Part shown: positions 1-39,926 of the stretch, in pieces | Layout: each line of letters begins with the position of its first letter | Position numbering within the stretch: position 1 is the stretch's first letter | Source of the DNA: an uncultured Methanomicrobiales archaeon | GTDB taxonomy: Archaea > Halobacteriota > Methanomicrobia > Methanomicrobiales > Methanospirillaceae | NCBI GenBank assembly: GCA_903828975.1 | Contig: CAIKOD010000155.1 | Coordinates: 1 to 39,926 of the forward strand | Direction of reading: 5' to 3' | DNA length: 39,926 bases | The notes under the pieces: generated by a model | Database searches by the model: none | Told to the model about the DNA's origin: nothing | The model's input: the letters and a program-made list of their open reading frames with translations, nothing else | Translations under genes and position numbers: made by a program

Positions 1-2
1 TC

Positions 3-140
3 TGCATCCGGGTCTGCCCGGTGGGGGAAGACCGGAAACAGTACCAAAGAGAACAACCGGCAATATACGATGAATCAGACCCGGAATATTCGGACTATCA
101 CAAGGCATGGGAACATGTCAGGTCATACGGCGGAAAATAA
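3..140 (+). CDS. C-terminal end of an iron-sulfur protein (partial)
   Basis: The window opens inside a reading frame that runs to a TAA at 138-140. The visible 45 residues begin with CIRVCPVGEDRK, a CxxxCPxG arrangement typical of the last cysteines of a 4Fe-4S binding motif, followed by a charged tail rich in Tyr, Asp and Glu. Such endings occur in ferredoxin-like domains of epoxyqueuosine reductase-like and other 4Fe-4S oxidoreductases. The family cannot be fixed from this fragment; the start lies outside the window. It converges on the tspO-like gene. Confidence 0.55.
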   Translation, partial: CIRVCPVGEDRKQYQREQPAIYDESDPEYSDYHKAWEHVRSYGGK

Positions 141-157
141 AAGAAATCTGGAAAATT

Positions 158-643
158 TTAGTTTAGGATCAGGATCATGACATTCAGGTAGGTGGCAATA
201 CATACCCACGCAATATAGGGGACAAGGAGTGCTGCTGCGGTCCTGGAGACCTGGTAGAAGAAATAGATCGTGGCAAGTACCAGGGCAATAAGGACCAGGA
301 TTGTGATCAGGCCAAATAATGGCGACTGAAGACCGAAAAATACCATGGACCACAGTACATTGACGATTAACTGTGCTGCAAATACAATGATTCCCAGTTG
401 AACAGGTTTCTTTGCGGTACCTTCCCTTACGACAAGGTACAGTGCAATACCCATCAGGATATACAACGTGGTCCATACAGGCCCGAATAACCAGTTCGGA
501 GGAGTAAGCACGGGTTTTATTAGACCCGCATACCAGGTGGGAATTGATGATATCGTGGAAAAAGATCCCACTACCCCTGCAAGCAACGGGATCGCAATAC
601 AGAGGATAAGAAGGACCGGAGAGCGTAGTGAATGTACTTTCAT
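158..643 (-). CDS. tspO: TspO/MBR family membrane protein
   Basis: The 161-residue product has about five hydrophobic segments and the aromatic-rich TspO signature near residues 36-60 (PTWYAGLIKP, then PPNWLFGPVWTTLY), followed by the WSMVFFG segment in helix 3. Length and topology match the TspO/MBR family (translocator protein, peripheral benzodiazepine receptor homologues), integral membrane proteins that bind porphyrins and related ligands. The physiological role in archaea is not settled. It is a single-gene unit; an AT-rich TATA-like stretch lies about 20 bases upstream of the ATG at 643, so the leader would be very short. Confidence 0.88.
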   Translation of the reverse strand: MKVHSLRSPVLLILCIAIPLLAGVVGSFSTISSIPTWYAGLIKPVLTPPNWLFGPVWTTLYILMGIALYLVVREGTAKKPVQLGIIVFAAQLIVNVLWSMVFFGLQSPLFGLITILVLIALVLATIYFFYQVSRTAAALLVPYIAWVCIATYLNVMILILN

Positions 644-882
644 TTGCAGATCAAAAACTATATGAACAGTAATGCCTTGATACTTCCGGTTCTGCCAGAT
701 TAACTCATAAAAATACGTTAGTACCTCCGTTTATGACCCTTACCATACAACTTCATCTTTTTGACTCCGTATATTTTTTAAAGGATATGTATCCTGAGAC
801 GGATTCATTTAAAAAAAAAATCTGTCCCGTTCAACAATTAGCCAATTATTATTGTCTATACAGTCCAAAGGGGTTGGTACAA

Positions 883-1314
883 ATGACAGGTACTAATAAC
901 GGGATTGATTGTGATCAGTGTGGTACCTGCTGCAAGGTGTTTGGTGATTCCATATCACCGACAGTGGAGAACATCTACCAGTGGTTGACTAATGATCAAC
1001 TGGATATACTCCGCCATTTTTCTGCCTGCTTTGCTAACGGTACATGGAAAAACTGCTCTGAATTACAGGTTGATGAGCTGGGGGACATCATTACCATTGA
1101 GATGAGAGACCCTGATACGGGAGACCTTGTAAGCGCCTGCCCGTTTCTTTCGAGGGTGTCAAAAACGCGATACCTGTGCTCAATCCACATGACAAAACCG
1201 GAAATGTGTGACAACTACAAGCCATGGATATGGGGTGAGACTTATTTACGGAGGTGCAGGACCATCCGGGAACAGGAACGCGGGACCCAATGGCAAAACG
1301 AAACTATTGATTGA
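883..1314 (+). CDS. YkgJ-type cysteine cluster protein (Fe/Zn-chelating domain)
   Basis: The product (143 residues from this start) carries near its N-terminus CDQCGTCC and further on CPFL...CSIH...PEMCDNYKPW, the cysteine pattern of the YkgJ/UPF0153 family, thought to bind a zinc ion or an iron-sulfur cluster. No enzymatic function is established for the family. The frame is open upstream to an ATG at 733, but the 50 extra residues look non-coding (AT-rich, a poly-A tract) and have no ribosome binding site, so the ATG at 883, preceded by a G-rich stretch and immediately before the cysteine motif, is preferred. It stands alone and converges on the PspC gene. Confidence 0.78.
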   Translation: MTGTNNGIDCDQCGTCCKVFGDSISPTVENIYQWLTNDQLDILRHFSACFANGTWKNCSELQVDELGDIITIEMRDPDTGDLVSACPFLSRVSKTRYLCSIHMTKPEMCDNYKPWIWGETYLRRCRTIREQERGTQWQNETID

Positions 1315-1354
1315 GAGCACCCCGGCTACAGTATAATCGTACCTGTCCTGCTGA

Positions 1355-1591
1355 TCAGGAAGACGAGGACTCTGTTAATGGTTGGCTTTCCGGTCCTTCG
1401 GGTAATAAAATCCAGGCTGCCATATAAACTATAACGCAAAACAACGGCCAGAATACCGTAACAATACCGAGAGCAAGAAGAATGACCAGCACAATCCGGA
1501 TAATGTTCGGGTCGATGTCGAGGTATTCCCCAAGTCCTCCGCAGACCCCACCCATTATTTTCGATTTTTTAGACCGGTGAAGAGTTTTCAT
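1355..1591 (-). CDS. PspC domain membrane protein
   Basis: A 78-residue protein with the PspC signature near its N-terminus (SKIMGGVCGGLGEYLDIDP) followed by one long hydrophobic stretch, roughly residues 30-62, able to make one or two membrane helices, and a short polar tail. PspC-domain proteins are small inner-membrane proteins linked to envelope stress in bacteria; the archaeal role is unknown. The frame extends upstream to 1660, but the ATG at 1591 has a ribosome binding site (AAAGGA) 5-6 bases before it and starts just before the domain, so it was chosen. Confidence 0.8.
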   Translation of the reverse strand: MKTLHRSKKSKIMGGVCGGLGEYLDIDPNIIRIVLVILLALGIVTVFWPLFCVIVYMAAWILLPEGPESQPLTESSSS

Positions 1592-1724
1592 TCTATTCCT
1601 TTTAAGAGAGCCCGATTGAAATAATTTTCTTTCATTCTGTTTTCCATCTTCGGGTCCCACCCTTATTTTACTGAGTCAAGACCCGGATATTCCAATTAAA
1701 CGGAAAGATAGTTATCTGCAGTCT

Positions 1725-2684
1725 TCACTCATCCCCTGCCAGCAGGGAACCGGCAGCAGTATCATACCCATGGGCTATCACCGATGCGCCAAGCAGGGGT
1801 GCAAGACCATTGAGCCTGCTTACCATTATCTCCGGTAACGGCAGGAACCGGTCAACATAGTTATTGAGCAGGGGGAGTAACAGGTCGCTGTTATTCAGGA
1901 TTACACTCCCGTCAAGGATGATACGCGATGGATCGTAGGCGACAATGACATCTGATACGCCCCGCGCATTGATCCGGCTGAATTCAACCATAAAATCGTT
2001 GAGCCCGGGGTACCCATTCCTTGCAGCCTCAAATATTCCGGAAGGCGAGCGGGCCCAGTCCCCGGTAATCACAATGTTGTGTTCCTGACACCAGTGGGAA
2101 AAAAAATCCGGTATATGCCTCCCGGATACATACGCTTCCCAGTGCCCGGAGCAGCCACAGCCGCACACGGCATTATAGCGGGTATCAACATGAAAATGGC
2201 CAATTTCTGCCGCATTCCCATTCCGGCCGAGCAATATTTTTCCATTGGAAACAACGCCGCCGCCTATACCGGTTGAAATCGTAATATAGACAAAATCCCT
2301 GCACCCTTTCCCGTCACCAAAATACATCTCACCAAGGGCACCGGCCGGGCAGTCATTGATCAGACGGACAGGGACCCCGAATTCTTCGCTGATCGGACCA
2401 GCCAGCGGGATCGCCGGGATTGCGATATTGGGGGGATTAAGAACGATACCCAGGTGCGAATTAACCGGGCCGGCTGCGCTGATACCGATACCGTCCAGTT
2501 CTGAAATTTTTTTTCCCCCTGCTACCGAACGGACCATCCTGATAATTGCATCCGTGATATCTTCAGGGGTCTCTGGAAAGGCCGGAGTCAGGGCGGAAAT
2601 CTTTTTTTCAATTATACCGTTCCCTGAAATTTTTGCTACCCGTATATTCGTAGCACCAAGGTCAACAGCAATAACCGGATTCAT
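1725..2684 (-). CDS. ROK family sugar kinase (glucokinase-like)
   Basis: A 319-residue protein of typical ROK length. The N-terminal phosphate-binding motif is DLGATN at residues 8-13. The second phosphate motif STGIGGGVV lies near residue 140, and the ROK zinc site CGCGCSGHWE near residue 175, preceded by EIGH, which carries a zinc-ligand histidine. These support an ATP-dependent hexose kinase of the repressor/ORF/kinase family acting in the cytoplasm. No DNA-binding domain is present, so it is a kinase rather than a ROK repressor. Substrate (glucose, N-acetyl sugar or another) cannot be read from the sequence. Its neighbours give no operon context. Confidence 0.88.
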   Translation of the reverse strand: MNPVIAVDLGATNIRVAKISGNGIIEKKISALTPAFPETPEDITDAIIRMVRSVAGGKKISELDGIGISAAGPVNSHLGIVLNPPNIAIPAIPLAGPISEEFGVPVRLINDCPAGALGEMYFGDGKGCRDFVYITISTGIGGGVVSNGKILLGRNGNAAEIGHFHVDTRYNAVCGCGCSGHWEAYVSGRHIPDFFSHWCQEHNIVITGDWARSPSGIFEAARNGYPGLNDFMVEFSRINARGVSDVIVAYDPSRIILDGSVILNNSDLLLPLLNNYVDRFLPLPEIMVSRLNGLAPLLGASVIAHGYDTAAGSLLAGDE

Positions 2685-2935
2685 AATTCTATATAATTGA
2701 AATACTGCAAGATATCACCTTCGGGACCCGGCGGTCACCTTCGTAGTGACGCTTGACCTGCAAAAACAGGATCATACTGCGGTCTGATCTGTCCTGTGTT
2801 GGACCCGGCCCAATAAAAAGCAGGCTTCCAAAAGTCCTGACCCGGGCTCTTGAATTCGTATCACAAAGCATAAAGCAAATACGTATAAAATGGAATACAA
2901 CGGCCTCAATAATGGTCGTCCGGGATGGATACGAT

Positions 2936-3340
2936 ATGGTAGCATTAAACGCAGAAATTAAAGAGACATTCGGAAAGGTCAAGCTGTTTCCGGTTGCAAC
3001 ATCTTCTAAGGCAGGGATTCCCAACGTGGCCCCGATTGGATTCGTTGTCCTCGTCCATGATGACACGATATGGCTGGCGGATAATTTTATGAAAAAAACA
3101 CTTGCCAATGTAAAGGAAAACCCTCACGTGGCGTTGTACATGTATGATCCTGACAGCAGGAAATGTTTCCAGGTAAAAGGGACTGTTGAGGTAAAGACAA
3201 GAGGGCCTGACTATGAGAAAATGAAGCAAATGGTCCACGAAAAGAAACCTGGTCTTCCGGCAAAATCACTCCTGGTGATGAAGGTCACCGAGGCATTCAG
3301 CTGTGCACCAGGGCCGGAGGCAGGAAACAAAGTCCTCTGA
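2936..3340 (+). CDS. pyridoxamine 5'-phosphate oxidase-like FMN-binding protein
   Basis: The 134-residue product has the split-barrel flavin-binding pattern of PNPOx-related proteins: a strand ending in PVATSSKAGIPNVAP, then DDTIWLADNFMKKTLANV and NPHVALYMYD. This size is typical of the small archaeal/bacterial members that bind FMN or F420 rather than of true PdxH. The exact reaction is unknown. The frame is open to 2753, but that part does not resemble a protein domain; the ATG at 2936, with GGATGG upstream, is at the expected N-terminus. A T-rich tract (about 3350-3357) shortly after the stop may serve as its terminator. Confidence 0.72.
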   Translation: MVALNAEIKETFGKVKLFPVATSSKAGIPNVAPIGFVVLVHDDTIWLADNFMKKTLANVKENPHVALYMYDPDSRKCFQVKGTVEVKTRGPDYEKMKQMVHEKKPGLPAKSLLVMKVTEAFSCAPGPEAGNKVL

Positions 3341-3658
3341 AAGCAAAAATATTTTTTTGGATCTTTATGAGCGGATAATACGGCTCTGTTGACTTCCTCT
3401 AAAATCCATCTTGCAGGTATTTTAGGGATTCTCAAAATTTACTCACGCTCCCCGGACTCCGCCCCGCCGCTTTGGCGGCCCCGGTTGGGGAATATTACCT
3501 GTTTATAGATTATTTCTTGAACTGCTTCAACCATGTAACGTTACAATTCAAATACAACCCCTCTGTCAGGAGATTTTAGTCCAACATAAATTTCCAGAAA
3601 AGGATGACAGGTTTTACCCCGTTTTTTATTATTTTTGGTTGAAAAAAACCAGAAAATC
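3341..3658. other. intergenic region with a GC-rich hairpin island
   Basis: No gene was seen in this 318-base gap between two convergent genes. It is AT-rich except for about 3446-3490, which is strongly GC-rich and holds two adjacent small hairpins: CCGCC at 3464-3468 pairing with GGCGG at 3474-3478, and CCCC-GGTT-GGGG at 3479-3490. The left end has a T-run (3350-3357). The island may be a terminator, a degraded mobile element end, or part of an untranslated RNA; nothing further can be supported. Confidence 0.4.
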
Positions 3659-4861
3659 TTATTTTTTGGCGAGACGTGCCTGTTTTTTCTGCATGACCAG
3701 GCGTGCCTGCATCCCATAATAATGGGACACCCCGATTGCATGACACTGGTCAATCGAACTGCTGTCGAACGAGACCAGATCATCAGAATAAATGCCATCC
3801 GGTGAGGACCTGCCTAATACACGGATACTGCCTTTATAGAGTGCCAGTTCAACTATCCCGTTCACACGTTCCTGGGTGGTATCGATAAATGCATTCAGCG
3901 CGTGAAACAGGGGCTCATGGACAAGGCCCATGTAGGCCAGTTCAGACCACTTCTCATCGACCATCTGTTTGAACTGGAGTTCCGCCCTGGTGAGTACGAG
4001 CCGTTCAAGGTCATGGTGGGCGAAAAGGAGGACACTTGCGGCAGGGTGTTCATAGACCTCTCTCGCTTTCAGCCCGAGAATCCGGTCTTCGATCATATCA
4101 TTCCTGCCTATCCCGTTTTTCCCTGCTACCTGGTTCAGCTTCTGGATAAGGTCATACCCTTCCATCCGGTTCCCGTTGAGGGCGACCGGGACCCCCATTT
4201 CAAACTCTATCGTTACCGTTTCAGTTGAATCAGGTGCCTTCTCCGGGGCAACCGTCCAGAGGTAAATCTCTTCGGGCGTATGGTACGAAGGGTCTTCGAG
4301 CTTCCCCCCCTCGATACTCCGGCTCCAGCAGTTCTCGTCCATGCTCCACGGCTTATCTTTCGCGACCGGCACCGGGATATTGTGTTTCGTTGCATATTCG
4401 ATCTCCCAGTCGCGCGTGAGATTTTTCTCCCGGATCGGAGCGATCACCTCAAGGCCGGCAGCCCTGATGATGAAGTCAAACCGGAGCTGGTCATTCCCCT
4501 TACCCGTGCAGCCATGCCCGATTGCCGTTGCACCGGTCTTTCGTGCAATGGTGACAACCTCGTCTGCAATCAGGGGGCGTGCCAGTGACGTCCCCATCGG
4601 GTACCCCTCGTACGAGCCGTTCGCTTTTATTGCCGGGAAAAGGTACCCGTGAACAAATTTCTCCCGGGCATCGATGGTATAGTGCTTGTCGGCAAACCGT
4701 TCGCCTTTCTCCGTCGCTATAGCGATTTCTTCATCCCGCTGGCCGACGTTGACGGCCACCGTAACAACCCGGTCATAGTGATAGTCCTCCCGCAGGAGTG
4801 GAATACAGATCGAGGTGTCAAGCCCGCCACTGTATGCCAGTACAACTGTTCCTTTTCCCAT
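3659..4861 (-). CDS. argG: argininosuccinate synthase
   Basis: The 400-residue protein starts with the N-type ATP pyrophosphatase P-loop AYSGGLDTS (residues 9-17) and continues through the conserved [11 protein letters not shown] region near residue 115, which fits ArgG. It condenses citrulline and aspartate with ATP to argininosuccinate, the penultimate step of arginine synthesis, in the cytoplasm. Length is normal for the family. It starts only four bases after the stop of carB and is presumably co-transcribed with carA and carB, so the operon supplies carbamoyl phosphate and uses it for arginine. Confidence 0.96.
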
Positions 4862-4865
4862 AGAA

Positions 4866-7800
4866 TTACACTCCGATATAATGACTGATAGGTTCGAGCG
4901 TGATCTTCTCCTTCTTCAGCGCGTCGATCGCATGCGCTGCTGCTTTCGCCGCCTGGAGCGTGGTAATGTAGGGGACGGCATAATCAACCGCAGCCCGCAT
5001 GATCTGGTAATGGTCCTGCCTTGACTGCTTTCCTTTCGGTGTATTGATAATGAGGCGTATCTCGCCCCTCCTGAGCAGGTCAATCACGTTTGGCGACCCT
5101 TCCTGGACCTTCCGGACAAGGTTGGCTTCAATGCCCGCCTGTGTCAGGTATTCAACAGTCCCCGACGTACCGTACAGGGTAAGGCCAAGTCCTTTCAATT
5201 TCCTTGATATGGCAATTACTTCGTCCTTTTGCTCATTTGATACGGAGATGAATACATTGCCCTGCATCGGGAGTTCATTGTCCGCAGATATACTGGCCTT
5301 GTAATAGGCACGACCGAAATCGTAATCAATCCCCATCACCTCGCCGGTACTCTTCATTTCGGGACCAAGTACCGTATCAACACCAGGTAACTTGTTGAAC
5401 GGGAGGAGGACTTCTTTCACCGCGACGTGCTTTATGTCCCGTTCCTCGTAACCAAGTTCTGACAGTTTCTTTCCCATCATCGTTTTGGCTGCAATTTTTG
5501 CCAGGGGGATACCGGTTGCCTTGGAAACAAACGGGACGGTCCTGCTGGCTCTCGGGTTAGCTTCGAGGACATACACGATATCATTTTTAACGGCCAGTTG
5601 AAGGTTTACCATCCCGATCACGCCAAGACCAAGCGCAATTTTCCGGGTATAGTCCCGTACCCGCAAGAGGACAGATTTTGAAAGGGACTGTGTCGGTATT
5701 ACGCAGGCCGAATCACCACTATGGACACCGGCCTCCTCGATATGCTCCATGATTCCGCCGATCAGCACCTCGCTCCCATCGCAGACTGCGTCGACATCCA
5801 GTTCAATCGCATTCTGGAGGAACGAATCGATTAGCACCGGGTGGTTCCGGCTGACCCTGACCGCTTCTTTCATGTACACGTCAAGTTCAGTCTCATCGTG
5901 GACAATTTCCATCGCCCTTCCCCCAAGGACATAGGAAGGGCGCACAAGTACAGGATACCCGATTTTTTTCGCTTTTGCGTGGGCCTCTTCGACAGAGAAT
6001 GCTGAAGAATTGGGAGGGGCTGGAATATCCAGTTTATCAAGGAGAAGGCTGAACCGGTCACGGTCTTCTGCGATATCCATCGCATCAGGGGTAGTACCAA
6101 GTATTTTTGTGGCCAGTTTAAGCCGCTTTATCTCTTTTTCGATCGGGACTGCGAGATTAACAGAATTCTGTCCCCCGAACTGGACCATAACGCCATAATA
6201 ATTGTCGGATTTGAGGATATTCATGATGTCTTCAAGCTGCATCGGCTCGAAGAACAGCCGGTCTGATGTATCAGAATCCGTAGAGACCGTTTCCGGGTTG
6301 TTATTGACGATATGGACAATAACCCCCGCTTCACGGAGCGCCATCACCGCGTGGACCGTGCAGTAATCAAATTCTATTCCCTGTCCAATCCGGATCGGCC
6401 CGGAACCAATGATAAGCACCTTCTGTTTCGTATCAGGGACTATCTCGCTCTCGGTTTCCCACGTTGAATAGAAATAGGGAGTAGTTGCAGGGAACTCTGC
6501 GGCACAGGTATCGACCATCTTGTAGGTCGGGGCCCCGATAATTTTTTCTATCTCTTTCCAGCTCTTCCCCGTCAGTTCTTTGAGTTCAAGATTCGAGAAC
6601 CCGTATTTTTTGGCACGCCGGATGTCCTCGATGCCGGCATTTACTGCGAGGGCCCGTTCCATTTCAACAATATTTTTAATTTTTTCAAGGAAAAACGGGG
6701 TGATTTTCGTTAAATTGAAAATTTCTTCCACGGAAAAACCCTGGCGGAATGCATCGAAAAGGCAAGCAAATCGTTCATCCGTCGGGCGGGAAAGGATCAT
6801 CCGGATCTCGCTCGGGTTCGTATGGATAGTTACATCGGTATCAACCGATCGAAGGGCTTTTTTAAATGCCTCTTCAATGGTCCGGCCGATTGCCATGACT
6901 TCCCCGGTACTTTTCATCGCCGTAGTGAGGGTCCGATCAGCACTTTTGAACTTATCAAATGGCCACCGTGGCACTTTGACCACGACATAATCAATGGCCG
7001 GTTCAAAGGATGCCATCGTACATCCGGTGACACTGTTCGTGATCTCATCGAGACGGAGACCAATGGCAATTTTCGCTGCAACGCGGGCTATAGGATACCC
7101 GGTAGCCTTAGATGCGAGTGCAGATGAACGGGAAACACGGGGATTTACTTCAATTACCCGGTAATCACCTTCCTTAAACGCAAACTGGATGTTACAACCA
7201 CCCTGGACATCGAGTGCACGGATGATCTTAATTGCAGCAGAACGCATCATCTGGAATTCATCGTCCCTGAGCGTGAGGATCGGGGCAACAACGACACTTT
7301 CCCCGGTATGAATGCCCATCGGGTCAACATTCTCCATCCCGCAGATGATGACGCAGGTATCAGATGCATCCCTCATCACTTCAAATTCTATTTCCTTCCA
7401 GCCCTGGACACTCTGTTCAATGAGCACCTGACGGATTCTCGATCTGTTCAGCCCGGATTCTGTGATGCGGACGAGTTCTTCCTTTGTCTGTGCAATACCG
7501 CCCCCTGCACCACCAAGAGTATAGGCGGGCCTGACAATTGCCGGAAGCCCGACACAGTTCAACGCTTCATCGATCTGCCTGATATCATTGAGAATATAGC
7601 TGATAGGGACGGGTTCGCCGATCTTTTTCATCAGCTCGCGGAATTTTTCGCGGTCTTCACCCTGGTAAATTGCTTCGAGAGGGGTCCCGAGGATTTCAAC
7701 ACCTTTTAATGCTCCCCGCTCGGCAAGTTCAGCGGTCATATTCAGCCCGGTCTGCCCACCCATCCCGGAAAGAATTCCATCAGGCCGCTCTTTCTCGATA

Positions 7801-8030
7801 ATTTTTGCAATAATATCCGCCCTGAGCGGCTCAATATAGACCTCGTCTGCCATATCGGGGTCGGTCTGAATGGTGGCCGGGTTGGAATTTACAAGGACTA
7901 CCTTGACCCCCTCTTCACGCAGGGCACGGCAGGCCTGGGAACCGGAAAAGTCAAATTCGGCGGCCTGTCCGATCTGGATTGGCCCTGACCCTATCAGGAG
8001 CACTTTTTTAATGTGCGGGAACCGGGGCAT
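4866..8030 (-). CDS. carB: carbamoyl-phosphate synthase large subunit
   Basis: A full-length 1054-residue CarB with the internal duplication expected of the family: two ATP-grasp halves, each opening with a nucleotide-binding motif ([13 protein letters not shown] near residue 10 and [13 protein letters not shown] near residue 550). The conserved ATP-grasp stretches [12 protein letters not shown] and [11 protein letters not shown] are present in the first and second half. The C-terminal MGS-like allosteric domain covers about residues 930-1054. It makes carbamoyl phosphate from bicarbonate, ammonia and two ATP, with ammonia channelled from CarA. Its ATG overlaps the TGA of carA by one base, indicating translational coupling; argG follows four bases downstream. 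Confidence 0.97.
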
Positions 8031-9100
8031 CAGGATATCCTCCTGAACATGGAATCAAAAAAAAACGCCTCCGTGTCCCTCGGACCTCCATGCGCCTCGG
8101 GATGGAACTGCACAGTGGTCACCTTGAGATCATTGTTCGTAAACCCTTCCAGCGTCCCATCGTTCACATTTTCAAATGAGACCCTGCACCCTTCCGGGAG
8201 GGTATCTGCCGCAACGGCGTAACCGTGGTTCTGGGTCGTGATAAAGATCTTCCCCTCACTATTCCTGACAGGCTGGTTAGTTCCCCTGTGCCCGAATTTC
8301 ATTTTGTAGGTTTTTGCGCCAAGGGCAAGACCACAGACCTGGTTACCCATGCAGATCCCAAAAATTGGGAGGTTGCCTGCCAGCTCCTTCACACATTGGA
8401 TTGCATGGGTCGCATGCATGGGGTCCCCGGGCCCGTTACTGATAAAAAGTGCGTCAGGTTTGGAACCGAGAATATCAGTGGCACTGGCGTTATACGGGTA
8501 TACATACAGGTCCGCATCCCGTTTCCGGAGACTGATCACCATATTCTTCTTTATCCCAAGGTCAATCACCGCAATACGTTTTCCCCGGCCCTCCACGTGA
8601 TACGGTCCTTTACAGGAGACTGTTGGGATAAGTTCTTCTTCTGAAATCTGCGGGGCTGTTGTTGCACGCTCCACCGCATATTCACAATTATCATCCCCTA
8701 CAACAAGGGCAGCCCTGAGCGTGCCCATCACCCGGGTCTTGATAGTGAGCATTCGTGTATCGATACCACTCATACCGAGCAGGCCGTTATCCTCAAAATA
8801 GCGGAGCATGGGTATACCGGTAGATGGTGCAGCACATATTTCACGGGCAATACAAGCAAGAGCCCATGGTTTTTTTGCCTGGAAATTTTGCAGGTCAACA
8901 CCATAATTACCGATGAGCGGATACGTAAAAAGCAGCATTTGCCCAAAATAGCTTGCGTCAGTCAGGGCTTCCATGTAACCGGTCATCTGGGTTGAGAACA
9001 CGAGTTCCCCCCGGCACTCACCTTCAACCCCGAACCCTTCACCGGTCACGTATGTCCCATCTTCCAGACCAAGAACTGCCTTCATGATTTCTATATTCAT
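8030..9100 (-). CDS. carA: carbamoyl-phosphate synthase small subunit (glutaminase)
   Basis: About 356 residues: an N-terminal CarA domain (GTYVTGEGFG, FSTQMTGYMEALTDASY) and a C-terminal class I glutamine amidotransferase domain with FISNGPGDP, the nucleophile elbow GICMGNQ and the His-Glu pair in QFHPEAHGG. It hydrolyses glutamine and passes ammonia to CarB. The start is uncertain: TTG at 9112, ATG at 9100 and ATG at 9085 are all in frame and none has a good ribosome binding site; 9085 gives the shortest N-terminus and fits the domain start best, 9100 is the compromise used. It is the first gene of carA-carB-argG. Confidence 0.95.
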   Translation of the reverse strand: MNIEIMKAVLGLEDGTYVTGEGFGVEGECRGELVFSTQMTGYMEALTDASYFGQMLLFTYPLIGNYGVDLQNFQAKKPWALACIAREICAAPSTGIPMLRYFEDNGLLGMSGIDTRMLTIKTRVMGTLRAALVVGDDNCEYAVERATTAPQISEEELIPTVSCKGPYHVEGRGKRIAVIDLGIKKNMVISLRKRDADLYVYPYNASATDILGSKPDALFISNGPGDPMHATHAIQCVKELAGNLPIFGICMGNQVCGLALGAKTYKMKFGHRGTNQPVRNSEGKIFITTQNHGYAVAADTLPEGCRVSFENVNDGTLEGFTNNDLKVTTVQFHPEAHGGPRDTEAFFFDSMFRRIS

Positions 9101-9145
9101 TGTGTCAGGCAACGTATTAACGATGTTGCAGGGGTGAAAGAATCA

Positions 9146-9162
9146 GGTCGGCTTGTTCGACC
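9146..9162 (-). promoter_or_regulatory. inverted repeat upstream of carA
   Basis: GGTCG at 9146-9150 and CGACC at 9158-9162 form a perfect 5-base inverted repeat with a 7-base loop, about 46 bases upstream of the carA ATG. It could be an operator or a leader hairpin controlling the arginine operon. Functional assignment is a guess. Confidence 0.25.
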
Positions 9163-9339
9163 AGTCAGGATAATTGTTAGGAAGGCAGTCGAAGGACCGA
9201 ATACCAAAAAAGGGTAGAATACATTCCTGATCTCAGTTTTTACGTACTGTTTTGTAACAGGTACCGCTTAACAGATTAAGCCAGCCCAATATTTTGCAGG
9301 AAAGAAAGATTAAAAGCCACAGAAATCAAAAAAAGTTTA

Positions 9340-9885
9340 ATGGCTGTTCCGAAAAAAATATTTTTCACACGTGGGTTCGGTGTGCATAAAGACCGCCTCG
9401 CTTCATTTGAGCTGGCACTTCGAAAAGCAGGCATAGAAAAGTGTAACCTGGTCTACGTGTCCTCAATTTTTCCACCGAACTGTAAACAACTCTCGTTTGA
9501 AGAAGGTCTGCAACTCCTCCAGGCTGGTGAAATCACCTATGTTGTGATGGCAAAAAATGAAACAAATGAGCCAAAACGTTTAATATCTGCAGCGATAGGT
9601 CTTGCGCTCCCTAAAGATACGCAGGAATACGGGTACCTCTCCGAACACCACGCATACGGAGAGACTTCGGAACAGACCGGGGAATATGCAGAAGACCTTG
9701 CGGCCACCATGCTTGCGACCACATTCGGCATAGAGTTTGATATCAACCAGGCCTGGCAGGAACGGGAACAAATCTACATGGCCAGTGGAAAAATATTCCG
9801 GACAACCCATACATGCCAGTCCGCACAAGGCGAAAAAAGCGGGTTATGGACGACAGTTATTGCAGCTGCAGTATTTATAATGTAG
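9340..9885 (+). CDS. pdaD: pyruvoyl-dependent arginine decarboxylase
   Basis: The 181-residue product matches the euryarchaeal PdaD family: the segment [11 protein letters not shown] (Ser41-Ser42) is the self-cleavage site that splits the proenzyme into a beta chain and an alpha chain whose new N-terminal serine becomes the pyruvoyl cofactor. Downstream motifs [10 protein letters not shown] and [10 protein letters not shown] fit the same family. It converts arginine to agmatine, the first step of archaeal polyamine synthesis (and agmatine for tRNA-Ile modification). It is divergent from carA-carB-argG, so arginine formation and arginine use sit back to back. The leader is probably very short; no good ribosome binding site precedes the ATG. 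Confidence 0.95.
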
Positions 9886-10048
9886 GAATTCCGTAAGAGG
9901 ATACGTTATCCGGGAAAAATATCCCACGAAGGATATTGATATAGAATTCCCTGCTCTTGTAGAATGACGGACCTATTGGACATAGGACCCCCCATCATTA
10001 CTTTTTATCGGATGGATCTTTGGATTTCCTGCCGGGCTTGACGAACCC

Positions 10049-10537
10049 CTATAGTTCACTTAACTTCCCGTCGCCCTTTTTAATGACCAGTTTGCCATTT
10101 TCCTTTGGGTAATAGAAAATAGTACGACCAACACATCCGCCGATATCTTCCCCCTTGATTGGAATATTGTTTTCCTTTAAGATCTTCCTGATCACCTCGA
10201 CATTACGCTCTCCGATGTTTAAATTACCAGAAAAAGTCTTGAACATTGCTGAACCGCCGGCAATTTTCGCAATCAGGTTGGATGGCGAACTGCCACCCCG
10301 GATGAGTTCTTTTAGCAGGACTTCGATTGCCGTATCCGCATATTTTCCAGGCCGGTCTGTTTTTCCCTGTGATGATGGCAGCATGATATGAACGAGGGCC
10401 CCGGTACCTGTTTGCCGGTCATGAAGGATCAGGCCAACACACGAGCCAAGCCCGATAGATGCCATCGGCATCGAACCTACCCGGTACTCACCAATGCCGA
10501 TGATGGCTGTATCGTTTCCCGCGGGCATCAGACTCAT
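10049..10537 (-). CDS. cheD: chemotaxis protein CheD (receptor glutamine deamidase)
   Basis: About 162 residues from the chosen ATG. It holds the CheD catalytic pair: cysteine in [13 protein letters not shown] and histidine in GALVHIMLP, followed by the [13 protein letters not shown] region. CheD deamidates glutamines of chemoreceptors and in several organisms is bound by CheC, raising its phosphatase activity. The frame is open to 10657 but that overlaps cheC; the ATG at 10537, 16 bases after the cheC stop and with AAAGGA upstream, is preferred. It is the last gene of the arl-che run and ends facing pdaD. Confidence 0.93.
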
Positions 10538-10553
10538 GGTATGTTCGTTCCTT

Positions 10554-11171
10554 TCAGATCGGGGGATTGAGAAGTTCCTCAAGCCTTCGGATAATATCCT
10601 CGAGCATCGGGTGGTTCGGAAACAAAAAGATACTGCTCTGGATGTTATGGGCATCACTTACCAGCGCTGTTTTGAACAGTACAATCTCGTCAATATCTTC
10701 CGATTCCTGAGATGCAATGATACTTTCTATTGCAGCATGCGGCATATCGATGACCAGTTGTGGCGGAGAGGGCAGCATGATGATATTGAGAAGTTCCGCC
10801 GTGCCATCAAGGAATGCGGAGACCATGATATTCCCTACCTCCAGGAGGGCACTCTCATCCATCTCATCAAGTTCACGGTCAACATCTGTTAATCCTAGCA
10901 TTGCATTTGTAAGGCGGACCACAGAGGTTTTCGGGATATATAACAGGAGGTAACCCCCGTGTTTTACTTCGCCATTAACCTGGAACAATACGAGTGCTGC
11001 TATCTCGTCACCCACATATTTGTAGATTTCTGAAATATCGATCATTTTGATTTCGGGCACACTCATCGAAATGTTGGCCGAAAGCATTGTGGAAAGGGTT
11101 GTTGCTGCGTGTGCAGCCCCGATATTCCCGAGTTCCTGAAGTGCATCTATCTGCATATGTGTCAGCTTCAT
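10554..11171 (-). CDS. cheC: chemotaxis protein CheC (CheY-P phosphatase)
   Basis: A 205-residue CheC with both copies of the ExxN phosphatase motif: [10 protein letters not shown] close to the N-terminus and [13 protein letters not shown] in the middle. CheC dephosphorylates CheY-P and partners with CheD, encoded next. The ATG at 11171 lies two bases after the cheA stop; upstream in-frame starts would read into cheA and were rejected. Its place in the cheY-B-A-C-D gene order is usual for archaeal chemotaxis operons. Confidence 0.94.
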
Positions 11172-11173
11172 CG

Positions 11174-13186
11174 TTAGTTCTCCCTCACAATTGCATTTAC
11201 ATCGAGCACCGGTACCACTTCCCCATCGCCGGGAATTGTAATACCACTTATTCCACGGCACCCTCCGATCATCGAACTCAGGGGTTTAATAACGACCTCC
11301 TGTTGGCCTTCGATCATATCTACTGCAATCGTGCGCTTTTTGTTCTGGTGCTGGAGCACGACGAGGATCTCGGTCTTGTCAGATTTTCCAAACATATCAT
11401 CGAGCCTGTCAAGAGGTAATACTTCGTCCCTCATCATTATTGCTTCCTGTGTACCGATATGATGGATCTTGCTCACAGAAAGACCCGCAACCTCTACAAC
11501 ATTATTCACCGGGATCGCACAGCGACGGCCATTGATCCGGACCATGATCACATTCACGATGGCCATCGTCGGGGGAAGGACCAGTTCAAACCGGGACCCT
11601 TTCCCGGGAGAGGACTCGACCTTGATCGTCCCTTTTAAGTTGTCAATAGCTGTTCTGACAACATCAAGACCTACACCCCTGCCACTTACATCGGTTACCT
11701 TTTCGGCGGTTGAGAAACCGGGCAGGAACAGCAGGTCATATACTGCCTCATTGGTCATTTCGGCTGCCTGAAGTTCAGTAATCAATCCGCGTTCAACTGC
11801 CTTCCTGGCCACTTTTTCACGGTTAATCCCGGTCCCGTCATCTTCAATGACAATAACAACGTTGTCACGATCACGACTTGCGATAAGGTTCAACTTCCCT
11901 TTGCCAGGTTTCCCTGATCTCATCCGGATTTCCGGCTTTTCAATCCCGTGATCGACCCCGTTTCGTATAAGGTGCAGTAACGGGTCATTAAGCCCATCCA
12001 TGATACTACGGTCAAGTTCTGTGTCGCCCCCTTCAATGGTGAACTCGACCTCTTTCTCCTCCTTGTGCGCTAAGTCACGGACTGTGCGCGGGAACCGGTT
12101 AAAAATATGTGACAGGGGGATCATCCTGATATTCATCATCAGGTTCTGCAGGTCGGATACCGACCGTCCGACCATGTTGAGGGTCTCGTCCAGTTCTTTT
12201 ATCTGGAATTTCCGGGCAATCTGTGCCAATCTTCCCCGGTTGATTACAAGGTCTTCGATCAGGTTCATCATCTGGTCAAGGCGGGTAATATCTACCCTGA
12301 TGTTCTTGACTTCCCTGCTTTTATCGACACGCTCTTCCTTGACCTGCTTTGCGAGCCCGGGTGCATGATCCGTTCCGGCGGCTACGATATCCGACCCGGT
12401 TAGTGGTTTTCCCACACCTTCACGGCCTGGTGCTGTCTTGCCAGCCGCCATCTCAATATCAGGTCCGAACAGGACCTCCTTTACATCAGAAACAGAGGCA
12501 GCTGTTTTCAACGCATCAATCCCGGCATCGCTCCTGATAACCAGCCTGATGGTCCCATCAAATACGCCATCTTCAACAATTTCCCGGTCAGGTATGCACT
12601 GGATAATCGTTCCGAATTGATCGAGGTTCTGGAGGAGCAGCATCCCCCTCAGGTTCCGGCTGTCACAATCATCCCGGAGCCGGATCAGCATCTGAAACTG
12701 CCCCTCCTTCTCCTCCAGCAGGGCTTCATCTGCGATTTGTGCAGGGACCGTCGCACCATTTTCTGATTGCATGGAGCCTGCATCCATGCCTCCCGGCGTA
12801 TGCCGATCGGCTTTCCAGTCAAGGAGTGACTGTACCCTCTCTTCGAGGTGATCAATCGTTCCCGGCCCCTCGGACTCGATATCATCCAGCATCAGTTCAA
12901 TATCATCCGATGCGGCAAGGAGAAGGTCAACAAGGTCCTGGTGGACTTCCAGCTGGCCACTCCTGATTAGCTGGAACACGTCCTCCATTGCGTGGCAGAC
13001 CCGCTCCATATGCTTGAACCCCATCGTTGCAGACATGCCTTTAAGAGAGTGAGCGGAACGAAAAATTTCGGCGATGGCTGCTTCATCGGGACCGTTCTCG
13101 AGTACAAGGAGATTCTTTACAATAGTCTCGTGATTTTCCCTCGATTCGGCGATATAGAGTGCCCGGTAGGCATCCATTTCAGACAT
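11174..13186 (-). CDS. cheA: chemotaxis histidine kinase CheA
   Basis: A 670-residue CheA with all five domains. P1/HPt: phosphorylated histidine His46 in AHSLKGMSATMG. P2: approximately residues 165-255, the CheY/CheB docking part. P3 dimerisation helices about 295-360. P4 kinase: N box LLHLIRNGVDHGIE, G1 VIEDDGTGI, G2 GRGVGLDVVRTAI. P5 CheW-like domain at the C-terminus (residues about 530-665). It autophosphorylates in response to receptor arrays and passes phosphate to CheY and CheB encoded immediately upstream. The start is one base after the cheB stop region; neighbours are separated by one to two bases, so the genes are one transcription unit. Confidence 0.97.
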   Translation of the reverse strand: MSEMDAYRALYIAESRENHETIVKNLLVLENGPDEAAIAEIFRSAHSLKGMSATMGFKHMERVCHAMEDVFQLIRSGQLEVHQDLVDLLLAASDDIELMLDDIESEGPGTIDHLEERVQSLLDWKADRHTPGGMDAGSMQSENGATVPAQIADEALLEEKEGQFQMLIRLRDDCDSRNLRGMLLLQNLDQFGTIIQCIPDREIVEDGVFDGTIRLVIRSDAGIDALKTAASVSDVKEVLFGPDIEMAAGKTAPGREGVGKPLTGSDIVAAGTDHAPGLAKQVKEERVDKSREVKNIRVDITRLDQMMNLIEDLVINRGRLAQIARKFQIKELDETLNMVGRSVSDLQNLMMNIRMIPLSHIFNRFPRTVRDLAHKEEKEVEFTIEGGDTELDRSIMDGLNDPLLHLIRNGVDHGIEKPEIRMRSGKPGKGKLNLIASRDRDNVVIVIEDDGTGINREKVARKAVERGLITELQAAEMTNEAVYDLLFLPGFSTAEKVTDVSGRGVGLDVVRTAIDNLKGTIKVESSPGKGSRFELVLPPTMAIVNVIMVRINGRRCAIPVNNVVEVAGLSVSKIHHIGTQEAIMMRDEVLPLDRLDDMFGKSDKTEILVVLQHQNKKRTIAVDMIEGQQEVVIKPLSSMIGGCRGISGITIPGDGEVVPVLDVNAIVREN

Positions 13187-13187
13187 G

Positions 13188-14216
13188 TTATCCTCCCATG
13201 GTTTTGACTACCCTGGTTATCTCACCGGCCATTGAACGGAGCGGCAGTACTGAGTCCACGCAGTCGAGTTTGAGTGCCGCCCGAGCCATTCCATATACAA
13301 GACAATCAGATTCGCGGACGACCATGGTCGTCCCACCATGCTGTTTCACTGCGAGGGTACCATCTCCCCCGTCACTTCCCATTCCCGATAAAATCGTCGA
13401 AACGGTAAGGGGACCAAAGGCAGCAGCAGCTGAGGAAAAAGTCTTGTTTACGGCAGGCCGTACGCTGTGTTCCAGTGGGGCCCGCGAATGTATTACTCTC
13501 CCTCCCTTTACTCCGGACTGGGAGATCATGCTGGAAATAACGGTATGGTACCCTGCCATCGATACATACACCTGGCCACTTGACAAAACATCGCCATTTT
13601 CGGTCTCTTTTACAGGCATTGGGGAGAGCCTGTTGAGCCGTGCTGCAAGCGCCGCAGTGAATCCTCCTTCAGGCATGTGCTGGGTGATCATGATGGCCGC
13701 GGGTATACTTGTCGTGAATGATGAAAGGAGGACGTCCAGCATCGGTGGACCACCAGCTGAGGAACCAACCAACACGATTTTATTTGCCATTTCAGCGGAT
13801 GGACCTGCTTTTCTTGATATATAAGCGATATTCACCAGGTTTTTTACTTTTGTTACAAGTTCCTGGGATATGCCGCGTATGCGCGCGAGGTCCTTCGGTT
13901 TCATCATAAAGTCATCCGCACCATATGCCATCGCCTTTTTAGTCATCAGGGCTCCCTGTGAGGTAAGCGAGCTGAGCATCAGTGTTTTCGGCTGGTGTTT
14001 CATTGCTGCTTTGTGCTTGAGCACTTCGATACCATCCATCTTCGGCATCTCAATGTCCAACGTGATGACATCCGGCTTGAGCTCATCGATCTTTACCAGC
14101 CCGTCTTCACCATTGGTGGCTATCCCGACAACCTCAATCTCCGGGTCTTTTCGGAGCATGTCAGTGATGATTGTACGCATAAAGAGCGAATCATCAATCA
14201 CAAGAACACGGATCAT
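13188..14216 (-). CDS. cheB: chemotaxis response regulator and methylesterase CheB
   Basis: About 342 residues. Receiver domain at the N-terminus with acidic pair IDDS and phospho-acceptor Asp54 (LDIEMPKMDG). The C-terminal methylesterase has the catalytic serine in GSSAGG, histidine in TQHMPEG and aspartate in GMGSDGGDG. It removes methyl groups from (and may deamidate) chemoreceptors during adaptation, opposing CheR, which is encoded 13 kb away in the second chemotaxis module. The ATG at 14216 is two bases after the cheY stop; the longer in-frame ORF to 14345 overlaps cheY and was not used. Confidence 0.96.
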   Translation of the reverse strand: MIRVLVIDDSLFMRTIITDMLRKDPEIEVVGIATNGEDGLVKIDELKPDVITLDIEMPKMDGIEVLKHKAAMKHQPKTLMLSSLTSQGALMTKKAMAYGADDFMMKPKDLARIRGISQELVTKVKNLVNIAYISRKAGPSAEMANKIVLVGSSAGGPPMLDVLLSSFTTSIPAAIMITQHMPEGGFTAALAARLNRLSPMPVKETENGDVLSSGQVYVSMAGYHTVISSMISQSGVKGGRVIHSRAPLEHSVRPAVNKTFSSAAAAFGPLTVSTILSGMGSDGGDGTLAVKQHGGTTMVVRESDCLVYGMARAALKLDCVDSVLPLRSMAGEITRVVKTMGG

Positions 14217-14218
14217 CG

Positions 14219-14581
14219 TCACGATCCAAGCACATTTTTTATCTCTTCGAGCACTTTTGGTGCCTGGAATGGTTTTACGACGTATCCTCTCGCACCACTC
14301 TTTATCGCCAGTTTCACCATCTGCTCCTGCCCGACAGCCGTGCACATGATGACCTTTGCGTTCGGGTCAAAGGCCTTTATTCCCTTTAACGCCTCGATCC
14401 CGTTCATTTTCGGCATCACTACGTCCATGGTAACGAGGTCAGGTTTCAACTCCTTGTACTTCTCGATGGCTTCATCCCCGTCACCGGCTTCACCAACAAT
14501 TGAATGCCCACCGGAAAACAGGATGTTTTTAAGAAGTGTCCTCATAAAAAGTGTATCATCAACAATCAGAATTCTCCCCAT
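14219..14581 (-). CDS. cheY: chemotaxis response regulator CheY
   Basis: A 120-residue single receiver domain. Key residues are visible: Asp8/Asp9 in IVDDT, phospho-acceptor Asp53 in MDVVMPKMNG, Thr81 in CTAVG, Lys103 in VVKPFQ. In archaea CheY-P binds the archaellum through CheF and ArlC/D/E rather than FliM, and cheF lies directly upstream here. The 67-base gap upstream holds a TATA-like element, so cheY may begin its own transcript in addition to read-through from arlH. Confidence 0.96.
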   Translation of the reverse strand: MGRILIVDDTLFMRTLLKNILFSGGHSIVGEAGDGDEAIEKYKELKPDLVTMDVVMPKMNGIEALKGIKAFDPNAKVIMCTAVGQEQMVKLAIKSGARGYVVKPFQAPKVLEEIKNVLGS

Positions 14582-14607
14582 GTGTAATCAGATCATCTTT
14601 GTCCGGC

Positions 14608-14616
14608 ACTTATATG
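14608..14616 (-). promoter_or_regulatory. putative TATA box for cheY-B-A-C-D
   Basis: On the minus strand the sequence ACATATAAG is centred about 30 bases upstream of the cheY ATG. That spacing would place transcription start a few bases before the gene. Seen by eye only. Confidence 0.4.
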
Positions 14617-14648
14617 TACTTAATGATGATTTGCCATGCAAATTGTAT

Positions 14649-15458
14649 TCAGGGAGTTGGAGGTTTAACCGCATCCGAGATGAAACGGACTCCCTTTGGG
14701 GTGAGCTGGACTTCTCTCCGGGTAAACATTATTTCGACAACGCCCAGTTTTAACAGTTTATCGAATATCTGGTCGAGTTCGGTATGGGGGATATTCAGCA
14801 TATTTTCAATTGCATGAGAGTCCATTCCGCTGTAGACAAGCATTCCCACCTGCGCTGCCAGCGGATCAAGCTCATCACCCTTCATGTCCATCTCTTTTGT
14901 TGCATCTTTCAAAAAGTTAAGGAGGATCTGCAGCGTCGAGAGCGGGCAAAGGACGAAACTTGTTACTACATCACCGATTTCAAGATGGTCGATCTTGATG
15001 ACATCCACCTGTTTCTTCTGGAGGTCACGCTGCGTCATTTCAATGCCGGCAACTTCGGCAATAGGGACACAGACCTGCTTGTTCTGGCTTACAAACCAGA
15101 TCCCGGTCTTCAGTACTGCGACAGCTCCTTTCTCCCATTGCGCATCGGTGACCATCACACCACCCCGGACAGCCGGGGACATGAAATACGCACTCAGGCG
15201 GTACGCACTGCAGGACATGATGATCATGCGTTTTAAGACCTGCAGTGCCTTAGGGACCGTGGCAATGCGGTAAATTTTTTCAGGGTTCCCTTTTACCGTG
15301 ATGAGAAGGACACTTTTCCTCTCTTCTAAGTTGATAATCGATTTAAATGGAATATCCGTGTTGATGGGCTCCCGGATGGAAAGCTGGTCCTGGGTGACAT
15401 CGATCTTCGAGACTACCCATTTCCCTTCTTTTTCGACTTTCACAGGTATTTCAGTCAT
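14649..15458 (-). CDS. cheF: archaeal taxis protein CheF
   Basis: A 269-residue protein of the archaea-specific CheF family (formerly DUF439). Length, the RGGVMVTD and GIEMTQRDLQKK stretches and the C-terminal winged-helix-like part ending in LTPKGVRFISDAV fit the family. CheF links phosphorylated CheY to the ArlC/D/E switch complex of the archaellum, as shown in haloarchaea. Here it sits between the archaellum operon and cheY, 33 bases after the unknown acidic protein, exactly at the junction it is expected to bridge. Family assignment is by recognition; no domain search was possible. Confidence 0.87.
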   Translation of the reverse strand: MTEIPVKVEKEGKWVVSKIDVTQDQLSIREPINTDIPFKSIINLEERKSVLLITVKGNPEKIYRIATVPKALQVLKRMIIMSCSAYRLSAYFMSPAVRGGVMVTDAQWEKGAVAVLKTGIWFVSQNKQVCVPIAEVAGIEMTQRDLQKKQVDVIKIDHLEIGDVVTSFVLCPLSTLQILLNFLKDATKEMDMKGDELDPLAAQVGMLVYSGMDSHAIENMLNIPHTELDQIFDKLLKLGVVEIMFTRREVQLTPKGVRFISDAVKPPTP

Positions 15459-15491
15459 ATCAACACTCGGTCAGGATACTCGTTCCGCCAC

Positions 15492-16757
15492 TTATTTCTT
15501 TACTTTCGTCATACTTAATATCCCTTCCAGTTCTTTCTCGAGCTCAGCGGCCGGGACTTTCACATCTTTTAAGTCCCGCAGGAGGGGGGCATTATCATCC
15601 CTTTTAACACCTGTAGCATCAGATTTAAGAGAGGCCATCAGGTCGTCATCCAAACCTTTTCCGGAAGAGAAGGCCATCATCGAGTCCCCCATATCCTTTG
15701 GTGTATCCGTGAACTCCATCCTGCTCGAAGGAGCGGAGGCAAACGGGGACCCACTCAGTGGTGCAGCAGCTGGTGCCGGGGATTTTTGGGCTGAAACAGG
15801 AGGGGTTTTATCTGGCGGTGGTGCCGGCCTGGATTCTATTTTATCCGGTACATCCGGGTCCCCGAGTTCCTGGTCAAGGTCAATACTGTTTATATCGAGG
15901 TCCTCGAGACCACCCAGGTCCATTTCATCAGATAACGGGTCCGTTCCCCCTTCTTCTTCCGGGCCCAGGTCACCCATATTCGCAGCAAGTATTGATGCAA
16001 CTTCATCATTATCTGAATCATCATCAATGGCAATCCCTTCGTCGGTATCAAGGGAGATATCCATGTTTGATATATCTTCACCAAATGCTCCCGACATATC
16101 AGCACCTAGATCGAGGTCATTCAATGATGAGAGGTCCCCCAGATCATCATCCGGCCCCTCGGAGTCCAGCAATTCCGTGTCTATCTGCTCTTTCACAAGA
16201 GTTGAGAAGGGATCGGGAACGTTTCGTTTTTCCGAAGAAATAATTTCCGGGTCTGCCTCCTTAAGAGACCTGATATCAGGTGCCCGGCCCTTAACTGACT
16301 GGTCCAGCATCTGGTCAAGTTTCTGTTTATCCCGCTGTTTGGCGGTTTTTGGCTTCCTCACTTTACCAATATCCCCTGCAATAACCGAGAATGCTTTTCC
16401 CATCGATGAAAAGGCGTCCCGGATTGTTGAGGACCTGCCTGGTGTCGTCCCGCCGGATTTTTTATTCGGTGCACTTTTTGCCCCGGGCTCCTGTTTTTTC
16501 CCGCTTTTCTCTTTTGTGGGTTTTTGAGCTACCGGAGGTTTTTGTTCGTTCTTTTTTGCACCTTTTTTTAAGGACAATGAAATTTTTGGTACCCGGAGCT
16601 TTGGTAGTTTGACTGACCCGTTTATCAATAGGACCAGGACTGCAAGTGCCATGACTACCAGTACCAAAAAAATTGCGGGTAAATCAAACAGGACCAGTAC
16701 CAACCCTGCTACAAGGATGACGACGAATAATAAAATCCGGCGGACGGAGTCCTTCAT
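15492..16757 (-). CDS. unrecognised membrane-anchored acidic protein between arlJ and cheF
   Basis: I do not recognise this 421-residue protein. Residues about 8-46 hold two closely spaced hydrophobic segments with a short break (FDLPAIF), then a Lys/Pro-rich basic stretch (about 50-105), then a long low-complexity region full of Asp, Glu, Ser and Leu (about 150-330), and a short C-terminal helix rich in Lys and Glu (ELEKELEGILSMTKVKK). It is probably anchored in the membrane with a long flexible cytoplasmic tail. It begins three bases after the arlJ stop and ends 33 bases before cheF, so it is in the arl-che transcription unit. Its position suggests a link between motor and signalling, but this is inference. 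Confidence 0.85.
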   Translation of the reverse strand: MKDSVRRILLFVVILVAGLVLVLFDLPAIFLVLVVMALAVLVLLINGSVKLPKLRVPKISLSLKKGAKKNEQKPPVAQKPTKEKSGKKQEPGAKSAPNKKSGGTTPGRSSTIRDAFSSMGKAFSVIAGDIGKVRKPKTAKQRDKQKLDQMLDQSVKGRAPDIRSLKEADPEIISSEKRNVPDPFSTLVKEQIDTELLDSEGPDDDLGDLSSLNDLDLGADMSGAFGEDISNMDISLDTDEGIAIDDDSDNDEVASILAANMGDLGPEEEGGTDPLSDEMDLGGLEDLDINSIDLDQELGDPDVPDKIESRPAPPPDKTPPVSAQKSPAPAAAPLSGSPFASAPSSRMEFTDTPKDMGDSMMAFSSGKGLDDDLMASLKSDATGVKRDDNAPLLRDLKDVKVPAAELEKELEGILSMTKVKK

Positions 16758-16760
16758 GTA

Positions 16761-18404
16761 CTATACCCCCTGGAACACCGGAATGTTAAAGAACATCGCA
16801 ACAATATACGGCGCAACAATATATACAAGTCCCGTCATAATCGCTAAAATGCTTGCAAAGAAGTAAAAAATATACCTCCCGCCACCCATCACAATTTTCC
16901 CCGCAAAAATATTTGCAACGGTAATAATCGTAAGCATGATCATGATATAGACCGTCATTTCTGCTTCAGGAAAAGAGACGAACATATTGATACCGCTGAC
17001 CATCGACCCGCCGACGCTTTGAGCTGCCTGAGTACCTTCACCCATCGCATTGAGGTTACTCATAACGCCTGCAATTGCCTTGGACATCGTTAAGAGGATA
17101 TGGAACAGGAACAGAAAAATTGCGACCATCATGGTATGCATCGGGATAATGAGGACGACAAAACCCATGGAAACCGAATTCCTTTTTTCCCTGAGAAGGA
17201 CCTGTTCGAGCATTGAAGAGCCCGCAATCTCACCTATCTTGTCCGGGGACCCCCCGAGCTCGCACGAGTCCCTGAAAATATTAAGGTACTTATAGATCAG
17301 GTTACTCCCGCTCTCCCCGATAAATTTCTCCCAGCTGGCGTTCTCGTCAAGGCCAAGGTTTAGTTTTGAAAATACTCCATTGATCAATGGTTCCAGCACC
17401 ACAAGGGACTTCCGGTCAATTTCAGCCAGCGCATGGCCCATTGTCGTCCCTTTTCCTCCCATTACCGCACCGATACTCCGTATGAAAGAAGTAAAATCAG
17501 CGTCCCGCTGGATGATATTACTGTCATCGAGGTACCCGATAATACCCAAAGGGAGAAGCATAAGCCCGATTAATAGCATAACAAGGCCATACACGTCCTT
17601 GATGAACCCGAATGCGCTGAGGGCAAAAAAAACTACCGTGACAATGATGACAACCGGAATAATCCTCCGTTCAAGCCGCTTGATTATCATCTGCTCTTTT
17701 GAACCAGTAGGAAGGTCATGGATCTTCTCATCTGACGGGACTGACGTGTACATTGTCACAATGCCAAACAACGAAGTTGTTGTTACGATCATGTAGGACA
17801 GCATCAGGGTCGACTGGACATTGTCAGGTGTGAAAAGGGCTACTGATACCATGATGATAATCCCGACAAGGGCTCCCGAGAACAGCATCGCAATGTACGC
17901 ATCCCCCCATTTTTTTAACATCTCGAGCCCCTGCTCGTAGTTGTTCCGGTATACACTCCGGACGGTGGCAAGTTCGCGGCTGATAAAGTCCTCATCCGGT
18001 ACACCGGACTCTATTGAGTTGGAATAGCGGTTCAGCATGCTCTGGAGCAGTTTGTTTTTTGTCCGTTCTGCAACCGCGGTAAGGGCTTCCACGTAGCTGT
18101 AATTCCAGCGTTTGACAAAAAATTCAACTTTTGCAATGTATTTTGCCGTCGCGTACTCTTTTCGAAGGGCGGTATACGCAAAGATCTCGGGCCTGGTCGC
18201 ACGTGCTGTGGTGATCGAGGTCATGTACGTGGCCATAAACAGCATATCTGCGGCCATCCGCTTTGCTTCAAGGACTGAGTCCAGCTTATCCCGGATGGAC
18301 TTTATCATTCCCTTGAAGGGTATCTCACGGGCTTCTTTAACCGGAAGCACGGGAGGAGGCCCGGCGGGCAGGCTTTTAACATCCATAATATTTGGTAAAC
18401 CCAC
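16761..18404 (-). CDS. arlJ: archaellum membrane platform protein ArlJ (FlaJ)
   Basis: A 547-residue polytopic membrane protein of the ArlJ/TadC/GspF superfamily. Large cytoplasmic loops (about residues 20-170 and 300-400) alternate with hydrophobic clusters; the last 150 residues hold several helices ending in a hydrophobic C-terminus. ArlJ is the membrane base on which the ATPase ArlI works in archaellum assembly and rotation. The start used is a GTG that overlaps the arlI TAG (TAGTG); an ATG six codons downstream (18386) is the alternative. It follows arlI and arlH as in all archaellum operons. Confidence 0.95.
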   Translation of the reverse strand: MGLPNIMDVKSLPAGPPPVLPVKEAREIPFKGMIKSIRDKLDSVLEAKRMAADMLFMATYMTSITTARATRPEIFAYTALRKEYATAKYIAKVEFFVKRWNYSYVEALTAVAERTKNKLLQSMLNRYSNSIESGVPDEDFISRELATVRSVYRNNYEQGLEMLKKWGDAYIAMLFSGALVGIIIMVSVALFTPDNVQSTLMLSYMIVTTTSLFGIVTMYTSVPSDEKIHDLPTGSKEQMIIKRLERRIIPVVIIVTVVFFALSAFGFIKDVYGLVMLLIGLMLLPLGIIGYLDDSNIIQRDADFTSFIRSIGAVMGGKGTTMGHALAEIDRKSLVVLEPLINGVFSKLNLGLDENASWEKFIGESGSNLIYKYLNIFRDSCELGGSPDKIGEIAGSSMLEQVLLREKRNSVSMGFVVLIIPMHTMMVAIFLFLFHILLTMSKAIAGVMSNLNAMGEGTQAAQSVGGSMVSGINMFVSFPEAEMTVYIMIMLTIITVANIFAGKIVMGGGRYIFYFFASILAIMTGLVYIVAPYIVAMFFNIPVFQGV

Positions 18405-20284
18405 TAATCAGGGATATCAATAGTAAGGAGCCCCTGCTTCTTGATTTTGGTCATCATGTGGTACAGGTCATAGAACCCGGTATAGCCTGCCTTATGTAAT
18501 CTTTCTAGAATACGTGCCCTTTTATCCACTTCCAGGTACATACCTGCCTTTTTGTGGTCAGGGATACCGAGCATGGTGGCAATCCTGTTTTCAAGGAGGT
18601 AGCTGCTCCCCCTCCCATGGAAATCATGAGTGTCGGTCACCGGGTTCCAGCTGAACATCTCGACAAAAGAGAAACCCCCGCTTTCCGGGTTAAAACCTAC
18701 CAGTTCATTGATTGAGAGGATCCGGCGGACCATTTCACCCGTCGAACGGCGTACGGAACTCTGGATGACAACAATGTTCAGGTTATCGACATAGGTCTTC
18801 GGGATCAGGATCGGGTCACCACAGAGACGCTGGACAAGTTTTTCTACGGATGAAGCGTGGAACGTGGAAAGTACCGGGTGGCCGGTCTGCATCGCACCGA
18901 ATGCGACGGAGCCTTCAACACCACGGATCTCACCAACAAGGATCTGGTTCGGACGCTGACGGAGTGCAGCCCTTAAAAGGTCAAACATTGTCACGTCCCC
19001 TCCTTCCCCTTCCCCTTTTCCTTTGCCTTTTGAGACTTCACGTGTCCAGTTCAGGTGAGGGATCTGGAGTTCGGGTGTGTCCTCGATGGTGACGATCTTG
19101 TTCTCCGGGGGAATGAATGTCGTCATCGCATTGAGGGTTGTTGTCTTACCACTTGCCGTCTCTCCGCTCATGAACAGTGACATCCCGTTCTCGATACAGA
19201 TCCAGAGATATGCCGCACACATGTAATCACAGGTCTTGAACTCGATCAGTTTCAGGATGCTGATCGGGTCGTCCATCGCTTTACGGATGGTGAAGTTGGA
19301 ACCTTTCCGGCTGATATCAGTGCTATAGACGATGTTGATACGGGAACCGTCAGGCAGTGTGGCATCAACGATCGGGTTCCGGTAGGTAATAGGCCGTCTC
19401 GTCCGTTCTGCAAGCTTGATCACGTAATTATCCAGCTCTTTTTCCTTGTCCCATCCAACCACTGATTTAAGCCCTTTGAATATTTTATGTTCAACAAATA
19501 TCGGTCCGATACCGTCACAGGTGATATCTTCAATATACTTGTCACTGAGGAACGGCTTTAGAAGGCCGATGTCAACTTTATCACGGACCATCATGTATTC
19601 AAGGGCTGAGTACTCCTGGGGTGACATAATGACCCTTCCATCGGGGGTCCGTGCAACATGTGCGAATGCTTGGGCCCTCCCCGAACTATCCTTCTTGGTG
19701 AGGTCCTTATTCAGGAAGCCTTTCATTTTGCCCATGAACCCCGGGTTTGCCGATTCTTTACCGGCCATCAGGGGAACATTTTCCCCGGGCATTTTAATCT
19801 GGACGACCTCTTTTAGCAGCTTTCGTAATACCGTGCTTCGTTCCTCATCGGTGACCGGGTCGTCCTCCAGTGCGTCAAGGAGGTCAATCAGCTTGTATTC
19901 AACTGCAGGGACAAGGTCTTTCACACTGTGCAGGAACGAGGGCTCAATCGGGATGTAATAGTTCCGGACATCGTTCGGGTCAAAAAAAATGTGGACAAAT
20001 GTGTCCGCATCGGCCGGATAGATGAGGTTTGGTTCCGTCATCGACTTTAAATCACGTTTTAATTCCGAAAAAAAGAGGGGAATTCCATATTCATCGACAG
20101 GGAAGATATGTAAGTACTCGAGGAGGTGCGGGCTGTGCTGCACGTACTCTTTTGCATTTGTCGGTAGCATCCGGTAGAGTGCACAGGACTCGATATTATT
20201 CGCGCAATCGTTATCTTCTGTGTTTACCGCGCGTTTAAAGGGTAGGGAGAGGCTTGTTGCGACTGAAATTTCTCCGGAGCTCAT
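18404..20284 (-). CDS. arlI: archaellum motor ATPase ArlI (FlaI)
   Basis: A 626-residue secretion-type ATPase. Walker A is GETASGKT at residues 374-381, the Walker B-like segment is ILVGEIRG (448-455), and the His box is GHPVLSTFHAS (about 468-478). A Gly/Lys/Glu-rich loop (about 419-430) precedes MFDLLRAALRQRPNQ. The N-terminal 240 residues form the archaellum-specific domain. It drives both assembly and rotation of the archaellum at the cytoplasmic face, with ArlH and ArlJ encoded beside it. The ATG at 20284 is one base after the arlH stop. Confidence 0.97.
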   Translation of the reverse strand: MSSGEISVATSLSLPFKRAVNTEDNDCANNIESCALYRMLPTNAKEYVQHSPHLLEYLHIFPVDEYGIPLFFSELKRDLKSMTEPNLIYPADADTFVHIFFDPNDVRNYYIPIEPSFLHSVKDLVPAVEYKLIDLLDALEDDPVTDEERSTVLRKLLKEVVQIKMPGENVPLMAGKESANPGFMGKMKGFLNKDLTKKDSSGRAQAFAHVARTPDGRVIMSPQEYSALEYMMVRDKVDIGLLKPFLSDKYIEDITCDGIGPIFVEHKIFKGLKSVVGWDKEKELDNYVIKLAERTRRPITYRNPIVDATLPDGSRINIVYSTDISRKGSNFTIRKAMDDPISILKLIEFKTCDYMCAAYLWICIENGMSLFMSGETASGKTTTLNAMTTFIPPENKIVTIEDTPELQIPHLNWTREVSKGKGKGEGEGGDVTMFDLLRAALRQRPNQILVGEIRGVEGSVAFGAMQTGHPVLSTFHASSVEKLVQRLCGDPILIPKTYVDNLNIVVIQSSVRRSTGEMVRRILSINELVGFNPESGGFSFVEMFSWNPVTDTHDFHGRGSSYLLENRIATMLGIPDHKKAGMYLEVDKRARILERLHKAGYTGFYDLYHMMTKIKKQGLLTIDIPD

Positions 20285-20285
20285 A

Positions 20286-21023
20286 TCAGACCTTTGCCAT
20301 CGAAATCGGGATTATTTTCATGCCATAACCGGGGTGGACTTCGAAACTGACCAGGTTACCGGTTGTTTTCCTTGCACCCCTGACTTTCACAACTTCCATG
20401 ACCATGACGTACTTGTCGCCGATCAGGGTCTTCTTCATGTAGAGATGTGCATCGCAGATGGAACGGATACGGATCAGGGTGTCCTCCTGGAATGCGTACG
20501 TGTGAAGCGTGATGAGAATTGTTTTCCCGTGGTCGACTAAGTTCTTGCAGTTCGTTAAGAACGTGAGGATAGTCCCCTGTGTGGTATACTCGGTAAACAT
20601 GGTAAGAGAATCGATAACAATAACCTGGGCTTTACTCCCCTTGATATGTTCAATAATGTGCTCAAGGATCCCATCCATCTCTTCTTTAGACCATTTGAAC
20701 CCGACCATGTGTAGCGGGAAGAGTTTGACATAGCCCCATGCAAAATAATCTGATACATCAAGGCTCATTGAATCCATCTGGGAAAGGAAACTTTTGGCAG
20801 TCATTTCGGTAGAGTAAAGGTCAACGCAGAGGCCCTGTTTCATTGCACCCCAGATTATCTGCTCTGTCAGGACACTTTTACCAGTATCATTCTCTCCTTC
20901 GATGAGGGTGAGGGATCCTAATGGAAGACCATCAGCTATTTTCTTGTCTATTTCATTATTCCCGGTTGAGAGGATCTTCTTGTCTTCACCACCAAGAATA
21001 CCTGCGATGCCTTCAAATCCCAT
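20286..21023 (-). CDS. arlH: archaellum ATPase-like protein ArlH (FlaH)
   Basis: A 245-residue RecA/KaiC-like protein with Walker A GENDTGKS near residue 43 and Walker B VIVIDSLTMF near residue 128. ArlH binds ATP and docks on ArlI as a regulator of assembly and switching. The ATG at 21023 has a strong ribosome binding site (GGGTGG). It follows a 256-base gap after arlF, which is unusually wide for this operon and holds promoter-like signals. Confidence 0.95.
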   Translation of the reverse strand: MGFEGIAGILGGEDKKILSTGNNEIDKKIADGLPLGSLTLIEGENDTGKSVLTEQIIWGAMKQGLCVDLYSTEMTAKSFLSQMDSMSLDVSDYFAWGYVKLFPLHMVGFKWSKEEMDGILEHIIEHIKGSKAQVIVIDSLTMFTEYTTQGTILTFLTNCKNLVDHGKTILITLHTYAFQEDTLIRIRSICDAHLYMKKTLIGDKYVMVMEVVKVRGARKTTGNLVSFEVHPGYGMKIIPISMAKV

Positions 21024-21034
21024 TTGCCACCCTT

Positions 21035-21078
21035 CATATAATTATATATATTGAATTATCGATTCAACACTATTTAAT
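21035..21078 (-). promoter_or_regulatory. putative promoter and palindrome upstream of arlH
   Basis: A run of alternating T and A at 21035-21050 and a second TATA-like stretch (TTAAATAG, about 21071-21078, minus strand) flank a perfect palindrome, TTGAAT at 21051-21056 and ATTCAA at 21062-21067 with five bases between. The arrangement resembles a TATA promoter with an operator. The rest of the gap (21079-21279) holds AT-rich sequence with a T-rich stretch on the minus strand shortly after arlF that may end the upstream transcript. No gene was seen. Confidence 0.45.
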
Positions 21079-21279
21079 TCTCTGCCTTGTACAAATACAT
21101 CCCCGGATTTCAGATAGGGTGGTGCATACGTAATATTTCCAGATCATCCCGGCAACAGAACAGGACGAGCAGTTATCTGACTTAATAAAAATATTAAAAA
21201 CACTAATTAATCAATGTCATAACCGTTTCACATGAAAATACTACAGCCGGATTTCACATCTTTTCAATGCACAATTCCT

Positions 21280-21723
21280 TTATGGTGTAACTTTAGTAAT
21301 GGCAGAAAAGCCATTCTCCGTTGTCAGCTGGACAATGACCGGATATGTGCCTGCATACGTCACATTCATAGTCAGCTCCGCGGTGGGGCGCCATTGTTTA
21401 CTATCCGGTGAGATTGAGATTGATCCATTAGGAATCAATACAGGGGCCGCCCCAGGTACCTGGAGAAAAACATTGAAGTTAGAGAGGTCAATCGGCTCAC
21501 TGCCGGTATTTCGCATTTGGAGTACTATCGGGGTGCTGTTTTCCACTGAAGCTGAATCAATAGTGATGGCAGTCCCCATCATTTTCATGTGAACCGCTGT
21601 CATATCAGACTGTGCATTCATCGCAATCTGCGTGGTCGTCAGGACACCCCCTACGAGCACATAGGCTGTGACTATCAGGAGGATAATTCCAATAGCTGAT
21701 CCGATGATCGATGCAAATGCCAT
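21280..21723 (-). CDS. arlF: archaellum stator-like protein ArlF (FlaF)
   Basis: A 147-residue protein with one N-terminal hydrophobic helix (about residues 5-28, archaellin-like but without a clear class III cleavage site) followed by a beta-rich extracytoplasmic domain containing VLQMRNTGSEPIDLSNFNVFL. This agrees with ArlF, which binds the S-layer and with ArlG forms the stator-like part of the archaellum. ArlF and ArlG are related and could be swapped; the order arlG-arlF-arlH and the sequence of the neighbouring gene support this naming. It lies 22 bases after arlG. Confidence 0.82.
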   Translation of the reverse strand: MAFASIIGSAIGIILLIVTAYVLVGGVLTTTQIAMNAQSDMTAVHMKMMGTAITIDSASVENSTPIVLQMRNTGSEPIDLSNFNVFLQVPGAAPVLIPNGSISISPDSKQWRPTAELTMNVTYAGTYPVIVQLTTENGFSAITKVTP

Positions 21724-21745
21724 CCGGTAATCTGTCCTCCTTCAA

Positions 21746-22216
21746 TTAGTCAGTAACAAATTCAACTGATCTCCTTACTCCATTCGGCAAAACAATGGCA
21801 AAATATGCCATTCCACCTGTAGCTGGAATTTTGTCACTTGTAAGGGTAATATGAAGGGTCTCCCCGGGGTCCCACCATTGGCCTGTCGGGTCTTCCGGAA
21901 AATCCCAGGGGGTGGTTGCGAGAGAAAAGCGGGAAAAATTACCCACTCCGCCGATAAAAACATCTGAATCATCCAGTTCGTTTTCAGATATCCGTGAACT
22001 ACCTATATTTTTCAGCCATATCTGGGCATCAGGATTTTTTGCAAAGTAATTTACAATCTTAATATCGGTTCGGATCTGGTTATCGGTCGAATGTGCCACA
22101 GAACCAAACGTCTCTGTCGTCCTCGAGATGATGGGGAAAACAGCATTAATCAACACGCCTGCGGCCACAACGGCAGCGATCAAAAAGAGGGCGGTGACGA
22201 TTGTCTCACTCGACAT
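21746..22216 (-). CDS. arlG: archaellum stator-like protein ArlG (FlaG)
   Basis: A 156-residue protein beginning MSSETIVTALFLIAAVVAAG, a single N-terminal helix, followed by a soluble beta domain with RTDIKIVNYFAKNP, IWLKNIGSS and VFIGGVGNFSR. The RTDI/KIV and FIGG features are typical of ArlG (FlaG). With ArlF it forms a periplasmic filament connecting the motor to the S-layer. It starts three bases after the arlD/E stop region, so the genes are translated from one message. Confidence 0.85.
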   Translation of the reverse strand: MSSETIVTALFLIAAVVAAGVLINAVFPIISRTTETFGSVAHSTDNQIRTDIKIVNYFAKNPDAQIWLKNIGSSRISENELDDSDVFIGGVGNFSRFSLATTPWDFPEDPTGQWWDPGETLHITLTSDKIPATGGMAYFAIVLPNGVRRSVEFVTD

Positions 22217-22219
22217 TCA

Positions 22220-23077
22220 TCAGATCCTGTCTTTGGAATGTATAAAATCAGCTTCCGGCTGTTCTTCCCGTGAATGGTCTTCCCGGGCAACTCCCGGGCT
22301 CGTAACAGGAGTACCACGTTTCTCCATAAGGACCTCGATCATATCACGGTCCAGTGTGGCATCTGACGGGTTAAGGATATGGTTCAGCTCGTATAATTCA
22401 GAAACAAATTCGTCTGCACGGATTTCATGTATCTCGCCAAGTGTTGTCGGCATCAGGCGGGTGATATCCCTGACGAGTTTCGCAGACTCATCTGATATAT
22501 AGCCCATCGCACGGTATGACTCGAGCATCAGGTCAACCCGGTCATGCCCGTATTTCTTTACGGTCTTGCTTGTCCATTCAAAGAGCCGAAATACCTTCTG
22601 CAGGCGGACTTTACCGGCAGATTCGGATTCTTTAGGAACAGGCACTGCCTGGCCTGGCATACCCGCAAACTGTGCCCTGATCGCTGCCAGCATCATTTCA
22701 TCAGGATTACCGGTATTGAGAGGGATCCTTGTTATGGTCCCGGCATCCTGGTTGGGCGGGGAGTTTGGTGGAATGTTTGCTGGTGCAACGTGTTCAGGTT
22801 TCTGCGCATGAACTTCCTCGATTTCTATGGTTTCCACAGGGTCCTGCCTGTTAATTTTTATTGATTTTGTAGGAGCATCCGGAACACTGCCACCCTGCAT
22901 CCCTACATTGAACGGGTTCTCCATATCATTCATGCGTTCGCGGATATCAATCAGGAGACGCTTGATAGAGGTCTTTAAAAGTTCTACCTCGTCCTGTAAT
23001 TTCAGCAGTTTCACTTCAGGGTCATCAGCAGATGCCGTGGATATGATGTGGTCAACCTGTGCCTGGTTTACTGCCAT
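22220..23077 (-). CDS. archaellum switch protein of the ArlC/D/E family
   Basis: A 285-residue protein. Residues about 20-55 form a heptad-rich coiled coil (LLKLQDEVELLKTSIKRLL), the middle is a Pro/Asn-rich linker, and the C-terminal 110 residues hold the FlaD/E domain: FEWTSKTVKKYGHDRVDLML, YRAMGYISDE and the LYELNHILNP stretch. ArlC/D/E proteins form the cytoplasmic complex that receives the CheF-CheY-P signal. Only one such gene lies here, instead of separate C, D and E genes or a CE fusion plus D. Third in-frame neighbours are arlB upstream (150 bases) and arlG downstream (3 bases). Confidence 0.88.
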   Translation of the reverse strand: MAVNQAQVDHIISTASADDPEVKLLKLQDEVELLKTSIKRLLIDIRERMNDMENPFNVGMQGGSVPDAPTKSIKINRQDPVETIEIEEVHAQKPEHVAPANIPPNSPPNQDAGTITRIPLNTGNPDEMMLAAIRAQFAGMPGQAVPVPKESESAGKVRLQKVFRLFEWTSKTVKKYGHDRVDLMLESYRAMGYISDESAKLVRDITRLMPTTLGEIHEIRADEFVSELYELNHILNPSDATLDRDMIEVLMEKRGTPVTSPGVAREDHSREEQPEADFIHSKDRI

Positions 23078-23227
23078 ATTAAGTACAATGTTTCACTGTT
23101 ATTCGTTAATATAGCTTTGCCATATGGATGACAGTGACGAATGACAATAAGGAACAATTGTCAGGAAAGCGACTGGAAATAAGGAAACAATTATAACATG
23201 AAATCCCAAAAAGGGGTTAAGATTAAT

Positions 23228-23797
23228 TTAGTAGAGTAACGTTGTGTTCGTTATTCCTGCTGGTATGGTTCTCTGTACACCCAATGCCGCACCATTCTCA
23301 GGTTTTAACTCGAGATTGAATTGTTCTCTCGATACTAGAGCAGTGGTTGGTTTTATCCCAATGGTATAGAACTGACCTTCGTTTAATAACGAGCCTTTAA
23401 TATCAGTACTATTAGCAATTATCCACCAAGTATTTGCAGTATGTGCTGTCCCTTTGGGTATGTTATATGGCGTGGCATTTTCAGTACTGAACGTATAGGT
23501 GATCCTTTCAACATCAACTGGTAACCCACCTGCGGCAAGTCCTATATCAAACTGCAGTTCATTAACAGATGCTAGGTTAGTTCCATTCGAAATCCCATAC
23601 ACGTTACCCTTGACTACAATGTTCGATGCAGCCTGTGTAACACCTGCATGGACAACCTGCTGGCTTTTCTGTGTGGTGAAGAAACCTGCACCGAGCACAA
23701 CGTAACTGAACACTGCGGCGACGACGACGAATGCAATCAGGACGATTGCCGCCTCGAGGCCGGTGAACCCGTCTTCATTTCTGTTTTTCATTGACAT
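23228..23797 (-). CDS. arlB: archaellin (archaellum filament protein)
   Basis: A 189-residue archaellin. A class III signal peptide (MSMKNRNEDG, basic then ending in Gly) precedes FTGLEAAIVLIAFVVVAA, the conserved hydrophobic filament core; cleavage by the prepilin-like peptidase ArlK/PibD is expected after Gly10. The C-terminal domain has four possible N-glycosylation sequons (NGT, NAT, NST, NTT). The ATG at 23797 has the ribosome binding site GAGGTG; an ATG two codons later is the alternative. It is the first gene of the operon and the only archaellin gene in the window. The 150-base gap before arlD/E may lower expression of the downstream genes relative to the filament protein. Confidence 0.95.
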   Translation of the reverse strand: MSMKNRNEDGFTGLEAAIVLIAFVVVAAVFSYVVLGAGFFTTQKSQQVVHAGVTQAASNIVVKGNVYGISNGTNLASVNELQFDIGLAAGGLPVDVERITYTFSTENATPYNIPKGTAHTANTWWIIANSTDIKGSLLNEGQFYTIGIKPTTALVSREQFNLELKPENGAALGVQRTIPAGITNTTLLY

Positions 23798-23861
23798 TTA
23801 CTACACCTCGCAGACGCTGGATCCCTCCAGAACATACTGCAAATGTTAGATTGCTTCAGTT

Positions 23862-23873
23862 CTATATAATAAT
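23862..23873 (-). promoter_or_regulatory. putative TATA box of arlB
   Basis: On the minus strand ATTATTATATAG lies about 65-75 bases upstream of the arlB ATG, in an otherwise moderate-GC spacer. It would give a leader of about 40-45 bases that includes the GAGGTG ribosome binding site. Seen by eye. Confidence 0.5.
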
Positions 23874-23949
23874 ATCGATTGTTCCTATCGTTACCACCAG
23901 TATCTGGTATCAGATTCATTGAAGAAGGATTATGCGCCCAATTTCCTTG

Positions 23950-25119
23950 TTAGGAACTTTCAATAACAACGGTGTTATGCAGTGCCCTGATTGCCCTCGG
24001 GTCCTTTGTTTCTTCCAGAGCCTGGACCGCACGGAGCCTGACACCGCTATCGCTGTCTTTTAATGCTTCAATAAGGGGCTCAATGGTAGCATCGCCGCCA
24101 TATTTTGCAAGTGCCCCTACCGCTCTCATCCGGACGCTACGGTCTTCATCCCGTAACGCTTCACTCAGGGGGACAACCATCCGTTCATCCCCGATACGCC
24201 CCAGGGATTTCACAGCTTCTCTTCTGACAAAACGGTTCTTGTCCTTTAATGCATCAATAATATCCGGAATTACTCTTTTATCCCCGATGATCCGCAGTGA
24301 AACAAGGACACCCATCCTGACATGCCAGTCAGGGTCTTTCAATGCCTTAATTAACGGGTCTAGTGCCTTGTCTTTCATTTCGGCAAGACCTTCTGCGGCA
24401 CCCTCCCGGCCGGAACGGTCCTCATCCTTGAGGGCATGTAGTAACGCAGGAATTGCCCGTTCATCACCCAGGCGACCAAGGGACTTGGCAGCTTCACGAC
24501 GGACATAATGGTTTTTGTCCTCCAGTGCAGAGATGAGTGGTGTCACTGCCCTCGGATCCTTTAGTTCCCCGAGAGCCCGTGCAGCCTCCTCCCTCGTATC
24601 GTCATCATTGCTCTGCAGGGCACGGGTGACCTCATCAAAATCACCCGCGATTTTAATTTTCGCTTTCCCTTTTACGCTACTGGTATCCCAGGTACCAGAA
24701 TCCATCATACCTGACCGTTCGAAGAAATCCTTCAGTGCCGCATCAACCATATTCCGATCTTTGGCATACAGGGCAACCGCGACGAATATCATGATATCGA
24801 GACCGGCATTCAGGAGGGAGAGCACAGGATTTATGGTGATTCCAGTGTTATACAGGATTGCGGTAAGAATAATGATTGCCGCAATAATAAGAACCGTAAT
24901 CTGGAGGCCTCTTTTTGGGTACCAGAGCGCCACAAGGATTACGGGGATAATATACAGGTGCGGTAACAGCGTATAGATCTGTGAGGAGAATAACTGGTCC
25001 CGTACCTGGATGGTGAACAGGGTCACAATAAGGGCAAATATTGCAAATGCGCTAATCACCATTATTTTTAAGGATTCGCCATTTTGAATCTCCTGAATAT
25101 GTTGATCAAGCCGTTTCAT
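23950..25119 (-). CDS. membrane protein with HEAT repeats
   Basis: A 389-residue protein. The N-terminal 120 residues hold four hydrophobic segments (about 18-37, 48-65, 73-92, 98-118). After a linker, residues about 165-385 are some seven HEAT/PBS-lyase type repeats of about 31 residues, each with the pattern DxxVRRxAxxxLGxxGDxRAIxxLxxAL. HEAT repeats are protein-binding scaffolds, here on the cytoplasmic face of the membrane. No enzyme motif was seen. It lies between the archaellin gene and a gene of unknown function, all on the minus strand, but a 200-base gap and a separate arlB promoter argue against one transcript. Function unknown. Confidence 0.88.
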   Translation of the reverse strand: MKRLDQHIQEIQNGESLKIMVISAFAIFALIVTLFTIQVRDQLFSSQIYTLLPHLYIIPVILVALWYPKRGLQITVLIIAAIIILTAILYNTGITINPVLSLLNAGLDIMIFVAVALYAKDRNMVDAALKDFFERSGMMDSGTWDTSSVKGKAKIKIAGDFDEVTRALQSNDDDTREEAARALGELKDPRAVTPLISALEDKNHYVRREAAKSLGRLGDERAIPALLHALKDEDRSGREGAAEGLAEMKDKALDPLIKALKDPDWHVRMGVLVSLRIIGDKRVIPDIIDALKDKNRFVRREAVKSLGRIGDERMVVPLSEALRDEDRSVRMRAVGALAKYGGDATIEPLIEALKDSDSGVRLRAVQALEETKDPRAIRALHNTVVIESS

Positions 25120-25322
25120 TTTTCAATATCCGTCCGGGGGACTTACTAGATCCTTATGGTTCCTTGTAACAAATTAAACCGATTGGTGCAGTTCAGGAGT
25201 CGTCCATAATTGGCAGAATATCAACTGAATACGTTATTAACATTAAGACAGTCCGAATTTTATCGTTAGTGACGACGGGCTGCATGCCGTAATCAGAAAA
25301 TGGACCCAAAATGTCTTACCGA

Positions 25323-26354
25323 TTATATACCGAAGACAAATTGTGTTGCAATATCTTCAATTTCATCCCCCCGTGTTTCAGCATCCCGGAGGTGCCCGGG
25401 GGATTCCCAGCGGTACCATTCCTGCATCCTCATCATCATCAGCCACCGGTTTGTAATCTCCTGGCCGAATTCATACATCCGGTAATAATAGTTTTCATCA
25501 AGTTTCCCGGAAAAATCAAACATTAGTACCATTTTAATAATATTCGTCATCGCGTCCCCGACTAGTTTTGTATGGTACCAGTATGACTGGCTCCACCGGT
25601 GCGACATCATCTCTTTTACATCGAGGTTCTTGAATTTCTGGAGCTCAGGGATATTTATAAGCGGGTTTAATTTCAACTCGGCCGTGATATCTGCCAGATA
25701 CATGTCCCTTGCATAGTACATCGCATTGTGCAGGACAAAATAACGTCGTGGGAGCATATCCTTAAACGAAACCAGTTCGTGCATATCCTTCATGCTCTCT
25801 TTTACCAGAAAGTAGGTCTGGGCATTCTGCAATATCTTGCACCGTTTCGCAATATACACGTTGGATAAGATCTCCCATGGAACCTCAGTTATCGATTCGT
25901 GGAAGAGCATGTACAGATAATACATCAGCTTCTTTTTCTGCCAGACCCCGAGATTTCTTGTTTTTTCATCCTTTAGTGTATCAAGATAGATCTGGGTCAT
26001 ACCAAGCCCGGCTGTACCGGAATCATAAGAGAGGACACGGTAATTTCCTCTCCTTTGAGCTATTCCCCTCAGTAACAAACGGACACTGTTCTGGGCTATA
26101 ACAAAGTCCTTTAGTAAACCAAGTTGTGAACTTGAAAAAACGATGACATTTTTATTGGTAGTATATGAATAGGTATCGAGGAGGATACCATGGGCAGGGG
26201 CATCATTTTCCCGGTGGACTATAATCTCGCTATCCAGGATCTCCTCGATGTGGCTTACCAGTTTATCGAGGGCAGGCGAACTATTGTGTGGAGTGATCAT
26301 TTCATTTTCACGATGTAATCCTATCATCCAGCCGGTTCTCAGGTCACCCGACAT
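25323..26354 (-). CDS. unrecognised 343-residue protein
   Basis: I do not recognise this protein. It is soluble, rich in Met, Tyr, Arg and aromatic residues, with an early segment FSSSQLGLLKDFVIAQNSVRLLLRG, an alpha-helical middle (KKKLMYYLYMLFHE; MLPRRYFVLHNAMYYARDMY) and HRWSQSYWYHTKLVGDAMTN near residue 255. The middle and C-terminal parts are strongly helical. The start could be the ATG at 26354, 26327 or 26300; none has a clear ribosome binding site. A small ORF ends 23 bases upstream on the same strand. No function is proposed. Confidence 0.7.
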   Translation of the reverse strand: MSGDLRTGWMIGLHRENEMITPHNSSPALDKLVSHIEEILDSEIIVHRENDAPAHGILLDTYSYTTNKNVIVFSSSQLGLLKDFVIAQNSVRLLLRGIAQRRGNYRVLSYDSGTAGLGMTQIYLDTLKDEKTRNLGVWQKKKLMYYLYMLFHESITEVPWEILSNVYIAKRCKILQNAQTYFLVKESMKDMHELVSFKDMLPRRYFVLHNAMYYARDMYLADITAELKLNPLINIPELQKFKNLDVKEMMSHRWSQSYWYHTKLVGDAMTNIIKMVLMFDFSGKLDENYYYRMYEFGQEITNRWLMMMRMQEWYRWESPGHLRDAETRGDEIEDIATQFVFGI

Positions 26355-26377
26355 TACTGATATTCTGGGTATTTCAG

Positions 26378-26503
26378 TCAGGAGTCCAGTCCTGTTGATC
26401 GTGTGAGACCATTTGTTAATACAATTTCTTTCCCATTATAGATTATGACGGAGACAACGGGGGGAATTCCCAGTTTATTACCCGGACCCATGATTGCTAC
26501 CAT
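26378..26503 (-). CDS. possible small protein upstream of the 343-residue gene
   Basis: A 41-residue reading frame starting at an ATG at 26503 (second ATG at 26491) and ending in TGA 23 bases before the next gene. The product has a protein-like composition (GPGNKLGIPPVVSVIIYNGK, then EIVLTNGLTRS). The same frame stays open upstream to 26578 and still looks coding (YPNQPDFLVWFIERHINID) but has no ATG, GTG or TTG there. A TATA-like ATATAAAT at about 26509-26518 lies at a spacing that would suit a leaderless start at 26491. It may be a real small gene, or the end of a damaged longer one. Confidence 0.35.
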   Translation of the reverse strand: MVAIMGPGNKLGIPPVVSVIIYNGKEIVLTNGLTRSTGLDS

Positions 26504-26616
26504 GTCGATATTTATATGCCGTTCGATGAACCAGACCAGAAAATCGGGCTGATTAGGATAACATCGCCTGGCCCGGGATCAGCCAAGTATGATACATTTA
26601 TATTGCCACTTGCTGA

Positions 26617-26634
26617 TAGAACACCATAGTTCTA
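26617..26634 (+). promoter_or_regulatory. inverted repeat overlapping the start of the small membrane protein gene
   Basis: TAGAAC at 26617-26622 and GTTCTA at 26629-26634 form a perfect inverted repeat with six bases between; its last base is the A of the ATG at 26634. A TATA-like stretch (CATTTATATTG, about 26595-26605) lies just upstream. The repeat sits where transcription should begin and could be an operator or a start-masking hairpin. Confidence 0.4.
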
Positions 26635-26888
26635 TGAACATTCTAAACGTGAGGACATGGGTTTTTTTCTACCTGATTTGTTTTGTTGCATTACTCTGGG
26701 CGGTATTCCTTCTGACACAAGGGATGATGCTCTGGGTGGGTCTTTCACTCGTCCTTATTGTTGTCGGGTTTAACTTCATCCTTGTCGCCGCAGAAATGAG
26801 AGGGCATAAAAAACAGGAACAAATGATGAAGAATATTACCGCTATGAAACCGGATAGCGTACCAGGGGATAAGAATAACGGGAAGTAA
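26634..26888 (+). CDS. small two-helix membrane protein
   Basis: An 84-residue product from the ATG at 26634: two hydrophobic segments (about residues 8-30 and 33-52, WVFFYLICFVALLWAVFLL and WVGLSLVLIVVGFNFILV) followed by a basic and polar cytoplasmic tail ending in DKNNGK. The frame reaches to 26589 but the TATA-like element lies inside that part, so the later ATG was chosen. The next gene begins one base after the stop, so the two are an operon. Not recognised as a known family. Confidence 0.6.
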   Translation: MNILNVRTWVFFYLICFVALLWAVFLLTQGMMLWVGLSLVLIVVGFNFILVAAEMRGHKKQEQMMKNITAMKPDSVPGDKNNGK

Positions 26889-26889
26889 C

Positions 26890-27480
26890 ATGAGGGAAAA
26901 CGAGGTCGAACTCAGGGGCACAACACCTGACGATGAGTTCTGGAAACGGTTCTCTGGTGTCCAGACTATGCTGGATCGTATGAAGCAGCGTGCTGAACTT
27001 ATCCGGGCGATCCGCGAGGAGATCGTAATCCCTGAACAGGCCAGAGATCTTGCGGTCAAAGCATTATCCACGGAATTACAGGAGAATAAAAAGATATTTT
27101 TTGATTATCTTCTGAATTTTATCAGTGTCAGTATGCAGGTCCTTCACCGTGCTGATATAGAAATGGAATTTACCATTATCGAGGGGGGCAGGATTGAAAT
27201 GAATAGTATCAGGCTCATTGTTGACAGCGAAGTCCAGGATATCCCTGTTGAGATTGGGGCCAGGTTCGCGGGCCTGATCCTTGAGTCCAAGGGGCCAAAA
27301 AAACTTGATGCAATCCTCTTATTTTTCAGGGAGGAAGAGGCACGTTATGACATACTTTTCGGTGGTATAATGGACAGGTGTTCATTGCAGATAATGGATG
27401 AACTCTATCCAAGACGGTGTGCCCACGTCAAATTAAAATTACCCGCACAGTCACTTATTGAATACCGGGTCTCCCTGTAA
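26890..27480 (+). CDS. unrecognised soluble protein next to cheR
   Basis: A 196-residue protein I do not recognise. The N-terminal 90 residues are helical with many charges (FWKRFSGVQTMLDRMKQRAE; EQARDLAVKALSTELQENKK); the C-terminal half is predicted to be beta-rich with alternating hydrophobic residues (MEFTIIEGGRIEMNSIRLIV; KKLDAILLFFREEEARYD). No signal peptide or membrane helix. Its ATG is one base after the stop of the small membrane protein, suggesting the two act together. It converges on cheR with a 23-base gap, which alone is weak evidence for a chemotaxis role. Confidence 0.7.
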   Translation: MRENEVELRGTTPDDEFWKRFSGVQTMLDRMKQRAELIRAIREEIVIPEQARDLAVKALSTELQENKKIFFDYLLNFISVSMQVLHRADIEMEFTIIEGGRIEMNSIRLIVDSEVQDIPVEIGARFAGLILESKGPKKLDAILLFFREEEARYDILFGGIMDRCSLQIMDELYPRRCAHVKLKLPAQSLIEYRVSL

Positions 27481-27503
27481 TTACAACGGATTATAAAGGC
27501 GGA

Positions 27504-28295
27504 TTACTGCCTGACAAATATTTTCAGGAGAGGGCGGTACGGCCTGAAGAGAGGTTCCATTTCCTTTCCAAGATATTCAGAAAGCCCCATCACATAATAC
27601 CCTCCGGCAACGAGGCCGTTATGAAATTCCTTGCAAAGATCGTTTTTTTGCTGTTCATTAAAATAAATCGTTACATTCCTGCAGGAGATCAGATCAAGAT
27701 ATTTTGCGACAGGTTCTCCCCGCATCAGATCATGGTATTGAAACCGTACTTTCTCCCTGATATGGGGTTTAATTTCATATTTTCCATCAGGCTGAAGGGT
27801 AAAATGTTTCTTGATCTGCAGCTCAGTCATATTGTCAAGTGCCGGTCTTTCATAGACACCCGCTTTTGCCCTTTTTAGGATTTCGTAGTCAATATCACTC
27901 GCAATAATCAATGCGTCCATCGTAGGGTTGGTGAGACCGATCTCATAAAGAACAATAGCATAACTGTACGGTTCCTCGCCAGAGGAACACCCTGCACTCC
28001 ATATGCGGACCCGTTGCTTTTTCTTCAGGATTTCGGGGATTAGTTCCCGCTTCACTATTTCAAATACTTCCTTGTCACGGAAAAATTTTGTAACGTTAAT
28101 AGTCAGGGCATTTCGAAGTTTTTCCTGTTCATCAGGGTTTGACAGAAGGTACTTATTGTAGACCAGATATTCTTTGATGCTCACGGCATTCATGCGGGAG
28201 GAAAGACGACGCTTGATATAATCTTCCTTATAATTTCCACACCGTATGTGAAGGAGCCGTTCAATTGTTGCAGTGAGGGTATGAAAATCATCCAT
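27504..28295 (-). CDS. cheR: chemoreceptor methyltransferase CheR
   Basis: A 263-residue CheR: N-terminal all-helical domain (about 1-75, with DYIKRRLSSRM) and the C-terminal methyltransferase domain with the S-adenosylmethionine-binding motif IWSAGCSSGEEPYS near residue 97, TKFFRD before it, and ISCRNVTIYF, corresponding to the conserved CRN(V/L)xIYF segment. It methylates glutamates of chemoreceptors, opposed by CheB in the other operon. The ATG lies 10 bases after the cheW stop, so the two are co-transcribed. Confidence 0.95.
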   Translation of the reverse strand: MDDFHTLTATIERLLHIRCGNYKEDYIKRRLSSRMNAVSIKEYLVYNKYLLSNPDEQEKLRNALTINVTKFFRDKEVFEIVKRELIPEILKKKQRVRIWSAGCSSGEEPYSYAIVLYEIGLTNPTMDALIIASDIDYEILKRAKAGVYERPALDNMTELQIKKHFTLQPDGKYEIKPHIREKVRFQYHDLMRGEPVAKYLDLISCRNVTIYFNEQQKNDLCKEFHNGLVAGGYYVMGLSEYLGKEMEPLFRPYRPLLKIFVRQ

Positions 28296-28305
28296 TTCGC
28301 AGTCC

Positions 28306-28803
28306 TTACCTGATATTGCAGGGTAGATGAAGATCAGTTAGGATCTTCTCTATATCCAGGTAAAGCATTAGGCGTGACTTTTTTCCTGCCTCTTCCAGTC
28401 GTTCCTTATCACCTGAAGAAGTTTTTATAATTCCTTTCACGAATCCTCCGGAATCGGTGGCAAGTATGCCAGTTACGGGTTCAATATCGTCAACCGGTAT
28501 TGAAAGGACGCTGTGTACTTCTCCGACAATAATCCCTATGTTGGAACCCCCTGTAAGGTCCGGTACCATGACAATTATCTTCCCGTTTTTTTTCTCAGAT
28601 TCCTCTTTAATGCTCAGCAGTTCGTTGATTGATATGATCATGGTCACCTCTCCCCGGAGATTGATCACACCAACGATGCAGTTCTGGCTTCCCGGAAGGC
28701 GGGTGATTGGTAGAATCTCAACGATCTCCCGTACCAGACTGATATCCATCCCATAGAGTCCGCTTCCGATTTCAAACTCTACAATATCTTTTGTCTCTGC
28801 CAT
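28306..28803 (-). CDS. cheW: chemotaxis adaptor CheW
   Basis: A 165-residue single CheW domain: EFEIGSGLYGMDISLVREIV, ITRLPGSQNCIVGVINLRGE (the conserved NLRG segment) and a C-terminal helix after LYLDIEKIL. It couples receptors to the P5 domain of CheA. It aligns along its whole length with the CheW domain of the hybrid protein at 29811-31187, including a shared inserted segment containing VPDLTGGSNIG / LSAEATGGENIG, which argues for duplication. First gene of the cheW-cheR pair. Confidence 0.95.
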   Translation of the reverse strand: MAETKDIVEFEIGSGLYGMDISLVREIVEILPITRLPGSQNCIVGVINLRGEVTMIISINELLSIKEESEKKNGKIIVMVPDLTGGSNIGIIVGEVHSVLSIPVDDIEPVTGILATDSGGFVKGIIKTSSGDKERLEEAGKKSRLMLYLDIEKILTDLHLPCNIR

Positions 28804-28885
28804 AGTGTATCATTCCCGGGATTGTATGACACATGAATTTCAAACCCGTTTTTTATAAGCGCCTGAATATTCTATACCTTTTATT

Positions 28886-29032
28886 ATGAATACATTATCA
28901 ATCAATGCAGCTGGGAATAAAATTTCCAGGGATCTTTTATCAACCTTACATCAGAATTCATCTATTATAGACTTATTGATTTTTTATACTTTGGTTTACG
29001 TATTCCTTAAGAAAATAATTGTCCTACAATAG
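28886..29032 (+). CDS. possible leaderless small protein
   Basis: A 48-residue reading frame in the cheW/PAS-CheW gap. It begins MNTLSINAAGNKISRDLLST and ends with a hydrophobic helix (IIDLLIFYTLVYVFLKK). A TATA-like TTTATAAG at about 28852-28859 lies about 30 bases before the ATG, the spacing expected for a leaderless archaeal transcript. No ribosome binding site. It may equally be chance in AT-rich DNA. Confidence 0.3.
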   Translation: MNTLSINAAGNKISRDLLSTLHQNSSIIDLLIFYTLVYVFLKKIIVLQ

Positions 29033-29102
29033 AGCAGAATGTCTAAATCATGCTATTTTTTAATTTGTGGCCACATTAATAACATTGATATAGCGGACAG
29101 GC

Positions 29103-29154
29103 TATCCCCGGATTTCAATCGTACGATAAGAACAGTCGTACCATCGCGGGGATA
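29103..29154. repeat. nested perfect inverted repeat (possible structured RNA or DNA element)
   Basis: The outer arms TATCCCCG (29103-29110) and CGGGGATA (29147-29154) are perfectly complementary, and inside them GTACGA (29121-29126) pairs with TCGTAC (29136-29141). The two helices are separated by short unpaired segments of 10 and 5 bases. Both strands are open for about 60-90 codons around here without a Met start, with no recognised domain, so a decayed gene or element end is also possible. Confidence 0.45.
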
Positions 29155-29354
29155 AGAAACCACCACCCTGCAAGAAAAATATTCCATGGCAGGTACCCTT
29201 GGTTGAGAGGATTCCGGGTATATAATTGCCCGAAGGTAGCGGCCTTTTGCGAATATTCAGCTGGTAAAACCCGGTTGAACTACAGCACCCGGATCCTTAT
29301 TGGAAGTTACTGCAATAATGCAGGGGCAAAAACCACAGAGCAGCTTAAAAAGGT

Positions 29355-29438
29355 ATAACAAAATTTGTTATCATTTCCTTGTTATTCGACGCAGGATTTG
29401 AAAATCCGTTTTACAAGACAATTAAAAATTTGGATTTT
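29355..29438. repeat. AT-rich palindrome and alternative hairpins
   Basis: A 17-base perfect palindrome (ATAACAAA, central A, TTTGTTAT) covers 29355-29371. Next, AAAATCC (29401-29407) can pair either with GGATTT (29394-29399) just before it or with GGATTTT (29432-29438) after it, giving mutually exclusive hairpins. No coding sequence is supported in 29155-29560 on either strand. Confidence 0.4.
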
Positions 29439-29559
29439 GTGAAAAACACATACGAACGGGAAGTTCAAACCCGAACCATGAAAATGCCCTTTAAAAATCT
29501 TCTTGTATTGGGGTAATATCAAACATTTACATGGGAAATTTTGAGTAATTAAAAAAGAA

Positions 29560-29780
29560 GAGGAAATATGTAGGCGGGAGGGGGGTTTAACCACTTCCTG
29601 TCCCATCCCCAATAAGATATCCTTATGTAGGGTTCAACGGTAGAATCCCCAAGAATTTCCGGGATTTAAGGCCATTGCCTATCCCAACCATGGCCGCCTA
29701 ATCGGCGGGGGAGAGCCCCGGAAACGTGATTCAATTTTTGAATACTCTTAATCTACAAGATAGATAGAGAGTATTTTTTT
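29560..29780 (+). ncRNA. candidate structured RNA in the cheW/PAS-CheW gap
   Basis: A GC-rich block in AT-rich surroundings with several perfect stems: ATAAG/CTTAT (29612-29616/29622-29626); GGGTTC with GAA-T-CCC (29630-29635/29643-29649, one bulged T); an enclosing stem TTTCCGGG/CCCGGAAA (29656-29663/29717-29724) around GGCCAT/ATGGCC (29670-29675/29690-29695) and GCC/GGC (29696-29698/29704-29706). The enclosing helix plus two internal hairpins make a three-way junction. A terminator-like hairpin with T-run follows on the + strand, which suggests transcription to the right. An AT-rich stretch at about 29543-29557 could be its TATA element. Not matched to a known RNA family by eye; the 5' end is a guess. 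Confidence 0.45.
29741..29780 (+). terminator. intrinsic terminator-like hairpin with T-run
   Basis: AATACTC (29741-29747) pairs perfectly with GAGTATT (29769-29775), an inner ATCT-ACA-AGAT hairpin sits in the loop, and the 3' arm runs into a row of seven T (29774-29780). The T-run lies on the + strand side, so it fits a rightward transcript rather than the leftward PAS-CheW gene that ends at 29811. Confidence 0.5.
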
Positions 29781-29810
29781 CAAAGCCAAAAGTTACTCTA
29801 TTCATTGGCA

Positions 29811-31187
29811 TTATTTTGATTTCTGGAGGGACAGATCCTCAATAACCTTGAGCATATCGAGCCAGATAACGAGGTCTTTTTCATCTGCCTCTGATTTTTT
29901 GTCCAATCCCCTGCTTCCGATTTTAATAATACCTTTGATATGCATCGAGGACTGTGACGACAACCCCTCGCCAAGGTGCTCAACATCACGTTCATTAATC
30001 TGGATGACACTCTGGACATCGTCCACAATTACCCCGATATTCTCTCCTCCTGTTGCTTCTGCAGATAATACAATAATTTTACTGCCTGAATTTTCATCAC
30101 GGGCTGGAAGGCCGAGAATTGCAGTAATATTAATAATATTGGTTATTTCCCCACGGAGGTTCATAATTCCACGAAGGTAATCGGGAGAACAGGGTATCGG
30201 GGTGATCGGCATCATCTCGACAATCTCGCGTGCGAGATTAATATCAAGGGCATATTTTTCTCCGCACAGATCAAATTCCACAACATCAAACGTGAGGCTT
30301 TTTTTTGCATCGTTCTTCGCATTTATCTGTTTATTTTCTGTTACAGGCGACGCAATAGTAATCCCGGGCTCAGCCGCAGGAACAACTTCATTCGGAATAA
30401 TGGGGATTCCTGTCGGTTGGGGTGAGAAGTCCTTCTTTTTCGATTCTTCATCGAGGAGCAGTTTCAGTTCCTGGATTTCGCTCTTCATCTGCTCCTCTTC
30501 CTGCAGACTGGCAGTCTTATCATAAAAGACCACCATTATGCCGGATAATGAACCGGAATCAGTAATCATGGGGATACTATACTGCTCAAACGCATGTGCT
30601 CCCGATGGAAAGTCAATAATCAGGTCACTGACATTATGACGTTTGAATTTTAGGACGTCTTGTACCCCGTTTCCACGGGTGGTCACAATTTTAAAATCCT
30701 GGTAATTCATGCCCTTTAATTCTTCAGGACTGAAACCACTTACACGGCAGAACGCCTCATTGACATCATGTATCTGCTGCACTGGATCAAGGAGGAGCAG
30801 GGGCATTGGATTTTTAATAAAAACACTTTCCTTAATGACAGATAATTCATTTAGTTGAGATTCCTTTGTACTGCTGGCGTCCTCAATCCTGCGGAGACGA
30901 CGAATTTCCGTGCTTTCCTCTTCCATTTTCCGGTTAACATCATTTACTGCCTTAATGAGAGGTTTCCATGATTCATCAACTTTTGTTTCGTTAATCTGGC
31001 CTGAAAAATCCCCCTTAAGTCCTTTCCAGAGTTGTTCTTCTATGTTGGATAGTATCACATTTTCTCCCGTTGCCGGGTGAACAGGTCCGGTGGCTGTCCT
31101 GCAGGGTACTCCGATGAGAAGTGCTCTCCTCCCCGCCTTTGCATTCAGCTCAGATCCAGTACCTTCTACTGCATTGTCTGCGACCAT
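29811..31187 (-). CDS. hybrid PAS-CheW signalling protein
   Basis: A 458-residue cytoplasmic protein. Residues about 45-100 resemble the HAMP-like/linker part found in soluble methanogen receptors (GDFSGQINETKVDESWKPL). A PAS domain covers about 115-235 (VNEAFCRVSGFSPEELKGMN). A linker with a coiled coil (EEEQMKSEIQELKLLLDEES) follows, then a CheW domain from about 300 to the end (VVEFDLCGEKYALDINLARE; GIMNLRGEI). There is no membrane helix and no methyl-accepting coiled-coil. It probably brings a small-molecule or redox input into the array via CheW contacts. The start is well supported: a strong ribosome binding site (GGAGGGG) precedes the ATG. It follows the ParA gene by 24 bases. Confidence 0.9.
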   Translation of the reverse strand: MVADNAVEGTGSELNAKAGRRALLIGVPCRTATGPVHPATGENVILSNIEEQLWKGLKGDFSGQINETKVDESWKPLIKAVNDVNRKMEEESTEIRRLRRIEDASSTKESQLNELSVIKESVFIKNPMPLLLLDPVQQIHDVNEAFCRVSGFSPEELKGMNYQDFKIVTTRGNGVQDVLKFKRHNVSDLIIDFPSGAHAFEQYSIPMITDSGSLSGIMVVFYDKTASLQEEEQMKSEIQELKLLLDEESKKKDFSPQPTGIPIIPNEVVPAAEPGITIASPVTENKQINAKNDAKKSLTFDVVEFDLCGEKYALDINLAREIVEMMPITPIPCSPDYLRGIMNLRGEITNIINITAILGLPARDENSGSKIIVLSAEATGGENIGVIVDDVQSVIQINERDVEHLGEGLSSQSSMHIKGIIKIGSRGLDKKSEADEKDLVIWLDMLKVIEDLSLQKSK

Positions 31188-31211
31188 CAGGATCCCCTCC
31201 TCAAATAATAG

Positions 31212-32075
31212 TTACCATTTTTGAATTACCTCTGCTATAACGGAATACGCCTTTCCGGCAGGACTTTCCGGGGCAAAATGTGAAATTGGTAAACCGGCCT
31301 TCTGGGCCTCATAAATCTCCCTGCTGTAGGGCACAGGATATACCAGGTTGAAATACTTCCGGACTTCCTCCTCAAATTCCCGGACCATCACTTCTTCTTT
31401 TACCCGGTCAGATGAATCCCTTAGCGAGAAACGTGAAAAAAATGCCCGTATTCCACTTTTTCCGGCCACATTGCAATCCCAACGGGTCAGGATTGCGAGA
31501 TCAGGCGTTATACGGCTCCCAACAATTTCTCTGATATCAGAAAAAATTGTCATGAGCGTGTGCAGACCCTGTAATGCGAATACCCCCCGATCAAAGGTAA
31601 CTACCGTATGGTCTGATGCGACCAGTCCGTTTATCACAAACTGTCCCATGCTGGGCGGCGTGTCTATCAGGATATAGTCATACCTGTTTTTTGCCGGGAC
31701 CAGAATTTCAGACAGCATTTTTGCCCGGTCTTCAATTGTATAAAGAAACGGCTCGGCACCAACCAGCTCAAGATTTGAAGGGGCAATATCAATTCCCGAT
31801 TTGGTCTTCTGGATACAATCAATAATTGTTATTGTCTGATATCCAGGGCATTTCCCCATGAAGAGATCATACATGCTGACATGCAATGAATCCGGGTTTA
31901 TACCAAGACCTGAAGTTGCATTGGCCTGTGGATCGACATCAACAACCAGCACATTTTTACCAGATTTTACGAGAAATCCTGCAATATTCAGGCAGGATGT
32001 CGTCTTACCTGTACCTCCCTTATGATGGGCAAATGTGATGATCGTGATCCGTTCCACCTCAACGTGAATATACAT
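31212..32075 (-). CDS. ParA/MinD-type ATPase in a chemotaxis context
   Basis: A 287-residue ATPase with the deviant Walker A KGGTGKTT near residue 19, switch region VVDVDPQANAT and a Walker B-like YDILIDTPPSM segment. ParA family members position plasmids, chromosomes or cell-surface arrays. No parB-like gene or centromere repeats were seen nearby, and the next gene in the operon is the PAS-CheW hybrid, so placement of chemotaxis arrays or archaella (as known for bacterial ParC/PpfA and archaeal MinD4) is a reasonable guess. The start is uncertain; ATG at 32075 has only a weak GATGAAAG before it, and a GTG six codons in is an alternative. Confidence 0.88.
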   Translation of the reverse strand: MYIHVEVERITIITFAHHKGGTGKTTSCLNIAGFLVKSGKNVLVVDVDPQANATSGLGINPDSLHVSMYDLFMGKCPGYQTITIIDCIQKTKSGIDIAPSNLELVGAEPFLYTIEDRAKMLSEILVPAKNRYDYILIDTPPSMGQFVINGLVASDHTVVTFDRGVFALQGLHTLMTIFSDIREIVGSRITPDLAILTRWDCNVAGKSGIRAFFSRFSLRDSSDRVKEEVMVREFEEEVRKYFNLVYPVPYSREIYEAQKAGLPISHFAPESPAGKAYSVIAEVIQKW

Positions 32076-32082
32076 CTTTCAT

Positions 32083-32109
32083 CTGATTTGAATATATCAG
32101 ATTTGAACT
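32083..32109 (-). promoter_or_regulatory. repeat and TATA-like region upstream of the ParA gene
   Basis: Immediately upstream of the ParA start the + strand reads TGATTTGAA, then TATATC, then AGATTTGAA, two near-identical 9-base copies; CTGAT and ATCAG also make an inverted repeat around the TATATC core. A TATA-like core inside a repeat looks like an operator overlapping a promoter. Confidence 0.35.
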
Positions 32110-32345
32110 TTCAACCACTTATTATTGACAGAAGTTACCTGTTTGGAACATCCTGCCAATGATAGAAGGAATGCATAATATTCCTCATACATAATCATAT
32201 TTCCTCCACGATTATCTTCCTGGCCTGATGTATAATTACACACATTTTTAGGAATTCCATTTTGATACCAAAATTAAGATTTTTTGACGCTTTTGGGATA
32301 ATTTTATCTGATCGTTCGTGCATGACTCTGTATAAGGAAGATCAA

Positions 32346-32522
32346 ATGGACGATGTTATAATTTACCTGATGACCGGCGTGATTATGGTTATCATCGGGG
32401 TTATTGTCGGATACCAGGTGACGGTGCGGTATTATACAAAGCGATTCCTGGTGGTAGCCAAACAGTGTGAAATAGTGCAGACGATTGCACCACTTATCGC
32501 CGAACTTGAGAGGGAATCCTAA
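32346..32522 (+). CDS. small single-helix membrane protein (copy A)
   Basis: A 58-residue protein from the ATG at 32346, which has an AAGGAAG ribosome binding site; the longer frame to 32262 has none. One membrane helix (about residues 5-25) is followed by a short cytoplasmic part ending in QTIAPLIAELERES. It aligns without gaps with the next gene (shared G, Q, A-x-x-C, TIAP and ELE positions), so the two are tandem paralogues. Divergent from the ParA/PAS-CheW operon. Family not recognised. Confidence 0.6.
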   Translation: MDDVIIYLMTGVIMVIIGVIVGYQVTVRYYTKRFLVVAKQCEIVQTIAPLIAELERES

Positions 32523-32556
32523 ATGAACAAAAAAATTACATTAAGAGGTGCTCACC

Positions 32557-32781
32557 ATGGTTGATCTTCTGGGGGAGCTGGTCATCTGCATCGTCACATT
32601 GTGTTTTGGACTTTTAATCAGTTTCCAGATGGCACATATTTACCACGTGCGCAAGATTACAAGAATTGCGAGACGTTGCATAGATTCAGGTACAATCGCA
32701 CCGGTCCTCGTAGAGCTTGAAAAAGTACACCAGATGGGCTATGTAAAAGATGTAGATATTGATGAACCAATGAAGGAATAA
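32557..32781 (+). CDS. small single-helix membrane protein (copy B)
   Basis: A 74-residue protein beginning MVDLLGELVICIVTLCFGLL, with the ribosome binding site AGAGGTG before the ATG at 32557 (an in-frame ATG at 32548 lies too close to it). One membrane helix, then HVRKITRIARRC, then SGTIAPVLVELEKVH and an acidic tail. It is the paralogue of the gene 34 bases upstream and probably in the same transcript. The conserved cytoplasmic TIAP-ELE segment may bind a partner. Function unknown. Confidence 0.6.
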   Translation: MVDLLGELVICIVTLCFGLLISFQMAHIYHVRKITRIARRCIDSGTIAPVLVELEKVHQMGYVKDVDIDEPMKE

Positions 32782-32806
32782 AAGGTCCTGAGTACAGTAA
32801 AAAATA

Positions 32807-33151
32807 TTATTTACAGCTATCCAGCTGTTCTTTCTGTTTTTGCATCAGCTGCTTGATCTTATCCCGGATATTATCAGGCATCCCACATAACACAGGGTTA
32901 ATGAATTCCTCACCCTCGTCTTTTTCTATTTTCTTCACGTCAAGGGCATCTGCAAGGACCGGGTCCAGTCGTTTTGCATTTTCCCATGCCTTCCTTGCTT
33001 CGTCATCCCTGTTAAGCCCCCCACTCAGGTTGATCCCTTTAAATGCCCACAGGTTCGCATTCGAAGGGTTCAGCTGCAGTGCTTTTTCATAGTACTGGTC
33101 AGCCTCCGCGTATCGGCTCTCAAATGCGAGGAGATCTGCTTTAAGTGCCAT
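32807..33151 (-). CDS. TPR-repeat protein
   Basis: A 114-residue product whose first 75 residues make two tetratricopeptide-type repeats (YAEADQYYEKALQLNPSNAN; DEARKAWENAKRLDPVLAD), followed by a charged C-terminal helix. TPR proteins mediate protein contacts; no specific partner can be named. The frame continues upstream for about 25 codons of coding-like sequence (VKKSWNKKEDLLNLSDE) but finds no ATG, GTG or TTG before a TAA, so the real start is unclear, and a lost base upstream is possible. It converges on the small membrane protein pair. Confidence 0.65.
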   Translation of the reverse strand: MALKADLLAFESRYAEADQYYEKALQLNPSNANLWAFKGINLSGGLNRDDEARKAWENAKRLDPVLADALDVKKIEKDEGEEFINPVLCGMPDNIRDKIKQLMQKQKEQLDSCK

Positions 33152-33254
33152 TTCATCTGACAGATTCAGGAGATCCTCTTTTTTATTCCAGGATTTTTTT
33201 ACTCCTTCAGAAATATTAGTCAGCTCCTGTTAATCGTTTTTGCAACTTGAGTAT

Positions 33255-33398
33255 ATGAATGTTCGGGATATGGAAATTTCTGGCGGGATAGTTAACAATA
33301 ACCTGATATCGGGTATCGGACCACTCATCAGCGCATATTCAGGATTTATTTATTTTGGCTTGCGACGTATTTCACAATTATATGGCAGGAAATACTGA
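33255..33398 (+). CDS. possible small hydrophobic protein
   Basis: A 47-residue frame (MNVRDMEISGGIVNNNLISG, then a hydrophobic stretch ISAYSGFIYFGL and a basic end RRISQLYGRKY). No ribosome binding site or clear TATA element was found, and it lies in a 330-base gap between the TPR gene and rubredoxin that otherwise shows nothing. Chance is quite possible. Confidence 0.22.
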   Translation: MNVRDMEISGGIVNNNLISGIGPLISAYSGFIYFGLRRISQLYGRKY

Positions 33399-33480
33399 CG
33401 GAGGCAAAATTTTTGGATTAGAAGGGACCGTTTGGTTTTTTTGGAAGAATTTTTTAACCTTTCCGGGAAAATAATTACCG

Positions 33481-33672
33481 ATGAGTGAGACCGGATCAGT
33501 TTGCCGTTATATCTGCCTTGAGTGCGCGTATATCTATGACCCTGCAAAAGGTGATCCGAAGGGAAATATTCCCCCCGGGACACCGTTCGAAAAAGTTCCT
33601 GACACCTGGCGATGTCCTGAATGTAAAATATTAAAAGTTAAAAAGGGTGTTTTCAAGCGACTGGATAGCTGA
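33481..33672 (+). CDS. rubredoxin
   Basis: A 63-residue rubredoxin with the four iron-binding cysteines as [17 protein letters not shown] and WRCPECK, plus the family core [13 protein letters not shown]. It is a small cytoplasmic one-iron electron carrier, in anaerobes often used in oxygen and peroxide detoxification. Small deviations: Ala instead of Gly after the second Cys, and Lys instead of Gly after the fourth, and a longer basic tail. A TATA-like TTTTTTAACC lies about 30 bases before the ATG, so the leader is short. It is a single-gene unit. Confidence 0.93.
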
Positions 33673-33763
33673 TATCAATGTGGGGTTGTAAATACAACTG
33701 CATTTTTTTGTAACCTCAATCCAAAGTGAACCCGGATTAAGAATTATTCCGGGTGTGCAACCA

Positions 33764-33773
33764 GTATAAAAAG
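33764..33773 (+). promoter_or_regulatory. putative TATA box of the lipoprotein gene
   Basis: GTATAAAAAG at 33764-33773 is a good match to an archaeal TATA box and lies about 60-68 bases upstream of the ATG at 33832, leaving a leader of about 35 bases. Confidence 0.5.
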
Positions 33774-33831
33774 GTACTATACTGCAGTTGTTTCTAAAGG
33801 AATATATAGGAACCAGAATAAGTTGGGATCA

Positions 33832-34602
33832 ATGAACCAGACCATCAGATATTGTATCCTGATACTCTTCATAATGGCAATCGTATGTTCATCTGGTTGT
33901 ATAGTCCCGACAAAGGATAAACCAAAACCAGCAGGCAACGAGCCAGGGGGCACCAATTATTTAGTGCCCGGTACAGGAAGTTTACCCCAGCAGCAACCCC
34001 AGGACACCTCACAAAATCAGGCGGCCGTCAGCCTTAGCCCCACACCTACCCCTATGCCGGATGATACGCGGTACCTTACCCAAGTCCCGACATATCCGGT
34101 ATCTGCTGACAACGGCCCTGTCTACAGGAACCTGTCGATATATGCAGATCCGACCCAGATCATCCGGAATTATCAGGATATCTACAATAATGAACTTTCA
34201 TTAAAAGATTACACCGTCGCTTATGCCTACGATCTTAAAAATCCACCATTAATAATAGATTTTGACGTAAAGCCCAAGATGGATGATCTGACAATATGGT
34301 CTGAAAGCAGGAGTGGAAGCTTATCGGGTGCAACAACCGGGTCGGGTGGGGGTGTTGTGGACCCGAAACGGGCGGATGTATATACACAGGTAACCCAATT
34401 AAGTCCTGACGCATGGTTTGAAATTAAAGTCCTGGATAAAACTACAGGAAATGTTGTCCTTGATGACGGATTTGGAAAAACCTTCGGTGGTAATACGAAA
34501 AAGACCGTCAGCATACGTAGTTTCGGGAACTACCAGATTGAAATGTCGGGAAATAAAGTGAATGTATCTGTCAGGATGTATATTATCAACGGTACCGCCT
34601 GA
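33832..34602 (+). CDS. predicted lipoprotein
   Basis: A 256-residue exported protein. The N-terminal signal ends in SSGC (MNQTIRYCILILFIMAIVCS then SGC), a lipobox-like site, followed by a Pro/Gly/Gln/Thr-rich low-complexity linker (about residues 25-85) and a globular beta-rich domain (QIIRNYQDIYNNELSLKDYT; TTGNVVLDDGFGKTFGGNTK). It would be anchored on the outer face of the cytoplasmic membrane. No enzymatic motif was seen. A TTG nine bases upstream is an alternative start but the ATG has GGGATC nearby. A T-rich stretch follows the stop. Confidence 0.75.
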   Translation: MNQTIRYCILILFIMAIVCSSGCIVPTKDKPKPAGNEPGGTNYLVPGTGSLPQQQPQDTSQNQAAVSLSPTPTPMPDDTRYLTQVPTYPVSADNGPVYRNLSIYADPTQIIRNYQDIYNNELSLKDYTVAYAYDLKNPPLIIDFDVKPKMDDLTIWSESRSGSLSGATTGSGGGVVDPKRADVYTQVTQLSPDAWFEIKVLDKTTGNVVLDDGFGKTFGGNTKKTVSIRSFGNYQIEMSGNKVNVSVRMYIINGTA

Positions 34603-34781
34603 ATATCAACCAACAGTTTTCTTTTTCATTTCCTATCATTTCCCTGTTCCAAAGAAGAGTCAGTGATAAAATATCAGCAGTATTCCGGATTAGTGAATTA
34701 TATCAAATGGAATTTAATGCTAAAACTTTACCCCATTTTTTTTAGTCTACCATTTAATAGGAAATTTCGGGAGGTTTTTTT

Positions 34782-35368
34782 TTATAATTTACTGAGTGTC
34801 GAGAGGTCCTCAACCTTATTTATATTCACAAACGTGCGGAGATTAGGGTCATCCTCTCTAAATTCATCGACATTAATATAATACGTGTAAAGGCTGCGGA
34901 TCATTGTACGAAGAGACAAAGATTCGTGGGATGTAAGGTATTGTAATAAGGCATCTCTTTTATAAACGGCATGAAGGGGCTCAAATTTTTCATCATTCCA
35001 GGCGGGTATGATTGCATCGTATCCATTAATCCGTGAAAAGAGCTGATTTACAATTTCCCTGCAAACAAATGGCATATCGCACCCGGATATGAAAACATTC
35101 TCCCCTTTTGCAGCAAGAACACCGGCATGGATTCCCCCGATTGGACCAATACCTGTCCTGATATCGGTAACGCAAAAAATATTCCCATAGTCTTTAAAAC
35201 GGATACATTGCTCAGGATTTCTTGCAACAAGTATCACCTCGTCAACTACCGGTACAAGAGAATCAAGTAATCTCGACAGAAATGTCTTCCCTTCATGGAG
35301 AAAAATTATTTCTCACGCCCTTCTGCTCTTTTTGCTTCGCCTCCCACGAGAATTATTGCAGTCCTCAT
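34782..35368 (-). pseudogene. mobA: mobA-like nucleotidyltransferase, frameshifted
   Basis: The long frame (34782-35237) encodes most of an archaeal MobA-like protein (molybdenum cofactor guanylyltransferase family): GPIGGIHAGVLAAKGE, VFISGCDMPFV and AIIPAWNDEKFEPLHAVY. It lacks the nucleotide-binding N-terminus. That part is found upstream in another frame: ATG at 35368 gives MRTAIILVGGEAKRAEGREK and then hits TAA at 35306-35308. In the third frame the sequence resumes as IFLHEGKTFLSRLLDSLVPV, which joins the long ORF. One missing base near 35306 would restore a single protein of about 195 residues. Either the gene is broken or the assembly has a one-base error. Confidence 0.8.
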
Positions 35369-35600
35369 CAAAATTTTCCTGTCTTACAAGATCAGATTAT
35401 CATTACGCTGTTCAGATTTATGTTTAATTTAATATTACAATGTAAACCATTTCAGTGACGTGATGCAGAAAAGACTGCAATTTACTCCATCAGGATTATT
35501 GTACTAGCTTGGTTAAGCGGGTTTAATAGTTTTTTTTCTCTGGATCAACAAAAATTCAGAAAAAAAATTTATCCAACTTCACCGCGTCACCTTGTACTCC
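35369..35600. other. AT-rich intergenic region between mobA and ogt
   Basis: No gene seen. A stretch at about 35508-35521 (TAGCTTGGTTAAGC) resembles the D-arm of a tRNA, but no anticodon or T-arm follows, so it is not a tRNA. A T-run and A-run pair near 35529-35570 may end transcripts. Confidence 0.3.
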
Positions 35601-36038
35601 TCACTTTCTTCTATCCTTGGTCTTTTTTTCCATCAATATCAGCGCTTCTTTAATTTCTGTTGAGGGGGTGAACCCTCCGACATCATGTTTTCCAACAATA
35701 CGGTGGCATGGAATAACCAGCGGTGTCGGGTTCCTTCGCATCGCCTGGCCCACCACCCTTGGAGATGTGGAAACCTTCATGGCTATTTCGCCATATGTTG
35801 CAGTTTCCCCGTACGCGACCTTCCTGACCTCCCGGTAAATTTGCCCGTAAATCGTTGGATACGCAGTGGCAACGCTCTCCAGTGACTGGAAACTTTCTTC
35901 TTTACCTGCACAATAGCGGATAAAGGAGCGGGGCACCATTCCAGTTAATGGGAATCTGGAAAACACTACCTGGAAAATTGTATCTCCCGACCACCAGACA
36001 TGCACAAACCAGAGTCCGAAACGGCAGGAACCACTCAT
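35601..36038 (-). CDS. ogt: methylated-DNA-protein-cysteine methyltransferase
   Basis: A 145-residue MGMT/Ogt protein with the active-site motif PCHRIV (Cys111), the preceding helix-turn-helix region with YGEIAMKVSTSPRVVGQAMRRNP and the following GGF. It removes alkyl groups from O6-alkylguanine in DNA by suicide transfer to the cysteine. The start at 36038 overlaps the helicase stop by four bases (ATGA), implying translational coupling. The region upstream of PCHR is somewhat short and diverged but complete. Confidence 0.93.
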   Translation of the reverse strand: MSGSCRFGLWFVHVWWSGDTIFQVVFSRFPLTGMVPRSFIRYCAGKEESFQSLESVATAYPTIYGQIYREVRKVAYGETATYGEIAMKVSTSPRVVGQAMRRNPTPLVIPCHRIVGKHDVGGFTPSTEIKEALILMEKKTKDRRK

Positions 36039-38050
36039 AACCTCCAATGTGACATCATCTCCCTGAATTCATTGAGGTCGCATTCTATTATCTCTTCCCT
36101 GATCCACGCAGGGAGTCCGCGGATGACCTTCGGCTCAAGGAATCGTTTCTCACCGAATACCAGTACACCCCGGTCTTCCGGAGTCCGTATGACCCGGCCA
36201 AGGGCCTGTTGTGCACGGTTGATGGCAGGCAGAGTGTAACAGATGAATTCGCCTTCTTCCCCGAATTTGTGGCGGAAGTAATCAATAACCATCCTCCTGG
36301 GCCGGTTAAATGGCGCCAGGGGCAATCCAATCACAAGTGCACCCGAGAGCATATCCCCCCGGTAATCAAGGCCCTCACTCCATTTCCCACCGCAGACTGC
36401 AAAAATTATTCCTGATTTATTTACGGCCGGAAGCGCCATAAACTCGTTCAATGCAATATTCGCATCTTTTGCATCTTTTGGCTCAATAAAGACCTTTTTT
36501 TTCGATATCCCTGACACAACCCTGGCTGCATACTGGTCAAGGATCTGGTAGGACGGGAAGTATACGGCCAAATTCCCGGGAAGCTTTGTAAATACCACTA
36601 TATAATTCACGATATTCTGGGTATTTCCTTTGTCCTGCCGCTGTGAGAAAGAGGTGGTGATATCACGCGCACATAAGATCTTCCGGTTCTGTTTCGGAAA
36701 AGAATTCGGGAGAGAACAAAGTGTAACATCCGTGTCTCCAAAATAGTACTTCCGGTAACTGGTGACCGGGGAAAGGGTCCCCGAAATCATCGTGCAACTG
36801 TAATGTGATCCACCAAGTTCGCGCATTTTTGGCCCCGGATCAATATTCCGCACTTCAAGAAAGATTGAATCTTCATCTTTTTTATAAACAGTAAGGTATG
36901 ACGTATCAGAAGCCGACTGTTCCAGGTGGAACATGAAAGCGGTGAGGCGTTCAATGGCAGTTTCCTTAAACTCACCCGCACGGATATTACTCTCCCTGAT
37001 CCGCTCGCTGATAGACATTAGTTCCTCTACAATTTCAGAAAGGGAACCATATAATGAACCTTTAAGGATAATCCGTTCGAATATTCCGGGGTCAAACCAG
37101 TCTTCAGTTTCAAGGGAGCTCTTCAGACCCTGCATGAAGTCCTTGATCCGCGGTATCAGGTGATGAACAGCCTCGACACCTTTAATCGTTCTTTTCAGGA
37201 GCAGGAGCTCGTGGGCAGCCTGTTCAAGGGAAGGTTCTTCTAAACGGACTGACTGAACATCCTGTAATACCTCGCCGCAGTTATGCGCCTCGTCAATGAG
37301 AAGGAGTATATCTGATGCTTCAACTCCAATCGACTGGTAGAGCTGTTCCCTGACCATATCATCAAACAGGTGATAATAATTGAGGACGATAACATCAGCT
37401 TTCTGCGCTGCATAGAGCATCGTTTCGTACGGGCATATTTCGCCACATAACTCTGTTAATTGCTGGGGCTGAACACCCGGGAGCAGCACCCGGTCTGCTT
37501 TCACCCGTAGAGGGGGGGAGGGGGCCATCTTCAGTGCACCTCCTTCTGCCTTAAGGTAAATCCTGCTGTTGATAAAATACGGGCAGATCATCGGGTGATC
37601 ATGGTCAATCCGTGCGACCTGTTTTTTGATGACCGGATCTAAGGCCGGTACCAGCGACCCCTGCTCAGCGCGTTCGCGCATAAGTGAGGTGGTGAGACCT
37701 TTTACCCCTTCGCATCTCCGGTAGACGTCCCCCTCCCCGCCAAGCGGGCATAAGTTGGATTTCCCGACAAGAAATGAAAATTTTAGCGCCGGTTTCTTTT
37801 TTTTTATAAGTGATAATTCACGAATAAAGGTTGTCAGCTGGCTGATAGTCCTCACGGCGATGATGACCTTGCGGCTCCCCCGCTCGGATAGTAATGCCGC
37901 AACAGCGCTCGACTTCCCGCTGCCGGTGGGGGCATCAATCATGACAATACCCCCCTGTTTTGCCCTTGCCGCCACCACTTCAAGCATCTGCCGTTGATTC
38001 GGCCGGTAGCTGTCGTAGGGGAACCATTCGTCGAGGTGATCCATTAACAT
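36035..38050 (-). CDS. XPD/DinG-type Fe-S superfamily 2 DNA helicase
   Basis: A 671-residue helicase from ATG 38050 (a second ATG at 38044). Walker A DAPTGSGKSSAV, DEAH box LLIDEAHNC, motif V/VI GGKWSEGLDYRG and QALGRVIRTPEDRG. Four cysteines spaced as in the XPD iron-sulfur domain lie between them: CPLGG, RRCEG, MICPY and GEICPYE. It is thus an XPD-like (Rad3/DinG) 5'-3' helicase for DNA repair. The ORF extends upstream to 38227, but that part overlaps purB on the other strand and lacks family similarity. It is followed by an overlapping alkylguanine transferase gene, which fits a DNA repair unit. Confidence 0.93.
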   Translation of the reverse strand: MLMDHLDEWFPYDSYRPNQRQMLEVVAARAKQGGIVMIDAPTGSGKSSAVAALLSERGSRKVIIAVRTISQLTTFIRELSLIKKKKPALKFSFLVGKSNLCPLGGEGDVYRRCEGVKGLTTSLMRERAEQGSLVPALDPVIKKQVARIDHDHPMICPYFINSRIYLKAEGGALKMAPSPPLRVKADRVLLPGVQPQQLTELCGEICPYETMLYAAQKADVIVLNYYHLFDDMVREQLYQSIGVEASDILLLIDEAHNCGEVLQDVQSVRLEEPSLEQAAHELLLLKRTIKGVEAVHHLIPRIKDFMQGLKSSLETEDWFDPGIFERIILKGSLYGSLSEIVEELMSISERIRESNIRAGEFKETAIERLTAFMFHLEQSASDTSYLTVYKKDEDSIFLEVRNIDPGPKMRELGGSHYSCTMISGTLSPVTSYRKYYFGDTDVTLCSLPNSFPKQNRKILCARDITTSFSQRQDKGNTQNIVNYIVVFTKLPGNLAVYFPSYQILDQYAARVVSGISKKKVFIEPKDAKDANIALNEFMALPAVNKSGIIFAVCGGKWSEGLDYRGDMLSGALVIGLPLAPFNRPRRMVIDYFRHKFGEEGEFICYTLPAINRAQQALGRVIRTPEDRGVLVFGEKRFLEPKVIRGLPAWIREEIIECDLNEFREMMSHWRL

Positions 38051-38056
38051 ATAATA
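38049..38056 (+). promoter_or_regulatory. putative TATA box of purB
   Basis: ATATAATA at 38049-38056 lies about 43-50 bases before the purB ATG; with a start site about 25 bases downstream it leaves a 20-base leader that includes the ribosome binding site AGGAGAGG (38081-38088). It overlaps the start of the divergent helicase gene. Confidence 0.5.
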
Positions 38057-38098
38057 GGTTTCACAATGCTTTAGAATAGCAGGAGAGGATCTTTTCAG

Positions 38099-39439
38099 AT
38101 GGCAGTCCACCCGATCGAATACCGTTATGGAACAAAAGAAATGCGCCACATCTGGGGCGAAGAAAACCGGTTCAACTGTATAATCGCTGCTGAAATTGCT
38201 CTTGCACGCGCAGAGGCAGTTCATCACATGATCCCGTCATCGGCAGCAGACGAGATTGAAAAATGCGCAAAAAATGCAAACATTGCACGGGCAAAAGAGA
38301 TCGAGGAAGAGATCAGCCATGATATGATGGCGATTGTAAAATCAATATCAGAAGAATGCGGGGCCTCTGCCAGGTGGGTCCATTACGGCGCAACATCGAA
38401 CGATATGCTTGACACTGCAACCGGACTTCAGTTAAAACAATCGCTGGAACTGATAGATATAAAATTAAAAAATCTCCTATCAGTCCTTCTTACCCGTAGC
38501 AGCGAAACAATAAACCTTGTTTGTGCCGGAAGGACTCATGGCCAGATTGGTGTACCAACCACGTACGGGTTGAGATTTGCAATCTGGGCAAGTGAAACCG
38601 GAAGGCATATTGAGAGACTGAATGAGATCAGGCCTCGCGTGGCGGTTGGCCAGATGACAGGGGCAGTCGGGACGCAGGCATCACTTGGCAACAGGGGTAT
38701 CGAAGTACAGGAGACGATGATGTCAATTCTGGGCCTTTCACATGTCGACGTCTCCAACCAGGTTATTTCCCGTGACCGTTATGCCGAGTATTTTATGTTC
38801 CTCGCGAACGTAGCGACCACCCTTGATAAAATCGGAGTCGAAATCAGGTCACTCCAGCGGACAGAGATCGGTGAACTCGAGGAAGCGTTTGGAAAACAGC
38901 AGGTCGGTTCAAGCACGATGCCGCATAAAAGAAATCCGATAAAAAGCGAGCAGGTATGCGGGCTTGCACGGGTTATACGGGCTGCAGTTGAACCTGCACT
39001 CCTCAATAACACCCTCTGGGACGAACGTGACCTTACAAATTCATCCTGTGAGCGGGTAATATTCCCGGAGGCCACGATATTAACCGATCATGTCCTCCAT
39101 GTGATGACCCGGGTACTCGAGGGGTTATGCATCCGGGAAGACCGGATCCGCGAGAATTTAAATTTTCTCCATGGGGTCAACATGGCGGAGTCAATTATGA
39201 TCGAACTGACAAAAAAAGGCATGGATCGTCAGGAAGCTCATGAAATTGTCAGGATTGCCAGCATGGAGGCATTGGCGGGAAAACGCGCACTCGCCGAAGT
39301 GCTGGGTACACATACCAAAGTACTCGAATTGTTCACTCCCAGGGAGATTGGGGAGCTGTTAAATCCTGATAACTATATCGGGACAGCCATCCGGCAGGTT
39401 GAACAGGTCATCAAAAAACTCAGCCCCATGACCCTGTGA
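38099..39439 (+). CDS. purB: adenylosuccinate lyase
   Basis: A 446-residue PurB of the fumarase/aspartase superfamily, with the signature SSTMPHKRNPIKSE near residue 275, YGATSNDMLDTA near residue 100, and GRTHGQIGVPTTYG near residue 143. It catalyses two steps of purine synthesis: cleavage of SAICAR to AICAR and of adenylosuccinate to AMP, releasing fumarate. Length is normal and the start is supported by a strong ribosome binding site. It is divergent from the helicase gene with a 48-base gap. Confidence 0.97.
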   Translation: MAVHPIEYRYGTKEMRHIWGEENRFNCIIAAEIALARAEAVHHMIPSSAADEIEKCAKNANIARAKEIEEEISHDMMAIVKSISEECGASARWVHYGATSNDMLDTATGLQLKQSLELIDIKLKNLLSVLLTRSSETINLVCAGRTHGQIGVPTTYGLRFAIWASETGRHIERLNEIRPRVAVGQMTGAVGTQASLGNRGIEVQETMMSILGLSHVDVSNQVISRDRYAEYFMFLANVATTLDKIGVEIRSLQRTEIGELEEAFGKQQVGSSTMPHKRNPIKSEQVCGLARVIRAAVEPALLNNTLWDERDLTNSSCERVIFPEATILTDHVLHVMTRVLEGLCIREDRIRENLNFLHGVNMAESIMIELTKKGMDRQEAHEIVRIASMEALAGKRALAEVLGTHTKVLELFTPREIGELLNPDNYIGTAIRQVEQVIKKLSPMTL

Positions 39440-39513
39440 TATATGCAAATCTTTGTTATGACCAGAATTAAATTTTTCCCGTCAAAAAAAAGGTAAAATA
39501 ATTATTGGAGCAT

Positions 39514-39708
39514 CTATTCTTCAAGGGTTTCTTTTCCGGATTCCGCGGGTCTTTTAAAGGATTCAATAAGTATAATCTCCTGGATTTCAGGGATGAATTC
39601 AAAAGATTCGTGAATAACCCGGCTCCTCCACATCACCCAGCGGCGGTCATAGTTGATACCCGGGGGGAGGTTGATTGTGAGGTTGCCGTCAAGAAAAGAG
39701 ATTTCCAT
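39514..39708 (-). CDS. conserved-looking protein at the right edge, start unclear
   Basis: From the ATG at 39708 the product is 64 residues (DGNLTINLPPGINYDRRWVM; SFEFIPEIQEIILIESF). The same frame is open to 39861 and still reads like protein (VRIDSKVDDLIEKVKGLIHL, then YAGRDMEIS), so the true gene is probably about 90-115 residues, but no ATG, GTG or TTG is present in that extension. ATG codons in another frame (39803, 39821) run into TAA at 39780-39782, so a one-base indel near 39785 could join them. No known family was recognised. Sequence beyond 39861 is AT-rich and may hold the promoter. Confidence 0.5.
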   Translation of the reverse strand: MEISFLDGNLTINLPPGINYDRRWVMWRSRVIHESFEFIPEIQEIILIESFKRPAESGKETLEE

Positions 39709-39926
39709 GTCGCGGCCTGCATAAAGGTGAATTAACCCCTTTACCTTTTCTATGAGGTCGTCAACCTTCGAATCGATCCTTACATCCTGAGTTCCCGATC
39801 CATAAGCGCAAACGACACCATCCGACTCCGTGCAAAACGGAAAATAATATGAAATAATTCCTTATTTTAAATTTAAATTATAATCTGAAGCGGAAAGTTT
39901 AATTAATAAATGCGCTTATATTACAA

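Follow-up and report, generated by a model that had tools for sequence, protein, structure and literature searches.

The stretch of archaeal DNA analysed here (the window, 39,926 nt in full) carries a CheW gene at 28306-28803 and a PAS-CheW gene at 29811-31187, both on the − strand, and an earlier note had placed between them a candidate undescribed structured RNA in a GC-rich block at 29560-29780. The position between the two genes was confirmed and the compositional contrast is real (45-50% GC in the block vs. 28-36% in the immediately upstream DNA). No plausible gene covers the block, as had been noted, and both hairpins drawn on its 5′ side were found in the sequence. The limits of the block had been set too narrowly: the true unit is a dispersed element of 356 bp with imperfect terminal inverted repeats, located at 29432-29787 and ending 24 bp before the stop codon of the PAS-CheW gene.

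Complete copies of this element for the most part start with GGCTTTGTTGAAA and end with TTTCAACAAAGCC, and they come in a short form of ~263 bp and a long form of ~356 bp. The left terminal inverted repeat of the window copy, GGATTTTGTGAAA (29432-29444, + strand), differs from the consensus GGCTTTGTTGAAA at three positions, and the right one, TTTTTTCAAAGCC (29775-29787, + strand), corresponds to the consensus TTTCAACAAAGCC. Two modules were delimited on the + strand, namely module A (29435-29538), an AT-rich left-end extension of 104 bp found by profile search and present in the long form only, and module B (29549-29773, ~225 bp), which bears the conserved structured core and has a mean column identity of 76% among 40 aligned copies. 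Module B scored 152 bits with R1, a model of this module based on sequence only, and a second, truncated copy lies on the − strand of the window at 3396-3505 (58.9 bits with R1, 15.9 bits with R2, a structure model built from other genera without any sequence from the genus of the window). The element is flanked by the target-site duplications AAAAATTT (29424-29431) and AAAAGTTA (29788-29795), which match at 6 of 8 positions, with 15 bp left between the right one and the stop codon of PAS-CheW. Across 30 copies, a duplication of 8 bp and of no other length was detected (67% match vs. 36% in swapped flanks), and it was perfect in five of the 30 compared to none expected. The exact end consensus occurred 61 times in the genome from which the window comes, hereafter the source genome, and never for a reversed control, while allowing up to one mismatch gave 210 sites vs. 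one control site. Elsewhere in this genome (L029-L066), module A is also found in inverted orientation on the right of module B, or it flanks module B at either end, in forms of up to 516 bp, and these arrangements look as if end modules had been exchanged by recombination.

A repeat search of the source genome returned at least 46 matches besides the window copy, at 69-84% identity, and module B had 58 matches in the stretches examined plus 18 further sites, such that the genome carries at least about 70-75 copies, some of them partial. Nearly all copies (44 of 45) fell outside open reading frames of at least 120 amino acids, the frame calls being crude, and 14 copies were in convergent gaps, 20 in codirectional gaps (11 with the core on the same strand, 9 on the opposite strand) and three in divergent gaps. 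The element is shorter than 600 bp and without an open reading frame, and has many dispersed copies, terminal inverted repeats and a target-site duplication, all of them general features of MITEs. That the window element is a dispersed mobile repeat can be stated with high confidence, and that its vehicle is an IS6-like, MITE-type element with moderate confidence.

The earlier note had also suggested that the block may act on motility. A cis-regulatory RNA of cheW or PAS-cheW would accord with the position between both genes, but the core lies on the + strand, opposite to both of them, and the same element occupies at least 70 other, unrelated intergenic sites. Moreover, in a congener (G003) whose PAS-CheW orthologue is 77% identical, the gap that comes after this gene lacks the element. 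Since the element recurs at so many sites and is absent from the congener's PAS-CheW locus, cis-regulation of motility is not supported; it is refuted as a conserved feature, and we give it hardly any weight. The window copy is one insertion among many, with no special tie to chemotaxis.

The fold that had been drawn for the block was to a large extent peculiar to this copy. The perfect 8-base enclosing stem, with arms TTTCCGGG at 29656 and CCCGGAAA at 29717 (29656-29724, + strand), has all eight pairs in the window copy but a mean of 5.6 and never eight in the other 39 copies, and it competes with the conserved hairpin P4, described below, for the same C residues. Similarly, the GGCCAT/ATGGCC hairpin has six of six pairs in the window copy but a mean of 4.3 in the others. 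The terminator exists in the sequence as a 3′ hairpin followed by T residues, although it is not a feature of the family, as the run of seven T is a mutated right terminal repeat where the family consensus reads TTTCAACAAAGCC. Folding of the whole block was only modestly better than that of dinucleotide shuffles on the + strand (z = −2.0, 7 of 200 shuffles as good) and reached z = −1.6 on the − strand.

A conserved fold emerged from comparison across genera. For the core of ~180 nt it comprises two hairpins (P1 and P4), the stem P2 with arms far apart, a helix of two pairs around P4 (P6) and a probable pseudoknot (P5). It was assessed on an alignment of 41 copies from five genomes and at least four genera, which was not fitted to the structure and has imperfect MAFFT registers. 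P2 pairs CCCC..GCGATAG with CTATCGC..GGGG, forms a perfect 16-pair stem in one Methanolinea copy (L149:2996) and ten pairs, GTGAGGATGG/CCATCCTCAC, in L204, while P4 pairs GGGGC with GCCCC. P5 would be formed by a strand upstream of the 3′ arm of P2 and another lying 3′ of P4, a pairing that creates a pseudoknot. An outer stem CCGGGG/CCCCGG proposed from the source genus was dropped because the cross-genus alignment assigns its strands to P2 and P4, and P3 (GCC/GGC) was omitted from the final structure (79.5% paired, little covariation).

In this alignment, 88.9% of cells were paired, compared to 44-59% for slid structures. With P6 replacing P3, two-sided changes that kept pairing numbered 41 vs. 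12.8 ± 4.8 in shuffles, which ignore relatedness (0 of 500 as good), and without P6 there were 20 such cells vs. 6.9. The clearest covariation was that of P6 (A-U 19, G-C 14 and G-U 6 at one pair, C-G 31 and U-A 8 at the other), a helix picked from the same alignment on which covariation was then counted. Strand-swap permutations supported P2 (1 of 5000 as good) and P5 (0 of 5000), the signal for P5 coming from G010, G011 and G024 and not being found in the source genus. Arm lengths covaried across genera (ρ = 0.69 for P1, 0.65 for P4) and significantly so inside G010 (P1) and G058 (P1 and P4), though not within the source genus, where compensatory changes taken alone likewise showed no excess over shuffles; the copies of this genus appear to be decaying paralogues. 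Conservation along the core came in blocks (identity over 10 columns had a variance of 0.0073, against a maximum of 0.0045 when shuffled), and the asymmetry of wobble pairs weakly favoured the + strand (59 GU vs. 35 AC cells, or 29 vs. 25 by column and genus). Covariation of the kind expected of a conserved structured RNA is present across species, and the core is a member of an undescribed structured family of Methanomicrobiales. The earlier note had taken a match to a mobile element as counting against its structured RNA; the block does belong to such an element, yet the core of that element has a conserved fold, so the idea of an undescribed structured element holds for the family (no Rfam match, covariation across genera) while the stems as originally drawn belong mostly to one copy.

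The window copy itself is a decayed member of this family. R2 matches it at 29571-29752 on the + strand (28.2 bits, E = 8.5 × 10−6 in 40 kb), and it retains six of eight pairs in P1 (29577-29597, arms 29577-29584 and 29590-29597), the hairpin whose arm lengths covary across genera, and six of eight in P2 (29607-29693; CCCC at 29607-29610 and GATA at 29616-29619 with TATC at 29680-29683 and ATGG at 29690-29693). Four of five pairs are left in P4 (29707-29719; GGGG at 29707-29710, CCCC at 29716-29719), all of these stems being on the + strand, and three of five in P5, while P6 around P4 is lost (0 of 2).

With R1, the core was detected in 23 of the 61 relatives and in 13 of 29 genera, often at high copy number. 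It is widespread in Methanomicrobiales: in a class-level sample, 64 of 199 genomes and 17 of 37 genera had matches to R2, which were strong in families f1 (Methanoregulaceae) and f3 and weak (E ~10−4) in f2, f4 and f5, where some may be chance matches; this model also detected the window copy and other copies of the source genome at up to 102 bits. Three genomes of the same family that are complete or nearly so (G006, G007 and G014) had no core, and its copy number was strongly reduced in some others. Many copies with the same terminal repeats occur in another genus of Methanoregulaceae, UBA467 (G010), with a weak 8-bp duplication signal (49% vs. 37%, 12 copies). An exact core pattern had no match among the viruses of IMG/VR, plasmids yielded no core match, and no description of the family was found in a limited selection of the open literature.

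Genomes of Methanolinea (G011, G046 and others) contain the core in head-to-tail arrays in which inspection revealed no terminal repeats of the element; transport in mobile form may therefore be just one of the ways in which the core is carried. Arrays comprise seven clear units of ~216 bp (L149:2779-4240), five units of ~183 bp (G117:C61:21-929) and 5.6 copies as counted by TRF (L281:2469-5871). In two Methanolinea genomes, the L149 array and its counterpart (L294:1306-1940) hold the same position between ndk and a C-N hydrolase gene, with flanking proteins that are 82-98% identical, whereas the units are 54% alike between the species and 80% alike within L149, which indicates that the units turn over fast and are homogenised. 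L252 and L255 have another array in common, beside an ion-channel gene.

The ends of the element were compared with those of known insertion sequences. Ends of the IS6 family start with GG, contain TGTT and AAA motifs and produce duplications of 8 bp, and two MITEs of this family, 227 and 336 bp long, have been described (PMC7986276). The element shares with such MITEs (IS26/IS240-type ends) the GG tips, both motifs, the 8-bp duplication and similar lengths (~260 and 356 bp), but differs in having a conserved structured core as its interior rather than remnants of an insertion sequence, and in that no IS6 transposase occurred in the genomes searched. The IS6-type transposase PF13610 (DDE_Tnp_IS240) was detected in none of seven genomes but in five control genomes, and given its absence we do not file the element as a member of IS6 and call it IS6-like only. 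IS903, of the IS5 family, has the ends GGCTTTGTTGAATAAATC and makes 9-bp duplications. Its first 12 bases are nearly identical to the ends of the element, but for the latter 8 bp is the only length that fits, and DDE_Tnp_1 genes (PF01609, eight matches, rejected as partner) are never framed by its terminal repeats. The IS1595 transposase PF12762 was rejected as well, its 11 matches in the source genome having a right end ...TTACCC and not being framed by a pair of the terminal repeats, and PF01610 was absent from the source genome. No terminal-repeat pairs 0.8-2.5 kb apart were seen by eye among the sites listed for G000 and G010. Across the four transposase families searched in the source genome and its relatives, no autonomous relative framed by the same ends was found, and copies could be missed in a source assembly of 186 contigs. 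At four contig ends of this assembly (L071, L075, L076 and L077), IS1595-type transposase genes stop at the contig break and share the right end ...TACCTTACCC; this multi-copy insertion sequence probably fragments the assembly.

Comparison with described RNAs and repeats likewise gave partial likenesses. Nothing in the window matched Rfam at the gathering threshold, and permissive searches returned best matches at chance level (E = 0.85-1.3). A structured RNA with a pseudoknot on a mobile element, here a predicted fold, is common to the core and to omegaRNA/HEARO, TnpB reRNA and the DUF3800 motifs, but the element lacks a nuclease gene and has no Rfam match above threshold. A likeness to DUF3800-XI was rejected because the occurrence of DUF3800 genes does not follow that of the element: they are missing from nearly all copy-rich genomes, and among R1-positive genomes they are confined to G024, G031, G037 and G043. 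REP/BIME and other intergenic palindromic repeats resemble the element in being intergenic, mostly outside divergent gaps, high in copy number, rich in hairpins and sometimes arrayed; it differs from them in its ~180-nt core with a long-range stem and probable pseudoknot, and in its terminal repeats, which occur in two genera, one of them with a clear target duplication.

As a whole, the window element is probably a decayed, non-autonomous MITE-like element of Methanoregulaceae with IS6-like ends and a core of conserved fold as its cargo. Given those ends, with inverted repeats of 13 bp and duplications of 8 bp, we infer that an IS6-like transposase acting in trans is the most likely agent of its movement. 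The cargo would be the ~180-nt core, with P1, P2 and P4, the latter inside the short helix P6, and the probable pseudoknot P5; selection probably keeps this fold in spreading lineages while individual inserted copies decay, and the core probably acts as RNA. We regard as most likely a selfish element that depends, for the persistence of its lineage, on the folding of its core, probably as RNA. The element could instead be a plain MITE, with hairpins that are the passive palindromes of a young repeat, alike by common descent only and without function as RNA or otherwise. In favour of this, pair changes within the source genus do not exceed those of shuffles, P6 is gone from the window copy together with parts of P1, P2 and P5, and good folding is common among MITEs (PMC10969869). 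The blocky conservation, the covariation of pairs and of arm lengths across genera, and the divergence of array units beside well-conserved flanking proteins argue against this reading, the covariation across genera already straining it, and we judge it improbable.

Two further explanations would retain a function for the fold, and we judge both unlikely, to about the same degree. The complex fold with its probable pseudoknot and the arrays kept in place between species, beside ndk and the C-N hydrolase gene and beside the ion-channel gene, could reflect a family of trans-acting small RNAs useful to the host at many loci, as protein-binding or sponge RNAs, with transposition as the route of spread only; the patchy distribution, with related genomes lacking the core or strongly reduced in it, and the decay of many copies argue against this. 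Alternatively, hairpins in single-stranded or cruciform DNA could be what a recombinase acts on, or a protein that organises the chromosome, comparable to REP or attC sites, consistent with the intergenic bias, the few divergent gaps, the head-to-tail arrays and the weak strand asymmetry of wobble pairs. However, REP hairpins are far shorter and simpler than the core, and no recombinase gene lies beside the arrays sampled. Beyond the preferred reading of a MITE-like vehicle with folded cargo, a bolder version is conceivable, though tentative: the core may represent a class of structured RNA in archaea that is new, has a probable pseudoknot and acts as RNA (catalytic, protein-bound or guiding), and that spreads in Methanomicrobiales as cargo of DNA-transposon ends and in head-to-tail arrays, its units diverging fast in sequence with the fold kept.

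MITE-like repeats are usually regarded as mere passive remnants. The present element has an interior that keeps a complex fold across an order of methanogens, at high copy number and in arrays that are stable in position between species. If transcribed, the core would be an abundant and previously undescribed RNA in archaea of environmental importance, and selection for RNA structure would be acting on what a non-autonomous element carries. Structured intergenic blocks in such genomes should be compared with the genome of origin before they are assigned to neighbouring genes. The gap between the CheW and PAS-CheW genes holds a second GC-rich block at 29090-29360, which, unlike the element at 29432-29787, has no repeat matches in the source genome and which folds better than its shuffles (z = −2.7), with TATCCCCG...CGGGGATA around GTACGA/TCGTAC.
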